In this document: one piece after another, positions 1 to 64,000 of the stretch | Layout: the number at the start of each line of letters is the position of its first letter | Numbering within the stretch: position 1 is the first letter of the stretch | Assembly (NCBI RefSeq): GCF_000215705.1 | Contig: NC_015677.1 | Coordinates: 1,872,001-1,936,000, forward strand | Length of the DNA stretch: 64,000 nt | Origin: Ramlibacter tataouinensis TTB310 | GTDB lineage: Bacteria > Pseudomonadota > Gammaproteobacteria > Burkholderiales > Burkholderiaceae_C | Direction: 5' to 3' | Position numbers and translations under genes: made by a program | Notes under the pieces: model-generated | Seen by the model: the letters and a program-made list of their open reading frames with translations, nothing else | The model's database searches: none | Told to the model about the DNA's origin: nothing

Positions 1-85
1 TCGGCCTTCCACAAGTGGCTCGGGGCCAACAAGTCCGCGGAAGGTTCGCGGCGCCTCACGAGCACAACGAAGAAGGAGCATTCAC
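1..85. other. Spacer upstream of rpmI
   Basis: No recognisable gene end lies here. infC normally precedes rpmI, but none of the three forward frames reads as an IF3 C-terminus. The only clear signal is the AAGGAG Shine-Dalgarno of rpmI about 9 bases before its ATG. infC, if present, must end before the window. Confidence 0.5.
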
Positions 86-289
86 ATGCCCAAGATGAAG
101 ACCAAGAGCGGCGCCAAGAAGCGTTTCCGCGTCCGTCCCGGTGGGACCGTCAAGCGTGGCCAGGCTTTCAAGCGCCACATCCTGACGAAGAAGACCACCA
201 AGAACAAGCGCCATCTGCGTGGTGCGGTCGCTGTGCATGAGACCAACATGGGTCACATGGCGCAGATGCTGCCGTTCGCCGGCCTGTAA
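86..289 (+). CDS. rpmI: 50S ribosomal protein L35
   Basis: Small basic protein of the large ribosomal subunit, 67 aa (family usually 64-67). It begins [16 protein letters not shown], the family signature, and continues with the typical Lys/Arg-rich body ([15 protein letters not shown]). The ATG is preceded by AAGGAG at good spacing. rplT follows 25 bases later, giving the conserved (infC)-rpmI-rplT-pheS-pheT order, so co-transcription is expected. In enterobacteria L20 represses this operon at the translational level. Whether that applies here cannot be seen. Confidence 0.97.
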
Positions 290-314
290 ACACTGACGGA
301 CAAGGAGAAAACAC

Positions 315-674
315 ATGCCTCGCGTCAAACGCGGCGTCACCGCCCGCGCCCGCCACAAGAAAGTTCTCGCCCTGGCCAAGGGCTTCCGCGGCCGCCGCGG
401 CAACGTCTTCCGCATCGCCAAAGAGGCGGTGATGAAGGCCGGGCAGTACGCCTACCGCGACCGCCGCACCAAGAAGCGCGTGTTCCGCCAGCTGTGGATC
501 GCCCGCATCAACGCGGCCGCGCGCGAGTGCGGCCTGACCTACAGCCAGTTCGCCAACGGCATCCGCAAGGCCGGTATCGAGATCGACCGCAAGGTGCTGG
601 CCGACCTCGCCGTGCACGACAAGGCGGCCTTTGCCGGCATCGTGGAGCAGGCCAAGGCCAAGCTGGCTGCCTGA
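315..674 (+). CDS. rplT: 50S ribosomal protein L20
   Basis: Large-subunit assembly protein binding 23S rRNA early in assembly, 119 aa, the usual length. N-terminus [16 protein letters not shown] and the segment [19 protein letters not shown] are diagnostic of L20. The ATG has a strong SD (AAGGAG, spacing 8). It follows rpmI directly. Downstream, before pheS, there are two hairpins with T runs (see separate entries), so expression of pheST probably depends on partial read-through from this ribosomal operon. Confidence 0.98.
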
Positions 675-681
675 GCTCACG

Positions 682-707
682 GCGGGCGCGCACGTGGCGC
701 CCGCTTT
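682..707 (+). terminator. First hairpin of tandem terminator/attenuator before pheS
   Basis: Perfect 8-bp inverted repeat GCGGGCGC (682-689) / GCGCCCGC (697-704), 7-nt loop, then TTT. It starts 8 bases after the rplT stop. It is a weak intrinsic terminator by its short T tract and lies just ahead of a second, stronger hairpin. Confidence 0.6.
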
Positions 708-723
708 CGCGAAACCTCAAGGA

Positions 724-756
724 CAGGGGCTAGGGCGCAGCACTAGCCCCTGTTTT
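724..756 (+). terminator. Second hairpin (attenuator-like) ending 6 bases before pheS
   Basis: Perfect 9-bp stem CAGGGGCTA (724-732) / TAGCCCCTG (744-752), 11-nt loop, followed by TTTT (753-756), a classic Rho-independent shape. The pheS ATG is at 763, leaving no room for a promoter or a normal ribosome-binding site. This points to attenuation or regulated read-through from rplT into pheST. Confidence 0.75.
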
Positions 757-762
757 CGTCTG

Positions 763-1824
763 ATGACCACCAACGATCTCGAATCCATCGTCGCGGCCGC
801 CCGCCAGGCGTTCGCCCAGGCGGCCACGCCGGCCGAACTGGAGAACGCCAAGGCGCAGTTCACCGGCAAGTCGGGCCGCGTCACCGAGCTGATGAAGGGC
901 ATGGCCGCGCTCCCGGTCGACGAGAAGAAGACGCGCGGCGCGGCGATCAACCAGGCCAAGCAGGCGATCGAGGCGGCGCTGCACGAGCGCCGCCAGGCGC
1001 TGGCCGACGCCGAGCTGGAAGCGCAGCTCGAGGCCGAGGCGCTCGACGTGTCGCTTCCGGGCCGCCTGCGCGAGCCCGGCGCACTGCACCCGATCACGCT
1101 GACCCAGGAACGCATCGAGCTGATCTTCGCCAGCATGGGCTTCGACGTGGCCGACGGCCCCGAAGTCGAGAGCGACTGGCACAGCTTCACGTCGCTGAAC
1201 AACCCGCCCAACCACCCGGCGCGCTCGATGCAGGACACGTTCTACGTGGACATCAAGGGCGACGACGGCATCCCGTACAACCTGCGGCCGCACACCAGCC
1301 CGATGCAGGTGCGCTACGCCCACCAGCGCGTCAAGAAGTACGCCGAGGCGGTCCGGCGCGGCGAGCCCATGCCGGACATCCGCGTGATCGCACCGGGGCG
1401 CACGTACCGCGTGGACAACGACGCCACCCACTCGCCCATGTTCCACCAGTGCGAAGGCCTGTGGCTGGGCGAGAACGTGAGCTTCAAGGACCTGAAGGTC
1501 GTCTTCACCGACTTCTGCCGCACCTTCTTCGAAAGCGACGACCTGGCGCTGCGCTTCCGCCCCAGCTTCTTCCCGTTCACCGAGCCTTCCGCCGAGATCG
1601 ACATCCAGTTCCAGAGCGGCCCGCTGGCCGGCCGCTGGCTGGAGATCTCCGGCTCCGGGCAGGTGCACCCGCAGGTGGTGCGCAACATGGGCCTCGATCC
1701 TGAAAAGTACATCGGCTTCGCCTTCGGCATGGGCATGGACCGCCTGACCATGCTGCGCTACGGCGTCAGCGACCTGCGCCTGTTCTTCGACGGCGACATC
1801 CGCTTCCTCAAGCAATTCCGGTAA
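763..1824 (+). CDS. pheS: Phenylalanine--tRNA ligase alpha subunit
   Basis: Catalytic alpha subunit of the alpha2-beta2 Phe-tRNA synthetase, which charges tRNA-Phe in the cytoplasm. 353 aa, in the normal range. Residues 1-90 form the predicted N-terminal coiled coil that contacts tRNA. Class II motifs are visible: [11 protein letters not shown] near residue 175, [20 protein letters not shown] leading to CEGLW near 226, and motif 3 [13 protein letters not shown] near 322. The start is the ATG of MTTNDLES. A longer upstream frame exists but runs through the two hairpins. No Shine-Dalgarno precedes the ATG, since TGTTTTCGTCTG occupies that place, which is unusual for this window. It is followed by pheT after 3 bases. 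Confidence 0.97.
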
Positions 1825-1827
1825 GCC

Positions 1828-4248
1828 ATGCAATTCCCCGAGTCCTGGCTGCGCGCGTTCTGCAACCCGCCGCTGTCCACGCAACAGATCGCCGACGTGC
1901 TCACCATGGGTGGCATGGAGGTGGAAGACCTGCGCCCGGTCGCGCCGCCTTTCACCCAGGTGGTGGTGGGCGAGATCAAGGAGGCCGTCCAGCATCCCAA
2001 CGCCGATCGCCTGCGGGTGTGCCAAGTGGACGTGGGGCAGGGCCGGCTGCTCAATATCGTCTGCGGCGCCCCGAACGCCCGCGCGGGCATCAAGGTGCCC
2101 ACCGCGTTGGTCGGTGCCGAGCTGCCGCCGGGCGAGGACGGCAAGCCGTTCGCCATCAAGCTGGGCAAGCTGCGCGGCGTCGAGAGCCAGGGCATGCTGT
2201 GCTCGGCGCGCGAACTCAAGCTCAGCGAGGACCATGGGGGCCTGCTGGAGCTGGCGGCGGACGCTCCGGTCGGCAAGAGCCTGCGCGAGGTGCTGAACCT
2301 CGACGACCACGTCTTCACGCTCAAGCTCACTCCCAACCTGGCGCATGCGCTGTCGGTGTACGGCGTCGCCCGCGAGCTGTCGGCGCTGACCGGCGCCCCA
2401 TTGAGGGAGCCGAAATTCGAGCCAGTGCCGCCGTGCCACGACGCCAGGCTGAAGGTCAGGCTGAACGCCCCGGACCTCTGCGGGCGCTTCAGCGGCCGCA
2501 TCATCCGCAACGTCGACACCCGGGCCAAGACGCCGCAGTGGATGGTGGACCGCTTGGCCGGCTGCGGCCAGCGCAGCGTCACCGCATTGGTCGACATCTC
2601 CAATTACGTGATGTTCGAGTTCGGCCGGCCCTCGCACATCTTCGACCACGACAAGATCCACGGTGCGCTGGACGTGCGCTGGGGCCGCCCGGGCGAAAAG
2701 CTCAGGCTGCTGAACGGCAGCACGATCGAGGTCGACGGCAGGGTCGGCGTGATCGCTGACGACGTCCAGGTCGAGTCGCTGGCGGGCATCATGGGCGGCG
2801 ATGCCACCGCCGTGTCCGACGACACCCGGAACGTCTATGTCGAGGCCGCCTTCTGGTGGCCGGAAGCGGTGCAGGGGCGTTCCCGGCGCTACAACTTCTC
2901 CACCGACGCGGGCCACCGCTTCGAGCGCGGCGTCGACCCGAGCACGACGGTCGAACACATCGAGCACGTCACCCGCCTCATCCTGGACATCTGCGGCGGC
3001 GAGGCCGGCCCCCTGGACGACCAGGTAGCCAGGCTGCCGCAGCGCAAGCCGGTGCAGCTGCGCGTCGCCCGTGCCGCCAGGGTGATCGGCATGGCTGTCA
3101 CCGAGCGGCAATGCCTGGACGCCTTCGCCCGCCTGCGGCTGCCGGCCCAGGCGGACAACGGCGTCGTCACCGTGACGCCGCCGCCGTACCGCTTCGACCT
3201 GGCGATCGAGGAGGACCTGGTCGAAGAGGTGGCGCGCATCGTCGGCTACGAGCGCCTGCCCACCACGCCGCCCCTGGCGCCCATCACCGCCAAGCTGCCG
3301 CCGGAGAGCCGGCGCAGCCGCTTCGCGCTGCGGCGCCTGCTGGCCGCCCTGGGTTACCAGGAAACCATCAACTTCAGCTTCGTCGAGGCGGCCTGGGAGC
3401 GCGACCTGGCCGGCAACGCCGATCCGGTGCGCCTGCTCAACCCGATCGCCAGCCAGATGAGCGTGATGCGCTCCTCGCTGCTGGGTTCCTTGCTGCAGGT
3501 GCTGAAGTTCAACCTGGACCGCAAGGCCGACCGCGTGCGCATCTTCGAGGTGGGCCGCGTGTTCCGCCGCGACGCGTCCGTGGCCACCACCGACACGACG
3601 GTGCGCGGCGTGCACCAGCCCATGCACCTGGCGGGCCTGGCCTTCGGTGCGGCCGAGGGCCTGCAGTGGGGCCGCAAGGAGCAGGGCGCCGTCGACTTCT
3701 TCGACGTCAAGGGCGATGTCGAGGCGCTGCTGTCGCCGCGCCGGGCGGAATTCCGCCCCGGCGAGCACCCGGCGCTGCACCCCGGGCGCTGCGCCACGAT
3801 CTGGCTGGACGGCCGGCAGGTCGGCGTCCTGGGCGAACTGCATCCGCGCTGGCGCCAGGGCTGGGAACTGCCCGAGCCTGCGGTGCTGTTCGAGATCGAT
3901 CTCGAGGCCGCCTCGCAGCGGCCGGTGCCCGCCTTCCGCGGCGTGCCGCGGGTGCAGCCGGTAGAACGCGACATCGCCATCGTGGTGCGTGACGACGTCA
4001 GCCATGCCGACCTGATGCGCGCCATCCACGGTGCCCAGGCGGGCGGCCTGCTGCGGCAGGCACTGTTGTTCGATGTCTACAAGCCCCGGCAGGCCGCCGC
4101 GGGGCTGGCAGCCAATGAGAAGAGCCTGGCCGTGCGCTTGACGCTGGGTGGCATGGAAGCAACACTGACGGATGCCCAGATCGAGGCAGCGGTGCAATCC
4201 GTCATCGATCGCATCGCCCGCGAGGTGGGCGGGCGGCTGCGCAGCTGA
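1828..4248 (+). CDS. pheT: Phenylalanine--tRNA ligase beta subunit
   Basis: Beta subunit of Phe-tRNA synthetase, 806 aa (family about 790-820). It carries the EMAP-type tRNA-binding domain (about residues 40-150, with NADRLRVCQVDVG), the B3/B4 editing region that clears Tyr-tRNA-Phe, the B5 domain, and the C-terminal ferredoxin-fold anticodon-binding domain from about residue 704 to the end (PRVQPVERDIAIVVRDDVS). It begins 3 bases after pheS and is almost certainly translated from the same message. Shadow frames on the other strand are long because of GC bias and are not genes. Confidence 0.97.
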   Translation: MQFPESWLRAFCNPPLSTQQIADVLTMGGMEVEDLRPVAPPFTQVVVGEIKEAVQHPNADRLRVCQVDVGQGRLLNIVCGAPNARAGIKVPTALVGAELPPGEDGKPFAIKLGKLRGVESQGMLCSARELKLSEDHGGLLELAADAPVGKSLREVLNLDDHVFTLKLTPNLAHALSVYGVARELSALTGAPLREPKFEPVPPCHDARLKVRLNAPDLCGRFSGRIIRNVDTRAKTPQWMVDRLAGCGQRSVTALVDISNYVMFEFGRPSHIFDHDKIHGALDVRWGRPGEKLRLLNGSTIEVDGRVGVIADDVQVESLAGIMGGDATAVSDDTRNVYVEAAFWWPEAVQGRSRRYNFSTDAGHRFERGVDPSTTVEHIEHVTRLILDICGGEAGPLDDQVARLPQRKPVQLRVARAARVIGMAVTERQCLDAFARLRLPAQADNGVVTVTPPPYRFDLAIEEDLVEEVARIVGYERLPTTPPLAPITAKLPPESRRSRFALRRLLAALGYQETINFSFVEAAWERDLAGNADPVRLLNPIASQMSVMRSSLLGSLLQVLKFNLDRKADRVRIFEVGRVFRRDASVATTDTTVRGVHQPMHLAGLAFGAAEGLQWGRKEQGAVDFFDVKGDVEALLSPRRAEFRPGEHPALHPGRCATIWLDGRQVGVLGELHPRWRQGWELPEPAVLFEIDLEAASQRPVPAFRGVPRVQPVERDIAIVVRDDVSHADLMRAIHGAQAGGLLRQALLFDVYKPRQAAAGLAANEKSLAVRLTLGGMEATLTDAQIEAAVQSVIDRIAREVGGRLRS

Positions 4249-4275
4249 TGCCGTGTGACGAGGAGGACAACAACG

Positions 4276-4638
4276 ATGCAAGAACAAGAGGCAGCCATGG
4301 AATTCACCGTCGAGAGCCTGGAAACACCGGCCCTGACCAAGGCGCAGCTGGCCGAGCTGCTGTTCGAGCGGATCGGCCTGAACAAGCGCGAGTCCAAGGA
4401 CATGATCGACGCCTTTTTCGACCTGGTGGCGGGCAGCCTGGTAGGCGGCGACGACGTGAAGATCTCCGGCTTCGGCAATTTCCAGATCCGCACCAAGGCG
4501 CCACGGCCCGGCCGCAATCCGCGCACCGGCGAGGCCATCCCCATCCAGGCGCGGCGCGTCGTCACCTTCCATGCCAGCCACAAGCTCAAGGAGCAGATCC
4601 AGGGCAATGGCATCGACAGCGGCACGGCCGAAGACTGA
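4276..4638 (+). CDS. ihfA: Integration host factor alpha subunit
   Basis: Sequence-specific DNA-bending protein of the HU/IHF family, working as a heterodimer with IhfB in transcription, replication and recombination. 120 aa from the chosen ATG at 4276, which has an AGGAGG at 4261-4266. A GTG at 4255 would add seven residues but has no SD. The DNA-contacting arm with the family signature [18 protein letters not shown] starts near residue 65. The position directly after pheT is the conserved proteobacterial arrangement. The N-terminus is slightly extended and acidic compared with enteric IhfA. Confidence 0.95.
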
Positions 4639-4752
4639 CTGGTACAGGCGCCACGGTCCGGCAGCGGGCCCGCCGAGCGCGCAATCCGCCCTTGGCAGGC
4701 CGGGGTGGCTTAGAGTAACCTCGCAGCTCCCTCTCCTACAACATTGATTTCA

Positions 4753-5202
4753 ATGGAGAAAGCTCTTCCCTCCATACCGGCCAAGCGCTACTTCACCATC
4801 GGTGAGGTCAGCGACCTGTGCGGCGTCAAGCCGCACGTGCTGCGGTATTGGGAGCAGGAGTTCACGCAGCTGCGCCCGATGAAGCGGCGCGGCAACCGCC
4901 GCTACTACCAGCACCACGAGGTGCTGATGATCCGCCGCATCCGCGACCTGCTGTACGACCAGGGCTTCACCATCAGCGGCGCGCGCAACAAGCTGCAGGA
5001 GCTGGTGCAGGGCGAACGCGACCGGCGGCGCGCCGGCGAGGTCATGCTGGAGGGCGTGGAGGTGATCGAGGTCGAGGACTCGGGCTTCGGTGATTTCGAG
5101 GACAGCGTGCCGGCCGAGGACCGCGAGTTCGTCTCCGAGAAGCTGTCGCTGGTGCGGCGCGAGCTGTTCGAGATCCGCGATCTGCTGTCCCCGGCCTACT
5201 GA
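4753..5202 (+). CDS. MerR-family transcriptional regulator
   Basis: 149-aa regulator with an N-terminal MerR winged helix (YFTIGEVSDLCGVKPHVLRYWEQEF, residues about 14-38) followed by the wing and a helix (ISGARNKLQELVQ). The C-terminal half is acidic and lacks the Cys ligands of metal-sensing MerR proteins, so the effector is unknown. This gene regularly follows ihfA in beta- and gammaproteobacteria. A TTG at 4744 would add three residues. I prefer the ATG at 4753, although neither has a good SD. It lies 114 bases after ihfA and just upstream of tRNA-Pro. Confidence 0.9.
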   Translation: MEKALPSIPAKRYFTIGEVSDLCGVKPHVLRYWEQEFTQLRPMKRRGNRRYYQHHEVLMIRRIRDLLYDQGFTISGARNKLQELVQGERDRRRAGEVMLEGVEVIEVEDSGFGDFEDSVPAEDREFVSEKLSLVRRELFEIRDLLSPAY

Positions 5203-5228
5203 GGCGCCGTGCGCCGGCGCCGCGCGGC

Positions 5229-5234
5229 TATAAT
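5229..5234 (+). promoter_or_regulatory. -10 box of tRNA-Pro promoter
   Basis: A perfect TATAAT lies 11 bases before the mature tRNA 5' end. No good -35 hexamer is visible 17 bases upstream, where the merR-type gene has just ended. Confidence 0.6.
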
Positions 5235-5245
5235 CGCGGGCTTGT

Positions 5246-5322
5246 CGGCGTGTAGCGCAGCCTGGTAGCGCACTTGCATGGGGTGCAAGGGGTCGCGAGT
5301 TCGAATCCCGCCACGCCGACCA
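5246..5322 (+). tRNA. tRNA-Pro (anticodon GGG)
   Basis: 77-nt cloverleaf with an encoded CCA. Acceptor arms CGGCGTG (5246-5252) / CACGCCG (5312-5318), discriminator A, then CCA. Anticodon stem CTTGC/GCAAG with loop ATGGGGT gives anticodon GGG, reading CCC and CCU. The T arm contains GTTCGAATCC. The C at position 1 fits the usual tRNA-Pro identity. A terminator follows 8 bases later, so this is a monocistronic tRNA gene. Confidence 0.96.
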
Positions 5323-5330
5323 TCCATCCG

Positions 5331-5368
5331 AAGGGTTGGCAGGACATCCTGCCAACCCTTCTTCTTTT
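5331..5368 (+). terminator. Intrinsic terminator of tRNA-Pro
   Basis: Perfect inverted repeat: AAGGGTTGGCAGGA (5331-5344) pairs with TCCTGCCAACCCTT (5347-5360), followed by CTTCTTTT. Very stable, and directly after the tRNA. Confidence 0.9.
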
Positions 5369-5409
5369 GTGGCTGTGCTGAGGGGCGCGGGCATAGAATT
5401 GGACAGCAT

Positions 5410-6342
5410 GTGGCTCATCCCCGTCACCCTCTGCCGGAAGCCGACCTGATCGTGGCCACCGTTGTTTTCGCTGACCTGGTCGGCAGCATCGGCATCTTCG
5501 AGCGGCTGGGCGACGAGACGGCCGGCCGCTTCGTGACCCAGCTGACGACCGCGCTGTCCAAGACCTTCGAGCAGCACCGGGGCCGGGTCGTCAAGCTGCT
5601 GGGCGACGGCCTGTTCGTGGTGTTCCCCCAGGAGCGCGACGCGCTGGAGGCCTGCGTGGCGATCCAGAAGCGCCTGATCGACAAGCCGGTGTACCCCGGC
5701 GGCACGGGCAGTCCGGTGCAGATGCAGATGGGGCTGGAGTCGGGCGAGGTGGTCGAGATCGAAGGCGACTGCTACGGCGACGCCGTCAACAGCGCGGCGC
5801 GGCTGGCCGACCTGGCGGGCGCGGAGCAGATCCTCACGACCCAGCGGGTGCGCGACGCCCTGGGCCCGCTGCCGCACCTGCAGCTGCGCAGCCTGGGGCC
5901 GATGTACCTGCGCGGCAAATCCGAAACCACCGAGGTGTTCCGCGTCGACTGGCGCGTCGAGCGCGACACCGACGCCACCGTGATGGGCGTGTCCCTGTTC
6001 AAGGCCATGGCGCAGGGCCTGCTGGAGCTGGCCACGGCGCAGCAGCGGGTCAAGCTGGCGCCCCTGGGCGAGCGGCTGACGCTGGGCCGCGCCACCGCCT
6101 CTTCGCTGCAGTTCAACGACTCGCGCGTCTCGCGCCTGCATGCCACGGTGGAGTGGCGCAGCGGGCAGTTCGTGCTCAGCGATGCCTCCAGCTTCGGCAC
6201 CTGGGTCTACGTGGGCAACCAGAGCGAGCCGGTCATCCTGCGGCGCACCGAGTGCTATCTGGTCGGGCAGGGCCGCATCATCCTGGGCTGCGACGCCCAG
6301 GCCGACAACGCACCGGTCGTCCAGTTCACGGTGAAGACCTGA
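5410..6342 (+). CDS. Class III adenylate/guanylate cyclase with C-terminal FHA domain
   Basis: About 310 aa, predicted cytoplasmic. Residues 15-180 are a class III nucleotide cyclase domain. The two metal-binding aspartates are at D22 (VVFADLVGS) and D66 (KLLGDGLFVVF), and ESGEVVEIEGDCYGDAVN follows. Residues about 215-305 are a forkhead-associated domain (LTLGRA, then DSRVSRLHATV, a typical phospho-Thr-binding pattern). It probably makes cAMP or cGMP under control of a phosphoprotein. The start is uncertain: GTG 5410 has a weak GGA upstream, while GTG 5452 would leave only a short lead into the cyclase strand. The next gene, another FHA protein, begins right after the stop, and a Ser/Thr kinase follows, suggesting a joint signalling unit. 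Confidence 0.88.
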   Translation: MAHPRHPLPEADLIVATVVFADLVGSIGIFERLGDETAGRFVTQLTTALSKTFEQHRGRVVKLLGDGLFVVFPQERDALEACVAIQKRLIDKPVYPGGTGSPVQMQMGLESGEVVEIEGDCYGDAVNSAARLADLAGAEQILTTQRVRDALGPLPHLQLRSLGPMYLRGKSETTEVFRVDWRVERDTDATVMGVSLFKAMAQGLLELATAQQRVKLAPLGERLTLGRATASSLQFNDSRVSRLHATVEWRSGQFVLSDASSFGTWVYVGNQSEPVILRRTECYLVGQGRIILGCDAQADNAPVVQFTVKT

Positions 6343-6343
6343 G

Positions 6344-7225
6344 GTGGTGCCCGGCCCGCCCTTTCTCGAACTGCGCATCGCCGGTCCCGGGGTGGACCTG
6401 GTGTGCCAGCTCGAGGCCGGCGCGGACGAACTGCTGGTGGGCCGCGATGCGTCCTGCGCCGTGTGCCTGCCGGACCCCCGCCGCAGCATCTCGCGCCGGC
6501 ATCTGGCCGTGCGGAACCAGGGCGGCGAGCTGCACTTCCGGGTGCTGTCCCAGGTCAACGGCGTGCAGATGCCGTTCGGCGAGGCGCCGCCCGGAGCCAG
6601 GGGCGTGCTGCGTCCGGGCCAGCAGATGGGCCTGGGCGGCTACGTGCTGACCGTGGTGCCCCCTGCTGCCCAGGCGGTTGCTCAGCCGCAGGACGATCCC
6701 TGGGCGGTGTTCGAGCAGCAGGACGCTTCGGGCACCGTGGCCCGGCCGCGCGCCCTGCTGCCGGCGACAGGGCCCGCCGAGATCCCGACCAGCAGCGAGA
6801 ACGATCCGTTCGGCGACTGGGGCTTCCAGAGCGGTTTCGGACCGGGCGGCGAAGGCGATCCGGCGACCGGCCTGGAACCGTTCTTCCACGGCCTGGGGCT
6901 GACGGATGCGGCCGCCGGGCCGCTCAGCGACCGGGAGCTCGAGGCCATGGGGCGGCTGGTGCGCGAAGCCGTGCTCGGACTGCTGGCTCTGCATCGACCA
7001 CGGCCCGGCGACCCGGTTACCATGGCGGCCAATCCCCTGACGTCCGATGAGCCCGCCGCGGCCAAGCTGCGCTATTTGTTCGGCGGGCACGCGGCCCAGG
7101 GTGGGCAGATGAGCCCCGACCAAGCCCTGCGGCAGCTGCTGCAGGACCTGGGCAACTATTTCACGGCGGCGTCCGCCGGGCGGGACGTGGCGGGCCAAGC
7201 GGCTGCAGACCCGGACCCGGGGTGA
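6344..7225 (+). CDS. FHA-domain protein related to T6SS TagH/ImpI
   Basis: 293 aa. N-terminal FHA domain, residues about 5-105 (LLVGRDASCAVCLPD, RRSISRRHLAV). The middle, residues 110-170, is low-complexity. The C-terminus, about 180-285, resembles the C-terminal domain of type VI secretion FHA proteins (FFHGLGL, REAVLGLLALHR, NPLTSDEPAAAKLRYLFGG, LSPDQALRQLLQDL). That domain normally continues with a longer alpha-helical end, so this copy looks shortened. No other T6SS gene is in the window. It starts with GTG two bases after the cyclase-FHA stop. The role is inferred as a phospho-dependent scaffold for the kinase downstream. Confidence 0.75.
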   Translation: MVPGPPFLELRIAGPGVDLVCQLEAGADELLVGRDASCAVCLPDPRRSISRRHLAVRNQGGELHFRVLSQVNGVQMPFGEAPPGARGVLRPGQQMGLGGYVLTVVPPAAQAVAQPQDDPWAVFEQQDASGTVARPRALLPATGPAEIPTSSENDPFGDWGFQSGFGPGGEGDPATGLEPFFHGLGLTDAAAGPLSDRELEAMGRLVREAVLGLLALHRPRPGDPVTMAANPLTSDEPAAAKLRYLFGGHAAQGGQMSPDQALRQLLQDLGNYFTAASAGRDVAGQAAADPDPG

Positions 7226-7283
7226 GATGCTGTGGAAGGGCGAGGGCTAGAATCTGTGTCCTCCCGTTACCAAGACTGATGAA

Positions 7284-9401
7284 GTGAGTCTCAAAAAGCT
7301 TGGCCGTTATGACCTGGTGCGCGTTCTCGGGAAGGGCGCCATGGGGATCGTGTACGAAGGTCGCGATCCCAACCTGGATCGCCGCGTCGCGATCAAGACG
7401 GTCAAGGTCGAGAACCTGTCCGAGGAAGCCGCGAACGAGTACGAATCGCGCTTCCGGACCGAGGCGCGCTCGGCCGCGCGGCTGCAGCATCCCAACATCG
7501 TCAGCGTCTACGACTCCGACCGCGACGGCGACATCGCCTACCTGGTGATGGAGTACATCCAGGGCGACGACCTCAAGCACCACCTCGACCGCGGCGCGCG
7601 CTACACGCTGGAGCAGTCGCTCAAGATGATCCGCGACCTGCTGTCCGCGCTCGACTATGCGCACAAGCAGGGCATCATCCACCGCGACATCAAGCCGGCC
7701 AACCTGCTGATCGAGCCGGCCGGGCGCGTGAAGCTCACCGATTTCGGCGTGGCGCGCATCCAGGATTCCGGCGAAGCCACCCGCACCCAGGGCAGCATGG
7801 TCGGCACGCTCAAGTACATGGCGCCCGAGCAGGTGCAGGGCCTGAAGATCGACTCGCGCGCCGACCTGTTCTCGGTCGGCGTGGTGCTCTACCAGCTGCT
7901 GACGGACAAGCGCCCGTTCGACGGCGACAACGACTTCTCCATCATCCACCAGATCATCGGCCACACGCCGCCGCCGCCCAGCGCGATCAACCCGCGGCTG
8001 CCTGCGGCCATCGATGCAGTGGTGGCCCGGGCGCTGGCCAAGGACCGGGACCAGCGCTTTGCCACCGCACGCGATTTCGCCGGCGCGCTGCAATCGGCCA
8101 TCCGCCGTGCCGAGGATGCCACGGTGGTTCCGCCCGCCGATCCGCAGCGAAAGGCCGATATCGGAGGCACCGCCACGCGCACGGCGCCCTCGCGCGCCGG
8201 CGCGGGCGGCTCGGCGCCCACCTCGGTCACCGCAGGCAGCACGGCCACGGTGACGCAGGAACTGGAGCTGGTGTACTGGAAGGAGATCAAGGACTCGTCC
8301 GATCCGGATGAACTGCAGGGCTTCCTGGACAAGTTTCCCGAAGGCATCTATGCCGACCTGGCGCGCCGCCGCCTGCGCCGGCTGGTGCCCGGCTCGCCCG
8401 ACCTGACCGTGCTTGCCACCGGCACGCCCCCGTACGCCGCGGACAGGGAGCACGATCCCGACGCGACGCGGCTGCAGGCCTCGCCGCCCTCGGCCGCCGC
8501 CCTGGCCGCCCTGGCTTCGGCTGCGTCTCCGGACCTGTCCATGCCGACCAGGGGCCGGTCCGCCCCCACCCTGCCGCCCGTACCCCGGGAGGTTCCAGCA
8601 CCGGTGCCGGGCAAGGTTGTCGCCAGTGCGGCAGCGGCCGCGGGTGCAGCGTTCATGCGGGGTGTGGCAGCCGGGTCTGCGTTCCTGGGGCTCGCCCTGG
8701 GGAAGCTGTGGCGTGCCTTGACCAGGCTGTGGCAGACCCTGGCGGAATTGGGCTCGCCTGCCGCCCGGATGCCCCTGGGCGTGCTGGCTGGCGCCGGTGC
8801 CATCGTGCTGGCCGGCATCGCGGCTTTCGTGCTGACCGGCCGCCCCGGCGCGCAGGACCTGGCCGCGTCGGATGCCCCCCCGCCGCTCAGCCAGCCGGCC
8901 CCGGCGCCTTCGGACGCGGCGACCGCCGGGCCGGACGGCGCGACGGCCCAGGTGGATGCGGCAGCGGCGGCACCCACGGCGGCACCGCCGCAGCCTGTGC
9001 GCAGGGCCCCTGCGCAGGCCGGGGCCGCGCCTGGCCCGGCGGCCACCCCGGCGCCCCCGGCGGCGGAACAGACTGCCGCCGCGCCCAAGCCTGCCGGCGC
9101 TGCGGCCCGGCCGCGGCGTCCTGGCGCCGATGGCACGGCGACAGCGGGGGCCGGGGGCCCCTCCGACACGCGCAACGACACGCCCGGTCCTCCTCCTGCT
9201 CCTCGTGCTTCTTCATCGCCGGCGCCGGTGGCCGCGGCGCGGCTCACCCCACCGGCGGAGATCTGCAAGGACCGCATGTTCCTGTCCCGCCAGTACTGCC
9301 TGCAGTCGGAATGCGCCAAGCCGGCCTTCTACAACGCCTCGGCCTGCGTGCGCCTGCGCGACGAGGCGCGGCTGCGCGAGGAAAGCCGCATCCGCAACTG
9401 A
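7284..9401 (+). CDS. PknB-type Ser/Thr protein kinase with transmembrane anchor
   Basis: 705 aa. Kinase domain, residues about 7-270: Gly-rich loop LGKGAMGIVYEG, ATP-anchoring K38 (VAIKTV), catalytic loop HRDIKPANLL with D135, DFG at D153, and APEQ. All catalytic residues are intact. A Pro/Ala-rich linker, one clear membrane helix (about residues 497-519) and a second Ala-rich hydrophobic stretch (about 445-480) follow. The C-terminal tail has a compact four-Cys region (CKDRMFLSRQYCLQSEC and a later C). The C-terminal part is therefore probably periplasmic. It begins with GTG at 7284; the ATG five bases earlier is out of frame and stops at once. It most likely phosphorylates partners of the two upstream FHA proteins. 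Confidence 0.9.
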   Translation: MSLKKLGRYDLVRVLGKGAMGIVYEGRDPNLDRRVAIKTVKVENLSEEAANEYESRFRTEARSAARLQHPNIVSVYDSDRDGDIAYLVMEYIQGDDLKHHLDRGARYTLEQSLKMIRDLLSALDYAHKQGIIHRDIKPANLLIEPAGRVKLTDFGVARIQDSGEATRTQGSMVGTLKYMAPEQVQGLKIDSRADLFSVGVVLYQLLTDKRPFDGDNDFSIIHQIIGHTPPPPSAINPRLPAAIDAVVARALAKDRDQRFATARDFAGALQSAIRRAEDATVVPPADPQRKADIGGTATRTAPSRAGAGGSAPTSVTAGSTATVTQELELVYWKEIKDSSDPDELQGFLDKFPEGIYADLARRRLRRLVPGSPDLTVLATGTPPYAADREHDPDATRLQASPPSAAALAALASAASPDLSMPTRGRSAPTLPPVPREVPAPVPGKVVASAAAAAGAAFMRGVAAGSAFLGLALGKLWRALTRLWQTLAELGSPAARMPLGVLAGAGAIVLAGIAAFVLTGRPGAQDLAASDAPPPLSQPAPAPSDAATAGPDGATAQVDAAAAAPTAAPPQPVRRAPAQAGAAPGPAATPAPPAAEQTAAAPKPAGAAARPRRPGADGTATAGAGGPSDTRNDTPGPPPAPRASSSPAPVAAARLTPPAEICKDRMFLSRQYCLQSECAKPAFYNASACVRLRDEARLREESRIRN

Positions 9402-9425
9402 GCGTCGGGGGCAGGGCCCTTGCGG

Positions 9426-9971
9426 CTAGGTGACGTCCAAGGTGTGGACGTCGAAGCAGCCGCGCCGGCGGTCGTCGAAGTAGAAGACCAGGGTCTCCCT
9501 CACGGTGCGGAAGGCGATCTCCTCCCAGGGCACCTCGTCCTCGGCGAACAGCCGGGCTTCTATGGTTTCCGCGCCGGGCTCGAACCGATCGCTGAGCAGC
9601 CGCGCCCGGTAGAACAGGTGCACCTGGCCGACGCGCGGCACGCTCAGAAGCGACAGCAGTCCTTCCATCTCGAACTGCGCACCGGCCTCTTCCACGGTTT
9701 CGCGGGCCGCGCCCTGCGCCGTGGTCTCGCCCAGTTCCATGAAGCCCGCCGGCAGGGTCCACTTGCCCCGGCGCGGCTCGATGTTGCGCTTGCACAGCAG
9801 CACCCGCTCGCCCCAGTAGGGCACGGTGCCGACCACGTTGAGCGGGTTTTCGTAGTGGATGGTGTCGCAGGCCGGGCAGACGGCGCGCTCGCGCGTGTCC
9901 CCGTCGTCCGGCACCCGGTAGACCACCGCCGTGCCGCAGTTGCGGCAATGTTTGATGGGGCTGCGCAGCAT
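9426..9971 (-). CDS. NUDIX hydrolase with zinc ribbon
   Basis: 181 aa. The N-terminal zinc ribbon has two CxxC pairs (CRNCG near residue 9 and CPAC near 32). The Nudix box GFMELGETTAQGAARETVEEAG at about residues 76-97 has the glutamates needed for metal binding. The family hydrolyses nucleoside diphosphates linked to another moiety, often ADP-ribose or NAD(H)-like substrates, but the substrate cannot be read from the sequence. It is convergent with the kinase gene (24-base gap). A strong minus-strand terminator just upstream separates it from the TRAP operon, so it is its own transcription unit. Confidence 0.92.
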   Translation of the reverse strand: MLRSPIKHCRNCGTAVVYRVPDDGDTRERAVCPACDTIHYENPLNVVGTVPYWGERVLLCKRNIEPRRGKWTLPAGFMELGETTAQGAARETVEEAGAQFEMEGLLSLLSVPRVGQVHLFYRARLLSDRFEPGAETIEARLFAEDEVPWEEIAFRTVRETLVFYFDDRRRGCFDVHTLDVT

Positions 9972-9983
9972 CCGGCCAGTGTA

Positions 9984-10012
9984 AGAAAGAAAAGGGCTCC
10001 CGCAGGAGCCCT
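9984..10012 (-). terminator. Terminator of the gentisate/TRAP operon
   Basis: On the minus strand AGGGCTCC-TGCG-GGAGCCCT is followed by TTTCTTTC. It lies 23 bases after the stop of the TRAP binding protein gene and before the Nudix gene. Confidence 0.9.
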
Positions 10013-10035
10013 GCCGGCAAGGCCGCCTGCGGCGC

Positions 10036-11088
10036 TCAGGCCTTGGTGGACTTCGTGTGCTTGTCGATCAGGCCGCGCGCCGTGTCCAGCAGCTTGCGGC
10101 CGTCGAAGCCGCGCTTGTTCATGTCCTCCACCCATTCCGCCTCGATGGTGCGCGAGCGGCGACGGAACTCCTGCGCCTCCGCAGCGCTGACGGTGAAGAT
10201 GTTGTTGCCGCGCTCGGAGGCCGACTTGCGGCCCACCGGGTCGTTGCCCTGCTGCGTCTTGCCCAGCCAGGCCGAGGTGGCCATGCCGGAGTTGGCGTCG
10301 ATGACCTTCTTCAGGTCGGGCGGCAGCGAGTCGTACTTGGCCTTGTTCATCGCCATCACGAAGGTGGTGGTGTAGAGCGAGCCGCCGGCCGGGTCGAACT
10401 CGGCGTGGTACTTGGTCAGCTCGTTCACCTTGACCGAGGGCACGACCTCCCAGGGGATCACGCAGCCGTTGATGGTGCCCTTGCTCAGCGCGTCGGGGAT
10501 CTGCGGCAGCGGCATGCCCACCGGCGTGGCGCCCAGGGCGGCCACCAGCTTGGTGACCTGGCGGGTGGGCGCGCGCACCTTGAGGCCGCGCATGTCGTTC
10601 ACCGACTTGACCGGCTTGTCGGCGGTGTGGATCACGCCGGGGCCGTGCACCTGCAGCGCGATCACCTGCGTGTCCTTGAACTCGTCGGCCGCCACGGTCT
10701 GCACGTACTCCCAGTAGGCCTTGGACGTGGCCTCGGCATTGGTCATCATGAACGGCAGCTCGAAGACCTCCACCCGCGGGAAGCGCCCGGCGGTGTTGCC
10801 CGGCAGCGTCCACACCACGTCCACCACGCCGTCCTTGGCCTGGTCGTACAGCTGCACCGGCGTGCCGCCCAGCTGCATGGCCGGGTAGGCCTCGAACTTG
10901 ATGCGGCCGCCGGAGTCCTTCTCGACCTTGTCCATCCACGGCTTGTGCATGCTCAGCCACACGTTGGACTGCGGCGCCATGAAGGTGTGGAACTTCAGCG
11001 TGACCGACTGCTGGGCGAAGCCGGTGAGGGCGCTGCCGCCCAGGGCAGCGGCGGCGCCCGATTTCAGAAGGGTTCGACGTGGGATCAT
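10036..11088 (-). CDS. TRAP transporter periplasmic substrate-binding protein (DctP family)
   Basis: 350 aa from the ATG at 11088, which has AAGGAG 6-7 bases upstream; an upstream ATG adding 13 residues is not supported. The N-terminus MIPRRTLLKSG followed by a hydrophobic Ala/Gly run and AQQ is a twin-arginine-like signal peptide. The DctP fold is shown by VTLKFHTF, DMRGLKVRAPTRQV and the RxP-type motif that binds carboxylates. It captures an organic or aromatic acid in the periplasm for the DctQM permease encoded upstream. Gene order (permeases first, binding protein last) and the terminator behind it make it the last gene of the run. An aromatic acid such as 3-hydroxybenzoate or gentisate is the likely cargo, by context. 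Confidence 0.93.
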   Translation of the reverse strand: MIPRRTLLKSGAAAALGGSALTGFAQQSVTLKFHTFMAPQSNVWLSMHKPWMDKVEKDSGGRIKFEAYPAMQLGGTPVQLYDQAKDGVVDVVWTLPGNTAGRFPRVEVFELPFMMTNAEATSKAYWEYVQTVAADEFKDTQVIALQVHGPGVIHTADKPVKSVNDMRGLKVRAPTRQVTKLVAALGATPVGMPLPQIPDALSKGTINGCVIPWEVVPSVKVNELTKYHAEFDPAGGSLYTTTFVMAMNKAKYDSLPPDLKKVIDANSGMATSAWLGKTQQGNDPVGRKSASERGNNIFTVSAAEAQEFRRRSRTIEAEWVEDMNKRGFDGRKLLDTARGLIDKHTKSTKA

Positions 11089-11170
11089 GGGGTTCTCCTT
11101 GGGGCCGAAGTTAAACGCAAAGCGCACGGGACGGTTCCGGGGCTTTCCCGTAAGCCGCCCGCGCCGGGGA

Positions 11171-12490
11171 CTAGCGGATGAAGCCGACCAGCCAGAGCGG
11201 GATGATCGGGAAGAACAGGAACAGCAGGGTGCGCAGCACGTCGCTGACCAGGAACGGCAGGACGCCGCGGTAGGTCTCGCCCATGGGCACGTCCTTGGCC
11301 AGGCCGTTGACGATGTAGACGTTCAGGCCCACCGGCGGCGCGATCAGCCCGAAGCCCACGGTCATCAGCACCATGATGCCGAACCAGATGGCGACCGATT
11401 CCCGGGGCATGCCGAAGTCCAGGCCGATGATGATGGGGAAGAAGATGGGGATGGTGAGCAGCAGCATGGACAGCTCGTCCATCACGGCGCCCAGCAGCAC
11501 GTAGAACAGCAGGATGGCTACCACCACGACCAGGGGCGACAGGCCCCAGCCGCCCACCACCGCGGCCAGCTGGTTCGGCACCTGGGTCAGGGCCAGGGCG
11601 GCGTTCATCAGGTCGGCGCCCAGGAAGATCAGGAAGATCATGGCGGCGCTGACGGCCGTGCCGTAGAAGCAGTCCCTGAACTTGGCCAGGCTCATCTCGC
11701 CCTTGCCCAGGGCCGTGAGGAAGGTCGACGCGGCGCCTACGGCCGCGCCCTCGGTGGGCGTGAAGAAGCCGCCGTAGATGCCGCCGAACACCAGGGCGAA
11801 GATCACCGCGATGGGCAGCACGCCCAGCAGCGAGCGCAGCGTCAGCGGCGGCGGCGCGTCCTCGACCTCGGGCGCGTGGCCGGGCACGGCCCGCACGTAG
11901 ATGGCCACGGCGACCATGTAGCCGACCATGGCGATGAGGCCGGGCAGGATGGCGGCGGCGAACAGCTTGCTGATGTTCTGCTCGGTCAAGATCGCGTAGA
12001 TCACCAGCACGATGGACGGCGGCAGCTGGATGCCCAGGGTGCCGCCGGCGGCCAGCGTGCCGGTGGCGATGCGGCCCGAGTAGCCGTGGCGGCGCATCTC
12101 CGGCAGCGCCACGCCGGTGATGGTGGCAGCCGTGGCCACCGACGAGCCGCTGATCGCGCCGAAGGCCGCACAGGCCAGCAGCGAGGCCATCGCCAGGCCG
12201 CCCTTGAAGCGGCCCATGACGGCGGCGGCGAACTCGAACAGCGACTTGCTGATCCCGCCCTTGGTGGCGAAATGCCCCATCAGGATGAACAGCGGGATGA
12301 CCGAGAGGTCGTAGCTGGCGAAGCGAGCGAAGGCCTGCGTGTTCAGGAAGTTGGCGAAGGGCAGCCAGCCGGTCTGCACCAGGTAGCCGATGGTGCCGGC
12401 GCTGAACATGCTGACGGCGATCGGCACCCGGATGGCCATCAGGGCCAGCATGCTGCCGAAGATCAGGGCGGTGAGGCCGAGCGAGCTCAT
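11171..12490 (-). CDS. TRAP transporter large permease (DctM family)
   Basis: 439-aa polytopic inner-membrane protein with about 12 predicted helices, the usual DctM length. Typical segments are ALIFGSMLALMAIRVPIAVS, the conserved GPxxA-like region TAATITGVALPEMRRHGY and QLPPSIVLVIYAIL. It forms the sodium-driven transport channel together with DctQ. It lies 58 bases after the small permease gene and 82 bases before the binding protein gene, all on the minus strand. Confidence 0.94.
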   Translation of the reverse strand: MSSLGLTALIFGSMLALMAIRVPIAVSMFSAGTIGYLVQTGWLPFANFLNTQAFARFASYDLSVIPLFILMGHFATKGGISKSLFEFAAAVMGRFKGGLAMASLLACAAFGAISGSSVATAATITGVALPEMRRHGYSGRIATGTLAAGGTLGIQLPPSIVLVIYAILTEQNISKLFAAAILPGLIAMVGYMVAVAIYVRAVPGHAPEVEDAPPPLTLRSLLGVLPIAVIFALVFGGIYGGFFTPTEGAAVGAASTFLTALGKGEMSLAKFRDCFYGTAVSAAMIFLIFLGADLMNAALALTQVPNQLAAVVGGWGLSPLVVVVAILLFYVLLGAVMDELSMLLLTIPIFFPIIIGLDFGMPRESVAIWFGIMVLMTVGFGLIAPPVGLNVYIVNGLAKDVPMGETYRGVLPFLVSDVLRTLLFLFFPIIPLWLVGFIR

Positions 12491-12548
12491 TCGATAACCT
12501 CCGCCCTGCGGGCTGCGGTGCCATGAGACTTCGGAGCGGCCGGGCGTC

Positions 12549-13037
12549 TCATATGGCCGCCTCGCCGGCCTCTTCGGTGCGGAAGCCGAACACCGCCTGG
12601 TGCAGGGCGATCAGCCCGGCCAGCACGAAGGCCGGCGTCATGACGGCGTAGACCACCCATTCCGGGAAGCCCATGATCTGCGTCTCGGAGCCGGTGTTGT
12701 AGCTGTTCAGGCCGCCCAGCGCGGTGCGCCAGGTCAGCAGGCCGAAGATCAGGGCCAGCAGCAGGGCGCCCAGCCGGTCCAGCCTGTCGTTGACGGCGGG
12801 CCGCAGGCCCGCGGTGAAGAAGTCGACGATGATGTTGCCGCGCCGGGCCTGGCACAGCGGCATGAACAGCGCGATGGCCGCGCCGGCTGCCACCGCGGTC
12901 AGCTCGAACGCGCCGACGATGGAGTCACCGGTCGTGTTGCGGCCGATCAGGCTACCGCAGGTCAAGAGCGTGATGGCGGTCAGCAGCACGCCGGCCAGGA
13001 TGGCGCACAGCTTGGCCAGCTTTTCCAGTACGAACAA
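12549..13037 (-). CDS. TRAP transporter small permease (DctQ family)
   Basis: About 162 aa with four membrane helices, typical for DctQ (LCAILAGVLLTAITLLTCGS, GAAIALFMPL near AxxRRGNIIVDFF, and two more). The ARRGNIIVDFF segment is the family hallmark. The start is a TTG at 13037, which has AAGGAGA seven bases upstream; no ATG or GTG fits. A longer open frame upstream overlaps other features and is not supported. It forms the membrane pair with DctM. Two IclR-like operator boxes lie just upstream (13112-13146), so transcription may restart here. Confidence 0.88.
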   Translation of the reverse strand: MFVLEKLAKLCAILAGVLLTAITLLTCGSLIGRNTTGDSIVGAFELTAVAAGAAIALFMPLCQARRGNIIVDFFTAGLRPAVNDRLDRLGALLLALIFGLLTWRTALGGLNSYNTGSETQIMGFPEWVVYAVMTPAFVLAGLIALHQAVFGFRTEEAGEAAI

Positions 13038-13111
13038 AGCCAGGTCTCCTTCGTTCTTCTGCGCGATTGTCGAGCCCCGGGTCGGTTCAGGGGTGGCTGC
13101 GCGCGGTCCCT

Positions 13112-13146
13112 GTTCGATGATCGAACGCGCTGCTCGATCATCGCGC
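13112..13146 (-). promoter_or_regulatory. Tandem IclR-type (PcaR/PobR-like) operator boxes
   Basis: GTTCGATGATCGAAC at 13112-13126 is a perfect 15-nt palindrome that differs only slightly from the published PcaR/PcaU-type box GTTCGATAATCGCAC. A second, weaker copy GCTCGATCATCGCGC sits at 13132-13146, centre to centre 20 bp, about two helical turns. The pair falls in the 125-base gap between the hydrolase and dctQ genes. No IclR gene is present in the window. Confidence 0.6.
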
Positions 13147-13162
13147 ATGCGCCGGGCCGGCT

Positions 13163-13864
13163 TCAGGCCGGCTGCACCTTCACCGTCAGCGGCTCCAGTC
13201 CCGCCACGCCGCCGGCCAGGGTGTCGCCGGCCACCACCGCGGCCACCCCTTCGGGCGTCCCGGTAAAGATCAGGTCGCCCGGCTGCAGCTCCCAGGCCGC
13301 CGACAGGTGCTCGATGGTCTCGGCGATGTTCCAGATCAGCTTGGAGATGCTGCTGCGTTGCCGGTCCTGGCCGTTGACCTGCAGGAAGATCTCGGCCTGC
13401 TGGATGTTGCCGGCCTGTGCCGCCGGGGTGATCGGCCCCATGGGCGCGGACTGGTCGAAGCCCTTGCCGATGTCCCAGGGGCGCCCCTGCTTCTTCATCT
13501 CGCCCTGCAGGTCGCGCCGGGTCATGTCCAGGCCGACGGCGTAGCCGAAGATGTGCTTGAGCGCGTCGGCCGCCTTGATGTTGCGCCCGCCGGTGCCGAT
13601 CGCCGCCACCAGCTCGATCTCGTGGTGCAGGTTCTTGGTCAGGGTCGGGTAGCGGATCGCACCGGTCTTGCCGGCTTCCACCGGCACCACGGCGTCGGCC
13701 GGCTTGAGGAAGAAGAAGGGCGGCTCGCGGCCGGTGAAGCCCATCTCCTTGGCATGCTCCTCGTAGTTGCGGCCCACGCAGTAGACGCGGCGGACCGGGA
13801 AGCGCTCGGCGCGGCCCACCACGGGCACGGACACCACGGGCGGCGCGGAGACGACGTAGTTCAT
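13163..13864 (-). CDS. Fumarylacetoacetate hydrolase family protein (probable fumarylpyruvate hydrolase)
   Basis: 233 aa, the length of bacterial FAH-family acylpyruvases. It shows YCVGRNYEEHAKEMG, the metal-binding glutamates in HHEIELVAAIG, and GDLIFTGTPEGV near the end. In the gentisate pathway this enzyme splits fumarylpyruvate (or maleylpyruvate directly) into fumarate (maleate) and pyruvate. The ATG at 13864 overlaps the gentisate dioxygenase stop (ATGA), which signals translational coupling. The assignment to gentisate rather than another aromatic pathway rests on this neighbour. Confidence 0.9.
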   Translation of the reverse strand: MNYVVSAPPVVSVPVVGRAERFPVRRVYCVGRNYEEHAKEMGFTGREPPFFFLKPADAVVPVEAGKTGAIRYPTLTKNLHHEIELVAAIGTGGRNIKAADALKHIFGYAVGLDMTRRDLQGEMKKQGRPWDIGKGFDQSAPMGPITPAAQAGNIQQAEIFLQVNGQDRQRSSISKLIWNIAETIEHLSAAWELQPGDLIFTGTPEGVAAVVAGDTLAGGVAGLEPLTVKVQPA

Positions 13865-14922
13865 GACAGCCTTTCTTCTTGGTGAATGCCCAGGGCCTGG
13901 TGCACCGGGCGGTCGGAGAAACTGAACAGCACGCAACCCGCGGCCGATTCAAGCCGGGCAGTGTGCCATGAGGGGATGACGAAATGGTCGCGCGCCGCGA
14001 CCTCGAACCGCCAGGTCTCGCCCCTGGGGGATTCGGCGTGCACCACGGCTTCGCCCTCGACCACGCTGTAGACCGCACCATCGGTCTGGCGCCAGCCCTT
14101 GCCCGCGAAGCCCGCCGGCAGCTTCTGCATGAAGGTGGCCATGGTGGGCATGGGCGAGCCGCCGGTCAGCGGGTTCAGGTAGCGCAGCTTGACGCCGTCC
14201 CAGGGGTCGATGGGCGCGAGGCGCTCCAGCTGCTGGAGCGCCTCGCGGCTGCGCTCGTAGGGATAGCTGAACAGGGGCGAGGTCTTGCCGCCGAAGGGCG
14301 GGTCGTGCCGCACCGGCGCCATGTTGTGGCCATAGCGGGCGAAGCTGGTGCCCTCGGTGCGCGTCACCTCCTGCGCGCGCGCCGTGCCGTTCTGCGCGAA
14401 GCCGGCGTCGAAGAAGCGGATCATGGGGATGTCCAGCCCGTCCAGCCAGACCACCGGGCCGTCCGCCTCGCTGCCGTGGTCGTGGAAGGTCCAGCTCGGC
14501 GTGATGATGAAGTCGCCCGGACGCATGGCGGTGCGCTCGCCATCCACCGCGGTGTAGGCGCCGCTGCCCTCGACGATGAAGCGCAGCGCGCTCTGCGTGT
14601 GGCGGTGGCTGGGCGCCACCTCGCCCGGCAGGATCAGCTGCAGCCCGGCATACAGCGACTGGGTGACGGCCGACTGGCCGCGCAGCTTCGGGTTCTCCAG
14701 GATCAGCACGCGCCGCACCGCTTCCTCGGCCGTGATGGCCTGGCCTGCGCGCATCAGGAACGGCCGCACCTGGCCGTACTTCCACAGCGCGGGCACGCAG
14801 GGGGAGGCGGGCTGCGGCGGAACCAGCGCATGCAGCACCTCCCACAGCGGGGTCAGGTTCAGCGGGTCCATGTCGCGGTACAGCTGCTGGCGCGCCAGCA
14901 GGGCGTTGTTGGGTGCGTTCAT
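13861..14922 (-). CDS. Gentisate 1,2-dioxygenase
   Basis: 353 aa, a two-cupin ring-cleavage dioxygenase converting gentisate (2,5-dihydroxybenzoate) and O2 to maleylpyruvate with Fe(II). The N-terminal cupin has metal-ligand histidines at PSHRHTQSALRF (H106, H108) and a later His in WTFHDHG. The second cupin has SVVEGEAVVHAE and HFVIPSWHTARL. The start MNAPNNALL at 14922 has AAGGAGA upstream. It ends overlapping the FAH hydrolase start. The neighbouring 3-hydroxybenzoate 6-hydroxylase gene supports the gentisate assignment. Related 1-hydroxy-2-naphthoate dioxygenases are the main alternative. Confidence 0.92.
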   Translation of the reverse strand: MNAPNNALLARQQLYRDMDPLNLTPLWEVLHALVPPQPASPCVPALWKYGQVRPFLMRAGQAITAEEAVRRVLILENPKLRGQSAVTQSLYAGLQLILPGEVAPSHRHTQSALRFIVEGSGAYTAVDGERTAMRPGDFIITPSWTFHDHGSEADGPVVWLDGLDIPMIRFFDAGFAQNGTARAQEVTRTEGTSFARYGHNMAPVRHDPPFGGKTSPLFSYPYERSREALQQLERLAPIDPWDGVKLRYLNPLTGGSPMPTMATFMQKLPAGFAGKGWRQTDGAVYSVVEGEAVVHAESPRGETWRFEVAARDHFVIPSWHTARLESAAGCVLFSFSDRPVHQALGIHQEERLS

Positions 14923-14947
14923 GCGGTTTCTCTCCTTCAGGCGCGGC

Positions 14948-16297
14948 TCACCAGGTTTGTCCCAGGTAGGCGCTGGCGGCTTCCAGCCGCTGCTGCAATT
15001 GGGCCACGTCCACGCTGCCCGCGGGGACGCCGGCGGAAAGGGCCAAATCCGCGGCGGTGCCTGCCGCCTGGCCCATGACAAAGCAGGCGCCGGTGACCCG
15101 GGCCGCCGACTGCGCCTCGTGGCTCATCGAGGCGCAGCGGCCGGCCACCCACAGGTTGTCGAAGCCGACCGGCACGGTCATGCGGTAGGGCAGGTGGTTG
15201 AAGCCGCGGCTTTCCGGGATCCGCGGCCAGCGGAACTCCACGTCGCCCTTCAGGTGCAGCTCCAGCGGCCAGCCGTTGACGCCGACGGTGTCGTCGAAGC
15301 TGGCGCAATCCAGCACGTCGGCTTCGGTCAGCTGGTACAGCCCGCGCACGCGCCGCGTCTCACGGATGCCCACCTGCGGCGCGATGTCCACGATGTAGCT
15401 GGCCTCGAAGCCGGGCACCTCGCGCAGGAAACCCGCGACCTCGGCGATCTGGCGCCGCCCCAGGATCTCGGCCTCGCTCAGCTCGGCGGCATCGACGCCG
15501 TTCATCGCGTTGCCGTCGCGGTTGGCCAGCTGGGTCAGGTTGACGCGCCACTCGATGCCGCTCTTTTGCGGCCGCACGATGGGCGTCTTGCGCGGGAAGC
15601 GGTAGCGGCCCTCGGCCTGCGCCTGCAGCATCAGCTTGGGGATCGCCTCCCAGGCACGGCCGGCACGCGCCGGGTCGATGCCGTTGAGCCGGAACATGGT
15701 GGAGGGGTAGAGCATGTTGCCCTGCCCGTCGCCCAGCTCCCAGGGAGCGCCGGCCCAGGCCGCCAGGTCGCCGTCGCCCGAGGCGTCGACGAAGCAGCGG
15801 CCGCGCACGGCGCGCCGGCCGGAGCGGGTCTCGACCAGCAGCGCGGACAGCTGGCGCGGGCCCTCCATCACCACGCCCACGGCCAGCGCGTGGAACAGCA
15901 GCTGCACCCCCGCCGACAGCAGCAGGTCGTCGGCCGCGATCTTGTAGGCGGCGGTGTCGTACGCCTGGGCCACCGTCTTGCCGAACAGGGCATGGGGCGC
16001 GTTCAGCCCGCCCAGCCGGTCGATGCGCGCCAGCAGGTCATCGGCCACGCCGTGCACCACCTGGCGGATGTCGCCGTGCACGTTGGCATGCAGGCCGCAG
16101 AAGTTGGTCACGCCGGCGGCCGTGCCCATGCCGCCCAGGAAGCCGTAGCGCTCGATCAGCAGCGTGCTGCGGCCGGCGTGCGCGGCGGCCACCGCGGCCG
16201 CCATGCCGGCCGGGCCGCCGCCCAGGACGACCACGTCCCACTCGCCCAGCACGGGCGTCTGGCGGCTGGGTTCGGTCAGGGCGGCGGGCTGGGTCAT
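14948..16297 (-). CDS. FAD-dependent oxidoreductase (FAD_oxidored type), substrate unknown
   Basis: 449 aa. Rossmann FAD motif near the N-terminus (VVVLGGGPAGMAAAVAA, residues about 22-38), then ERYGFLGGMGTAAGVTNFCG, a family signature. A second FAD contact is FVDASGDGDLAAWAGAP, and a C-terminal one is LWVAGRCASMSHEAQSAARV with FVMGQAAGTAA. This family includes putative dehydrogenases of poorly known substrate. It is placed between the hydroxylase gene (7 bases after that gene's stop region) and gentisate dioxygenase (25 bases), so it belongs to the operon, though no step of the standard gentisate pathway needs it. It may process an upstream substrate or side product. Confidence 0.85.
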   Translation of the reverse strand: MTQPAALTEPSRQTPVLGEWDVVVLGGGPAGMAAAVAAAHAGRSTLLIERYGFLGGMGTAAGVTNFCGLHANVHGDIRQVVHGVADDLLARIDRLGGLNAPHALFGKTVAQAYDTAAYKIAADDLLLSAGVQLLFHALAVGVVMEGPRQLSALLVETRSGRRAVRGRCFVDASGDGDLAAWAGAPWELGDGQGNMLYPSTMFRLNGIDPARAGRAWEAIPKLMLQAQAEGRYRFPRKTPIVRPQKSGIEWRVNLTQLANRDGNAMNGVDAAELSEAEILGRRQIAEVAGFLREVPGFEASYIVDIAPQVGIRETRRVRGLYQLTEADVLDCASFDDTVGVNGWPLELHLKGDVEFRWPRIPESRGFNHLPYRMTVPVGFDNLWVAGRCASMSHEAQSAARVTGACFVMGQAAGTAADLALSAGVPAGSVDVAQLQQRLEAASAYLGQTW

Positions 16298-16304
16298 GGC
16301 TGGC

Positions 16305-17501
16305 TCATGGCTGGAACAGGCGCTCGGGGTCTATGCCTTTGTACATCCACTGCAGGCCGGCGAAACCCGCCGATTCCTGGCCGGACTGGAACAGCCGGTT
16401 GCGCAGCTCGCGCTGCACGCCCGAGGCATGGTAGATGTCGCCGTAGAAGCGGGCGGTCAGCTGCACCCGGCCGGTGCGCAGGTAGCGCTCGTCCTGGTAC
16501 AGCTGGAAGGCCCGCGCCGGGTCGTTGCTGGCGGCCTTGAGCGCCCGGCCCAGCACCACCGCGTCCTCGATCGCCTGGCCGGCGCCCTGCGCCAGGTACT
16601 GCAGCATCGGATGGGCGGCATCGCCCAGCAGGGTGACGCGGCCTTGCGACCAGTTCCTCACCGGCTCGCGGTCGCACAGCACCCACATCTTCCAGGTCTC
16701 GATCCTGGCCAGCAGTTCGCGCACCTGCGGCACCGCCTGGGCGAAGCGCTCGTTCAGCTCGGCGCTGTCGCCGAAGGTGTTCCAGCCCTCGTCGTACTTG
16801 TTGCTGTGGAAGACGGCGACCAGGTTGAACAGCTCGCCGCGGCGCAGCGGGTAGTGCACCAGGTGCGTCTTCTCGCCGCCCCACAGCAGCACGTCGTCGC
16901 TCCACAGGTGCGCAGGCACCTCTTCGCGCCGCAGCACGGCGCGGTAGGCGATGTGGCCCGAGACGCGCGGCTTGCCGTCGCCGACCACCGCCTCGCGGAT
17001 GCGGCTCCACAGCCCGTCGGCGCCCACCAGAGCGTCGCCGGCCAGGGCCTCGCCCGAGGCCAGCCGCACGCGCACGCCGGCATCGTCCTGCCCGAACGAA
17101 TCGACCTTGGCGGCGGTGCGCAGCGTGACGCCCGGCAGCGTGCGGCAGGCCTCGAGCAGCACCGCGTGCAGGTCGGCGCGGTAGATCACACCGTAGGGGA
17201 AGCCATAGGCGGCGCGCGCCGCCTCGCCCAGCGGCACGCGCACCACGCGCTCGCCGGTGCGCACGTCGTTCATGCCCAGCCCCGCGGGGTAGAAGGCCAC
17301 GCGGTCGACGGCGGCCGCAAGGCCCAGGTACTCGAACATCCTGAAGATGTTGGGGCCGAGCTGGATGCCGGCGCCGATCTCGCCGAAGGCCTGCGACTGC
17401 TCCAGCACCGTGACGCGATGGCCGGCGCGCGCCAGCACGCAGGCGGCGGCCAGGCCGCCGATGCCGCCGCCGGCCACGAGGAAGTGCAGTGCTGGTGCCA
17501 T
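16305..17501 (-). CDS. 3-hydroxybenzoate 6-hydroxylase (salicylate-hydroxylase-like FAD monooxygenase)
   Basis: 398 aa from ATG 17501; an ATG six codons earlier at 17519 is also possible and neither has a clear SD. Group A flavoprotein monooxygenase: FAD motif VAGGGIGGLAAACVLARAG, DG motif DALVGADGLWSRIR, and GD motif GRVTLLGDAAHPMLQYLAQG. It is closest in layout to 3-hydroxybenzoate 6-hydroxylases, which make gentisate with NADH and O2. The gentisate dioxygenase gene downstream supports that over salicylate 1-hydroxylase. It is first gene of the minus-strand catabolic run and is transcribed away from the MarR gene. Confidence 0.87.
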   Translation of the reverse strand: MAPALHFLVAGGGIGGLAAACVLARAGHRVTVLEQSQAFGEIGAGIQLGPNIFRMFEYLGLAAAVDRVAFYPAGLGMNDVRTGERVVRVPLGEAARAAYGFPYGVIYRADLHAVLLEACRTLPGVTLRTAAKVDSFGQDDAGVRVRLASGEALAGDALVGADGLWSRIREAVVGDGKPRVSGHIAYRAVLRREEVPAHLWSDDVLLWGGEKTHLVHYPLRRGELFNLVAVFHSNKYDEGWNTFGDSAELNERFAQAVPQVRELLARIETWKMWVLCDREPVRNWSQGRVTLLGDAAHPMLQYLAQGAGQAIEDAVVLGRALKAASNDPARAFQLYQDERYLRTGRVQLTARFYGDIYHASGVQRELRNRLFQSGQESAGFAGLQWMYKGIDPERLFQP

Positions 17502-17504
17502 GGA

Positions 17505-17528
17505 TTGATAAGCATACATATAAATTCC
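17505..17528. promoter_or_regulatory. AT-rich divergent promoter/operator, marR and hydroxylase
   Basis: The 68-base gap between the two starts has an AT island (GATAAGCATACATATAAATT) that contrasts with the surrounding GC. It probably holds the promoter of the catabolic operon and the binding site of the MarR protein. I cannot define a clean palindrome. Confidence 0.45.
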
Positions 17529-17569
17529 GGCGCCGCAAGGGGCCGCACCCGACCGTACACTCCGCTCCC

Positions 17570-18007
17570 ATGGCCAAGAGCTTCGATTTCCAGCATGCGC
17601 CGGGTCACCTGATCCGTCGCGCGCACCAGGTCGCGGTGGCGATCTTCATGGAGGAGACCGCGGCCTTCGACGTGACGCCGGTGCAGTTCGCCATCCTCAA
17701 CGCGCTCATCGACGAGCCCGGCGAGGACCAGGTGACGCTGGCCTCGCGCGTCGCCTTCGATGCGGCCACCTTCGGCTCGGTGATCGGCCGGCTGGAGGCC
17801 AAGGGCTGGGTGCGGCGCGAGCCCGATGCCCAGGACAGGCGCCGCAAGCTGTTGTGGATCACGCCGGCGGGCCGCGAGGCCGCACTGCGCATGAAGCGCG
17901 CGGTGGCGCGGGTGCAGGCGCGCATCGTGGCGCCGCTGGACGATGCCGAGCGCGAGCAGATGGTGTTGCTGCTGGGTAAACTGGTGGCCGGGCACGCCCA
18001 AGGCTGA
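17570..18007 (+). CDS. MarR-family transcriptional regulator
   Basis: 145 aa, typical MarR size. The winged helix lies at about residues 35-105 (TPVQFAILNALIDEPGEDQVTLASRVAFDAATFGSVIGRLE, then the wing PDAQDRRRKLLWITPAG). The dimer helices are at the two ends. It is divergent from the 3-hydroxybenzoate/gentisate genes with a short AT-rich gap, the usual layout of a repressor released by the aromatic substrate. Start MAKSFDFQH at 17570; an upstream extension in frame crosses the promoter and is unlikely. Confidence 0.93.
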   Translation: MAKSFDFQHAPGHLIRRAHQVAVAIFMEETAAFDVTPVQFAILNALIDEPGEDQVTLASRVAFDAATFGSVIGRLEAKGWVRREPDAQDRRRKLLWITPAGREAALRMKRAVARVQARIVAPLDDAEREQMVLLLGKLVAGHAQG

Positions 18008-18108
18008 GCCCGACCGCAGGATTCGTCCTACCGCAAAGTCAGCCGTTGGCAGTGCGCCTGCGGACTGCGCTCGCGTTCAATACAGAAAATCGTGACCAAG
18101 GAGCAACG

Positions 18109-18780
18109 ATGAATCTTTCCAACCGACTGCCGAACCGCCTGCTGCCGGGCCTCGTGGCCGCTGCCGCGCTCGTTGCCGGCTGTGCCGACATGGGGCTGCA
18201 GCCCATGAACCCGACCGCGCGCAACACGGCGATCGGCGCGGGCGTGGGCGCCGTCGCCGGCGGTGCGCTCGGCGAGGGCCGGGGCGCCGTGATCGGCGCC
18301 GGCGTGGGCGCGCTGGGCGGCTATGTCTGGTCGCGCCAGATGGAGCAGCGCAAGCAGGCCATGGAGCGGGCCACCGTGGGCACCGGCGTGGCCGTGTCGC
18401 AGACCCCGGACAACCAGCTGAAGCTGAACATCCCCAGCGACATCTCTTTCGACACCGGCCGGGCCGACATCAAGCCCAACCTGCGGCCCATCCTCGACCA
18501 GTTCGCCTCCGGCCTGTCCGGCCAGCCGAACACGGAGGTCCGCATCATCGGTCACACCGACAACACCGGCGCCGACGCGGTGAACGATCCGCTGTCGGTG
18601 CAGCGGGCCCAGGCCGCGCGCGACTACCTGGCGGCCCGCGGGGTGGACCCACGCCGCATCATGGTTGCCGGACGTGGCGAGCGCGAGCCCATCGCCGACA
18701 ACGGCAGCGAGGCCGGCCGCGCCCGCAACCGCCGGGTCGAAATCTACCTCGGCGAGCGCCAGGGGGTGGCGGCGCGGTAG
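18109..18780 (+). CDS. OmpA-family peptidoglycan-associated lipoprotein
   Basis: 223 aa. Signal peptide with lipobox LVAG-C, modified cysteine C25, so it is an outer-membrane lipoprotein. A Gly-zipper segment (about residues 38-75, repeated GAGVGAVAGG-like units) may insert in the membrane. The C-terminal OmpA/MotB domain, residues about 110-215, has the peptidoglycan-binding pattern (IIGHTDNTGADAVNDPLSVQRA, RRIMVAGRGEREPIADN, RARNRRVEI). Start ATG 18109 with AAGGAG upstream. It resembles YfiB-like proteins. It stands alone, convergent with the next operon, and probably anchors outer membrane to cell wall. Confidence 0.92.
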   Translation: MNLSNRLPNRLLPGLVAAAALVAGCADMGLQPMNPTARNTAIGAGVGAVAGGALGEGRGAVIGAGVGALGGYVWSRQMEQRKQAMERATVGTGVAVSQTPDNQLKLNIPSDISFDTGRADIKPNLRPILDQFASGLSGQPNTEVRIIGHTDNTGADAVNDPLSVQRAQAARDYLAARGVDPRRIMVAGRGEREPIADNGSEAGRARNRRVEIYLGERQGVAAR

Positions 18781-18810
18781 AGGGCGGGACCGGACAGGTC
18801 CGTCACGAAC

Positions 18811-19146
18811 TCAGTGCTGCCGCTGCGGCAGGTCGACGACCAGCCCGTCCAGGGCGTCGGTCAGCTCGATCTGGCAGCTCAGGCGGCTGTTGGCCTGCCG
18901 CGGCGAGGCGGTGAACTCCAGCATGCCCAGCTCGTCCTCGCCGGGCGCGGAGAGGCGGGCGGCATGCGGCTCGCGCAGGTAGACGTGGCAGGTGGCGCAG
19001 GTCATCAGCCCGCCGCAGTCGGCCTCGATGCCGGCGATGTTGGCCGCCATCGCGGCCTGCATCAGGCTCTGCCCCGTCTTGCAGCGGACCTCGGTGGCGG
19101 CAGGCTCCGGCCCTTCGCTGGATGCAATGAATCGGACGGTGATCAT
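18811..19146 (-). CDS. [2Fe-2S] ferredoxin, putidaredoxin/adrenodoxin type
   Basis: 111 aa. Cluster ligands C44, C50, C53 (DCGGLMTCATC) and C91 (RLSCQIEL) give the C-x5-C-x2-C...C pattern of the adrenodoxin class. It transfers single electrons in the cytoplasm. The ATG overlaps the stop of the glutamine-synthetase-like gene by one base, so it is the third gene of the Rieske operon and probably the electron donor of that oxygenase. No ferredoxin reductase gene is nearby. It is distinct from the isc ferredoxin at 63594. Confidence 0.93.
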   Translation of the reverse strand: MITVRFIASSEGPEPAATEVRCKTGQSLMQAAMAANIAGIEADCGGLMTCATCHVYLREPHAARLSAPGEDELGMLEFTASPRQANSRLSCQIELTDALDGLVVDLPQRQH

Positions 19147-20627
19147 CAGAATCGGCTGAAGTATTCGCGGCGCTGGAAGTCGTCCTTGTCCTCGGCGGCT
19201 TCCCAGCGCTGCAGCTCGCATTGCTTGATGCGGCTGAAGTAGTCGATGAAGGGGGCGCCAAACGCGGCCACCAGGCCCTCGTCCTGCCGCAGCGCGGCCA
19301 GCGCCTCGCCCAGGCCGGTGGGCAGCATCACGCCGCCGGTGGCATAGGGCGCCTCGGTGGCCGGGGGCGCCTCGCGCCGCCGCTCGATGCCGTCCAGCCC
19401 GGCGTGGATCTGCGAGGCCAGGTACAGGTAGGGGTTGGCCGCCGGCTCGCCGATACGGTTCTCGATGCGCGTGCCGGCATCGCCGCAGGCGCCCACCACG
19501 CGCAGCATGGCGCCGCGGTTGTCGCGGCCCCAGAGCACGGCCTGCGGTGCGAGCGCGTTCGGGCGGAAGCGGCCGAAGCCGTTGACCGTGGGCGTGCAGA
19601 ACACCGCCATGCCGCGGGCGTGTTCCAGCAGCCCGGCCAGGTAATGCTCGCCCAGCGCCGAGAGCGTGTGCCGGGCCTGGGCCGGCGTCGCCCCCGGCTC
19701 CGGCTGTTCGCGTCGGAACAGGTTGGCGCCGCCGTCCAGCGCCACCAGCGACTGGTGCAGGTGCCAGCCGCTGGACATGATGTTGGGGAAGGGCGGCCGG
19801 CACATGAAGCTGGCGTGGTAGCCGGCACGGCGCAGCGCCTGGCGAACGCCGTTGCGGAACAGCACCATGTTGTCCGCCGCGGTCATGGCGTCGGTGGCCT
19901 GGAACACCGCCTCGACCTGGCTGGGCCCCAGCTCGATCTCCAGCGACAGCAGGGGCAGGCCGAGCGCCTGCGCCGTGTGCTGCACGATGCGCAGCGGCTC
20001 CTCCGCCATGTCGTACCAGTTCTCGGCCAGCAGGTTGTAGCCCGGGTGGACCAGTTCCACCCGGGGCGGCAGCCCCGGCCAGGCGGCCTGCGCCGGGTCC
20101 AGCTGGTCGCCGGCATCGGTGATGCGGTAGATGTGGAACTCGACTTCCAGGCCGCAGCGCAGGCCCCAGCCGCGGCCCGCCAGGCGCTCCAGGGCGCGCT
20201 CCAGCACGCGGCGGGTGTCCAGCTCCACCGGCGTCGCGTCCTCGAACCAGGGCTGCGCCCGCACCCAGCCGGTGGCCGGGGTCCAGGGCAGGGTGCGCAG
20301 GCTCGCCGGGTCGGCCAGCAGCAGCAGGTTGTTGGCGAAGCCGAAGCCCGGCAGGCTGGCGGTGCCGCCCGGCTCGAACACCTTGAACGCGGTGCGGTCC
20401 GAGGTGTCCTTGAGCATCAGCGTGCTGACCATGCCCAGGCCGTCGCGCATCGCCTGCGCCGCGGCCGAGGCCACCAGGGTCTTGCCGCGCGTGACGCCAT
20501 GCAGGTCGCACCAGGCGAAGCGCACCAGCTCCAGGCCGCCGGCGGCGATCGCTTGCTCCGCCCGCTGCAGCGCGTCCTCGCGCGCCGCGTCGTGGATGCC
20601 GCAGCGCTGGGCGAAGCTGGCCGTCAT
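19146..20627 (-). CDS. Glutamine-synthetase-like ligase (gamma-glutamyl amide synthetase family)
   Basis: 493 aa. Glutamine-synthetase fold with active-site residues intact: metal glutamates in GLEVEFHIYR and LEIELGPSQVE, the ATP/metal His in SSGWHLHQSL, and NGFGRFRPNALAPQAVLWGRDNR with TRIENRIGEPAANPYLYLA. True GlnA landmarks such as the adenylylation loop are absent, so it is a ligase joining glutamate to an amine. Relatives include gamma-glutamylputrescine, gamma-glutamylanilide (AtdA1/TdnQ) and gamma-glutamylisopropylamide synthetases. Its start overlaps the Rieske oxygenase stop (ATGA) and its stop overlaps the ferredoxin start, so all three are translated together. The substrate is unknown; an amine that is then oxygenated is the contextual guess. 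Confidence 0.85.
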   Translation of the reverse strand: MTASFAQRCGIHDAAREDALQRAEQAIAAGGLELVRFAWCDLHGVTRGKTLVASAAAQAMRDGLGMVSTLMLKDTSDRTAFKVFEPGGTASLPGFGFANNLLLLADPASLRTLPWTPATGWVRAQPWFEDATPVELDTRRVLERALERLAGRGWGLRCGLEVEFHIYRITDAGDQLDPAQAAWPGLPPRVELVHPGYNLLAENWYDMAEEPLRIVQHTAQALGLPLLSLEIELGPSQVEAVFQATDAMTAADNMVLFRNGVRQALRRAGYHASFMCRPPFPNIMSSGWHLHQSLVALDGGANLFRREQPEPGATPAQARHTLSALGEHYLAGLLEHARGMAVFCTPTVNGFGRFRPNALAPQAVLWGRDNRGAMLRVVGACGDAGTRIENRIGEPAANPYLYLASQIHAGLDGIERRREAPPATEAPYATGGVMLPTGLGEALAALRQDEGLVAAFGAPFIDYFSRIKQCELQRWEAAEDKDDFQRREYFSRF

Positions 20628-22009
20628 GCCGGCTCGGCGGTCGTGGCGGCCTTGGGCGTCCACGGCGCGCCTTCGCGCTTGGCCTGGACCCGCTCGCGCC
20701 ACCAAGTAGGCCAGGTGCCGGCCGGGGCGATGCCGTCCACCGTGTCGGGCCCGTGCATCTGGCCGGCCAGCGTGGCATCGCCCACTCCCGGCGGCGTGCC
20801 GCCGTTTTTCACCGACTCGATGGCGGCCAGCAGCATGCGCCGGTTGGCCATGATCACCTTGTCCGAGGTGCCCAGGTGCTCGCGCGTGCGGTCCTGGATG
20901 GGGCCCATGCTCTCCACCGCCCACTGGTCGTGCACGTTGATGTCGTCCTCGCCCATGCCCAGGTAAGTGCTGCTGCGCTGCTCGTCGGCGTTGAAGCCCC
21001 AGCGGTTGTGGCGGCCGGAATTGGGGATGTAGTCGGGCAGGCTGATGTACTGCGTGCGCTGGTTGCGCATCGCGGCCTTGTCCACCGGCCCGGCGAAGCT
21101 GGTGAAGACCGAATACCAGTAGGTACGGGTGTCGTCCACCGGCACGTGCATCTGGGTGATGGTCAGCGTCTCCGACAGCGGGATCACGAAGGTGTGCGGG
21201 AAGATGGCGTTGGTGATGCGAACGTGCGTGAGCTCGTCGGTCATGGGCCGCAGCGCCGTGAGCTGCAGGCCCCAGGGCTTGGGTTCGAAGCTGATCTCGG
21301 GGCGGTGGAACTCGCGCATGATGCGCGTCATCGGCCAGCGCTCGCCGGCGGCCTCGCCGGCGCTGGCGCTGCGGAACTGCTTGCCTGCCGCGTTGTCGCC
21401 GACCTGCTCCAGCGCCGCGTCGTTCAGGAAGCGGTGCAGGAAGGACGGGTGCGCCGGGTCGATGCCCACCTCGAAGGCCTGCAGCCAGTTGCAGTGCCAC
21501 AGGCCCTTGAAGGCGAAGGTGTGGCTGGCCGGCGCGGCGAAGCAGTCGAAGGCGGGGAAGGGCGGGGGCGTGCTCCCTTCCTCGCCCAGCCAGGCGAACA
21601 GGATGCCGCTTCGCTCCAGCACCGGGTAGCTGCGCTGGCGGACGCGCTCGCACAGCCGGCTGCCCAGGGGCTCGGCCGGCGTCTCCAGGCAGCGGCCGGT
21701 GGCATCGAACTTCCAGCCGTGGAAGGGGCAGCGCAGGCCGTCGCCCTCGTGCCGGCCGAACGAGAGGTCGGCGTTGCGGTGCGGACAGTCGCGGTCAAGC
21801 AGGCCCCAGCGGCCCTGGTCGTCCCTGAACAGCACCAGGTCCTGGCCCAGCAGGCGCACCGCCTTGACCGGGCGCTGCGCCATGCGCGGATCCAGCGCCG
21901 GGTCGAACTCGTCGACCAGGGCGGCTGGCTGCCAGTAGCGGCGCATCAGCGCGCCGCAGGCGGTGCCGGGGCCAGTGCGCGTGACCAGTTCGTTCTGTTC
22001 GGCCTTCAT
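20624..22009 (-). CDS. Rieske non-heme iron oxygenase, phthalate 4,5-dioxygenase-like alpha subunit
   Basis: 461 aa. Rieske [2Fe-2S] ligands C75, H77 (CPHRNADL) and C94, H97 (CPFHGW). The mononuclear iron site is in NWLQAFEVGIDPAHPSFLH (D-x2-H-x4-H spacing). The N-terminus (TRTGPGTACGALMRRYWQPAAL) is characteristic of the phthalate-dioxygenase-type oxygenases that work without a beta subunit. The ATG at 22009 has AAAGGA. It is first in an operon with a GS-like ligase and a ferredoxin. Known phthalate-type enzymes use a fused reductase, which is missing here. The substrate is not predictable from sequence; an amine or aromatic amide is suggested by the neighbours. Confidence 0.9.
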   Translation of the reverse strand: MKAEQNELVTRTGPGTACGALMRRYWQPAALVDEFDPALDPRMAQRPVKAVRLLGQDLVLFRDDQGRWGLLDRDCPHRNADLSFGRHEGDGLRCPFHGWKFDATGRCLETPAEPLGSRLCERVRQRSYPVLERSGILFAWLGEEGSTPPPFPAFDCFAAPASHTFAFKGLWHCNWLQAFEVGIDPAHPSFLHRFLNDAALEQVGDNAAGKQFRSASAGEAAGERWPMTRIMREFHRPEISFEPKPWGLQLTALRPMTDELTHVRITNAIFPHTFVIPLSETLTITQMHVPVDDTRTYWYSVFTSFAGPVDKAAMRNQRTQYISLPDYIPNSGRHNRWGFNADEQRSSTYLGMGEDDINVHDQWAVESMGPIQDRTREHLGTSDKVIMANRRMLLAAIESVKNGGTPPGVGDATLAGQMHGPDTVDGIAPAGTWPTWWRERVQAKREGAPWTPKAATTAEPA

Positions 22010-22026
22010 CGCGCGGTCCTTTCAAA

Positions 22027-22036
22027 CGGTATACCG
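22027..22036. promoter_or_regulatory. Probable GntR operator in the divergent Rieske/gntR gap
   Basis: CGGTATACCG is a perfect 10-bp palindrome in the 57-base gap, its core GGTATACC matching the half-site style of FCD-type GntR regulators. A second small palindrome, TGTACA at 22051-22056, sits closer to the gntR start. Confidence 0.55.
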
Positions 22037-22066
22037 AAATTGAGGTTCAGTGTACAGTCCGTTGGC

Positions 22067-22789
22067 ATGAGCCTGCAAGAAACCGTGCTGATGCAGCTGC
22101 GCGACCGCATCCTCAGCGGCGAGTTCGAGCCCGGCCAGCGCCTGGCCGAACAGCAGCTGGCCGAGCAGCTGGGCGCCTCGCGCACCCCGGTGCGCGCAGC
22201 GCTGGGCACCCTGGAGCAGGAGGGCCTGGTGGAAGCCAACGAGGCCGGCAAGTACCTGGTGCGCCGCTTCACGCCGCGCGAGGTGGCCGACGCCATCGCG
22301 GTGCGCGGCCACCTGGAGGGCATGGCGGCGCGGCTGGTGGCCGAGCACGGGCTGCCCCGCCAGCTGCAGCTGGACCTGCAGGCCTGCCTGGAGGAGGGCG
22401 ACGCCGTGCTGGCCGCCAAGAAGCCCGACTACGACAGCTACGCCGGCTACGCGGCGATGAACGACCGCTTCCACGGCCTGATCCTGCAGGCCTGCGGCAA
22501 CCGGGCGCTGCAGCGCGCCGTCGCCCTGAACAACTCCCTGCCGTTCGCACCGCCCTCGGCCATGCTGCCCATGCAGTCGGCCCTGCCGCAGGACTGGGAC
22601 TGGATGCGCTATGCGCACCGGCAGCACCACATGCTGTTCGACGCGCTCCAGCGCGGCGAGGGCGCGCGGGCGCAGGCCCTGGCGATGGAGCACACCGAGG
22701 TGGCGCAGATGAACATGCGGCTGGCGCTGGAGCGCCGCGCCGAGACCGAGCGGGTCCTGCCCGCCATGCGCCTGGTGGTGGGGCGGTGA
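22067..22789 (+). CDS. GntR-family regulator (FCD subfamily)
   Basis: 240 aa. N-terminal winged helix (LMQLRDRILSGEFEPGQRL, EQLGASRTPVRAALGTLEQEGLV, residues about 8-70). The all-helical FCD effector domain follows (MNDRFHGLILQACGNRAL and the metal-binding histidines in RQHHMLFDAL). It is divergent from the Rieske operon and most likely controls it. The azlC start overlaps its end by 4 bases, so the transporter pair may share its transcript. Confidence 0.93.
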   Translation: MSLQETVLMQLRDRILSGEFEPGQRLAEQQLAEQLGASRTPVRAALGTLEQEGLVEANEAGKYLVRRFTPREVADAIAVRGHLEGMAARLVAEHGLPRQLQLDLQACLEEGDAVLAAKKPDYDSYAGYAAMNDRFHGLILQACGNRALQRAVALNNSLPFAPPSAMLPMQSALPQDWDWMRYAHRQHHMLFDALQRGEGARAQALAMEHTEVAQMNMRLALERRAETERVLPAMRLVVGR

Positions 22790-23481
22790 CGGCCGCGCCC
22801 GTCAGTTTCACGCGCGCCGGCGTGTGGCGCGGGTTCGTGCTGGCCCAGCCCCTGGCGCCGGGCGTGGCGCTGTATGGCCTGGTGTTCGGCGTGCTGGCCG
22901 GCGAGCGCGGCCTGTCCTGGCTGCAGGCCCTGCTCATGAGCGTGTTCGTCTATTCCGGCAGCGCGCAGCTGGCGGCCCTGGAGGTTTGGGCCAGCGCCTC
23001 GGGCCTGGCGGCGCTGCTGCTCACCATCCTGGCCATCAACGCGCGCTACGTGCTGTACGGCGCCGCGCTGCAGCCTTGGCTGGCGCCCCTGCCGCGCCGC
23101 CATGCCCTGGGCAGCCTGTTCCTGCTGGGCGACGGCAGCTGGGTGCTGTCCATGCGTGAGTGGGAGCGGGGCGAGCGCGACGCCGGCTTCGTGCTGGGCA
23201 GCGGCCTGGCCGGCCTGCTGCCCTGGCTGGGCGGCACCGTCGCGGGCCACCTGCTCACCAGCGGCCTGCCGGATCCGCGCGCCTGGGGACTGGATTTCAT
23301 GCTGCCGGCTTTCGCGGCGGCCATCGCCATCTCGGTCTGGCGCGGACGCGGCGACCTGGCCGTGCTGGCGGTGGCGGGGGTCACGGCGCTGCTGCTGCAC
23401 CGGCTGGTGCCCGGCGGCTGGTACATCGTGGGCGCGGGCCTGGCGGCCGGCGCCATGGGAGCCTGGCGCCATGGGAGGTGA
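22786..23481 (+). CDS. azlC: AzlC-family branched-chain amino acid exporter, large subunit
   Basis: 231 aa, polytopic membrane protein (about 6-7 helices). It shows the family segments GVALYGLVFGVLAGERGL, FVYSGSAQLAALEVW and INARYVLYGAALQPWL. The family exports branched-chain amino acids or related compounds together with AzlD. GTG start at 22786 overlapping the gntR stop. The azlD gene overlaps or directly abuts its end. Confidence 0.9.
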   Translation: MTAAPVSFTRAGVWRGFVLAQPLAPGVALYGLVFGVLAGERGLSWLQALLMSVFVYSGSAQLAALEVWASASGLAALLLTILAINARYVLYGAALQPWLAPLPRRHALGSLFLLGDGSWVLSMREWERGERDAGFVLGSGLAGLLPWLGGTVAGHLLTSGLPDPRAWGLDFMLPAFAAAIAISVWRGRGDLAVLAVAGVTALLLHRLVPGGWYIVGAGLAAGAMGAWRHGR

Positions 23482-23482
23482 G

Positions 23483-23788
23483 ATGGGCGGTGAAATGGGT
23501 TTCTACCTGGCCCTGGCGGCCATGGCCGCGGCCTCGTACGCCTGCCGGGTGGCCGGCTACCTGCTCATGGGCTGGGTCCCCATCACGCCGCGGCTGGAGG
23601 CGGCGCTCAAGGCCATGCCGCTGGGCGTGATGGTGGGCATCGTCACGCCGGCCGCGTCGTCGGGCCGCGCGCCCGAGCTGCTGGGCCTGGTGGCCGTGGC
23701 GGTGGTGATGCGGCTGAGCGGCAAGGACGTGATCGCCGCCGTCGTCGGCGCGGCGGTGGTGGCGCTGGCGCGCCGCTTCCTCGCCTGA
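23483..23788 (+). CDS. azlD: AzlD-family transporter small subunit
   Basis: About 101 aa with three to four membrane helices (FYLALAAMAAASYACRVAGY, KAMPLGVMVGIVTPA, LLGLVAVAVVMRLSG, VIAAVVGAAVVALA). It pairs with AzlC. Several in-frame ATGs exist (23471, 23483, 23495). I choose 23483 because GGGAGGTG lies just upstream; the azlC stop is at 23481. Confidence 0.88.
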   Translation: MGGEMGFYLALAAMAAASYACRVAGYLLMGWVPITPRLEAALKAMPLGVMVGIVTPAASSGRAPELLGLVAVAVVMRLSGKDVIAAVVGAAVVALARRFLA

Positions 23789-23832
23789 TCGGCGCCCGGC
23801 GAAGCCCTCGACCGACGAGGTAGGCTCCCGCG

Positions 23833-25053
23833 ATGGATGCCCTGATCGCCGCTTCCGCGCGCGCGCTCGCCGCCGGCGACGCGCTCGGCGCGCTCAAGCG
23901 GGTGGCGCTGCGCGACGATCCGCCGGCGCTGGCGCTGCGCGGCATCGCGATGGCGCAGCTGGGCGAGCATGCGCGGGCACGCGATCTCCTGCGGCGTGCC
24001 GCCCGCGCGTTCGGCCCGCACGAGGAGGTCGCACGTGCACGCTGCGTGCTGGCCGAGGCCGAAGTCGCGCTGGCCATGCGCGACCTGGGCGGCCCGCCCC
24101 GGGTGCTGGCCACGGTGTCGAGCACGCTCGACAAGCACGGCGATCGTGCCAATGCACTGCACGCACGGCTGGTGGCGGCCAGGCGCTTCCTGCTGCTCGG
24201 TCGCCTGCCCGATGCCGCGGCCACACTGGAAGCCGTCGACCCACGCGGCCTGCCGCCGGCACTGGCGGCGGTGGCCGAGCTCACTGCCGCCGAGCTGGCC
24301 CTGCGCACGCTGCGGTCCGGCCCGGCCCAGGCAGCCCTGGCGCGCGCGCACCAGGCCGCGTATCGCGCCGGCATTCCGTCGCTGATCGCGGAGGTGGCCG
24401 AGGCGCGGGCCGCGCTCGACCGGCCTGCGGCCCGGCGCCTCGCGGGCGGCACCGCGCAGGCCTTGCGGCTGGATGAGATCGAGGCATTGCTCGCCGGCGG
24501 CGCGCTGGTGCTGGATGCCTGCAGGCGCGGGCTCGCCACGGCCGGCGCGTGGCAGCCACTGGCACGGCGGCCCATCCTGTTCGCGCTGGCGCGCTCGCTG
24601 GCGCAGGCCTGGCCGCAGGACGCCGAGCGCGATGCGCTGATCGCGACCGCGTTCCGCACCCGCCGCCCGGACGAGACGCATCGCGCGCGCCTGCGGGTGG
24701 AGATCGGGCGCCTGCGCGCGCTCGTCAGGGACATGGCGGGCATCGAAGCGACGCCGCGCGGTTTCGTGCTCCAGCCCCGGGCCGCCTGCGAAGTCGTCGT
24801 GCTGGCCCCGCCCATCGACGGCGAGCAGGCCTCGCTGGTGGCCCTGCTCGCCGATGGCGCCGCGTGGTCGACTTCCGCCCTGGCGCTGGCCCTGGGCACC
24901 AGCCAGCGCACCGTGCAGCGCGCCGTGGCCGAGCTCGAGGCCGCCGGCCAGGTGCGCGGCATCGGCCAGTCGCGCGCGCGCCGCTGGCTGGCTGCGCCGC
25001 TGGTGGATTTCACGACAATCTTGTTACTCCCCGCTTCGCTGCCGGGTGCCTAG
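23833..25053 (+). CDS. Predicted transcription regulator: helical repeats plus two winged-helix domains
   Basis: 406 aa, no recognised family name. Residues about 1-230 are Ala/Leu/Arg-rich helix pairs that look like TPR-type repeats (RGIAMAQLGEHARARDLLRRAA, ALHARLVAARRFLLLGRLPDAAATLE). Residues about 255-315 resemble an OmpR-type winged helix (ARLRVEIGRLRALVRDMAG, IEATPRGFVL). Residues about 330-395 are a second winged helix (LVALLADGAAWSTSALALAL, TSQRTVQRAVAELEAAGQV). No signal peptide or membrane helix. It is 48 bases upstream of a beta-propeller gene on the same strand, which it may control. Very high GC and Arg content. Confidence 0.7.
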   Translation: MDALIAASARALAAGDALGALKRVALRDDPPALALRGIAMAQLGEHARARDLLRRAARAFGPHEEVARARCVLAEAEVALAMRDLGGPPRVLATVSSTLDKHGDRANALHARLVAARRFLLLGRLPDAAATLEAVDPRGLPPALAAVAELTAAELALRTLRSGPAQAALARAHQAAYRAGIPSLIAEVAEARAALDRPAARRLAGGTAQALRLDEIEALLAGGALVLDACRRGLATAGAWQPLARRPILFALARSLAQAWPQDAERDALIATAFRTRRPDETHRARLRVEIGRLRALVRDMAGIEATPRGFVLQPRAACEVVVLAPPIDGEQASLVALLADGAAWSTSALALALGTSQRTVQRAVAELEAAGQVRGIGQSRARRWLAAPLVDFTTILLLPASLPGA

Positions 25054-25101
25054 AGTCCTCTTACCGCGCCGACCCGAGGCGCCGAAGAAAGGAATCCCGC
25101 C

Positions 25102-25779
25102 ATGAGCACCAAGACCCGCAGCCACCCGCCCCAGCCCGCGGCGCGCCCGGCCGAGATCGTGCGCGAGTTCGGCCCGTTCGCCGGCGTGACCCAGGTGCAC
25201 GGCGTCAGCTACGACGGCACGCGCGTGTGGGCCGCCACGGGCGCGCAACTGCTGGCCATCGATCCCCGAAGCGGCGAGGTCACGCGCTCCCTGCAGCGCA
25301 CCGGCGATGCCGGCACCGCCTTCGACGGCAAGCACCTCTGGCAGATCGCCGAGTCGCGCATCGACAAGATCGATCCCGCCACGGGCGACGTGGTGGCATC
25401 CATCCCGGCTCCCGGCGGCGGCGGCGACTCCGGGCTGACCTGGGCCGAGGGCAGCCTGTGGGTGGGCAACTACCGCGGCCGCAGGATCCACCAGATCGAC
25501 CCCGCCACCGGCGCCATCCAGCGCACCATCGAATCCAACCGTTTCGTCACCGGCGTGACCTGGGTGGACGGCGAGCTGTGGCACGGCACCTGGGAGGCCG
25601 ACGAGAGCGAGCTGCGCCGCGTCGATCTGCGCAGCGGTGAAGTGCTCGACAGGCTGCAGATGCCGCCCGGCACCGGCGTGAGCGGCCTCGAATCCGATGG
25701 CGCCGATCTGCTGTACTGCGGAGGCGGCGGCAGCGGCAAGGTGCGCGCCGTGCGGCGCCCCAGAGCACAACCCAACTAG
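25102..25779 (+). CDS. Beta-propeller (Vgb/glutamine-cyclotransferase-like) protein
   Basis: 225 aa made of repeated blades of about 42 residues: VHGVSYDGTRVWAATGAQLLAIDPRSGEV, GTAFDGKHLWQIAESRIDKIDPATGDV, GLTWAEGSLWVGNYRGRRIHQIDPATG and GVTWVDGELWHGTW. Such short propellers are annotated as Vgb-like lactonases or glutaminyl cyclotransferase-like proteins. No signal peptide is visible, so it is probably cytoplasmic, and the catalytic role is unknown. The ATG has AAAGGA upstream. Confidence 0.75.
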   Translation: MSTKTRSHPPQPAARPAEIVREFGPFAGVTQVHGVSYDGTRVWAATGAQLLAIDPRSGEVTRSLQRTGDAGTAFDGKHLWQIAESRIDKIDPATGDVVASIPAPGGGGDSGLTWAEGSLWVGNYRGRRIHQIDPATGAIQRTIESNRFVTGVTWVDGELWHGTWEADESELRRVDLRSGEVLDRLQMPPGTGVSGLESDGADLLYCGGGGSGKVRAVRRPRAQPN

Positions 25780-25821
25780 ACATCCCCATTCCCGCATCAG
25801 GCCCGAGCAAGGAACCCAACA

Positions 25822-26253
25822 ATGAACCACGCCTACACCGGCGGATGTGCTTGCGGAACCATTCGATTCGAAGTCACTGGCGGACCCATCGTGATGAACG
25901 ACTGCCAGTGCCGCGACTGCCAGCGCCGAAGTGGTACCGGGCACGGCTCCTATCTCACGTTCCCGTCGCGCGCAGCCGTGAGGCTGACGGGAGAAGCCAG
26001 GCAATGGGAGGTTACCGGCGACGGGGGCACGGTGAAGCGCCACGCTTTCTGTCCCGTCTGCGGTTCACCGGTCTACCTGACGTTTCCCGCGATGCCGCAG
26101 CTGTTCATCGTGCATGCCGCGAGTCTCGATGATCCCAGCCGGTACAAGCCGCAATTCGTCACGTACTTGGCAAGCGGTCACGCTTGGGACCCGGTGGACC
26201 CGGCCCTGCAAACATTCGAGAAGATGCCTCCGCCCGCGGCATCTTCCGGCTGA
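25822..26253 (+). CDS. GFA-family (glutathione-dependent formaldehyde-activating-like) protein
   Basis: 143 aa zinc-binding fold of the GFA/CENP-V family: GGCACGTIRFEV, MNDCQCRDCQRRSG and HAFCPVCGSPVYLTF supply the Cys ligands. Few members have proven formaldehyde activity, so the name describes the fold only. It has a normal start (AAGGA, spacing about 9). Codon usage is slightly less GC-rich than its neighbours, for example in the middle of the gene. It stands between the propeller gene and the isomerase gene. Confidence 0.88.
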   Translation: MNHAYTGGCACGTIRFEVTGGPIVMNDCQCRDCQRRSGTGHGSYLTFPSRAAVRLTGEARQWEVTGDGGTVKRHAFCPVCGSPVYLTFPAMPQLFIVHAASLDDPSRYKPQFVTYLASGHAWDPVDPALQTFEKMPPPAASSG

Positions 26254-26285
26254 TCCACGGAGCGCAGGTTTATGCTTGCCGCACC

Positions 26286-26927
26286 ATGAAGCTGTACAAC
26301 TACTTCCGCTCCTCCGCATCGTTCCGCGTGCGCATCGCGCTCGAGCTCAAGGGCCTGGCGTACGAGTATCTGCCCGTGCACCTGGTCAAGGGCGAGCACA
26401 AGCAGCCGCACTACGCCGCCGTGTCGCCCTCGCTGCTGGTGCCCACCCTGGTTACGGACTCGGGCGAGGCGCTGGGGCAGTCCATGGCCATCATCGAGTA
26501 CCTGGACGAGGTCCATCCGCAGCCGCCGCTGCTGCCCACCGACGCCCTGGGGCGCGCCCGCGTGCGGGCGCTGGCGCAGCTGATCGCCTGCGAGATCCAT
26601 CCGCTGAACAACCTGCGCGTGCTCAAGTACCTGGTCAAGGAGCTGAAGGTGGAGGAGGAGGCCAAGAACGGCTGGTACCGCCACTGGGTGCGCACCGGTC
26701 TGGAGGCCTTCGAGCGCGAACTGGCGCAGCTGCCGCCGGGCACCTACTGCTGGGGCGACACGCCCACCCTGGCCGATTGCTGCCTGGTGCCGCAGATCTT
26801 CAACGGCCAACGCTTCAACGTGGACTTCTCCGGCCTGCCGCGCACGATGGCGGCGTTCGATGCCTGCATGCGGCACCCGGCTTTCCAGAAAGCCCAGCCG
26901 TCCAGCTGCCCCGACAACGAAGGCTGA
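26286..26927 (+). CDS. maiA: Maleylacetoacetate/maleylpyruvate isomerase (zeta-class GST)
   Basis: 213 aa. Zeta-class glutathione transferase with the signature SSASFRVRIALELKG and the Ser-Ser-Cys-like N-terminal motif region (here RSSASFR, lacking the Cys). It uses glutathione to isomerise maleylacetoacetate or maleylpyruvate to the fumaryl isomer. The gentisate run at 13-17.5 kb lacks an isomerase, so this gene about 9 kb away may serve it. The tyrosine pathway is the alternative. Start ATG 26286; a longer frame upstream overlaps the GFA gene and is ignored. pgeF follows after 5 bases. Confidence 0.85.
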   Translation: MKLYNYFRSSASFRVRIALELKGLAYEYLPVHLVKGEHKQPHYAAVSPSLLVPTLVTDSGEALGQSMAIIEYLDEVHPQPPLLPTDALGRARVRALAQLIACEIHPLNNLRVLKYLVKELKVEEEAKNGWYRHWVRTGLEAFERELAQLPPGTYCWGDTPTLADCCLVPQIFNGQRFNVDFSGLPRTMAAFDACMRHPAFQKAQPSSCPDNEG

Positions 26928-26932
26928 GCGCC

Positions 26933-27706
26933 ATGGACGGTGTGCAGCCGCAGTGGCCGGCCCCGCCCGGCGTGCGGGCTTGGTGCAGCACGCGCGCCGG
27001 CGGCGTCTCGGCCCCGCCCTACGACAGCATGAACCTGGGGGACCACGTGGGCGACGATTCGGCCGCCGTCCAGGCCAACCGGTCGCGCTTCGCCGGCGCG
27101 CTGGATGCACGGCCGGTCTTCCTGCAGCAGGTGCACGGCAGCCATACCGCGGTCCTGGGCCTTGACGCGCGCGACGGCTTGCCGGCCGACGCCTGCGTGA
27201 CCACCGAGCGCGGCCTGGCCTGCACCATCATGGTGGCCGACTGCCTGCCGGTGCTGCTGTGCGATGCGGCGGGGCGCGCCGTGGCGGCGGCCCATGCCGG
27301 CTGGCGCGGCCTAGCGGGTGCGCAGGGACAGGGGATCCTGGAGTCGGTGGTGGCGCGCTTGCAGGCGCTGGCACGGGCTGCCGCTGGCGCCCAGCCTTCC
27401 GAGATCCTGGCCTGGTTGGGCCCGTGCATCGGCCCCGATGCGTTCGAGGTGGGGCCCGAGGTCAAGGCCGCGTTCGAAGCGCAGGACGCCGGCGCGGCCG
27501 CGCTGTTCCGCCGCGGCGCCCCCGGCAAGTGGCTGGCCGACCTGCCGGGCCTGGCGCGCCGCCGGCTGCAGGCGCTGGGCGTGACACGCGTCCACGGCAA
27601 CGACGGCGGCGCCGCCTGGTGCACGGTCGGCAACCCCTCAAGGTTCTTTTCGCACAGGCGGGACCGGCTCAGCGGGCGCTTTGCCGCCAGCATCTGGCTG
27701 GCCTAA
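26933..27706 (+). CDS. pgeF: Peptidoglycan editing factor (laccase-domain, YfiH family)
   Basis: 257 aa. The metal-dependent active site has two His and one Cys: QQVHGSHTAVL, MVADCLPVLL and AAAHAGWRGLAGA. The family removes wrongly incorporated L-Ser/Gly from peptidoglycan precursors and has been linked to purine nucleoside phosphorolysis. The last 69 bases overlap, on the opposite strand, the end of a small membrane protein gene. Confidence 0.92.
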   Translation: MDGVQPQWPAPPGVRAWCSTRAGGVSAPPYDSMNLGDHVGDDSAAVQANRSRFAGALDARPVFLQQVHGSHTAVLGLDARDGLPADACVTTERGLACTIMVADCLPVLLCDAAGRAVAAAHAGWRGLAGAQGQGILESVVARLQALARAAAGAQPSEILAWLGPCIGPDAFEVGPEVKAAFEAQDAGAAALFRRGAPGKWLADLPGLARRRLQALGVTRVHGNDGGAAWCTVGNPSRFFSHRRDRLSGRFAASIWLA

Positions 27707-27946
27707 GCCGGCCGGCTGCCCCGCCTGCCGGGCTGCATCCCAGGCGGCCTGCTCAGCCGCTTGCCGCGCGCGGATCGCCCGTTTGCGTGCCGGCGTGCCC
27801 AGCAGGTAGAGCACCAGCGCGACCGGCGCGATACCGTAGAGCAAAAAGGTGAACACGGCGCCCAGCACCGTGCCGCTGCTGTGGGTGGCCTCGGCCACCG
27901 CCATCATCAGCGCAACGTAGAGCCAGCCCAGGGCGACGATATACAT
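27638..27946 (-). CDS. Small conserved-type inner-membrane protein
   Basis: 102 aa with two membrane helices (IVALGWLYVALMMAVAEA, GAVFTFLLYGIAPVALVLYLLG), then a basic Ala-rich cytoplasmic tail (RKRAIRARQAAEQAAWDAARQ) and a Pro/Gly end. I do not recognise a function. The hydrophobicity pattern and its position between pgeF and phaC support a real gene. Its 3' end is antisense to the pgeF 3' end. Confidence 0.7.
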   Translation of the reverse strand: MYIVALGWLYVALMMAVAEATHSSGTVLGAVFTFLLYGIAPVALVLYLLGTPARKRAIRARQAAEQAAWDAARQAGQPAGLGQPDAGGKAPAEPVPPVRKEP

Positions 27947-28041
27947 GCGTGGGTTTCAGTTTCAGTTTGCTTCCGAAGCGCAAGGCCACGATGGGATACT
28001 GTGGCGGACCCGGCCGCGGCAAGAACATCGGAGACAACGGC

Positions 28042-29730
28042 ATGAATTCTGAAGCAGACTGGACGCAGGCGACGCAGCAGTTCCAGGAACACCTGGGCGA
28101 GGGCTGGAAAAAGGCGCTGGAGTCGTTCCAGCGCATGGACCTGGGCGGTCCGCAGGCCGGCGTCGCCAAGCTCAGCTTCCAGCCCGACAAGCTGATGGCC
28201 CTGCAGCAGGCCTATGTCAGGGAAGCCTCCGAGCTGTGGAACCAGGGCCTGGCCGGCAATGTCGGCCGGGACAAGCGCTTCGCCGGCGACGCCTGGGCGA
28301 GCAACCCGGTGGCCTCGTTCTCCGCGGCGGTCTACCTGCTCAACGCACGCACGCTGCTGGGCCTGGCGGAAGCCGCCGACGCCGACGAGAAGACCAAGGC
28401 GCGGCTGCGCTTCGCGGTGGAGCAGTGGATGGCGGCCTCGGCGCCCAGCAACTTCATGGCCCTCAACGCCGAGGCGCAGAAGAGGGCCGTCGAGACCCGA
28501 GGCGAGAGCATCGCCCGCGGCATGCAGAACCTGCTCAAGGACATCCAGCAGGGCCATGTGTCCATGACCGACGAGAGCGCCTTCGAGGTCGGCCGCAACG
28601 TGGCCACCACCGAGGGCGCGGTGGTGTTCGAGAACGAGCTGTTCCAGCTGATCGAGTACAAGCCGCTCACGCCCAAGGTGTACGAGCGCCCCTTCCTGGT
28701 GGTGCCGCCCTGCATCAACAAGTTCTACATCCTGGACCTGCAGCCCGAGAACTCGCTGGTGCGCTACCTGGTCGAACAGGGCCACCGCACCTTCGTGGTG
28801 AGCTGGCGCAACCCCGACGATTCGCTCAAGGACAAGACCTGGGACGACTACATCGAAGGTGGCGCGCTGCGCGCCATCGAGGTGACGCAGGAGATCGCGC
28901 AGGCGCCGCAGATCAACGCCCTGGGCTTCTGCGTGGGCGGCACCATCCTGGGCACGGCCCTGGCGGTTCAGGCCGCGCGGGGGGAGAAGCCGCTGGCGAG
29001 CGTCACCTTCCTGACCACCTTCCTGGACTTCGGCGACACCGGCGTGCTGCAGCTGTTCATCGACGAGAACTTCGTCAAGTTCCGCGAGATGCAGATGGGC
29101 GGCAGCGGCCTGCTCAAGGGGCAGGAGCTGGCCTCCACCTTCAGCTTCCTGCGGCCCAACGACCTGGTGTGGAACTACGTGGTGGGCAACTACCTCAAGG
29201 GCGAGACGCCCCCGCCGTTCGACCTGCTGTACTGGAACAGCGACTCCACCAACCTGCCGGGCCCGATGTACGCCTGGTACCTGCGCAACACCTACTTCGA
29301 GAACAACCTGGCCAAGCCGGGCAAGTGCACGGTGTGCGGCGAGAAGGTCGACCTGCGCAGGATCGACATCCCGGCCTACGTCTACGGCTCGCGCGAGGAC
29401 CACATCGTTCCCATCGGCGGTGCCTACGCCTCCGTGAACCACCTGTCGGGCAAGAAGCGCTTCGTGATGGGCGCCTCGGGCCACATCGCCGGCGTGATCA
29501 ACCCGCCGGCCAAGAAGAAGCGGTCCTACTGGACCAACGACCAGCTGCCCAAGACCCATGCCGAGTGGCTGGAGGGCGCGACCGAGCACCCCGGCAGCTG
29601 GTGGACCGACTGGTCCGCCTGGCTCAAGCCCCACGCGGGCAAGCAGATTGCCGCGCCGAAATCGTACGGGCGGGGCAAGTACAAGGTCCTCGAACCCGCG
29701 CCGGGTCGTTATGTGAAAGCGAAGGCCTGA
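28042..29730 (+). CDS. phaC: Class I poly(3-hydroxyalkanoate) synthase
   Basis: 562 aa. Polymerises 3-hydroxybutyryl-CoA into PHB on granules. Catalytic Cys C297 in the lipase-like box GFCVGGT, the Asp in VYGSREDHIVP and the His in GASGHIAGVINPP form the triad. The N-terminal domain (about residues 1-190) is typical of class I enzymes. Start ATG 28042 (MNSEADWTQ) with GGAGA upstream; an upstream in-frame ATG would add 31 non-conserved residues. Followed 26 bases later by phaA and then phaB: the canonical phaCAB order. Confidence 0.97.
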   Translation: MNSEADWTQATQQFQEHLGEGWKKALESFQRMDLGGPQAGVAKLSFQPDKLMALQQAYVREASELWNQGLAGNVGRDKRFAGDAWASNPVASFSAAVYLLNARTLLGLAEAADADEKTKARLRFAVEQWMAASAPSNFMALNAEAQKRAVETRGESIARGMQNLLKDIQQGHVSMTDESAFEVGRNVATTEGAVVFENELFQLIEYKPLTPKVYERPFLVVPPCINKFYILDLQPENSLVRYLVEQGHRTFVVSWRNPDDSLKDKTWDDYIEGGALRAIEVTQEIAQAPQINALGFCVGGTILGTALAVQAARGEKPLASVTFLTTFLDFGDTGVLQLFIDENFVKFREMQMGGSGLLKGQELASTFSFLRPNDLVWNYVVGNYLKGETPPPFDLLYWNSDSTNLPGPMYAWYLRNTYFENNLAKPGKCTVCGEKVDLRRIDIPAYVYGSREDHIVPIGGAYASVNHLSGKKRFVMGASGHIAGVINPPAKKKRSYWTNDQLPKTHAEWLEGATEHPGSWWTDWSAWLKPHAGKQIAAPKSYGRGKYKVLEPAPGRYVKAKA

Positions 29731-29756
29731 TCCTCGCCAACCCCCAGGAGCTCACC

Positions 29757-30938
29757 ATGGAAGACATCGTCATCGTCTCGGCCGCCCGCACCGCGGTCGG
29801 CAAGTTCGGCGGCTCGCTCGCCAAGATCCCGGCCACGGAGCTCGGCTCCGTCGTCATCAAGGAAGCGCTGGCCCGCGCCAGGGTGGATCCCGCCCAGGTG
29901 GGCGAGGTGATCATGGGCCAGGTTCTGGCCGCCGGCGCCGGCCAGAACCCGGCGCGCCAGGCGCTGCTGAAGGCCGGCCTGCCCAAGGAGGTTCCCGGCC
30001 TGACGATCAACGCGGTGTGCGGCTCGGGCCTGAAGGCCGTGATGCTGGCGGCGCAGGCCGTCGCCTGGGGCGACAGCGAGATCGTGGTGGCCGGCGGCCA
30101 GGAGAACATGAGCGCCGCCCCGCACGTGCTGATGGGCTCGCGCGACGGCCAGCGCATGGGCGACTGGAAGATGGTCGATTCCATGATCGTGGACGGCCTG
30201 TGGGACGTCTACAACCAGTACCACATGGGCATCACCGCGGAGAACGTGGCCAGGCAGCACAGCATCGACCGTGCTGCCCAGGACGCGCTGGCGCTGGCCA
30301 GCCAGCAGAAGGCCGCCGCTGCCCAGGAAGCCGGCAGGTTCAAGGACGAGATCGTGCCGGTCGCCATCCCGCAGAAGAAGGGCGAGCCGCTGCGCTTCGA
30401 TGCCGACGAGTTCATCAACAAGAAGACCAGCGCCGAGGCGCTGGGCGGCCTGCGCCCGGCGTTCGACAAGGCCGGCACCGTGACCGCCGGCAATGCCTCG
30501 GGCATCAACGACGGCGCCGCCGCCGTGGTGGTGATGAGCGCGAAGAAGGCCGCGCAGCTGGGCCTCAAGCCGCTGGCGCGCATCGCCGCCTTCGGCACCT
30601 CGGGGCTGGATCCCGCGACCATGGGCATGGGCCCGGTGCCGGCCTCGCGCAAGGCGCTGCAGCGCGCCGGCTGGAACGTGCAGGACGTGCAGCTGTTCGA
30701 GCTCAACGAGGCTTTCGCCGCCCAGGCATGCGCGGTCAACAAGGAGCTGGGCATCGACCCGGCCAAGGTCAACGTCAACGGCGGTGCCATCGCCATCGGC
30801 CATCCGATCGGCGCCTCGGGCTGCCGCATCCTGGTGACGCTGCTGCACGAGATGCAGCGGCGCGAGGCGCGCAAGGGCCTGGCGGCGCTGTGCATCGGCG
30901 GCGGCATGGGGGTTTCCCTCGCGGTGGAACGCGCCTGA
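29757..30938 (+). CDS. phaA: Acetyl-CoA C-acetyltransferase (beta-ketothiolase)
   Basis: 393 aa biosynthetic thiolase condensing two acetyl-CoA to acetoacetyl-CoA, the first step of PHB synthesis. Nucleophile C88 in INAVCGSGLKAV, His in GGAIAIGHPIGASG, and second Cys in ALCIGGGMG. Start ATG 29757 with CAGGAG. Second gene of phaCAB. Confidence 0.96.
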   Translation: MEDIVIVSAARTAVGKFGGSLAKIPATELGSVVIKEALARARVDPAQVGEVIMGQVLAAGAGQNPARQALLKAGLPKEVPGLTINAVCGSGLKAVMLAAQAVAWGDSEIVVAGGQENMSAAPHVLMGSRDGQRMGDWKMVDSMIVDGLWDVYNQYHMGITAENVARQHSIDRAAQDALALASQQKAAAAQEAGRFKDEIVPVAIPQKKGEPLRFDADEFINKKTSAEALGGLRPAFDKAGTVTAGNASGINDGAAAVVVMSAKKAAQLGLKPLARIAAFGTSGLDPATMGMGPVPASRKALQRAGWNVQDVQLFELNEAFAAQACAVNKELGIDPAKVNVNGGAIAIGHPIGASGCRILVTLLHEMQRREARKGLAALCIGGGMGVSLAVERA

Positions 30939-30981
30939 GCGAGTAAAAAGAACCGACAGCAACCCTCAAGGAGAGAAGAAC

Positions 30982-31719
30982 ATGAGCCAGAAAACTGCCT
31001 ACGTCACCGGCGGGATGGGCGGCATAGGCACCGCCATCTGCCAGCGCCTGCACAAGGAAGGCTTCAAGGTCATCGCCGGCTGCGGCCCCACCCGCGACTA
31101 CGTCAAGTGGCTGGGCGAGCAGAAGGACAAGGGCTACACCTTCCACGCCTCGGTCGGCAATGTGGGCGACTGGGGCTCCACGGTGGAGGCCTTCACCAAA
31201 GCCAAGGCCGAGCACGGCGCCATCGACGTGCTGGTCAACAACGCCGGCATCACGCGCGACCGCATGTTCCTCAAGATGACGCGCGAGGACTGGGACGCGG
31301 TGATCGAGACCAACCTCAACTCCATGTTCAACGTCACCAAGCAGGTGGTGAGCGACATGGTCGAGCGCGGCTGGGGGCGCATCATCAACATCAGCTCGGT
31401 CAACGGCGAGAAAGGCCAGGCCGGCCAGACCAACTACTCGGCGGCCAAGGCCGGCATGCACGGCTTCACCATGGCCCTGGCCCAGGAGCTGGCCAGCAAG
31501 GGCGTCACGGTCAACACCGTGAGCCCGGGCTATATCGGCACCGACATGGTCAAGGCCATCCGCCAGGACGTGCTGGACAAGATCGTGGCCACCATCCCGG
31601 TCAAGCGGCTGGGCATGCCGGAGGAGATCGCGTCCATCATCGCCTGGCTGGCTTCGGAGGAGGGCGGCTACTCGACGGGCGCCGACTTCTCCGTCAACGG
31701 CGGCCTGCACATGGGGTAA
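30982..31719 (+). CDS. phaB: Acetoacetyl-CoA reductase (NADPH)
   Basis: 245 aa short-chain dehydrogenase reducing acetoacetyl-CoA to (R)-3-hydroxybutyryl-CoA. Rossmann motif VTGGMGGIGTAIC, NNAG (LVNNAGITRD), catalytic Ser (NISSVNGEKG) and Tyr-x3-Lys (TNYSAAKAG). SD AAGGAGA. Last gene of phaCAB. A hairpin without a T tract overlaps its stop and the end of the convergent gene. Confidence 0.96.
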   Translation: MSQKTAYVTGGMGGIGTAICQRLHKEGFKVIAGCGPTRDYVKWLGEQKDKGYTFHASVGNVGDWGSTVEAFTKAKAEHGAIDVLVNNAGITRDRMFLKMTREDWDAVIETNLNSMFNVTKQVVSDMVERGWGRIINISSVNGEKGQAGQTNYSAAKAGMHGFTMALAQELASKGVTVNTVSPGYIGTDMVKAIRQDVLDKIVATIPVKRLGMPEEIASIIAWLASEEGGYSTGADFSVNGGLHMG

Positions 31720-31738
31720 CGCGCAGCACGCTGCGCGT
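31719..31738. repeat. Hairpin between convergent phaB and orphan gene
   Basis: ACGCGCAG (31719-31726), loop CACG, CTGCGCGT (31731-31738) is a perfect 8-bp stem joining the two stop codons. There is no T run on either side, so it is at best a weak bidirectional terminator or mRNA 3'-end stabiliser. Confidence 0.6.
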
Positions 31739-32142
31739 CAGGCCAGGTCTTCGATCACCAGTTTCCCGTACCTCTGGGCATAGGCCACCGGCATGCCCCT
31801 GAGCGCGTCCATCACCTTGTCGCTCTCGCGCCCGCCGGGAGCGTGGACCATCAGGCCCCAGTGCCCCTGGCTGGCCAGCTCGGCGAAGCGCCGCACGGTG
31901 TCGGCCTCGGTGCCGGCCGAGGGCAGGGGCATGTCGGCATTGCCGACCGTGCGGGCGATCTGGCCGTGGATGATTTCGGGGCTCAGGAGCGAGATGTCGT
32001 CGCCCGACATCCCGGCCTCCTGCAGGGCATGCACCGCCTTGTCCACGGTGTCCCGGCCCGGCAGCATCACCACCACGTGCCCGGTCGGATAGAAGACGCC
32101 CGACATCGTGGTCATGCTCGAGTCAAGGGTGAATGGCTTCAT
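31738..32142 (-). CDS. Hypothetical protein, general-stress (YflT-like) fold possible
   Basis: 134 aa, soluble, slightly acidic. It has a GHVVVMLPGRDTVDKAVHALQEAGMSGDDISLLSPE segment that resembles the alpha/beta start of YflT/general-stress-protein-17M-type domains (numbered helix after a strand, then DDISLLS). The ATG has AAGGAG 6 bases upstream. It is convergent with phaB and divergent from dusA. Function unknown. Confidence 0.7.
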   Translation of the reverse strand: MKPFTLDSSMTTMSGVFYPTGHVVVMLPGRDTVDKAVHALQEAGMSGDDISLLSPEIIHGQIARTVGNADMPLPSAGTEADTVRRFAELASQGHWGLMVHAPGGRESDKVMDALRGMPVAYAQRYGKLVIEDLA

Positions 32143-32256
32143 GTCGGCTCCTTGCGGGCTGTTCAGTCAATGAGCGATTAGCGCGCAAAAAGACCTGCGC
32201 GGCTGTCAGCACCCTCGGCCGGCGCGTGTAGGACTTCGACCGCGTACAGTGGCGCC

Positions 32257-33252
<996 letters not shown>

Positions 33253-33266
33253 CCACCAAGCAGCAA

Positions 33267-33306
33267 TTGCTTTAAACTTAAAATATCTAGGTTTGTAGCA
33301 AAGAGG
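33267..33306 (+). promoter_or_regulatory. AT-rich promoter/operator of the aromatic-CoA operon
   Basis: A sharply AT-rich block precedes the monooxygenase gene. It holds the near-palindrome TTTAAACTTAAA (33271-33282; arms TTTAA/TTAAA around AC) and a wider TTGCT (33267-33271) / AGCAA (33297-33301) inverted repeat. AAGAGG at 33301-33306 is the SD of the next gene. The regulator is not in the window. Confidence 0.5.
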
Positions 33307-33311
33307 CAAGC

Positions 33312-35645
33312 ATGCGCATCGTCTGCATCGGCGGCGGCCCGGCCGGCCTGTACTTCGCCCTGCTGATGAAGAAGCAGGATCCCGCCCACCGCATCACCGT
33401 GGTCGAGCGCAACCGGCCGTACGACACCTTCGGCTGGGGCGTGGTGTTCTCCGACCAGACGCTGGGCCACCTGCAGGAGGCCGACCCCGAAACGGCCGCC
33501 GAGATCCTGGGCGCCTTCAACCACTGGGACGACATCGAGGTCAACATCCGCGGCCGGCGCGTCACCTCGGGCGGCCACGGCTTCTGCGGCATCGGCCGCA
33601 AGCGCCTGCTCAACATCCTGCAGCGGCGCTGCGAGCAGCTGGGGGTGGAGCTGCGGTTCGAGACCGACGTCCAGGACGACCAGCAGTACCGCGACGCCGA
33701 CCTCGTCATCGCCAGCGACGGCCTGAACAGCCGCATCCGCACCAAGTACGCGGCCACCTACCAGCCCGACATCGACCTGCGCGACTGCCGCTTCGTCTGG
33801 CTGGGCACGCACAAGAAGTTCGACGCCTTCACCTTCGCCTTCGAGAAGACCGAGCACGGCTGGTTCCAGGCCCATGCCTACCAGTTCGACGGCGACACCT
33901 CCACCTTCATCGTCGAGACGCCGGAGGAGGTCTGGCTCAAGCACGGCCTCGACCGGATGGAGAAGGAGGAGGCCATCGCCTTCTGCGAGCGCCTGTTCGC
34001 CAGGTACCTGGACGGGCACAGGCTGATGTCCAACGCGTCCCATCTGCGCGGCTCGGCGCAGTGGATCCGTTTCCCCCGGGTGGTGTGCAAGACCTGGGTG
34101 CACCACAACGGCACAGCGCCGGTGGTGCTGATGGGCGACGCCGCCCACACCGCCCATTTCTCCATCGGCTCGGGCACCAAGCTGGCGCTGGAGGACGCGA
34201 TCGAGCTGGCCCGCTGCATGGGCAGCGCCCCCGACCTGAACCAGGCGCTCAAGACCTACGAGGCCGTGCGCAGCGTCGAGGTGCTGAAGATCCAGAACGC
34301 GGCGCGCAACTCCACCGAATGGTTCGAGCACGTGGCGCGCTACGAGAGCCTGCCGCCCGAGCAGTTCGCCTACTCGCTGCTCACCCGCAGCCAGCGCATC
34401 AGCCACGAGAACCTGCGGGTGCGCGACAGGCGCTACGTGGAGGGCTACGAGGACTGGATCGCCCAGCGCTCGGGAGTCGAGCGGCAGCCGGCGCGCCAGC
34501 CCATCCCGCCCATGTTCACGCCGTTCCGGCTGCGCGGCACCACGCTCAAGAACCGGGTGGTGGTCTCGCCCATGGCGCAGTACTCCTGCGTCGACGGCCT
34601 GCCCGGCGACTTCCACCTGGTGCACCTGGGCGCGCGGGCCCTGGGCGGGGCCGGCCTGGTGGTGGCCGAGATGACCTGCACCTCGCCCGATGCGCGCATC
34701 ACCCCCGGCTGCCCGGGCCTGTGGAACGGGGAGCAGCAGTCGGCCTGGAAGCGCATCGTTGATTTCGTCCACGCCCAGGGCGACGCCAAGATCGGGATGC
34801 AGCTGGGCCATGCCGGGCCCAAGGGCTCCACGCGGGTGCCCTGGGAGGGCGGCGAGGACCAGCCGCTGGCCGAGGGCAACTGGCCGCTGATCGCCGCCTC
34901 GCCACAGCAGTACGTGGACGGCGTGAGCGACTGGGCACGCGCCATGACGCGCGAGGACATGGAGCGCGTGCTAGGCGACTTCGTGCGCAGCACCGTGCTG
35001 GCGGCCCAGGCCGGCTTCGACTGGCTGGAACTGCACTGCGCCCACGGCTACCTGCTGTCCAGCTTCATCTCGCCGCTGACCAACCAGCGCACCGACGAGT
35101 ACGGCGGCTCCCTGGAGAACCGGCTGCGCTACCCGCTGGAGGTGTTCCGCGCGATGCGCGGCGCCTGGCCCGAGCACCTGCCGATGTCGGTGCGCATCTC
35201 GGCGCACGACTGGGTGCCCGGCGGCATCACGCCCGACGACGCGGTGGCCATGGCGCGGCATTTCAAGGCGGCCGGCTGCGACCTGATCGACGTGTCCTCC
35301 GGCCAGGTCAGCAAGCAGCAAAAGCCGGTGTACGGCCGCATGTACCAGACGCCGTTCTCGGACCGCATCCGCAACGAGGTGGGCATCGCCACCATGGCGG
35401 TGGGCGCCATCGCCGAGGCCGACCACGTCAACAGCATCATCGCCGCCGGCCGGGCCGACCTGTGCGCGGTGGCCCGCCCGCACCTGGCCAACCCGGCCTG
35501 GACGCTGCTGGAGGCGGCGCGCATCGGCTACACCGAGGTGGGCTGGCCGCGCCAGTACCTCTCGGGCAAGACGCAGCTGGAGCGCAACCTCGAGCGCGAG
35601 AAAGCCCTGGCGGCTGCCGCGCCCCAGGAAGAAAGGCAACTATGA
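33312..35645 (+). CDS. 2-aminobenzoyl-CoA monooxygenase/reductase-type fusion (salicylyl-CoA 5-hydroxylase + old yellow enzyme)
   Basis: 777-aa two-domain flavoprotein. Residues 1-390: group A FAD monooxygenase ([52 protein letters not shown]). Residues about 397-770: old-yellow-enzyme FMN domain ([55 protein letters not shown]). This architecture is that of Azoarcus evansii 2-aminobenzoyl-CoA monooxygenase/reductase, which hydroxylates then reduces the ring of CoA-activated anthranilate. Automatic annotations also call such proteins bifunctional salicylyl-CoA 5-hydroxylase/oxidoreductase. The stop overlaps the next start (ATGA), first of a five-gene operon. No CoA ligase gene is nearby. Confidence 0.9.
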
Positions 35646-36499
35646 ACCAGGCTCCCCGACTCGATCCGGCCCTGGCCGCCGGCAACCACCAGTTCCTGGC
35701 CGACTACCAGGCCCGGCATTTCAAGTGGGAAGCCGCCGGCGGCGTGGCGACCATCACGCTGAACCGGCCCGAGCGCAAGAACCCGCTGACCTTCGACTCG
35801 TACGCCGAGCTGCGCGACCTGTTCGGCCGGCTCCGGTACGCGCAGGACGTCAAGGCCGTGGTGGTGGCCGGCGCCGGTGACAACTTCTGCTCCGGCGGCG
35901 ACGTGCACGAGATCATCGGCCCGCTGGTGCGGCTGAAGGCGCCCGAGCTGCTGATGTTCACCCGCATGACCGGCGACCTGGTCAAGGCCATGCGCGCCTG
36001 CCCGCAGCCCATCGTGGCCGCGGTCGACGGCGTGTGCGCGGGCGCCGGCGCCATCGTGGCCATGGCGTCCGACATGCGCCTGGGCACGGCGCGCAGCAAG
36101 ACCGCCTTCTTGTTCAACCGCGTCGGCCTGGCCGGCTGCGACATGGGCGCCTGCGCCATCCTGCCGCGCCTCATCGGCCAGGGCCGCGCCAGCGAACTGC
36201 TCTACACCGGCCGCGCGCTGGGCGGCGAGGAGGGCGAGCGCTGGGGCTTCTTCAACCGCCTGTGCGCGCCCGAGCAGGTGCTGGCCGAAGCCACGAGCCT
36301 GGCGCGCAGCCTGGCCGAGGGGCCGACCTTCGCCAACGGCATCACCAAGACCATGCTGCACCAGGAATGGGCCATGACCCTGGAGCAGGCCATCGAGGCC
36401 GAGGCGCAGGCCCAGGCGATCTGCATGATGACCGAGGACTTCTCGCGGGCCTACCACGCCTTCGTCGCCAAGCAGAAGCCCAGATTCGAGGGCAACTGA
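35642..36499 (+). CDS. Enoyl-CoA hydratase/isomerase family protein
   Basis: 285 aa crotonase fold: [19 protein letters not shown], oxyanion-hole [13 protein letters not shown] and [23 protein letters not shown]. It probably acts in ring opening or beta-oxidation-like steps after the 2-aminobenzoyl-CoA monooxygenase. Translationally coupled to the upstream gene (ATGA overlap). Only one base separates it from the acyl-CoA dehydrogenase gene. Confidence 0.9.
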
Positions 36500-36500
36500 C

Positions 36501-37666
<1,166 letters not shown>

Positions 37667-37670
<4 letters not shown>

Positions 37671-38062
37671 ACCAAGTCATCCTTCCCGAGGGCTGGCCCC
37701 GGCCCAAGGGCTACGCCAACGGCGTGCTGGCCCGCGGCCGGCAGCTCTACATCGCCGGCATGATCGGCTGGGACGCCCAGGAGCGCTTTCCCAGCGACGA
37801 TTTCGCCGACCAGGCCCGGCAGGCGCTCAAGAATGTCGCCGAGGTGCTGCGCGAAGCCGGCGGCAGGCCCGAAAATATCGTCCGCATGACCTGGTACGTG
37901 ACCAGCAAGCGCGAGTACCTGGAGGCCGGGCGCCGCATCGGCCAGGCCTTCCGCGAGCTGATCGGGCACTATGACATCGCCATGACGGCGGTGCAGGTCA
38001 GCGCCCTGATCGAGGACCACGCCAAGGTCGAGATCGAAGTGACGGCCGTGCTGCCTGACTAA
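37667..38062 (+). CDS. RidA-family protein (probable enamine/imine deaminase)
   Basis: 131 aa, RidA/YjgF fold ([59 protein letters not shown]). The family hydrolyses reactive enamines/imines, releasing ammonia. In this operon that chemistry fits removal of the amino group from a 2-amino-enoyl-CoA intermediate. The family's usual catalytic Arg appears to be replaced in this less-canonical branch, so activity is inferred. GTG start overlapping the ACAD stop (GTGA). Confidence 0.85.
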
Positions 38063-38072
38063 GGAGATTCTG

Positions 38073-39251
38073 ATGGCTTCCAAAGCCGCGTTCCACTGGG
38101 ACGACCCGCTGCTGCTGGAGCAGCAGCTGACCGACGACGAGCGTGCCGTGCGCGACGCGGCCCACGCCTACTGCCAGGAGAAGCTGGCGCCCCGCGTGCT
38201 GGAGGCTTTCCGCACGGAAACCACCGACCCGGCGATCTTCCGGGAGATGGGCGAGATGGGCCTGCTGGGTCCCACCATCCCCGAGACCTATGGCGGCGCC
38301 GGCCTGGACTACGTGTCCTACGGCCTGATCGCCCGCGAGGTCGAGCGCGTGGACTCGGGCTACCGCTCCATGATGAGCGTGCAGTCCTCGCTGGTGATGG
38401 TGCCCATCTTCGAATTCGGCAACGAGGCGACCAAGCGGAAGTACCTGCCCAGGCTGGCCACCGGCGAGTACATCGGCTGCTTCGGCCTGACCGAGCCCAA
38501 CCACGGCTCCGACCCGGCCAGCATGATCACCCGCGCCCGCAAGGTCGATGGCGGCTATCGGCTCACCGGCAGCAAGATGTGGATCTCCAACTCGCCGTTC
38601 GCCGACGTGTTCGTGGTCTGGGCCAAGGACGACGAGGGCGCCATCCGCGGCTTCGTGCTGGAAAAAGGCTGGAAAGGCCTGTCGGCGCCCAAGATCAAGG
38701 GCAAGGTCGGCCTGCGCGCCTCGGTCACCGGCGAGATCGTCATGGACGAGGTGTTCTGCCCCGAGGAGAACGCCTTCCCCGAGGTGCGCGGCCTGAAGGG
38801 CCCGTTCACCTGCCTGAATTCCGCCCGCTACGGCATCGCCTGGGGGGCGCTGGGCGCGGCCGAGGACTGCTGGCACCGCGCCCGCCAGTACGTGCTGGAC
38901 CGCAAGCAGTTCGGCAAGCCGCTGGCGGCCAACCAGCTGGTGCAGAAGAAGCTGGCGGACATGCAGACCGAGATCACGCTGGGCCTGCAGGGCTGCCTGC
39001 GGCTGGGCCGCATGAAGGACGAGGGCACGGCCGCGGTGGAGATCACCTCCATCATGAAGCGCAACTCCTGCGGCAAGGCGCTGGACATCGCCCGCGTGGC
39101 GCGCGACATGATGGGCGGCAACGGCATCAGCGACGAGTTCGGCGTGGCCCGGCACCTGGTCAACCTGGAAGTGGTGAACACCTATGAAGGCACGCACGAC
39201 ATCCACGCGCTGATCCTGGGGCGGGCGCAGACGGGCATCGCGGCGTTCTGA
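38073..39251 (+). CDS. gcdH: Glutaryl-CoA dehydrogenase-like acyl-CoA dehydrogenase
   Basis: 392 aa. Closest to glutaryl-CoA dehydrogenases: [55 protein letters not shown], and catalytic E372 in [17 protein letters not shown]. That enzyme oxidises and decarboxylates glutaryl-CoA to crotonyl-CoA, a fitting last step for ring-opened aromatic-CoA products. It lies 10 bases after the RidA gene with AAGGAGA as SD, and is the last gene of this operon by spacing. Confidence 0.92.
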
Positions 39252-39354
39252 AGGCGGCCGCGCCCCCGGCGGGTGCTGGAAAACGCTAGTGCCGCAGCCG
39301 CCCCGGCGGCGCCCGCCCTGTGCAGAATGGTCCGACCACAACGGAGACATCTGC

Positions 39355-40326
39355 ATGAATGCACCACGCATGGGGCAGCTGCTGTGCGCGGCCGTGCTGG
39401 CCCTCGCATCCCTCGGGGCCGCGGCCCAAACGGCAGCCTGGCCCAGCAAGCCCATCCGCATCGTCGTCACCTTCCCGCCGGGCGGCGCGCCCGACACGCT
39501 GGCGCGCGTGCTGGCCGACAAGTGGGCCGCGCTTGGCCAGCCGGTCACGGTGGACAACAAGCCGGGCGCCGGCGGCAACATCGGCGCCGACTTCGTCGCC
39601 AAGAGCGCGCCGGACGGGCACATGCTGGTGGTGGGCACGGTGGGCACGCACGCCATCAACGCGTCGCTCTACCCGAACCTTTCCTACCACCCGCAGAAGG
39701 ATTTCACGCCCATCAGCTTCCTGGCGTCCACGCCCAACCTGCTGGTGGTCAACAACTCGGTGCCGGCCAAGACGGTTCCGGAGCTGATCGACCTGGCCAA
39801 AAAGACGCCGCTGACCTTCGGCTCCAGCGGCAGCGGCACCTCCATCCACCTGTCGGGCGAGCTGTTCAACACCATGGCCGGGGTGAAGATGCAGCACATC
39901 CCCTACAAGGGCCGGGCGCAGGCCATCCCCGACCTGCTGGGCGGGCGCATCAGCATGATCTTCGACAACATGCCCTCGGCCCTGCCGCTGGTGAAGTCCG
40001 GCGAGCTGCGCGCCGTCGCGGTCACCAGCGCCAGCCGGTCGGCGGCGGCGCCCAACATCCCCACCATCGCCGAGTCCGGCCTGCCGGGCTTCGAGGCCAC
40101 TTCCTGGTTCGCGCTGTTCGCGCCGGCCGGGGTGCCGCGCGAGGTGCAGATGAAGATCAACGCCGAGACTGCGCGCGTGCTGGCCCTGCCCGACGTGAAG
40201 GACAAGCTGGCCACCCTGGGCCTGGACCCCAACCCCGGCACGCCCGAGCAGCTGGCGGCGCAGGTGCAGTCCGAGATCACCAAGTGGGCCAAGGTGGTGA
40301 AGGAGTCGGGGGCGAAGCCGGATTGA
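39355..40326 (+). CDS. Tripartite tricarboxylate transporter substrate-binding protein (TctC/Bug family)
   Basis: 323 aa. Sec signal peptide (LLCAAVLALASLGAAAQ), then the Bug signature WPSKPIRIVVTFPPGGAPDTLARVLA, DNKPGAGGNIGADFVAKSAPDG and IPYKGRAQAIPDLLGGRI. Periplasmic. It probably binds a carboxylate, perhaps an aromatic acid given its place after the aromatic-CoA operon. Betaproteobacteria carry many orphan copies without tctAB, as here. Start ATG 39355 with GGAGA; an upstream extension is not signal-like. Confidence 0.92.
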   Translation: MNAPRMGQLLCAAVLALASLGAAAQTAAWPSKPIRIVVTFPPGGAPDTLARVLADKWAALGQPVTVDNKPGAGGNIGADFVAKSAPDGHMLVVGTVGTHAINASLYPNLSYHPQKDFTPISFLASTPNLLVVNNSVPAKTVPELIDLAKKTPLTFGSSGSGTSIHLSGELFNTMAGVKMQHIPYKGRAQAIPDLLGGRISMIFDNMPSALPLVKSGELRAVAVTSASRSAAAPNIPTIAESGLPGFEATSWFALFAPAGVPREVQMKINAETARVLALPDVKDKLATLGLDPNPGTPEQLAAQVQSEITKWAKVVKESGAKPD

Positions 40327-40346
40327 AGCCCGGTCAGAGTGTTGGT

Positions 40347-40373
40347 TGATATCAGAAGGGGTTTTTGATATCA
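40347..40373 (+). promoter_or_regulatory. Twin-palindrome operator of the fitAB/vapBC pair
   Basis: Two identical 8-bp palindromes TGATATCA (40347-40354 and 40366-40373), start-to-start 19 bp, precede the antitoxin gene by 27 bases. The layout resembles FitA operators (paired half-sites bound by a ribbon-helix-helix dimer of dimers). Confidence 0.7.
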
Positions 40374-40400
40374 TGGGCTCCCTCAGCCAGGGGCCCCCCA

Positions 40401-40634
40401 ATGCCTGCCGTCACTGTTCGCAATCTCACTGAAGCGACCCATCGCGCACTCAAGAGCCGTGCCGCTCGACATGGGCGAAGCACCGAAGCCGAGATCCGGG
40501 CCATCCTGGAAGAGTCGGTGCGCCCCCGGGTGGGCCTGGGCAGCCAGTTGCTGGCCGTGGGTCGCCGTCTGGGCGGTGTCGAGTTGCCGCTGGTGCGCGA
40601 CAAGACGCCGGTGGCGCCGGCGACTTTCGAATGA
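40401..40634 (+). CDS. FitA/VapB-type antitoxin, ribbon-helix-helix
   Basis: 77 aa. The N-terminus MPAVTVRNLTEATHRALKSR with AARHGRSTEAEIRAILEE is the RHH DNA-binding fold of FitA-like antitoxins. The C-terminal tail (VELPLVRDKTPVAPATFE) should thread into the toxin's active site. Its stop overlaps the toxin start (ATGA), and twin palindromes upstream suggest autorepression. Start ATG 40401 has AGGGG upstream. Confidence 0.9.
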   Translation: MPAVTVRNLTEATHRALKSRAARHGRSTEAEIRAILEESVRPRVGLGSQLLAVGRRLGGVELPLVRDKTPVAPATFE

Positions 40635-41068
40635 TCATTCTCGATACGAACGTCGTTTCGGAACCGCTCAAGCCCCAGCCCGAGCCAGCCGTTTTGAGGT
40701 GGCTGGACGCGCAGGATCCACAAACGCTGTATCTCACGGCGGTCAACCTGGCCGAGCTGCTGGCTGGTGTTGGAGCGCTGGCGGCAGGCCCTAGGCGGGC
40801 TGGGTTGGAACGGGCATTCGATACGCAGGTGCTGCCGCTGTTCGACGGGCGCATCCTGGCTTTCGATGAACCAGCGGCGCGATCCTTTGCCCGCGTGGCT
40901 GCTTCGGCCCAGGCTGCCGGCAACCCCATCGGTTTCGCCGACGCAGCCGTTGCCGCCATCGGTGCGGCGAATGGCTTCCTGATCGCGGCGCGCAATGTGC
41001 GCGACTTCCGCGGTACCGGTGTGGACGTGATCAATCCGTGGGAAGCCGAGGCAGCCAAACCGGGTTGA
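40631..41068 (+). CDS. FitB/VapC-type PIN-domain ribonuclease toxin
   Basis: 145 aa PIN nuclease. Acidic metal ligands are D5 (MIILDTNVVSE), a Glu in VNLAELLAG, and Asp in IGFADAAVAAIG. The fold continues with GFLIAARNVRDFRGTGVDVINPW, typical of the FitB branch. It cleaves RNA, with target not predictable. Coupled to its antitoxin, and convergent with a GntR gene two bases away. Confidence 0.92.
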   Translation: MIILDTNVVSEPLKPQPEPAVLRWLDAQDPQTLYLTAVNLAELLAGVGALAAGPRRAGLERAFDTQVLPLFDGRILAFDEPAARSFARVAASAQAAGNPIGFADAAVAAIGAANGFLIAARNVRDFRGTGVDVINPWEAEAAKPG

Positions 41069-41070
41069 GT

Positions 41071-41706
41071 TCAGCCCGCTGCCTCCAACCCGTTCCTGAA
41101 GTGCCGCTGCATGCGCGCGATGGCGGCCGCCGCATCGCGCCGGGCCAGGGCCTCCATCACCTGCGCATGCTCCGCCAGCGACTCCTCGATGCGCCCGGAT
41201 TTGAGCAGCGAGTTGTGGCGGTTGAGCTTCATCACCTTGCGCAGGTCGGCCACCATCTGGTTGCGCCAGCGGTTGCCGGCGATCTCCAGCAGCCGCATGT
41301 GGAAGCGCTCGTTCAGGGCGAAGAACTTCTCGCGGTTGCGCGTGGCGCCTGCCAGTTCCTTGTGGATGGCCTGCAGCTCGCGGATCTCGCCATCGCTGGC
41401 TTTTTCGGCCACCACGCCGGCGGCGTCGCTCTCCAGCAGGGAGAGCAGGTGGTAGACCTCGGCCAGGTCCTGCTCGGACACCTCGGTGACGTAGGCACCG
41501 CGGCGCACCTTCATGGTCACCAGCCCTTCGGCGGCCAGGACCTTGAGCGCCTCGCGCAGGGGAGTGCGGCTGATGCCGTACTCCTGCGCCAGCTTGACCT
41601 CGTCGATCCAGCTGCCCGGCTCCAGCTCGCGCCGGAAGATGCGCTGGCGCAGCAGTTCGGCCACCTCTTCGTAGAGGGCGCGCGGGGCAAGCGAGATGGC
41701 GGACAT
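41071..41706 (-). CDS. GntR-family regulator (FCD subfamily)
   Basis: 211 aa. Winged helix at residues about 10-72 (LYEEVAELLRQRIFRRELEPGSWI, YGISRTPLREALKVLAAEGLV), then a helical FCD domain (FFALNERFHMRLLEIAGN with a metal-binding His, EESLAEHAQVMEALARRD). Divergent from the methylmalonyl-CoA mutase gene, whose operon it probably controls. Start MSAISLAPRA at 41706; a longer frame covers the promoter. Confidence 0.92.
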   Translation of the reverse strand: MSAISLAPRALYEEVAELLRQRIFRRELEPGSWIDEVKLAQEYGISRTPLREALKVLAAEGLVTMKVRRGAYVTEVSEQDLAEVYHLLSLLESDAAGVVAEKASDGEIRELQAIHKELAGATRNREKFFALNERFHMRLLEIAGNRWRNQMVADLRKVMKLNRHNSLLKSGRIEESLAEHAQVMEALARRDAAAAIARMQRHFRNGLEAAG

Positions 41707-41728
41707 GGCCGCGATTCTAGGACCCGCT

Positions 41729-41755
41729 GCATTCTTTATCAATAATTATGAATGC
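41729..41755. promoter_or_regulatory. Inverted repeat in the divergent gntR/scpA promoter
   Basis: GCATTC (41729-41734) and GAATGC (41750-41755) flank an AT-rich core (TTTATCAATAATTAT). This is a plausible GntR operator overlapping the promoter of the mutase operon. Confidence 0.5.
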
Positions 41756-41786
41756 GGTAGACTCGAATCCCCGCTGGAAAACTCCC

Positions 41787-43936
<2,150 letters not shown>

Positions 43937-43940
<4 letters not shown>

Positions 43941-44935
43941 ACAGCCCGCTGGCCCTGGCCGAGCAGGTGCGCTGCGGCACGGCCGTGCCGCAGCGCCGCG
44001 CCATCGCCAAGGCCATCACGCTGTTGGAGTCCACCCGTACCGACCACCGGGCGCAGGCCGACGAGCTGCTGACGGCGCTGCTGCCGCACACGGGCCAGGC
44101 CTTCCGCCTCGGGCTGTCCGGCGTGCCGGGGGTGGGCAAGAGCACCTTCATCGAGGCGCTGGGCCTGTACCTGATCGCGCTGGGGCACCGCGTGGCGGTG
44201 CTGACCATCGACCCGTCCAGCAGCGTCTCGGGCGGCTCCATCCTGGGCGACAAGACGCGCATGGAGCGGCTGTCGGTGCACGAGAAGGCCTACATCCGCC
44301 CCAGCCCGTCCAGCGGCACCCTGGGCGGCGTGGCCGAGAAGACGCGCGAGGCCATGCTGGTGTGCGAGGCCGCGGGCTACGACATCGTGATCGTCGAGAC
44401 CGTGGGCGTGGGCCAGAGCGAGACCGCGGTGGCCGGCATGACCGACATGTTCGTGCTGATGCAGCTGCCCAACGCCGGCGACGACCTGCAGGCCATCAAG
44501 AAGGGCGTGATGGAGCTGGCCGACCTGGTGGCGATCAACAAGGCCGACCTGGACCCGGACGCCGCCGTGCGGGCGCAGGCCCAGATCACCAGCGCGCTGC
44601 GGCTGTTCACGCAGCACGGGCGCGACCGCGGGCAATGGATGCCGCAGGTGCTGCAGCTCAGCGCCTTGAGGAACACCGGCGTCGACGCCTTCTGGGCCGC
44701 GGTGGACAGGTTCCGCGGGATCCAGGCCGCCGAGGGCCGCCTGCAGGCGCGCCGCCGCCAGCAGGCCCTGGCCTGGATGTGGGAGCGCATCGAGGCCGGC
44801 CTGAAGCAGGACTTCCGCCAGCATCCGGCCGTGCAGGCGCTGCTGCCGCAGCTGACGGTCGATGTCGAGGCGGGGCGCCTGCCGGCCTCCACCGCCGCGC
44901 GACACCTGCTCGCCGCCCGCACACAGGCGGCCTGA
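43937..44935 (+). CDS. meaB: Methylmalonyl-CoA mutase-associated GTPase MeaB
   Basis: 332 aa G3E-type GTPase that protects the mutase and gates its cobalamin loading. Walker [11 protein letters not shown] (from about residue 62), [10 protein letters not shown] switch region, ETVGVGQSE and NKAD (VAINKADLD). It starts with TTG at 43937, overlapping the mutase stop (TTGA). No better start exists and the resulting length equals that of MeaB/ArgK homologues. Confidence 0.93.
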
Positions 44936-44970
44936 GCGGCACGCACACAGAGCAACAACGAAAGACCTCC

Positions 44971-46503
<1,533 letters not shown>

Positions 46504-46508
46504 CGGCC

Positions 46509-47318
46509 ATGTCCCTGGCTTTGCGACTGCCTGCTCTGCCTGCCTTGCGGCCGGTCCTGTGCGCCGCCTCCGGCGCGCTGCTCGTGGCGGATGCAGTGTT
46601 CCTCATGGCCCAGCGGCTGTTCAGCGTCGGCGTGCTGCTGCCGCTGGTCCTGGGCATCGCTCTGCTGTTCCTCGGCCTGCGCTGGCAGGCGGCCCACCGC
46701 TGGCTGGCGGCCCGGCCGGGCCGGGCGCGTGCCTGGCGCTGGCTGCGCCTGGCGCTGCTGGCCTGGCTGGCCAGCCTGGCGGCGTTCTGGGCGGTGCTGG
46801 CCCAGGCCGGCGGTGCGGCAGCCGGCCAGGCGCCGCCGCCTGCCGCCATCCTGGTGCTGGGCTCGGGCACGCCGGGCGGCAAGGCTTCGCCCGTGCTCGC
46901 AGCCCGGCTCGAGCTGGCACTGAAGCAGGCGCGGCTGCATCCGGATGCGCTGGTGGTCGTCAGCGGCGGCATCGACTTCAACGAGACCGTCAGCGAGGGG
47001 CAGATCATGGGCGACTACCTGCGCGCGCGCGGGCTGGCCCCGCAGCGCATCCTGCAGGAGGAGAGGAGCACGAGCACGCAGGAGAACCTGCGGTTCAGCC
47101 AGCCTCTGCTGATGCAGCGCGGCGTGGCCGCGTCGGCCCCCATCCGCCTGGTGACCAGTGACTTCCATACCCTGCGCGCTGGGTGGATCGCGCGGCGCGC
47201 CGGCTACACGCAGGTGACGCCGCTGGGGGCGCCCACGCCGCTCTATGTCCGCTACAACGCCTGGCTGCGCGAGTATTTCGCCGTGGCCAGCGGCTTCATC
47301 CTGCGCGAGTTCGCGTAG
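46509..47318 (+). CDS. YdcF/ElyC-like DUF218 membrane protein
   Basis: 269 aa. Two to three N-terminal membrane helices (residues about 10-110: LLVADAVFLMAQRLFSVGVLL, LPLVLGIALLFLGLRW, LALLAWLASLAAFWAVLAQAG), then a DUF218 domain (AAILVLGSGTPGGKASPVLAARLELAL, VVVSGGIDFNETVSEGQIM, STSTQENLRFS, LVTSDFHTLRAGWIARRAG). Members act in envelope or undecaprenyl-phosphate metabolism. It is located 5 bases after pccB and 22 before pccA, i.e. inside the carboxylase operon, where no function for it is known. Confidence 0.85.
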   Translation: MSLALRLPALPALRPVLCAASGALLVADAVFLMAQRLFSVGVLLPLVLGIALLFLGLRWQAAHRWLAARPGRARAWRWLRLALLAWLASLAAFWAVLAQAGGAAAGQAPPPAAILVLGSGTPGGKASPVLAARLELALKQARLHPDALVVVSGGIDFNETVSEGQIMGDYLRARGLAPQRILQEERSTSTQENLRFSQPLLMQRGVAASAPIRLVTSDFHTLRAGWIARRAGYTQVTPLGAPTPLYVRYNAWLREYFAVASGFILREFA

Positions 47319-47340
47319 CCGAACACAAGGAGAACAACCG

Positions 47341-49875
<2,535 letters not shown>

Positions 49876-49889
<14 letters not shown>

Positions 49890-50916
49890 ATTCCCCCGCC
49901 GGCGGTACACGCCCTTCGCCACTCCCCTGGAGTTCCTCCCCAACTTCAGCCGCGCCCTGGCGGCCACCTGCCCGGGCGGGCAGGGGCCCGAGGTCTGGAT
50001 CAAGCGCGACGACATGCTGGGCCTGTTTCCCGGCGGCAACAAGACGCGCAAGCTGGAGTTCCTGGTCGCCGATGCCCTGGCGCAGGGGGCCGATACGCTG
50101 ATCACCTGCGGCGCGCCGCAGTCCAACCACTGCCGCATCACCCTGGCCGCCGCGGTGAAGGAAAGCCTCAAGTGCCGCTTCGTCATCGAGGAGCGCGTGC
50201 CCGGCAGCTACAGCAAGGACGCCAGCGGCAACAACTTCATGTTCCGGCTGATGGGCGTGGAAGCGATCACCGTGGTGCCCGGCGGCAGCAACATGGCGGC
50301 CGAGATGCAGAAGGTGGCCGACGCGCTGGCCAAGGAAGGCCGCAAGGGCTACATCGTCCCCGGCGGCGGCTCCAACGCCCTGGGCGGCCTGGGCTACGTG
50401 GCCTGCGCCCAGGAGCTGCAGCAGCAGCTGTTCGAGCAGGGCCTGGCCCTGGACCACGTCGTCCTCGGCTCGGGCAGCTCGGGCACGCACGGCGGGATGG
50501 TGGCGGGTTTCCTGGGCAACCACATCCGCATCCCTATCACCGGCATCGGCGTCAGCCGCGACCCGGCCGACCAGGAGCCGCTGGTGCACAAGGAAGCCCA
50601 GGCCATCATGGACCTGCTGGGCCTGTCCATCCAGGTGCCGCGCGAGGCGGTGGTCAGCGTGGGCGGCTACTGGCAGCCCAAGTACTCGGTGCCCAACCAG
50701 CGCATGGTTGAAGCCGTGCAGCTGCTGGCACGCACCGAAGGCATCCCGCTGGACCCGGTGTACACCGGCAAGATCATGGCCGGGCTGATCGGCTTGGCGC
50801 GCCAGGGCCGCTTCAAGGCCGGCGAGAAGGTGCTGTTCCTGCACACCGGCGGCCTGCCGTCGCTGCACGCCTACGAGCGCGAGGTGCTGGGCGCCGAGCC
50901 CGTCACCGCCGCCTGA
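49876..50916 (+). CDS. PLP-dependent D-cysteine desulfhydrase / L-cysteate sulfo-lyase family
   Basis: 346 aa, fold-type II PLP enzyme of the ACC-deaminase group. The Schiff-base Lys is in [13 protein letters not shown], with [31 protein letters not shown] and [16 protein letters not shown] binding the cofactor phosphate. The [20 protein letters not shown] start matches proteins called D-cysteine desulfhydrase (DcyD) or L-cysteate sulfo-lyase (CuyA). Sequence alone does not separate them. It is translated in overlap with the VOC gene; a metabolic link to propionyl-CoA is not obvious except through pyruvate. Confidence 0.88.
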
Positions 50917-50925
50917 CCGGCCGGC

Positions 50926-51813
50926 TCAGCGAGTCGCGCTGCTGTCCAGCAGCGCCTGCCGCACGTGGGCCGCGGGCCCGTCCTGCCCCTGCTCACGCAT
51001 GGCCACGCCCAGCGCCCGCCACAGGGCGGGCGAGAGCGGCCGCGTGGTGATGCGCTCCTCCTGCAGTGGCTGCTCGGCCTCCTGTGGCAGCAGGGCGGCG
51101 CCGTAGCCCGCGGCCACCAGGGTGCGGATGGCGTCGTTGTAGTTCAGCTCGATGCGCGGCCGGCAGTGCAGCCCGGCGGCCGCAAACCATTCCGCCGTCA
51201 GCCGGAACAGGCGCGTGGAGGCATCGTTCAGTATCAGCGGGCGCTCGGCCAGCCAGCGCGGGGTGACGCGGCGCGGTGGCTTCCAGGCTGCGGGCAGGAA
51301 GGCCAGCACCGGGTCCCGCCGCAGCGGCGTGACGACCACGCCGCGCACCGACGCCTGGGGCAGGGCCACCACCGCCAGGTCCAGCGTGCCCGCGGCCAGC
51401 CGCGCCATGCTGTCGCCGGAGGTCAGGACCTGTACGTGCACGTCCAGCCCAGGCTGCTCCCGGCCCAGCCGCTCCAGCACCGGCGGCAGCTGGTGCGCGA
51501 TGACGCCGGTGGAAGCACCGATGCGCACGCGCCCGGTCAGGCCGGCCAGCTGGCGGCGCACCTCGTCCTGCGCGTCGTCGGCCTCGGCCAGCAGCCGCCG
51601 GGCGCGCGCAATGAACCGCTCGCCCACCGCGGTCGACACGGCCGGACCGCGCCCGCGCCACAGCAGCTGCGCCCCCAGCCGGGTCTCCAGGTCGGCGATG
51701 TGGACGGTCACGGTGGGCGGCGCCAGTTGCAGCGCCTGCGCGGCGGCAGCCAGGGAGCCCAGGTCGGCGATCGCGACGAGGGTGCGCAGGTGGTCAAGGC
51801 TGAGTTCACGCAT
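50926..51813 (-). CDS. LysR-family transcriptional regulator
   Basis: 295 aa. N-terminal winged helix ([38 protein letters not shown]), then a periplasmic-binding-protein-like effector domain ([21 protein letters not shown]). Divergent from an argC-like gene, whose expression it probably controls. Convergent with the desulfhydrase gene (9-base gap). Confidence 0.93.
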
Positions 51814-51832
51814 GCGCGCACTTTATCGTTTG

Positions 51833-51856
51833 TGAATCCCGGCTTTGAGAAATTCA
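51833..51856. promoter_or_regulatory. Candidate LysR operator between lysR and argC
   Basis: TGAAT (51833-51837) and ATTCA (51852-51856) form an inverted repeat in the 81-base divergent gap, with T-n-A spacing compatible with LysR binding. Confidence 0.4.
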
Positions 51857-51894
51857 GCTTGGCTGCAGCCGATGGCATGCCTAGCATGCGTTGC

Positions 51895-52836
51895 ATGGAC
51901 CCCATCCTCTTCATCGACGGCGACCAGGGCACCACCGGACTGGACCTGCAGCGGCGGCTGCTCGGCCAGCCCTTCCGCGTGCGCACCTTGCCGCCCGAGC
52001 AGCGCAAGGACCCGGACGCCCGACGCGACGCGCTCAACGGCTGCGACATCGCCGTGCTCTGCCTGCCGGACGCGGCAGCGCGCGAGGCGGTGGCTTGGGT
52101 GGACAACCCCGCCGTCCGCGTGCTCGACGCCAGTTCGGCGCACCGCACCGCGCCAGGCTGGGTGTACGGATTGCCCGAACTGGACACCCGGCAGCCGGCG
52201 TGCATCGCGGCCGCCACCCGCGTGAGCAATCCGGGCTGCTACCCGACGGCGGCCGTCGCGCTGCTGCGGCCGCTGCGCGATGCCGGCCTGCTGCCTGCCG
52301 ACCTTCCGCTGGCGATCCATGCGGTTTCGGGCTACTCGGGACAGGGCCGTGCCGGCGTCGAGCGCTTCGAAGGCGGGGAGGCGGCCGCGACGGCCCTGCA
52401 GGTGTACGGCCTGGGCCTTGAGCACAAGCACGTGCCGGAGATCCAGCACCATGCAAGTCTGGCCGAGCGGCCCGTGTTCGTCCCGGCTTATGGCAACTAT
52501 CGCCAGGGCATCGTGCTGACCATCGCGCTGCATCTGCGCCTGTTGGCCCCCGGCTCCACCGCCGCGCGACTGCACGACTGCCTGGCTGCGCACTACGCCG
52601 GCAGCGAGTTCATCGAGCTGCAGGCAGCGGGCGCGCCGGGCGAGCTGGACCCGCAGGCACTCAATGGCACCAACCGCATGCGGCTGACGGTGGCCGGCAA
52701 CGACCGCACCGGTCAGGTGGTGCTGTGCGCCGTGCTGGACAACCTGGGCAAGGGGGCGGCCGGGGCGGCCGTGCAGAACCTGGCGCTCATGGCGCGGCAC
52801 GTCGAGACTGGGCGCGTTCCAGGGCCTGCTGGATGA
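51895..52836 (+). CDS. argC: N-acetyl-gamma-glutamyl-phosphate reductase, short (type 2) form
   Basis: 313 aa. NAD(P)-binding N-terminus ([22 protein letters not shown]), active-site C115 in [13 protein letters not shown], and [11 protein letters not shown] and HKHVPEIQ of the dehydrogenase domain. The length and the GDQGTTG motif identify the shorter class of AGPR. It reduces N-acetylglutamyl-phosphate to the semialdehyde in arginine synthesis. A LysR gene lies divergently upstream, and no other arg gene is near. The last 50 bases overlap the rnfB-like gene on the other strand. Confidence 0.9.
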
Positions 52837-53443
52837 TGGCGCGCTTGCGCTCGGCCTCGGCGCCTTCGGCACCGTGCGTGGTGGCCGGCAGGTCGGCCAG
52901 CTTGGCTTCGGCTTTTTCTTCAAGCCTTTTTTGCTGATCGCCGTCGTCGCGCTTGCTTCGATAGCTATGAAATTCATAGCGCTCCAGGGCCTGGGCGGCC
53001 TGGGCCGGTGACCAGGCCTGCCAGCCGGTGCGGCTGCCGCTGACGTTCTCCAGGCCGATGCAATCCACCGGGCACACCGGGATGCAAAGCTCGCAGCCGG
53101 TGCAGTACGGCTCGACCACGGTGTGCATGCGCTTGTTGCCGCCGAGGATGGCGTCGGTGGGACAGGCCTTCAGGCACAGGGTGCAGCCTATGCACCAGTC
53201 CTCGTCGATCACTGCCACCGTGCGCGGCCCTTCGGTCCCGTGCACCGGGTTGAGCGGCAGCAGCGGGCGTCCGGTGAGGGCGGCCAGGCGGGCAACGCCC
53301 TCGGCCCCGCCCGGCGGGCACTGATTGATGTCGGCCTCGCCGGCGGCGATGGCCTGTGCATAGCCCTCGCAGTCGGGGTAGCCGCAGCGCGTGCACTGCG
53401 TCTGCGGCAGGGCCGCGTGCAGGCGCCGCGCGAGCTCGTTCAC
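52787..53443 (-). CDS. RnfB/RsxB-like iron-sulfur protein (orphan)
   Basis: 218 aa. N-terminal four-Cys cluster motif (C17, C20, C25, C42: [13 protein letters not shown] ... NQCPPGG), then two 4Fe-4S ferredoxin motifs: C84/87/90/94 ([16 protein letters not shown]) and C114/117/120/124 ([16 protein letters not shown]). The usual RnfB membrane helix at the N-terminus is missing, and no rnfACDGE genes are nearby, so it is probably a soluble electron carrier. GTG start overlapping the stop of the PHB depolymerase gene (GTGA). The C-terminal segment contains an AT-rich palindrome at 52964-52980. Confidence 0.9.
52964..52980. repeat. 17-nt perfect palindrome inside rnfB-like gene
   Basis: GCTATGAA-A-TTCATAGC is perfectly symmetric and strikingly AT-rich for this genome. 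It encodes [16 protein letters not shown] residues after the last Fe-S motif. It resembles short dispersed palindromic elements often seen in Comamonadaceae; that family link is from memory. Confidence 0.6.
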
Positions 53444-54786
53444 GCCGTGGCGCGCGCCTTTCGGTCGGCGGCCTTGCTGGGCGCCGCAGCGGCGGCGCGC
53501 TTCCTGGGCGCGGCCGCCGGGCTCTCGTTGAACCTGGCGATGAAATCGCGCACCTGCGGGTACACCACGTCGCGCCAGCGGCGGCCGCTGAAGATGCCGT
53601 AGTGGCCCGCGCCCTTGACCTCGATGTGCTTCTGGCGCTCCTTGGGCACACCGACGCACAGCTCGTGCGCCGCCTCGGTCTGGCCGGCACCGGAGATGTC
53701 GTCCAGCTCGCCCTCCACCGTCAGGTGGGCGGTGGCGGTGATGTCCTGCGGCCGCACCGGCTCCAGCACGCCCTGCTCGTTGCGCACCTCCCAGCTGCCG
53801 TGCACCAGGCGGAACTCCTGGAACACGATCCGGATGGTTTCCAGGTAGTAGTCCGCATCCATGTCGAGCACGGCGTTGTACTCGTCGTAGAACTTGCGGT
53901 GCGCTTCGGCCGACGCGTCGTCGCCCCTGATCAGGTTCTTGAAGTAGTCGTAGTGGCTGGACAGGTGGCGGTCGGGGTTCATGGCCACGAAGCCGGTGTG
54001 CTGCAGGAAGCCGGGGTAGACGCGGCGGCCTTCACCGGGGAAGCTGCCGGGCACGCGGTAGATCACGTTGTTCTCGAACCACTCGTAGCTCTTGTTCATG
54101 GCCAGGTTGTTGACCGCGGTGGGCGATTTGCGCGCGTCGATCGGGCCGCCCATCATGGTCATGGTCAGCGGTGTGGTTTCGCCGCGCGAGGCCATCAGCG
54201 ACACCGCCGCTAGCACCGGCACCGTGGGCTGGCAGACGCTGACCACGTGGCAGTTGCCATAGGCGCCCTGCAGGTACCGGATGAACTCCTGCACGTAGTT
54301 GACGTAGTCGTCCAGGTGGAACTCGCCCTGCGCCAGCGGCACCGTGCGGGCGTTCTTCCAGTCGGTGATGTAGACCTTGTGGTCCTGCAGCATGGCGCGC
54401 ACCGTGTCGCGCAGCAGCGTGGCGTAGTGGCCGGACAGCGGCGCGACGATCAGCACCACCGGCTGGGCCTTGAGCTTGTCCAGCGTCGCGGGGTCGTCGG
54501 TGAAACGCTTGAAGCGGCGCAGCTCGCAGAACGGCTTGTCGACCTCCACCGTCTCGTGGATCACCACGTCGGTGCCGTCGGCCTGCACGGTCTTGATGCC
54601 GAACTCGGGCTTCTCGTAATCCTTCCACAGCCGGTACATCAACTCGTAGCTGGCCGAGACGCGCTGCGCCAGCGGGTTCTGGCCGAACGGGGAGAGCGGG
54701 TTGCTGTAGAGCTTGGCGGCCGCCTGGGCAAAGTCCGCGAAGGGTTCCATCAGCGAACGCTGGGCCTCATAGATCTGGTAAAGCAT
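53440..54786 (-). CDS. phaZ: Intracellular polyhydroxyalkanoate depolymerase
   Basis: 448 aa, alpha/beta-hydrolase of the intracellular PHB depolymerase type ([73 protein letters not shown] with the catalytic Cys; [15 protein letters not shown] with the His). It mobilises PHB made by phaCAB at 28-31.7 kb. The C-terminus has a basic Ala/Lys-rich tail ([18 protein letters not shown]) that may contact granules or DNA. Start ATG 54786 with AGGGA upstream; a longer frame covers the promoter. Overlaps the rnfB-like start. Confidence 0.94.
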
Positions 54787-54802
54787 GGTCCAAAGTCCCT
54801 TG

Positions 54803-54819
54803 TTGTGCAGTGCAATATA
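54803..54819 (-). promoter_or_regulatory. phaZ promoter with PhaR-like TGC-rich site
   Basis: On the minus strand TATATT (a -10-like hexamer, 54814-54819) overlaps TTGCACTGCACAA (54803-54815), a TGC-rich motif of the kind bound by the PHB-sensing repressor PhaR. It lies 17 bases upstream of the ATG. Confidence 0.45.
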
Positions 54820-54915
54820 GCAGCGCTCACCAAATTTGACATTCGTAGCATCCGCAGCCCTGCGGAAGGAAGTCACATGCGTGTGTGGGACGCCACCTCG
54901 GACCCGGGAGGTGCG

Positions 54916-54939
54916 AAAAAGCCGCCCCGGGGGCGGCTT
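54916..54939 (-). terminator. Terminator of the aminotransferase gene
   Basis: On the minus strand AAGCCGCC-CCCGG-GGCGGCTT is followed by TTT, 24 bases after the aminotransferase stop. It forms a perfect stem of about 8-10 bp. Confidence 0.85.
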
Positions 54940-54962
54940 GTCGTGGAAGCTGGCTCAGCCTC

Positions 54963-56159
54963 TCAGATGACCTTGGCGATCGATTGGCAGACGTAATCGA
55001 TGTTCCTGCTGTTGAGCGCCGCCACGCACATGCGGCCGGTGTCCGTGCCATAGACGCCGAACTCGTTGCGCAGCCGGACCATCTGGTCCTTGGACAGGCC
55101 CGAGTAGCTGAACATGCCGATCTGCTGGGTGATGAAGCCCATGTCCTGCTTGACGCCGGCGGCCTTGAGTTTTTCCACCAGGGCCAGACGCATCTGCTTG
55201 ATGCGCAGCCGCATGTCGCCCAGCTCCTTTTCCCACAGGGCGCGCAGCTCCGGGGTGCCCAGCACCGTGGCGACCACCATGCCGCCATGGATGGGCGGGT
55301 TGCTGTAATTGGTGCGGATCATGATCTTCAGCTGGGACAGCACCCGCCCCGCCTCGTCCTTGTCCTGGCAGCACACGGACAGGGCGCCCACCCGCTCGCC
55401 GTACAGGCTGAAGCTCTTGGAGAACGAGGTGGAGACGAAGAAATTCTGGCCGGAGGCCACGAACTTGGCGACCACCGCGCCGTCCTCGGCGATGCCATGG
55501 CCGAAGCCCTGGTAGGCCATGTCCAGGAAGGGCACCAGCTTCCTGGCCTTGACGGCGGCGATGACTTGATCCCATTGCTCGGCCGTGATGTCATAGCCGG
55601 TGGGGTTGTGGCAGCAGGCGTGCAGCACGACCACGGTGCCGGCGGGCGCCATCTGCAGCGCCGTGAGCATGCCGTCGAAGTCCAGGCCGCGCCTGGCCGC
55701 GTTGTAGTAGGGGTAGGTTTCGACCGGGAAGCCGGCCTGGGTGAACAGGGCCCGGTGGTTCTCCCAGCTGGGGTCGCTGATCAGCACCTTGGCGCCCGGA
55801 TTGACGCGCTTGAGTAGGTCGGCGCCTATCTTCAGGCCGCCGGTGCCACCCAGGGCCTGCACGGTGGCGACACGGCCGCTCTTGACCGGTTGGCTCTCGG
55901 CCCCAAATACGAGGTTGCGCACGGCCTGGTCGTACGCGGCGATGCCGTCGATCGGCAGGTAGCCGCGGGGCTTGGGCGTTTCCATCATCTGTTTTTCGGC
56001 CCGCAGCACGCATTGCAGCAGGGGCAGCTTGCCGTCGTCGTCGTAGTAGACGCCGACGCCCAGGTTCACCTTGTTCGGGTTGACGTCGGTGTTGAACTGC
56101 TCGTTGAGACCCAGGATGGGGTCGCGCGGTGCCATTTCGACGGCGGAAAACAGAGACAT
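54963..56159 (-). CDS. Aromatic/aspartate aminotransferase (class I, AspC/TyrB type)
   Basis: 398 aa PLP enzyme. Family marks: [15 protein letters not shown] and [17 protein letters not shown] at the N-terminus, [13 protein letters not shown], and the PLP lysine in [18 protein letters not shown]. It transfers amino groups between aspartate or aromatic amino acids and 2-oxoglutarate. It is divergent from uvrB and terminated by a strong hairpin. Start [11 protein letters not shown] at 56159; the upstream ATG adds five residues only. Confidence 0.93.
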
Positions 56160-56275
56160 GGGGATCCTTGGCAAGTGTGTCTGGGAGCGCGGGTCGCCGG
56201 GGCGCCAGGCTTGCGGTACCCTGTCCGGCTGCCCGCAATTTTAAGCCGCCGCCATCGGCCCATTTCCGAAGAGCC

Positions 56276-58381
56276 ATGCCAGAAATCTCCGAAGTCACAC
56301 AGGAACAGCAACCAGGCGAGTTCGTTACCTTCCCGGGCTCGCCGTTCGAGCTGTTCCTGCCGTACCCGCCGGCCGGCGACCAGCCCAAGGCCATCGAGAA
56401 GCTGGTGGAGGGGGTCCTCGACGGCGAGGTGTTCCAGACCCTGCTGGGCGTGACCGGCTCGGGCAAGACCTTCACCATGGCCAACGTGATCGCCCGCCTG
56501 GGCCGCCCAGCCATCGTGTTCGCGCCCAACAAGACCCTGGCGGCCCAGCTGTACAGCGAGTTCCGCGAGTTCTTCCCCAAGAACGCGGTGGAGTACTTCG
56601 TCAGCTACTACGACTACTACCAGCCCGAGGCCTACGTGCCGCAGCGCGACCTGTTCATCGAGAAGGACAGCTCGATCAACGAGCACATCGAGCAGATGCG
56701 CCTGTCGGCCACCAAGAGCGTGCTGGAGCGGCGCGACACGGTGATCGTCGCCACGGTGAGCGCGATCTACGGCATCGGCGCCCCGGAGGACTACACGCAG
56801 ATGCGCTTCATCTGCCGGGTGGGGGACAAGATCGGCCAGCGCGACGTGATCAGCCAGCTGATCCGCATGCAGTACAACCGCAACGAGCAGGATTTCTCGC
56901 GCGGCACCTTCCGCGTGCGCGGCGACACCATCGACGTGTTCCCGGCCGAGCACAGCGAGCTGGCGATCCGGCTGGAGCTGTTCGACGACGAGATCGAGTC
57001 GCTGCAGCTGTTCGACCCGCTCACAGGCCGCATCCGCCAGAAGGTGCCGCGTTTCACCATCTACCCGTCCAGCCATTACGTGACGCCGCGCGAGAAGGTG
57101 GTCTCGGCCGTGGAGTCCATCAAGCTCGAGCTGAACCAGCGGCTGGCCGAGCTGGTGGGCATGGGCAAGCTGGTGGAAGCCCAGCGGCTGGAGCAGCGCA
57201 CCCGCTTCGACCTGGAGATGCTCAGCGAGGTGGGGCACTGCAAGGGTATCGAGAACTACACCCGGCACCTCAGCGGCGCCCCTCCGGGCGCGCCGCCGTC
57301 CACGCTGACCGATTACCTGCCCAAGGACTCGCTGATGTTCCTGGACGAGAGCCACCAGATGATCGGCCAGCTGGGCGCCATGTACAACGGCGACCGCCAG
57401 CGCAAGACCACGCTGGTGGAGTACGGCTTCCGCCTGCCCTCGGCGCTGGACAACCGGCCGCTGAAGTTCGAGGAATTCGAGGCCCGCATGCGGCAGGTGA
57501 TCTTCGTCTCGGCCACGCCCGCCGCCTACGAGCAGCAGCATGCCGGGCAGGTGGTCGAGCAGCTGGTGCGGCCCACCGGCCTGATCGACCCCGAGGTCGA
57601 GGTTCGTCCAGCTACCCATCAGGTGGACGACGTGCTGCAGGAGATCCGCATCCGGGTGGAGAAGAGCGAGCGGGTGCTGATCACCACGCTGACCAAGCGC
57701 ATGGCCGAGCAGCTCACCGACTACCTGGCCGACAACGGCGCCAAGGTGCGCTACATGCACAGCGACATCGACACGGTCGAGCGGGTCGAGATCCTGCGCG
57801 ACCTGCGGCTGGGCGCCTTCGACGTGCTGGTGGGCATCAACCTGCTGCGCGAGGGCCTGGACATTCCCGAGGTGTCGCTGGTGGCCATCCTGGACGCCGA
57901 CAAGGAAGGTTTCCTGCGTGCCGAACGCTCGCTCATCCAGACCATCGGCCGGGCGGCGCGCAACCTCCATGGCAAGGCCATCCTGTACGCCGACCAGATG
58001 ACCGAGTCGATGAAGAAGGCCATCGGCGAAACCGAGCGGCGCCGCGCCCGCCAGATCGCCCACAACCTCGAGCACGGCATCACGCCGCGCAGCATCAAGA
58101 AGCAGGTACGTGATCTCATCGACGGCGTCTACAGCGAGAAGACGGCCAAGGAGCAGGAGAAGCAGGAGCTGCAGCGCGCCCTGGCCGAGGACATGTCGGA
58201 AAAGGACGTGGCCAAGGAGATCAAGCGGCTGGAAAAGCAGATGCTCGAGCATGCGCGCAACCTCGAGTTCGAGAAGGCGGCGCGGGTGCGCGACCAGCTG
58301 GCCCTGCTCAAGGAGCAGGCCTTCGGCGCCGCCGGGCGCGAGAACGTCATCCCGATCCAGGCGGGCAAGCGCGGCAGCTAG
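56276..58381 (+). CDS. uvrB: Excinuclease ABC subunit B
   Basis: 701 aa DNA-damage-scanning helicase-like ATPase of nucleotide excision repair. Walker [11 protein letters not shown] (from residue 58), beta-hairpin region [17 protein letters not shown]-like [11 protein letters not shown], helicase motif [27 protein letters not shown], and a C-terminal UVR helix pair ([26 protein letters not shown]). Start ATG 56276. No obvious SOS LexA palindrome is visible upstream. Confidence 0.97.
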
Positions 58382-58474
58382 CTTTTTCTCCCGGCGTGCT
58401 TGGCTTCGGCCGGCAAGGAACCATATGGTGACTGGCCGGTCTACTTACCCGAGCGTTTTCTTGGGTCTTCGGGT

Positions 58475-58499
58475 ATACTTGACGGAAACGCTCAAGAAC
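58475..58499 (+). promoter_or_regulatory. IscR type-1-like box upstream of iscR
   Basis: A 25-bp element with arms CTTGA (58478-58482) and TCAAG (58492-58496), preceded by ATA, matches the layout of type-1 IscR sites (ATA-cTTGAC ... TCAAG). TATACT at 58474-58479 and an ACCCGA/TCGGGT repeat (58447-58474) lie beside it. It suggests autorepression of the isc operon by holo-IscR. Confidence 0.6.
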
Positions 58500-58526
58500 A
58501 GAACCAAAGAAGTAACGAACAAGCCG

Positions 58527-58541
58527 GCGGCCAAAGGCCGC
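58527..58541 (+). other. Stem-loop in the iscR 5' leader
   Basis: GCGGCC-AAA-GGCCGC forms a perfect 6-bp stem in a roughly 140-base GC-rich leader between the putative promoter and the iscR SD. Function unknown. Confidence 0.5.
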
Positions 58542-58643
58542 GGCGAGGGCCGGCGGAAGCCGGAAACATGGGTGGAGACGGGCCTGCGGCGACAGGTGCC
58601 GCCCGGGCAGTTGAACGGTAAGCCAGCAAACAAGGAGCTTGCG

Positions 58644-59180
58644 ATGCGTCTCACAACCAAAGGCCGTTTTGCGGTCACCGCGATGATCGACCTGGCCCTG
58701 CGCCAGAACAATGGTCCCGTCACCCTGGCGGCGATCAGCCAGCGCCAGCAGATTTCCCTGTCTTACCTGGAGCAGCTGTTCGGCAAGCTGCGCCGCCACG
58801 AGCTGGTGGAGTCCACCCGTGGCCCCGGCGGCGGCTACACCCTGGGCCGCAAGGCCTCGGAGATCACCGTGGCCGACATCATCGTCTCGGTGGACGAGCC
58901 CATCGATGCCACCCAGTGCGGCGGCAAGGAGAACTGCACCGGCGACGGCGGCCGCTGCATGACGCATGAGCTGTGGTCGGCGCTGAACCAGCGCATGGTC
59001 GAGTTCCTGGACTCGGTCACCCTGCAGAAGCTGGTGGACGACCAGCTGGCCAAGGGCGTGCAGATCGAGGACAAGCCGGCCGTCAAGCGGGCCATTTCCA
59101 GCGCCCCGGTGGTCAAGCCCATCCGCGTGAACGCGCCGAACTCGGTATTCGCCCTGGGCAACGTGCTGGCCAAGAGCTGA
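58644..59180 (+). CDS. iscR: Fe-S cluster regulator IscR
   Basis: 178 aa Rrf2-family regulator that senses [2Fe-2S] and represses the isc operon. Winged helix at residues 1-70 ([48 protein letters not shown]). Cluster Cys C92, C98, C105 (CGGKENC and RCMTHELW), with one extra residue in the second spacing. AAGGAG upstream. First gene of the isc operon, with an IscR-type box in its leader. Confidence 0.96.
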
Positions 59181-59236
59181 GGCCAGGCCTTTCCCCCCCT
59201 CAACAAGACGTCATCGCGAGCAGCAAGAAGCCAGCC

Positions 59237-60463
<1,227 letters not shown>

Positions 60464-60493
60464 ACGCATACAGAGGTTCGAGAGGAACACACC

Positions 60494-60880
60494 ATGGCTT
60501 ATTCCGAAAAGGTCGTTGACCACTACGAGAATCCGCGCAACGTCGGCTCCTTTGACAAGGGCGACGAGAGCGTGGGCACCGGCATGGTCGGTGCGCCGGC
60601 CTGCGGCGACGTGATGAAGCTGCAGATCAAGGTCAATCCCGCCACCGGCGTGATCGAGGACGCGCGCTTCAAGACCTATGGCTGCGGCTCGGCCATCGCG
60701 TCCAGCTCGCTGGTGACCGAATGGGTCAAGGGCAAGACGCTGGACGAGGCGGCCTCGCTGAAGAACAGCCAGATCGCCGAGGAACTGGCCCTGCCGCCGG
60801 TCAAGATCCATTGCTCCATCCTGGCCGAGGACGCGATCAAGGCCGCGGTCGAGGACTACAAGAAGAAGCGCACGCACTGA
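60494..60880 (+). CDS. iscU: Fe-S cluster assembly scaffold IscU
   Basis: 128 aa scaffold on which IscS-derived sulfur and iron form [2Fe-2S]. All three ligating cysteines are present: C37 (GAPACGDVM), C64 (YGCGSAIAS), C107 ([10 protein letters not shown]), plus the chaperone-binding LPPVK-type motif (LPPVKIHC). SD AGAGGAA. Confidence 0.97.
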
Positions 60881-60891
60881 TCGGCGGGTCC

Positions 60892-61215
60892 ATGGCAGTG
60901 ACATTGACCGAGGCGGCCGCCCGCCACGTGAACCGTTACCTGAGCAGGCGCGGCAAGGGCGTGGGCGTGCGGCTGGGCGTCAAGACCACCGGCTGCTCGG
61001 GCCTGGCCTACAAGCTCGAGTACGTCGACGAGGTTGCGCCCGAGGACATCGTGTTCGAGAACCATGGCGTCAAGGTCCTGATCGACCCCAAGAGCCTGGC
61101 TTACATCGACGGCACGCAGCTGGATTTCGTGCGCGAGGGCTTGAACGAGGGCTTCAAGTTCAACAACCCGAACGAGCGCGACCGCTGCGGCTGCGGCGAA
61201 TCCTTCCGCGTGTGA
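60892..61215 (+). CDS. iscA: A-type Fe-S carrier IscA
   Basis: 107 aa. The three conserved Cys C35 ([13 protein letters not shown]), C99 and C101 (RCGCGESF) are present. It carries iron or clusters to apo-proteins. Its stop overlaps the GTG start of hscB. Confidence 0.96.
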
Positions 61216-61730
61216 ACCTCCAGGCCAGCGACTTCGAGCTGTTCGGCCTGCCCGAGCGGTTCGCCCAGGACCGCCCGGCCATCGACGCGCGCTGGAAGGA
61301 ACTGCAGCGCGAAGCGCACCCCGACCGTTTCGCCGCCCAGGGCGCCGCCGCCCAGCGGGTGGCCATGCAATGGTCGGTGCGCATCAACGAGGCCTACCGG
61401 CGCCTGAAGGATCCCCTTCAGCGCGCCGCCTACCTGTGCGAGCTGCGCGGCGCACCCATCGAGGCGGAGAGCAACACCGCCATGCCCGCGCAGTTCCTGA
61501 TGGAGCAGATGGAATGGCGGGAGGCGCTGGACGAGGCCGATGGCGAGGCCGAACTGCAGGCGCTGCAGCGGCAGCTGCGCAGTGCGCGCGAGCAGGTGCT
61601 GCAGGCCATAGCACGCGCCCTGGACCAGCAAGGCGATGCCCGGGCTGCAGCCCAGCAGGTCAGGGCGCTGATGTTCATCGAGCGCTTTGCCCATGACGTC
61701 GAAGCGCGCTTCGACCAGCTGGGACAATAG
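61212..61730 (+). CDS. hscB: Fe-S assembly co-chaperone HscB
   Basis: 172 aa J-protein. The N-terminal J domain has the HPD triad (H36-P37-D38, QREAHPDRF) and [21 protein letters not shown]. The C-terminal three-helix bundle binds IscU. It stimulates HscA ATPase. GTG start overlapping iscA (GTGA); 4 bases separate it from hscA. Confidence 0.94.
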
Positions 61731-61734
61731 CGGG

Positions 61735-63593
<1,859 letters not shown>

Positions 63594-63594
<1 letters not shown>

Positions 63595-63932
63595 TGGCCG
63601 TCATCAAGATCCTGCCGCACCCCGAGTACTGCCCGCAGGGCGCGCGAGTCGAGGCGGCCGCCGGCACGTCCATCTGCGAGGCCCTGCTGGACAACGACAT
63701 CAGGATCGAGCATGCCTGCGACATGAGCTGCGCCTGCACCACCTGCCACGTCATCGTGCGCGAGGGCTTCAACTCGCTGGGCGAGATGGACGAGAGCGAG
63801 GAGGACCTGCTGGACCGCGCCTGGGGCCTGGAGCCGAACTCCCGCCTGTCCTGCCAGGCCATCGTCGCGCAGCAGGACCTGACGGTGGAGATCCCGCGCT
63901 ACTCCATCAACCACGCCAAGGAAAACCACTGA
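63594..63932 (+). CDS. fdx: ISC-system [2Fe-2S] ferredoxin
   Basis: 112 aa. Ligands C42, C48, C51 (CDMSCACTTCHVI) and C87 (RLSCQAI). It supplies electrons for cluster assembly on IscU. GTG start overlapping the hscA stop by one base, last gene of the isc operon in the window. An iscX is not seen in the remaining 68 bases. Confidence 0.96.
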
Positions 63933-63950
63933 GCGCGGCTGCGCCGGCAT

Positions 63951-64000
63951 TCAGCCGCCGTACCGTCTGCCCGCTTCCAGCAGCTCGGGCGTGCCTATCA
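63951..64000 (-). CDS. Possible C-terminal end of a minus-strand gene (partial)
   Basis: A TGA at 63951-63953 on the minus strand closes an open frame running off the window, ending IGTPELLEAGRRYGG. This fragment is too short to identify. Convergent placement 19 bases after fdx is plausible for a real gene end. Confidence 0.3.
   Translation of the reverse strand, partial: IGTPELLEAGRRYGG

Follow-up and report, generated by a model that had tools for sequence, protein, structure and literature searches.

A Rieske oxygenase, glutamine-synthetase-like ligase and ferredoxin operon in Ramlibacter tataouinensis as a probable orthologue of the Hydrogenophaga sad operon

In the aniline dioxygenase system AtdA1-A5/TdnQ and the 1-naphthylamine system NpaA1-A5, a glutamine synthetase (GS)-like ligase forms a gamma-glutamyl anilide that is oxidised by a Rieske dioxygenase (PMC11335346 and PMC4539516). 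Another precedent is SadABD of Hydrogenophaga intermedia PBC, the 4-aminobenzenesulfonate 3,4-dioxygenase (Gan et al. 2012, Microbiology 158:1933, as cited in PMC5632844), whose SadA, SadB and SadD proteins have the accessions WP_009515254.1, WP_009515256.1 and WP_009515258.1. The sad operon reportedly turns 4-aminobenzenesulfonate into 4-sulfocatechol, and PMC5632844 leaves the natural substrate of the module open. We have analysed a stretch of 64,000 nucleotides from Ramlibacter tataouinensis TTB310 (hereafter the window) that carries an operon built from the three gene types found in SadABD. A first-pass annotation had viewed this combination as unprecedented and suggestive of a new scheme, a claim of novelty that no longer stands, given that the module is already known as sad (PMC5632844). 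We place a probability of roughly 80% on the reading that the operon is a sadABD orthologue in which the ligase glutamylates an acid-bearing aniline, the Rieske enzyme and ferredoxin oxidise it to a catechol, and a divergent GntR protein exerts control.

The genes lie contiguously in the order Rieske oxygenase, GS-like ligase and ferredoxin (Table 1), and the three coupled reading frames described earlier were all confirmed, as were the overlaps that join them. Pfam assigns Rieske and LigXa_C domains to the oxygenase (LigXa_C scoring highest), Gln-synt_C to the ligase and Fer2 to the ferredoxin. The oxygenase translation shows what we take to be the Rieske Cys-His pairs and a D-x2-H-x4-H iron site, in keeping with a phthalate-type enzyme with intact metal sites. 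The solved structures closest to the oxygenase include phthalate-dioxygenase-type oxygenases, and those related to the ferredoxin include putidaredoxin. For the ligase, the nearest is the GS-like protein 8wwu, which we presume to be NpaA1. Beyond the ferredoxin gene lies an opposite-strand gene, OmpA-like by eye, such that the operon comprises three reading frames and, as first reported, has no beta subunit, amidotransferase or reductase. A search of the host genome for a Reductase_C-type ferredoxin reductase found none.

Table 1. Positions of the operon, its promoter elements and neighbouring genes in the window
Feature	Position	Strand	Remarks
Rieske oxygenase alpha subunit, phthalate/LigXa type (probable SadA orthologue)	20624..22009	-	461 aa
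GS-like gamma-glutamyl organic-amine ligase (probable SadB orthologue)	19146..20627	-	493 aa; ATGA overlap with Rieske stop
Putidaredoxin/adrenodoxin-type [2Fe-2S] ferredoxin (probable SadD orthologue)	18811..19146	-	111 aa; one-base TGATG overlap with GS-like gene
GntR/FCD regulator	22067..22789	+	240 aa; divergent from block
Palindrome CGGTATACCG	22027..22036	.	In divergent promoter; GG[T/G]ATACC in 31/35 window-clade loci (window included)
Second promoter box TGTACAC	22050..22056	-	Conserved in 32/35 window-clade loci
Fumarylacetoacetate-hydrolase-family (FAH) enzyme	13163..13867	-	Behind gentisate cluster; membership uncertain
TRAP transporter receptor DctP	10036..11067	-	Follows block and FAH in Hydrogenophaga locus L208 (74% identical); membership uncertain

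The ligase was described earlier as having intact catalytic residues, and this is only partly correct. When aligned with the host GlnA and NpaA1 at these positions only, it keeps the ExE, H-x-H and RIENR residues. However, Leu359 (NALAP) replaces the flap Glu of host GlnA (GFEAP), and the FDGS stretch of GlnA, the region of catalytic Asp50', finds no clean alignment or clear counterpart. NpaA1 carries the identical residue at the Leu359 position, and the loss of the glutamate fits a ligase for organic amines rather than for ammonia. The protein also scores below the cut-offs for GlnA and type III GS (TIGR00653, 179 bits versus 429; TIGR03105, 202 versus 470) and for the gamma-glutamylputrescine synthetase PuuA (NF045547, 175 versus 650), and the ligase tree places it away from both host GlnA and the aniline ligases. 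By the terms of the first-pass annotation, its reading would fail if the ligase grouped with GlnA or PuuA and showed no regular association with the Rieske gene. The tree, the model scores and the strong co-occurrence of the two genes all point the other way.

The Rieske and ligase genes are inherited together: the Rieske gene is directly upstream of the ligase gene in all 71 named loci with enough DNA. Of the 77 named loci that could be tested for a ferredoxin gene, 58 have it downstream and 19 lack it, and the GntR gene is kept in 32 of 68 testable named loci, always divergent. Both the Rieske tree and the ligase tree recover the window's clade. The closest 13 Rieske relatives on plasmids (44-59% identity) come from 13 records that each also carry a GS-like gene, within approximately 7 kb in every case and adjacent in 10, and the next plasmid Rieske protein falls to 36.5% identity. 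A 489-aa neighbour of the Palleronia GS was considered as its Rieske partner and proved not to be a Rieske protein; the actual gene is about 6 kb away. PMC5632844 reports the ligase gene in all Hydrogenophaga genomes then known, and we find a window-type ligase in 53 of 67, or 41 of the 44 that are near-complete. The three near-complete genomes without it count against the sad orthology reading, as do the 19 loci that lack a ferredoxin gene and the negative search of the host for a Reductase_C-type reductase. Extra ligase copies in the 67 genomes number four at 42-43% identity and one at 49%, with fragmented genes (G190, G209, G211) excluded.

The link to sad itself passes through one Hydrogenophaga genome, G157, whose 4-sulfomuconolactone hydrolase cluster suggests that it is H. 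intermedia. Although 60 of 67 Hydrogenophaga genomes match the hydrolase query at E 1e-20, G157 alone has a close copy (NF042924, 603 bits versus 500), and the matches in the other 66 genomes are all at or below 40% identity. The host genome, unlike this presumed H. intermedia, has no hydrolase over the cut-off. The single block of G157 (locus L208) resembles the window's in Rieske (69% identity), ligase (68%), ferredoxin (54%) and GntR (80%) proteins, with the same gene order and the same divergent regulator. If the species assignment of G157 is accepted, then the window block is very probably an orthologue of the sad operon. In G157 the FAH and TRAP genes follow the block, whereas gentisate genes intervene in the window. 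Against the species assignment, pcaHG were not seen on the 6,150-bp contig of G157. The maleylacetate reductase of Novosphingobium resinovorum was also tried as a marker of H. intermedia and rejected, as 30 of 67 Hydrogenophaga genomes match it and none exceeds 50% identity. The reductase pointed to G157 only through the best-scoring extra copy in that genome, and the hydrolase served as the specific test.

The least credible alternative, which can be given very little weight, is that the operon encodes an AtdA/TdnQ-type aniline dioxygenase whose substrate is aniline itself or a chlorinated aniline. Its appeal is that the window ligase is approximately 36-42% identical to plasmid aniline-type ligases. 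However, those ligases form their own clade of four rows (100/100), away from the window's clade of 21 rows, and their Rieske partners match the window oxygenase weakly. Moreover, AtdA/TdnQ and NpaA1-A5 employ an alpha/beta oxygenase, an amidotransferase and a reductase, and the beta subunit and both accessory proteins are missing here. It also seems improbable that the two enzymes have unrelated jobs, the oxygenase being a LigXa-kind O- or N-demethylase while the ligase glutamylates some aliphatic amine. LigXa_C is the oxygenase's best domain, and certain GS-like proteins do use aliphatic amines, such as gamma-glutamylethanolamide synthetase (PMC6529630). Against this stand the tight co-inheritance of the two genes over deep clades and many backgrounds and the joint role reported for the sad genes in Hydrogenophaga (PMC5632844).

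The genes adjoining the block offer a different prospect, namely that a meta-amino compound (3-aminobenzoate or an aminosalicylate) is the substrate and feeds the gentisate cluster. Just downstream are 3-hydroxybenzoate 6-hydroxylase (NF006021, 545 bits versus 459), gentisate 1,2-dioxygenase (TIGR02272, 510 versus 442), FAH and TRAP transporter genes. Of 81 loci compared, one of them the window's, 17 have a member of the hydroxylase family, 19 a gentisate dioxygenase, 28 an FAH gene and 35 a DctP gene. We nevertheless regard this prospect as unlikely, since the hydroxylase and gentisate dioxygenase are absent from the 10-kb flanks of named Hydrogenophaga and Limnohabitans loci and deaminating 1,2-dioxygenation gives catechols, not gentisate. 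FAH immediately follows the block in eight of nine named Hydrogenophaga loci and in L208, where it is 80% identical. A 5-aminosalicylate/3-aminobenzoate route through the neighbouring bicupin was rejected: the protein fits gentisate dioxygenase and scores 222 bits with the model for MabB (5-aminosalicylate dioxygenase), whose cut-off is 650.

For the probable sadABD orthologue, we tentatively favour 4-aminobenzoate, the carboxyl analogue of 4-aminobenzenesulfonate, as the natural substrate, at somewhat less than even odds when taken on its own, because some related blocks adjoin 4-hydroxylaminobenzoate lyase or protocatechuate genes. Plasmid modules of a second clade (Cupriavidus, Caballeronia, Polaromonas, Methylobacterium and N. 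resinovorum) have Rieske and ligase genes homologous to those of the window; many include a ferredoxin reductase, and some have an amidotransferase, PcaK-like transporter or PnbB neighbour. PnbB-family genes lie near four of these plasmid blocks and PcaK-like transporters near four. In Palleronia no more than about 5 kb separates pcaGHCD from the GS-like gene, and the host genome encodes an extradiol dioxygenase of the LigB type, in the protocatechuate 4,5 class. A maleylacetate reductase gene lies close to the related block of N. resinovorum SA1, which PMC5632844 names as a 4-aminobenzenesulfonate degrader. The loci with PnbB or pca neighbours fall in clades other than the window's (their GS proteins are approximately 43-48% identical to the window's), where the substrate could differ, and most loci searched have neither type of neighbour. 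Benzoate (box) clusters are another setting in which PF16155 proteins are found (PMC6449761). The window's own 3-hydroxybenzoate/gentisate neighbours count against 4-aminobenzoate. Furthermore, growth of H. intermedia on 4-aminobenzenesulfonate requires added 4-aminobenzoate (PMC5632844), which would be odd if the sad system drained this compound efficiently. In a search of literature largely outside the subscription journals, no 4-aminobenzoate dioxygenase with a GS-like partner was recognised. Conserved arginines were considered as a sign of a phthalate-like substrate, although the matching Arg is common to all three enzymes compared and is not diagnostic.

The earlier proposal that an amine is glutamylated and then oxidised is most likely correct. 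By analogy with AtdA1 and NpaA1, the SadB-type ligase would spend ATP to couple glutamate to the amino group of a para-acidic aniline, giving a gamma-glutamyl amide. The SadA-type oxygenase would then dioxygenate the ring at the amide-bearing carbon and its neighbour, drawing electrons through the SadD-type ferredoxin from a reductase encoded elsewhere, and the unstable product would collapse to a catechol plus glutamine, or glutamate and ammonia. Such a sequence of steps would yield 4-sulfocatechol from 4-aminobenzenesulfonate and protocatechuate from 4-aminobenzoate.

The divergent GntR protein may control the operon through boxes in the shared promoter, which spans only 57 bp between the Rieske and GntR genes. 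In 30 of 35 window-clade loci its two conserved boxes are spaced at the same 21-nt offset, and the palindrome CGGTATACCG is a candidate GntR operator. Related GntR genes accompany part of the second clade, beside the block in Cupriavidus (downstream), Caballeronia and Polaromonas records; a search of the Methylobacterium and N. resinovorum loci revealed none. These conserved boxes provide a direct handle on the regulator.

The sad module extends far beyond Hydrogenophaga, as 46 of the 60 genomes from the host genus, Ramlibacter, carry the ligase gene. A broader view, to which we give about one chance in three, is that this is a widespread and mostly chromosomal pathway of Comamonadaceae and close kin in which the folate precursor 4-aminobenzoate would be gamma-glutamylated and 3,4-dioxygenated to protocatechuate, such that the sulfanilate activity of Hydrogenophaga may be a recent side use.

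Reading of the open reading frames placed the three genes of the block, with their overlaps, where the first-pass annotation had put them. The oxygenase carries Rieske and LigXa_C Pfam domains, the ligase Gln-synt_C and the ferredoxin Fer2, and their solved relatives include phthalate-dioxygenase-type oxygenases, 8wwu and putidaredoxin, respectively. We take 8wwu to be NpaA1, the ligase of the 1-naphthylamine system, because this code occurs twice in PMC11335346. On alignment with the host's own GlnA, the window ligase retains the ExE, H-x-H and RIENR positions, the flap Glu is replaced by Leu359 (the same residue as in NpaA1), and the alignment around Asp50' is not clean. Passages of PMC11335346 describe the loss of both flap Glu and Asp50' in organic-amine ligases.

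Hydrogenophaga intermedia PBC has an operon, sad, made of the same three kinds of gene as the window block. In the primary study of this operon (Gan et al. 2012), removal of the GS-like gene reportedly abolished activity in E. coli. According to PMC5632844, this operon of Rieske, GS-like and ferredoxin genes was uncovered by transposon mutagenesis, is credited with converting 4-aminobenzenesulfonate to 4-sulfocatechol, and was conserved in every Hydrogenophaga genome then known; its authors suspected a natural substrate. With this precedent, the first-pass proposal of a distinct new route falls away.

The same paper restricts the 4-sulfocatechol genes to H. intermedia, and from its 4-sulfomuconolactone hydrolase cluster we infer that one Hydrogenophaga genome, G157, is this species. 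Its hydrolase passes the corresponding model (603 bits against a cut-off of 500) and adjoins a 3-carboxymuconate cycloisomerase homologue, just below cut-off, and a maleylacetate-reductase-like gene; pcaHG was not seen on this 6,150 bp contig. As a query, the hydrolase finds matches in 60 of 67 Hydrogenophaga genomes at E 1e-20, none above 40% identity outside G157. Window-type ligase genes occur in 53 of these 67 genomes (41 of the 44 near-complete ones), and the additional GS copies are four with 42-43% identity, a single one with 49%, and some fragmented genes. G157 has a single window-type copy, in a block ordered GntR, Rieske, GS, ferredoxin, FAH and DctP, with identities to the window of 80%, 69%, 68%, 54%, 80% and 74%. 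Given the identity assigned to G157, orthology of the window block with sadABD is therefore very probable. The FAH-family gene of G157 (L208:9421-10116) begins about 20 nt after the ferredoxin gene and may be part of the sad operon.

Among the named loci (the best 80 of 574 relatives), the Rieske gene lies immediately upstream of the GS gene in all 71 with enough upstream DNA, a ferredoxin gene lies downstream in 58 of 77 testable, and a related GntR gene is present in 32 of 68 testable, divergent every time. Subsets of the matches were fetched (30 Hydrogenophaga, 10 own-genus and 30 family loci sought), in which Rieske genes accompany 29/29, 9/9 and 28/29 and ferredoxin genes 27/29, 9/9 and 23/29. 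The ferredoxin seems replaceable, since some blocks have none detectable in the fetched flanks (L046, L049, L057, L058, L101, L103 and L105-L107). Among the best 40 of 72 plasmid Rieske records, the 13 best Rieske relatives fall in 13 records that each also carry a GS-like gene within about 7 kb (adjacent in 10), and the fourteenth has 36.5% identity. Of the best 40 of 284 plasmid GS records, 27 lie outside those 13 and carry aniline-type or other ligases; none of the 40 reaches 60% identity to the window ligase, so the window clade appears to be chromosomal.

The window clade is recovered with 100/100 support both in a tree of 52 GS rows, where it has 21 members, and in one of 41 Rieske rows, where it has 20; both trees also show a second group of the same 11 Burkholderiales rows (GS 100/99, Rieske 95/94). 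They differ in other places; a Nitratireductor row joins Palleronia kin in the GS tree and Novosphingobium resinovorum in the Rieske tree. Four aniline ligases form a separate clade (100/100), and the tree program flagged long branches for the host's GlnA, its second GS and L196. Since the ligase groups away from the host's GlnA, scores under the GlnA and PuuA model cut-offs and is co-inherited with the Rieske gene, the alternative of a GS-like gene grouping with GlnA or PuuA beside an unlinked Rieske gene can be set aside. A related GS-like gene in genome G009 (L196:9053; 50%) has no Rieske neighbour, and gentisate genes lie in the same stretch.

The Rieske gene is separated by 57 bp from the start of the GntR/FCD gene on the opposite strand. 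Across 35 loci of the window clade whose GntR gene is divergent, the window and the G157 locus included, TGTACAC occurs in 32, GG[T/G]ATACC in 31 and both at an exact 21 nt offset in 30, against 0.15, 0.07 and 0.0 in base shuffles of the same segments, with shared descent left uncorrected. By raw count, TGCATACAA or TGCATGCAA occurs in 8 of 8 promoters of the second clade, which includes plasmid Rieske-GS modules.

Promoter boxes and neighbouring genes in the window
Feature	Position	Location
TGTACAC box	22050-22056	window
GG[T/G]ATACC box	22027-22036	window
3-hydroxybenzoate 6-hydroxylase, FAD oxidoreductase, gentisate 1,2-dioxygenase, FAH, TRAP (DctQ/M/P), divergent MarR	9426-18007	just downstream of block

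The substrate reported for the sad orthologue is 4-aminobenzenesulfonate (PMC5632844). Several neighbours point to 4-aminobenzoate as the natural substrate and protocatechuate as the product. In a survey of 115 loci, the 4-hydroxylaminobenzoate lyase PnbB (PF16155) is encoded close to the block in L178, L180, L181 and L182, and a PcaK-like transporter (below the PcaK cut-off; 55-100% to the L035 query) in L035, L178, L181 and L182; L035, L178 and L181 also have a C26 amidotransferase there. In Palleronia, pcaGHCD lies within about 5 kb of the GS-like gene on one side, and the Rieske gene is about 6 kb away on the other. However, the PnbB, PcaK-like and pca neighbours belong to other clades; apart from one 22% PcaK match, PnbB, the transporter and the amidotransferase were not found near 80 named window-clade loci. 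In the window, the block has different neighbours, namely gentisate genes. Also arguing against 4-aminobenzoate are the presence of PF16155 proteins in benzoate clusters (PMC6449761) and the requirement of H. intermedia for this compound (PMC5632844). On plasmid pSA3 of N. resinovorum SA1, the Rieske-GS block has folP (dihydropteroate synthase; L034:1349-2179) about 8 kb away, which may be linked to the likeness of sulfanilate and 4-aminobenzoate.

Among 81 loci compared, 3-hydroxybenzoate 6-hydroxylase occurs in 17 and gentisate 1,2-dioxygenase in 19, and the two in no named Hydrogenophaga locus. The host genome holds no sulfomuconolactone hydrolase above cut-off, and no Reductase_C protein was found in it. 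Its class III extradiol dioxygenase beta subunit passes NF009903 (537 bits; cut-off 317) and falls below the protocatechuate 4,5-dioxygenase fusion model (526 bits; cut-off 837). A host amidohydrolase (G000:C1:2629281-2631338), which scores 232 bits against the sulfomuconolactone hydrolase model and so stays below its cut-off, lies about 0.4 kb from the gene of this LigB-type dioxygenase, in an arrangement resembling a protocatechuate 4,5-cleavage cluster.

The window-type ligase gene hardly occurs outside the family and its close kin. Six of 369 class genomes match the ligase at E 1e-105; apart from the host, just one of them, a Hydrogenophaga genome, has a window-clade copy. The best 80 of 574 relatives add Ideonella, Rubrivivax and a Methylobacillus MAG to the carriers. 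In one own-genus genome (G265:C1:2944869-2946275), the GS-like gene may be damaged, since its match is split in two. The window block joins an already known type of system, and the ligase gene is widespread in its genus, being present in 46 of 60 genomes.
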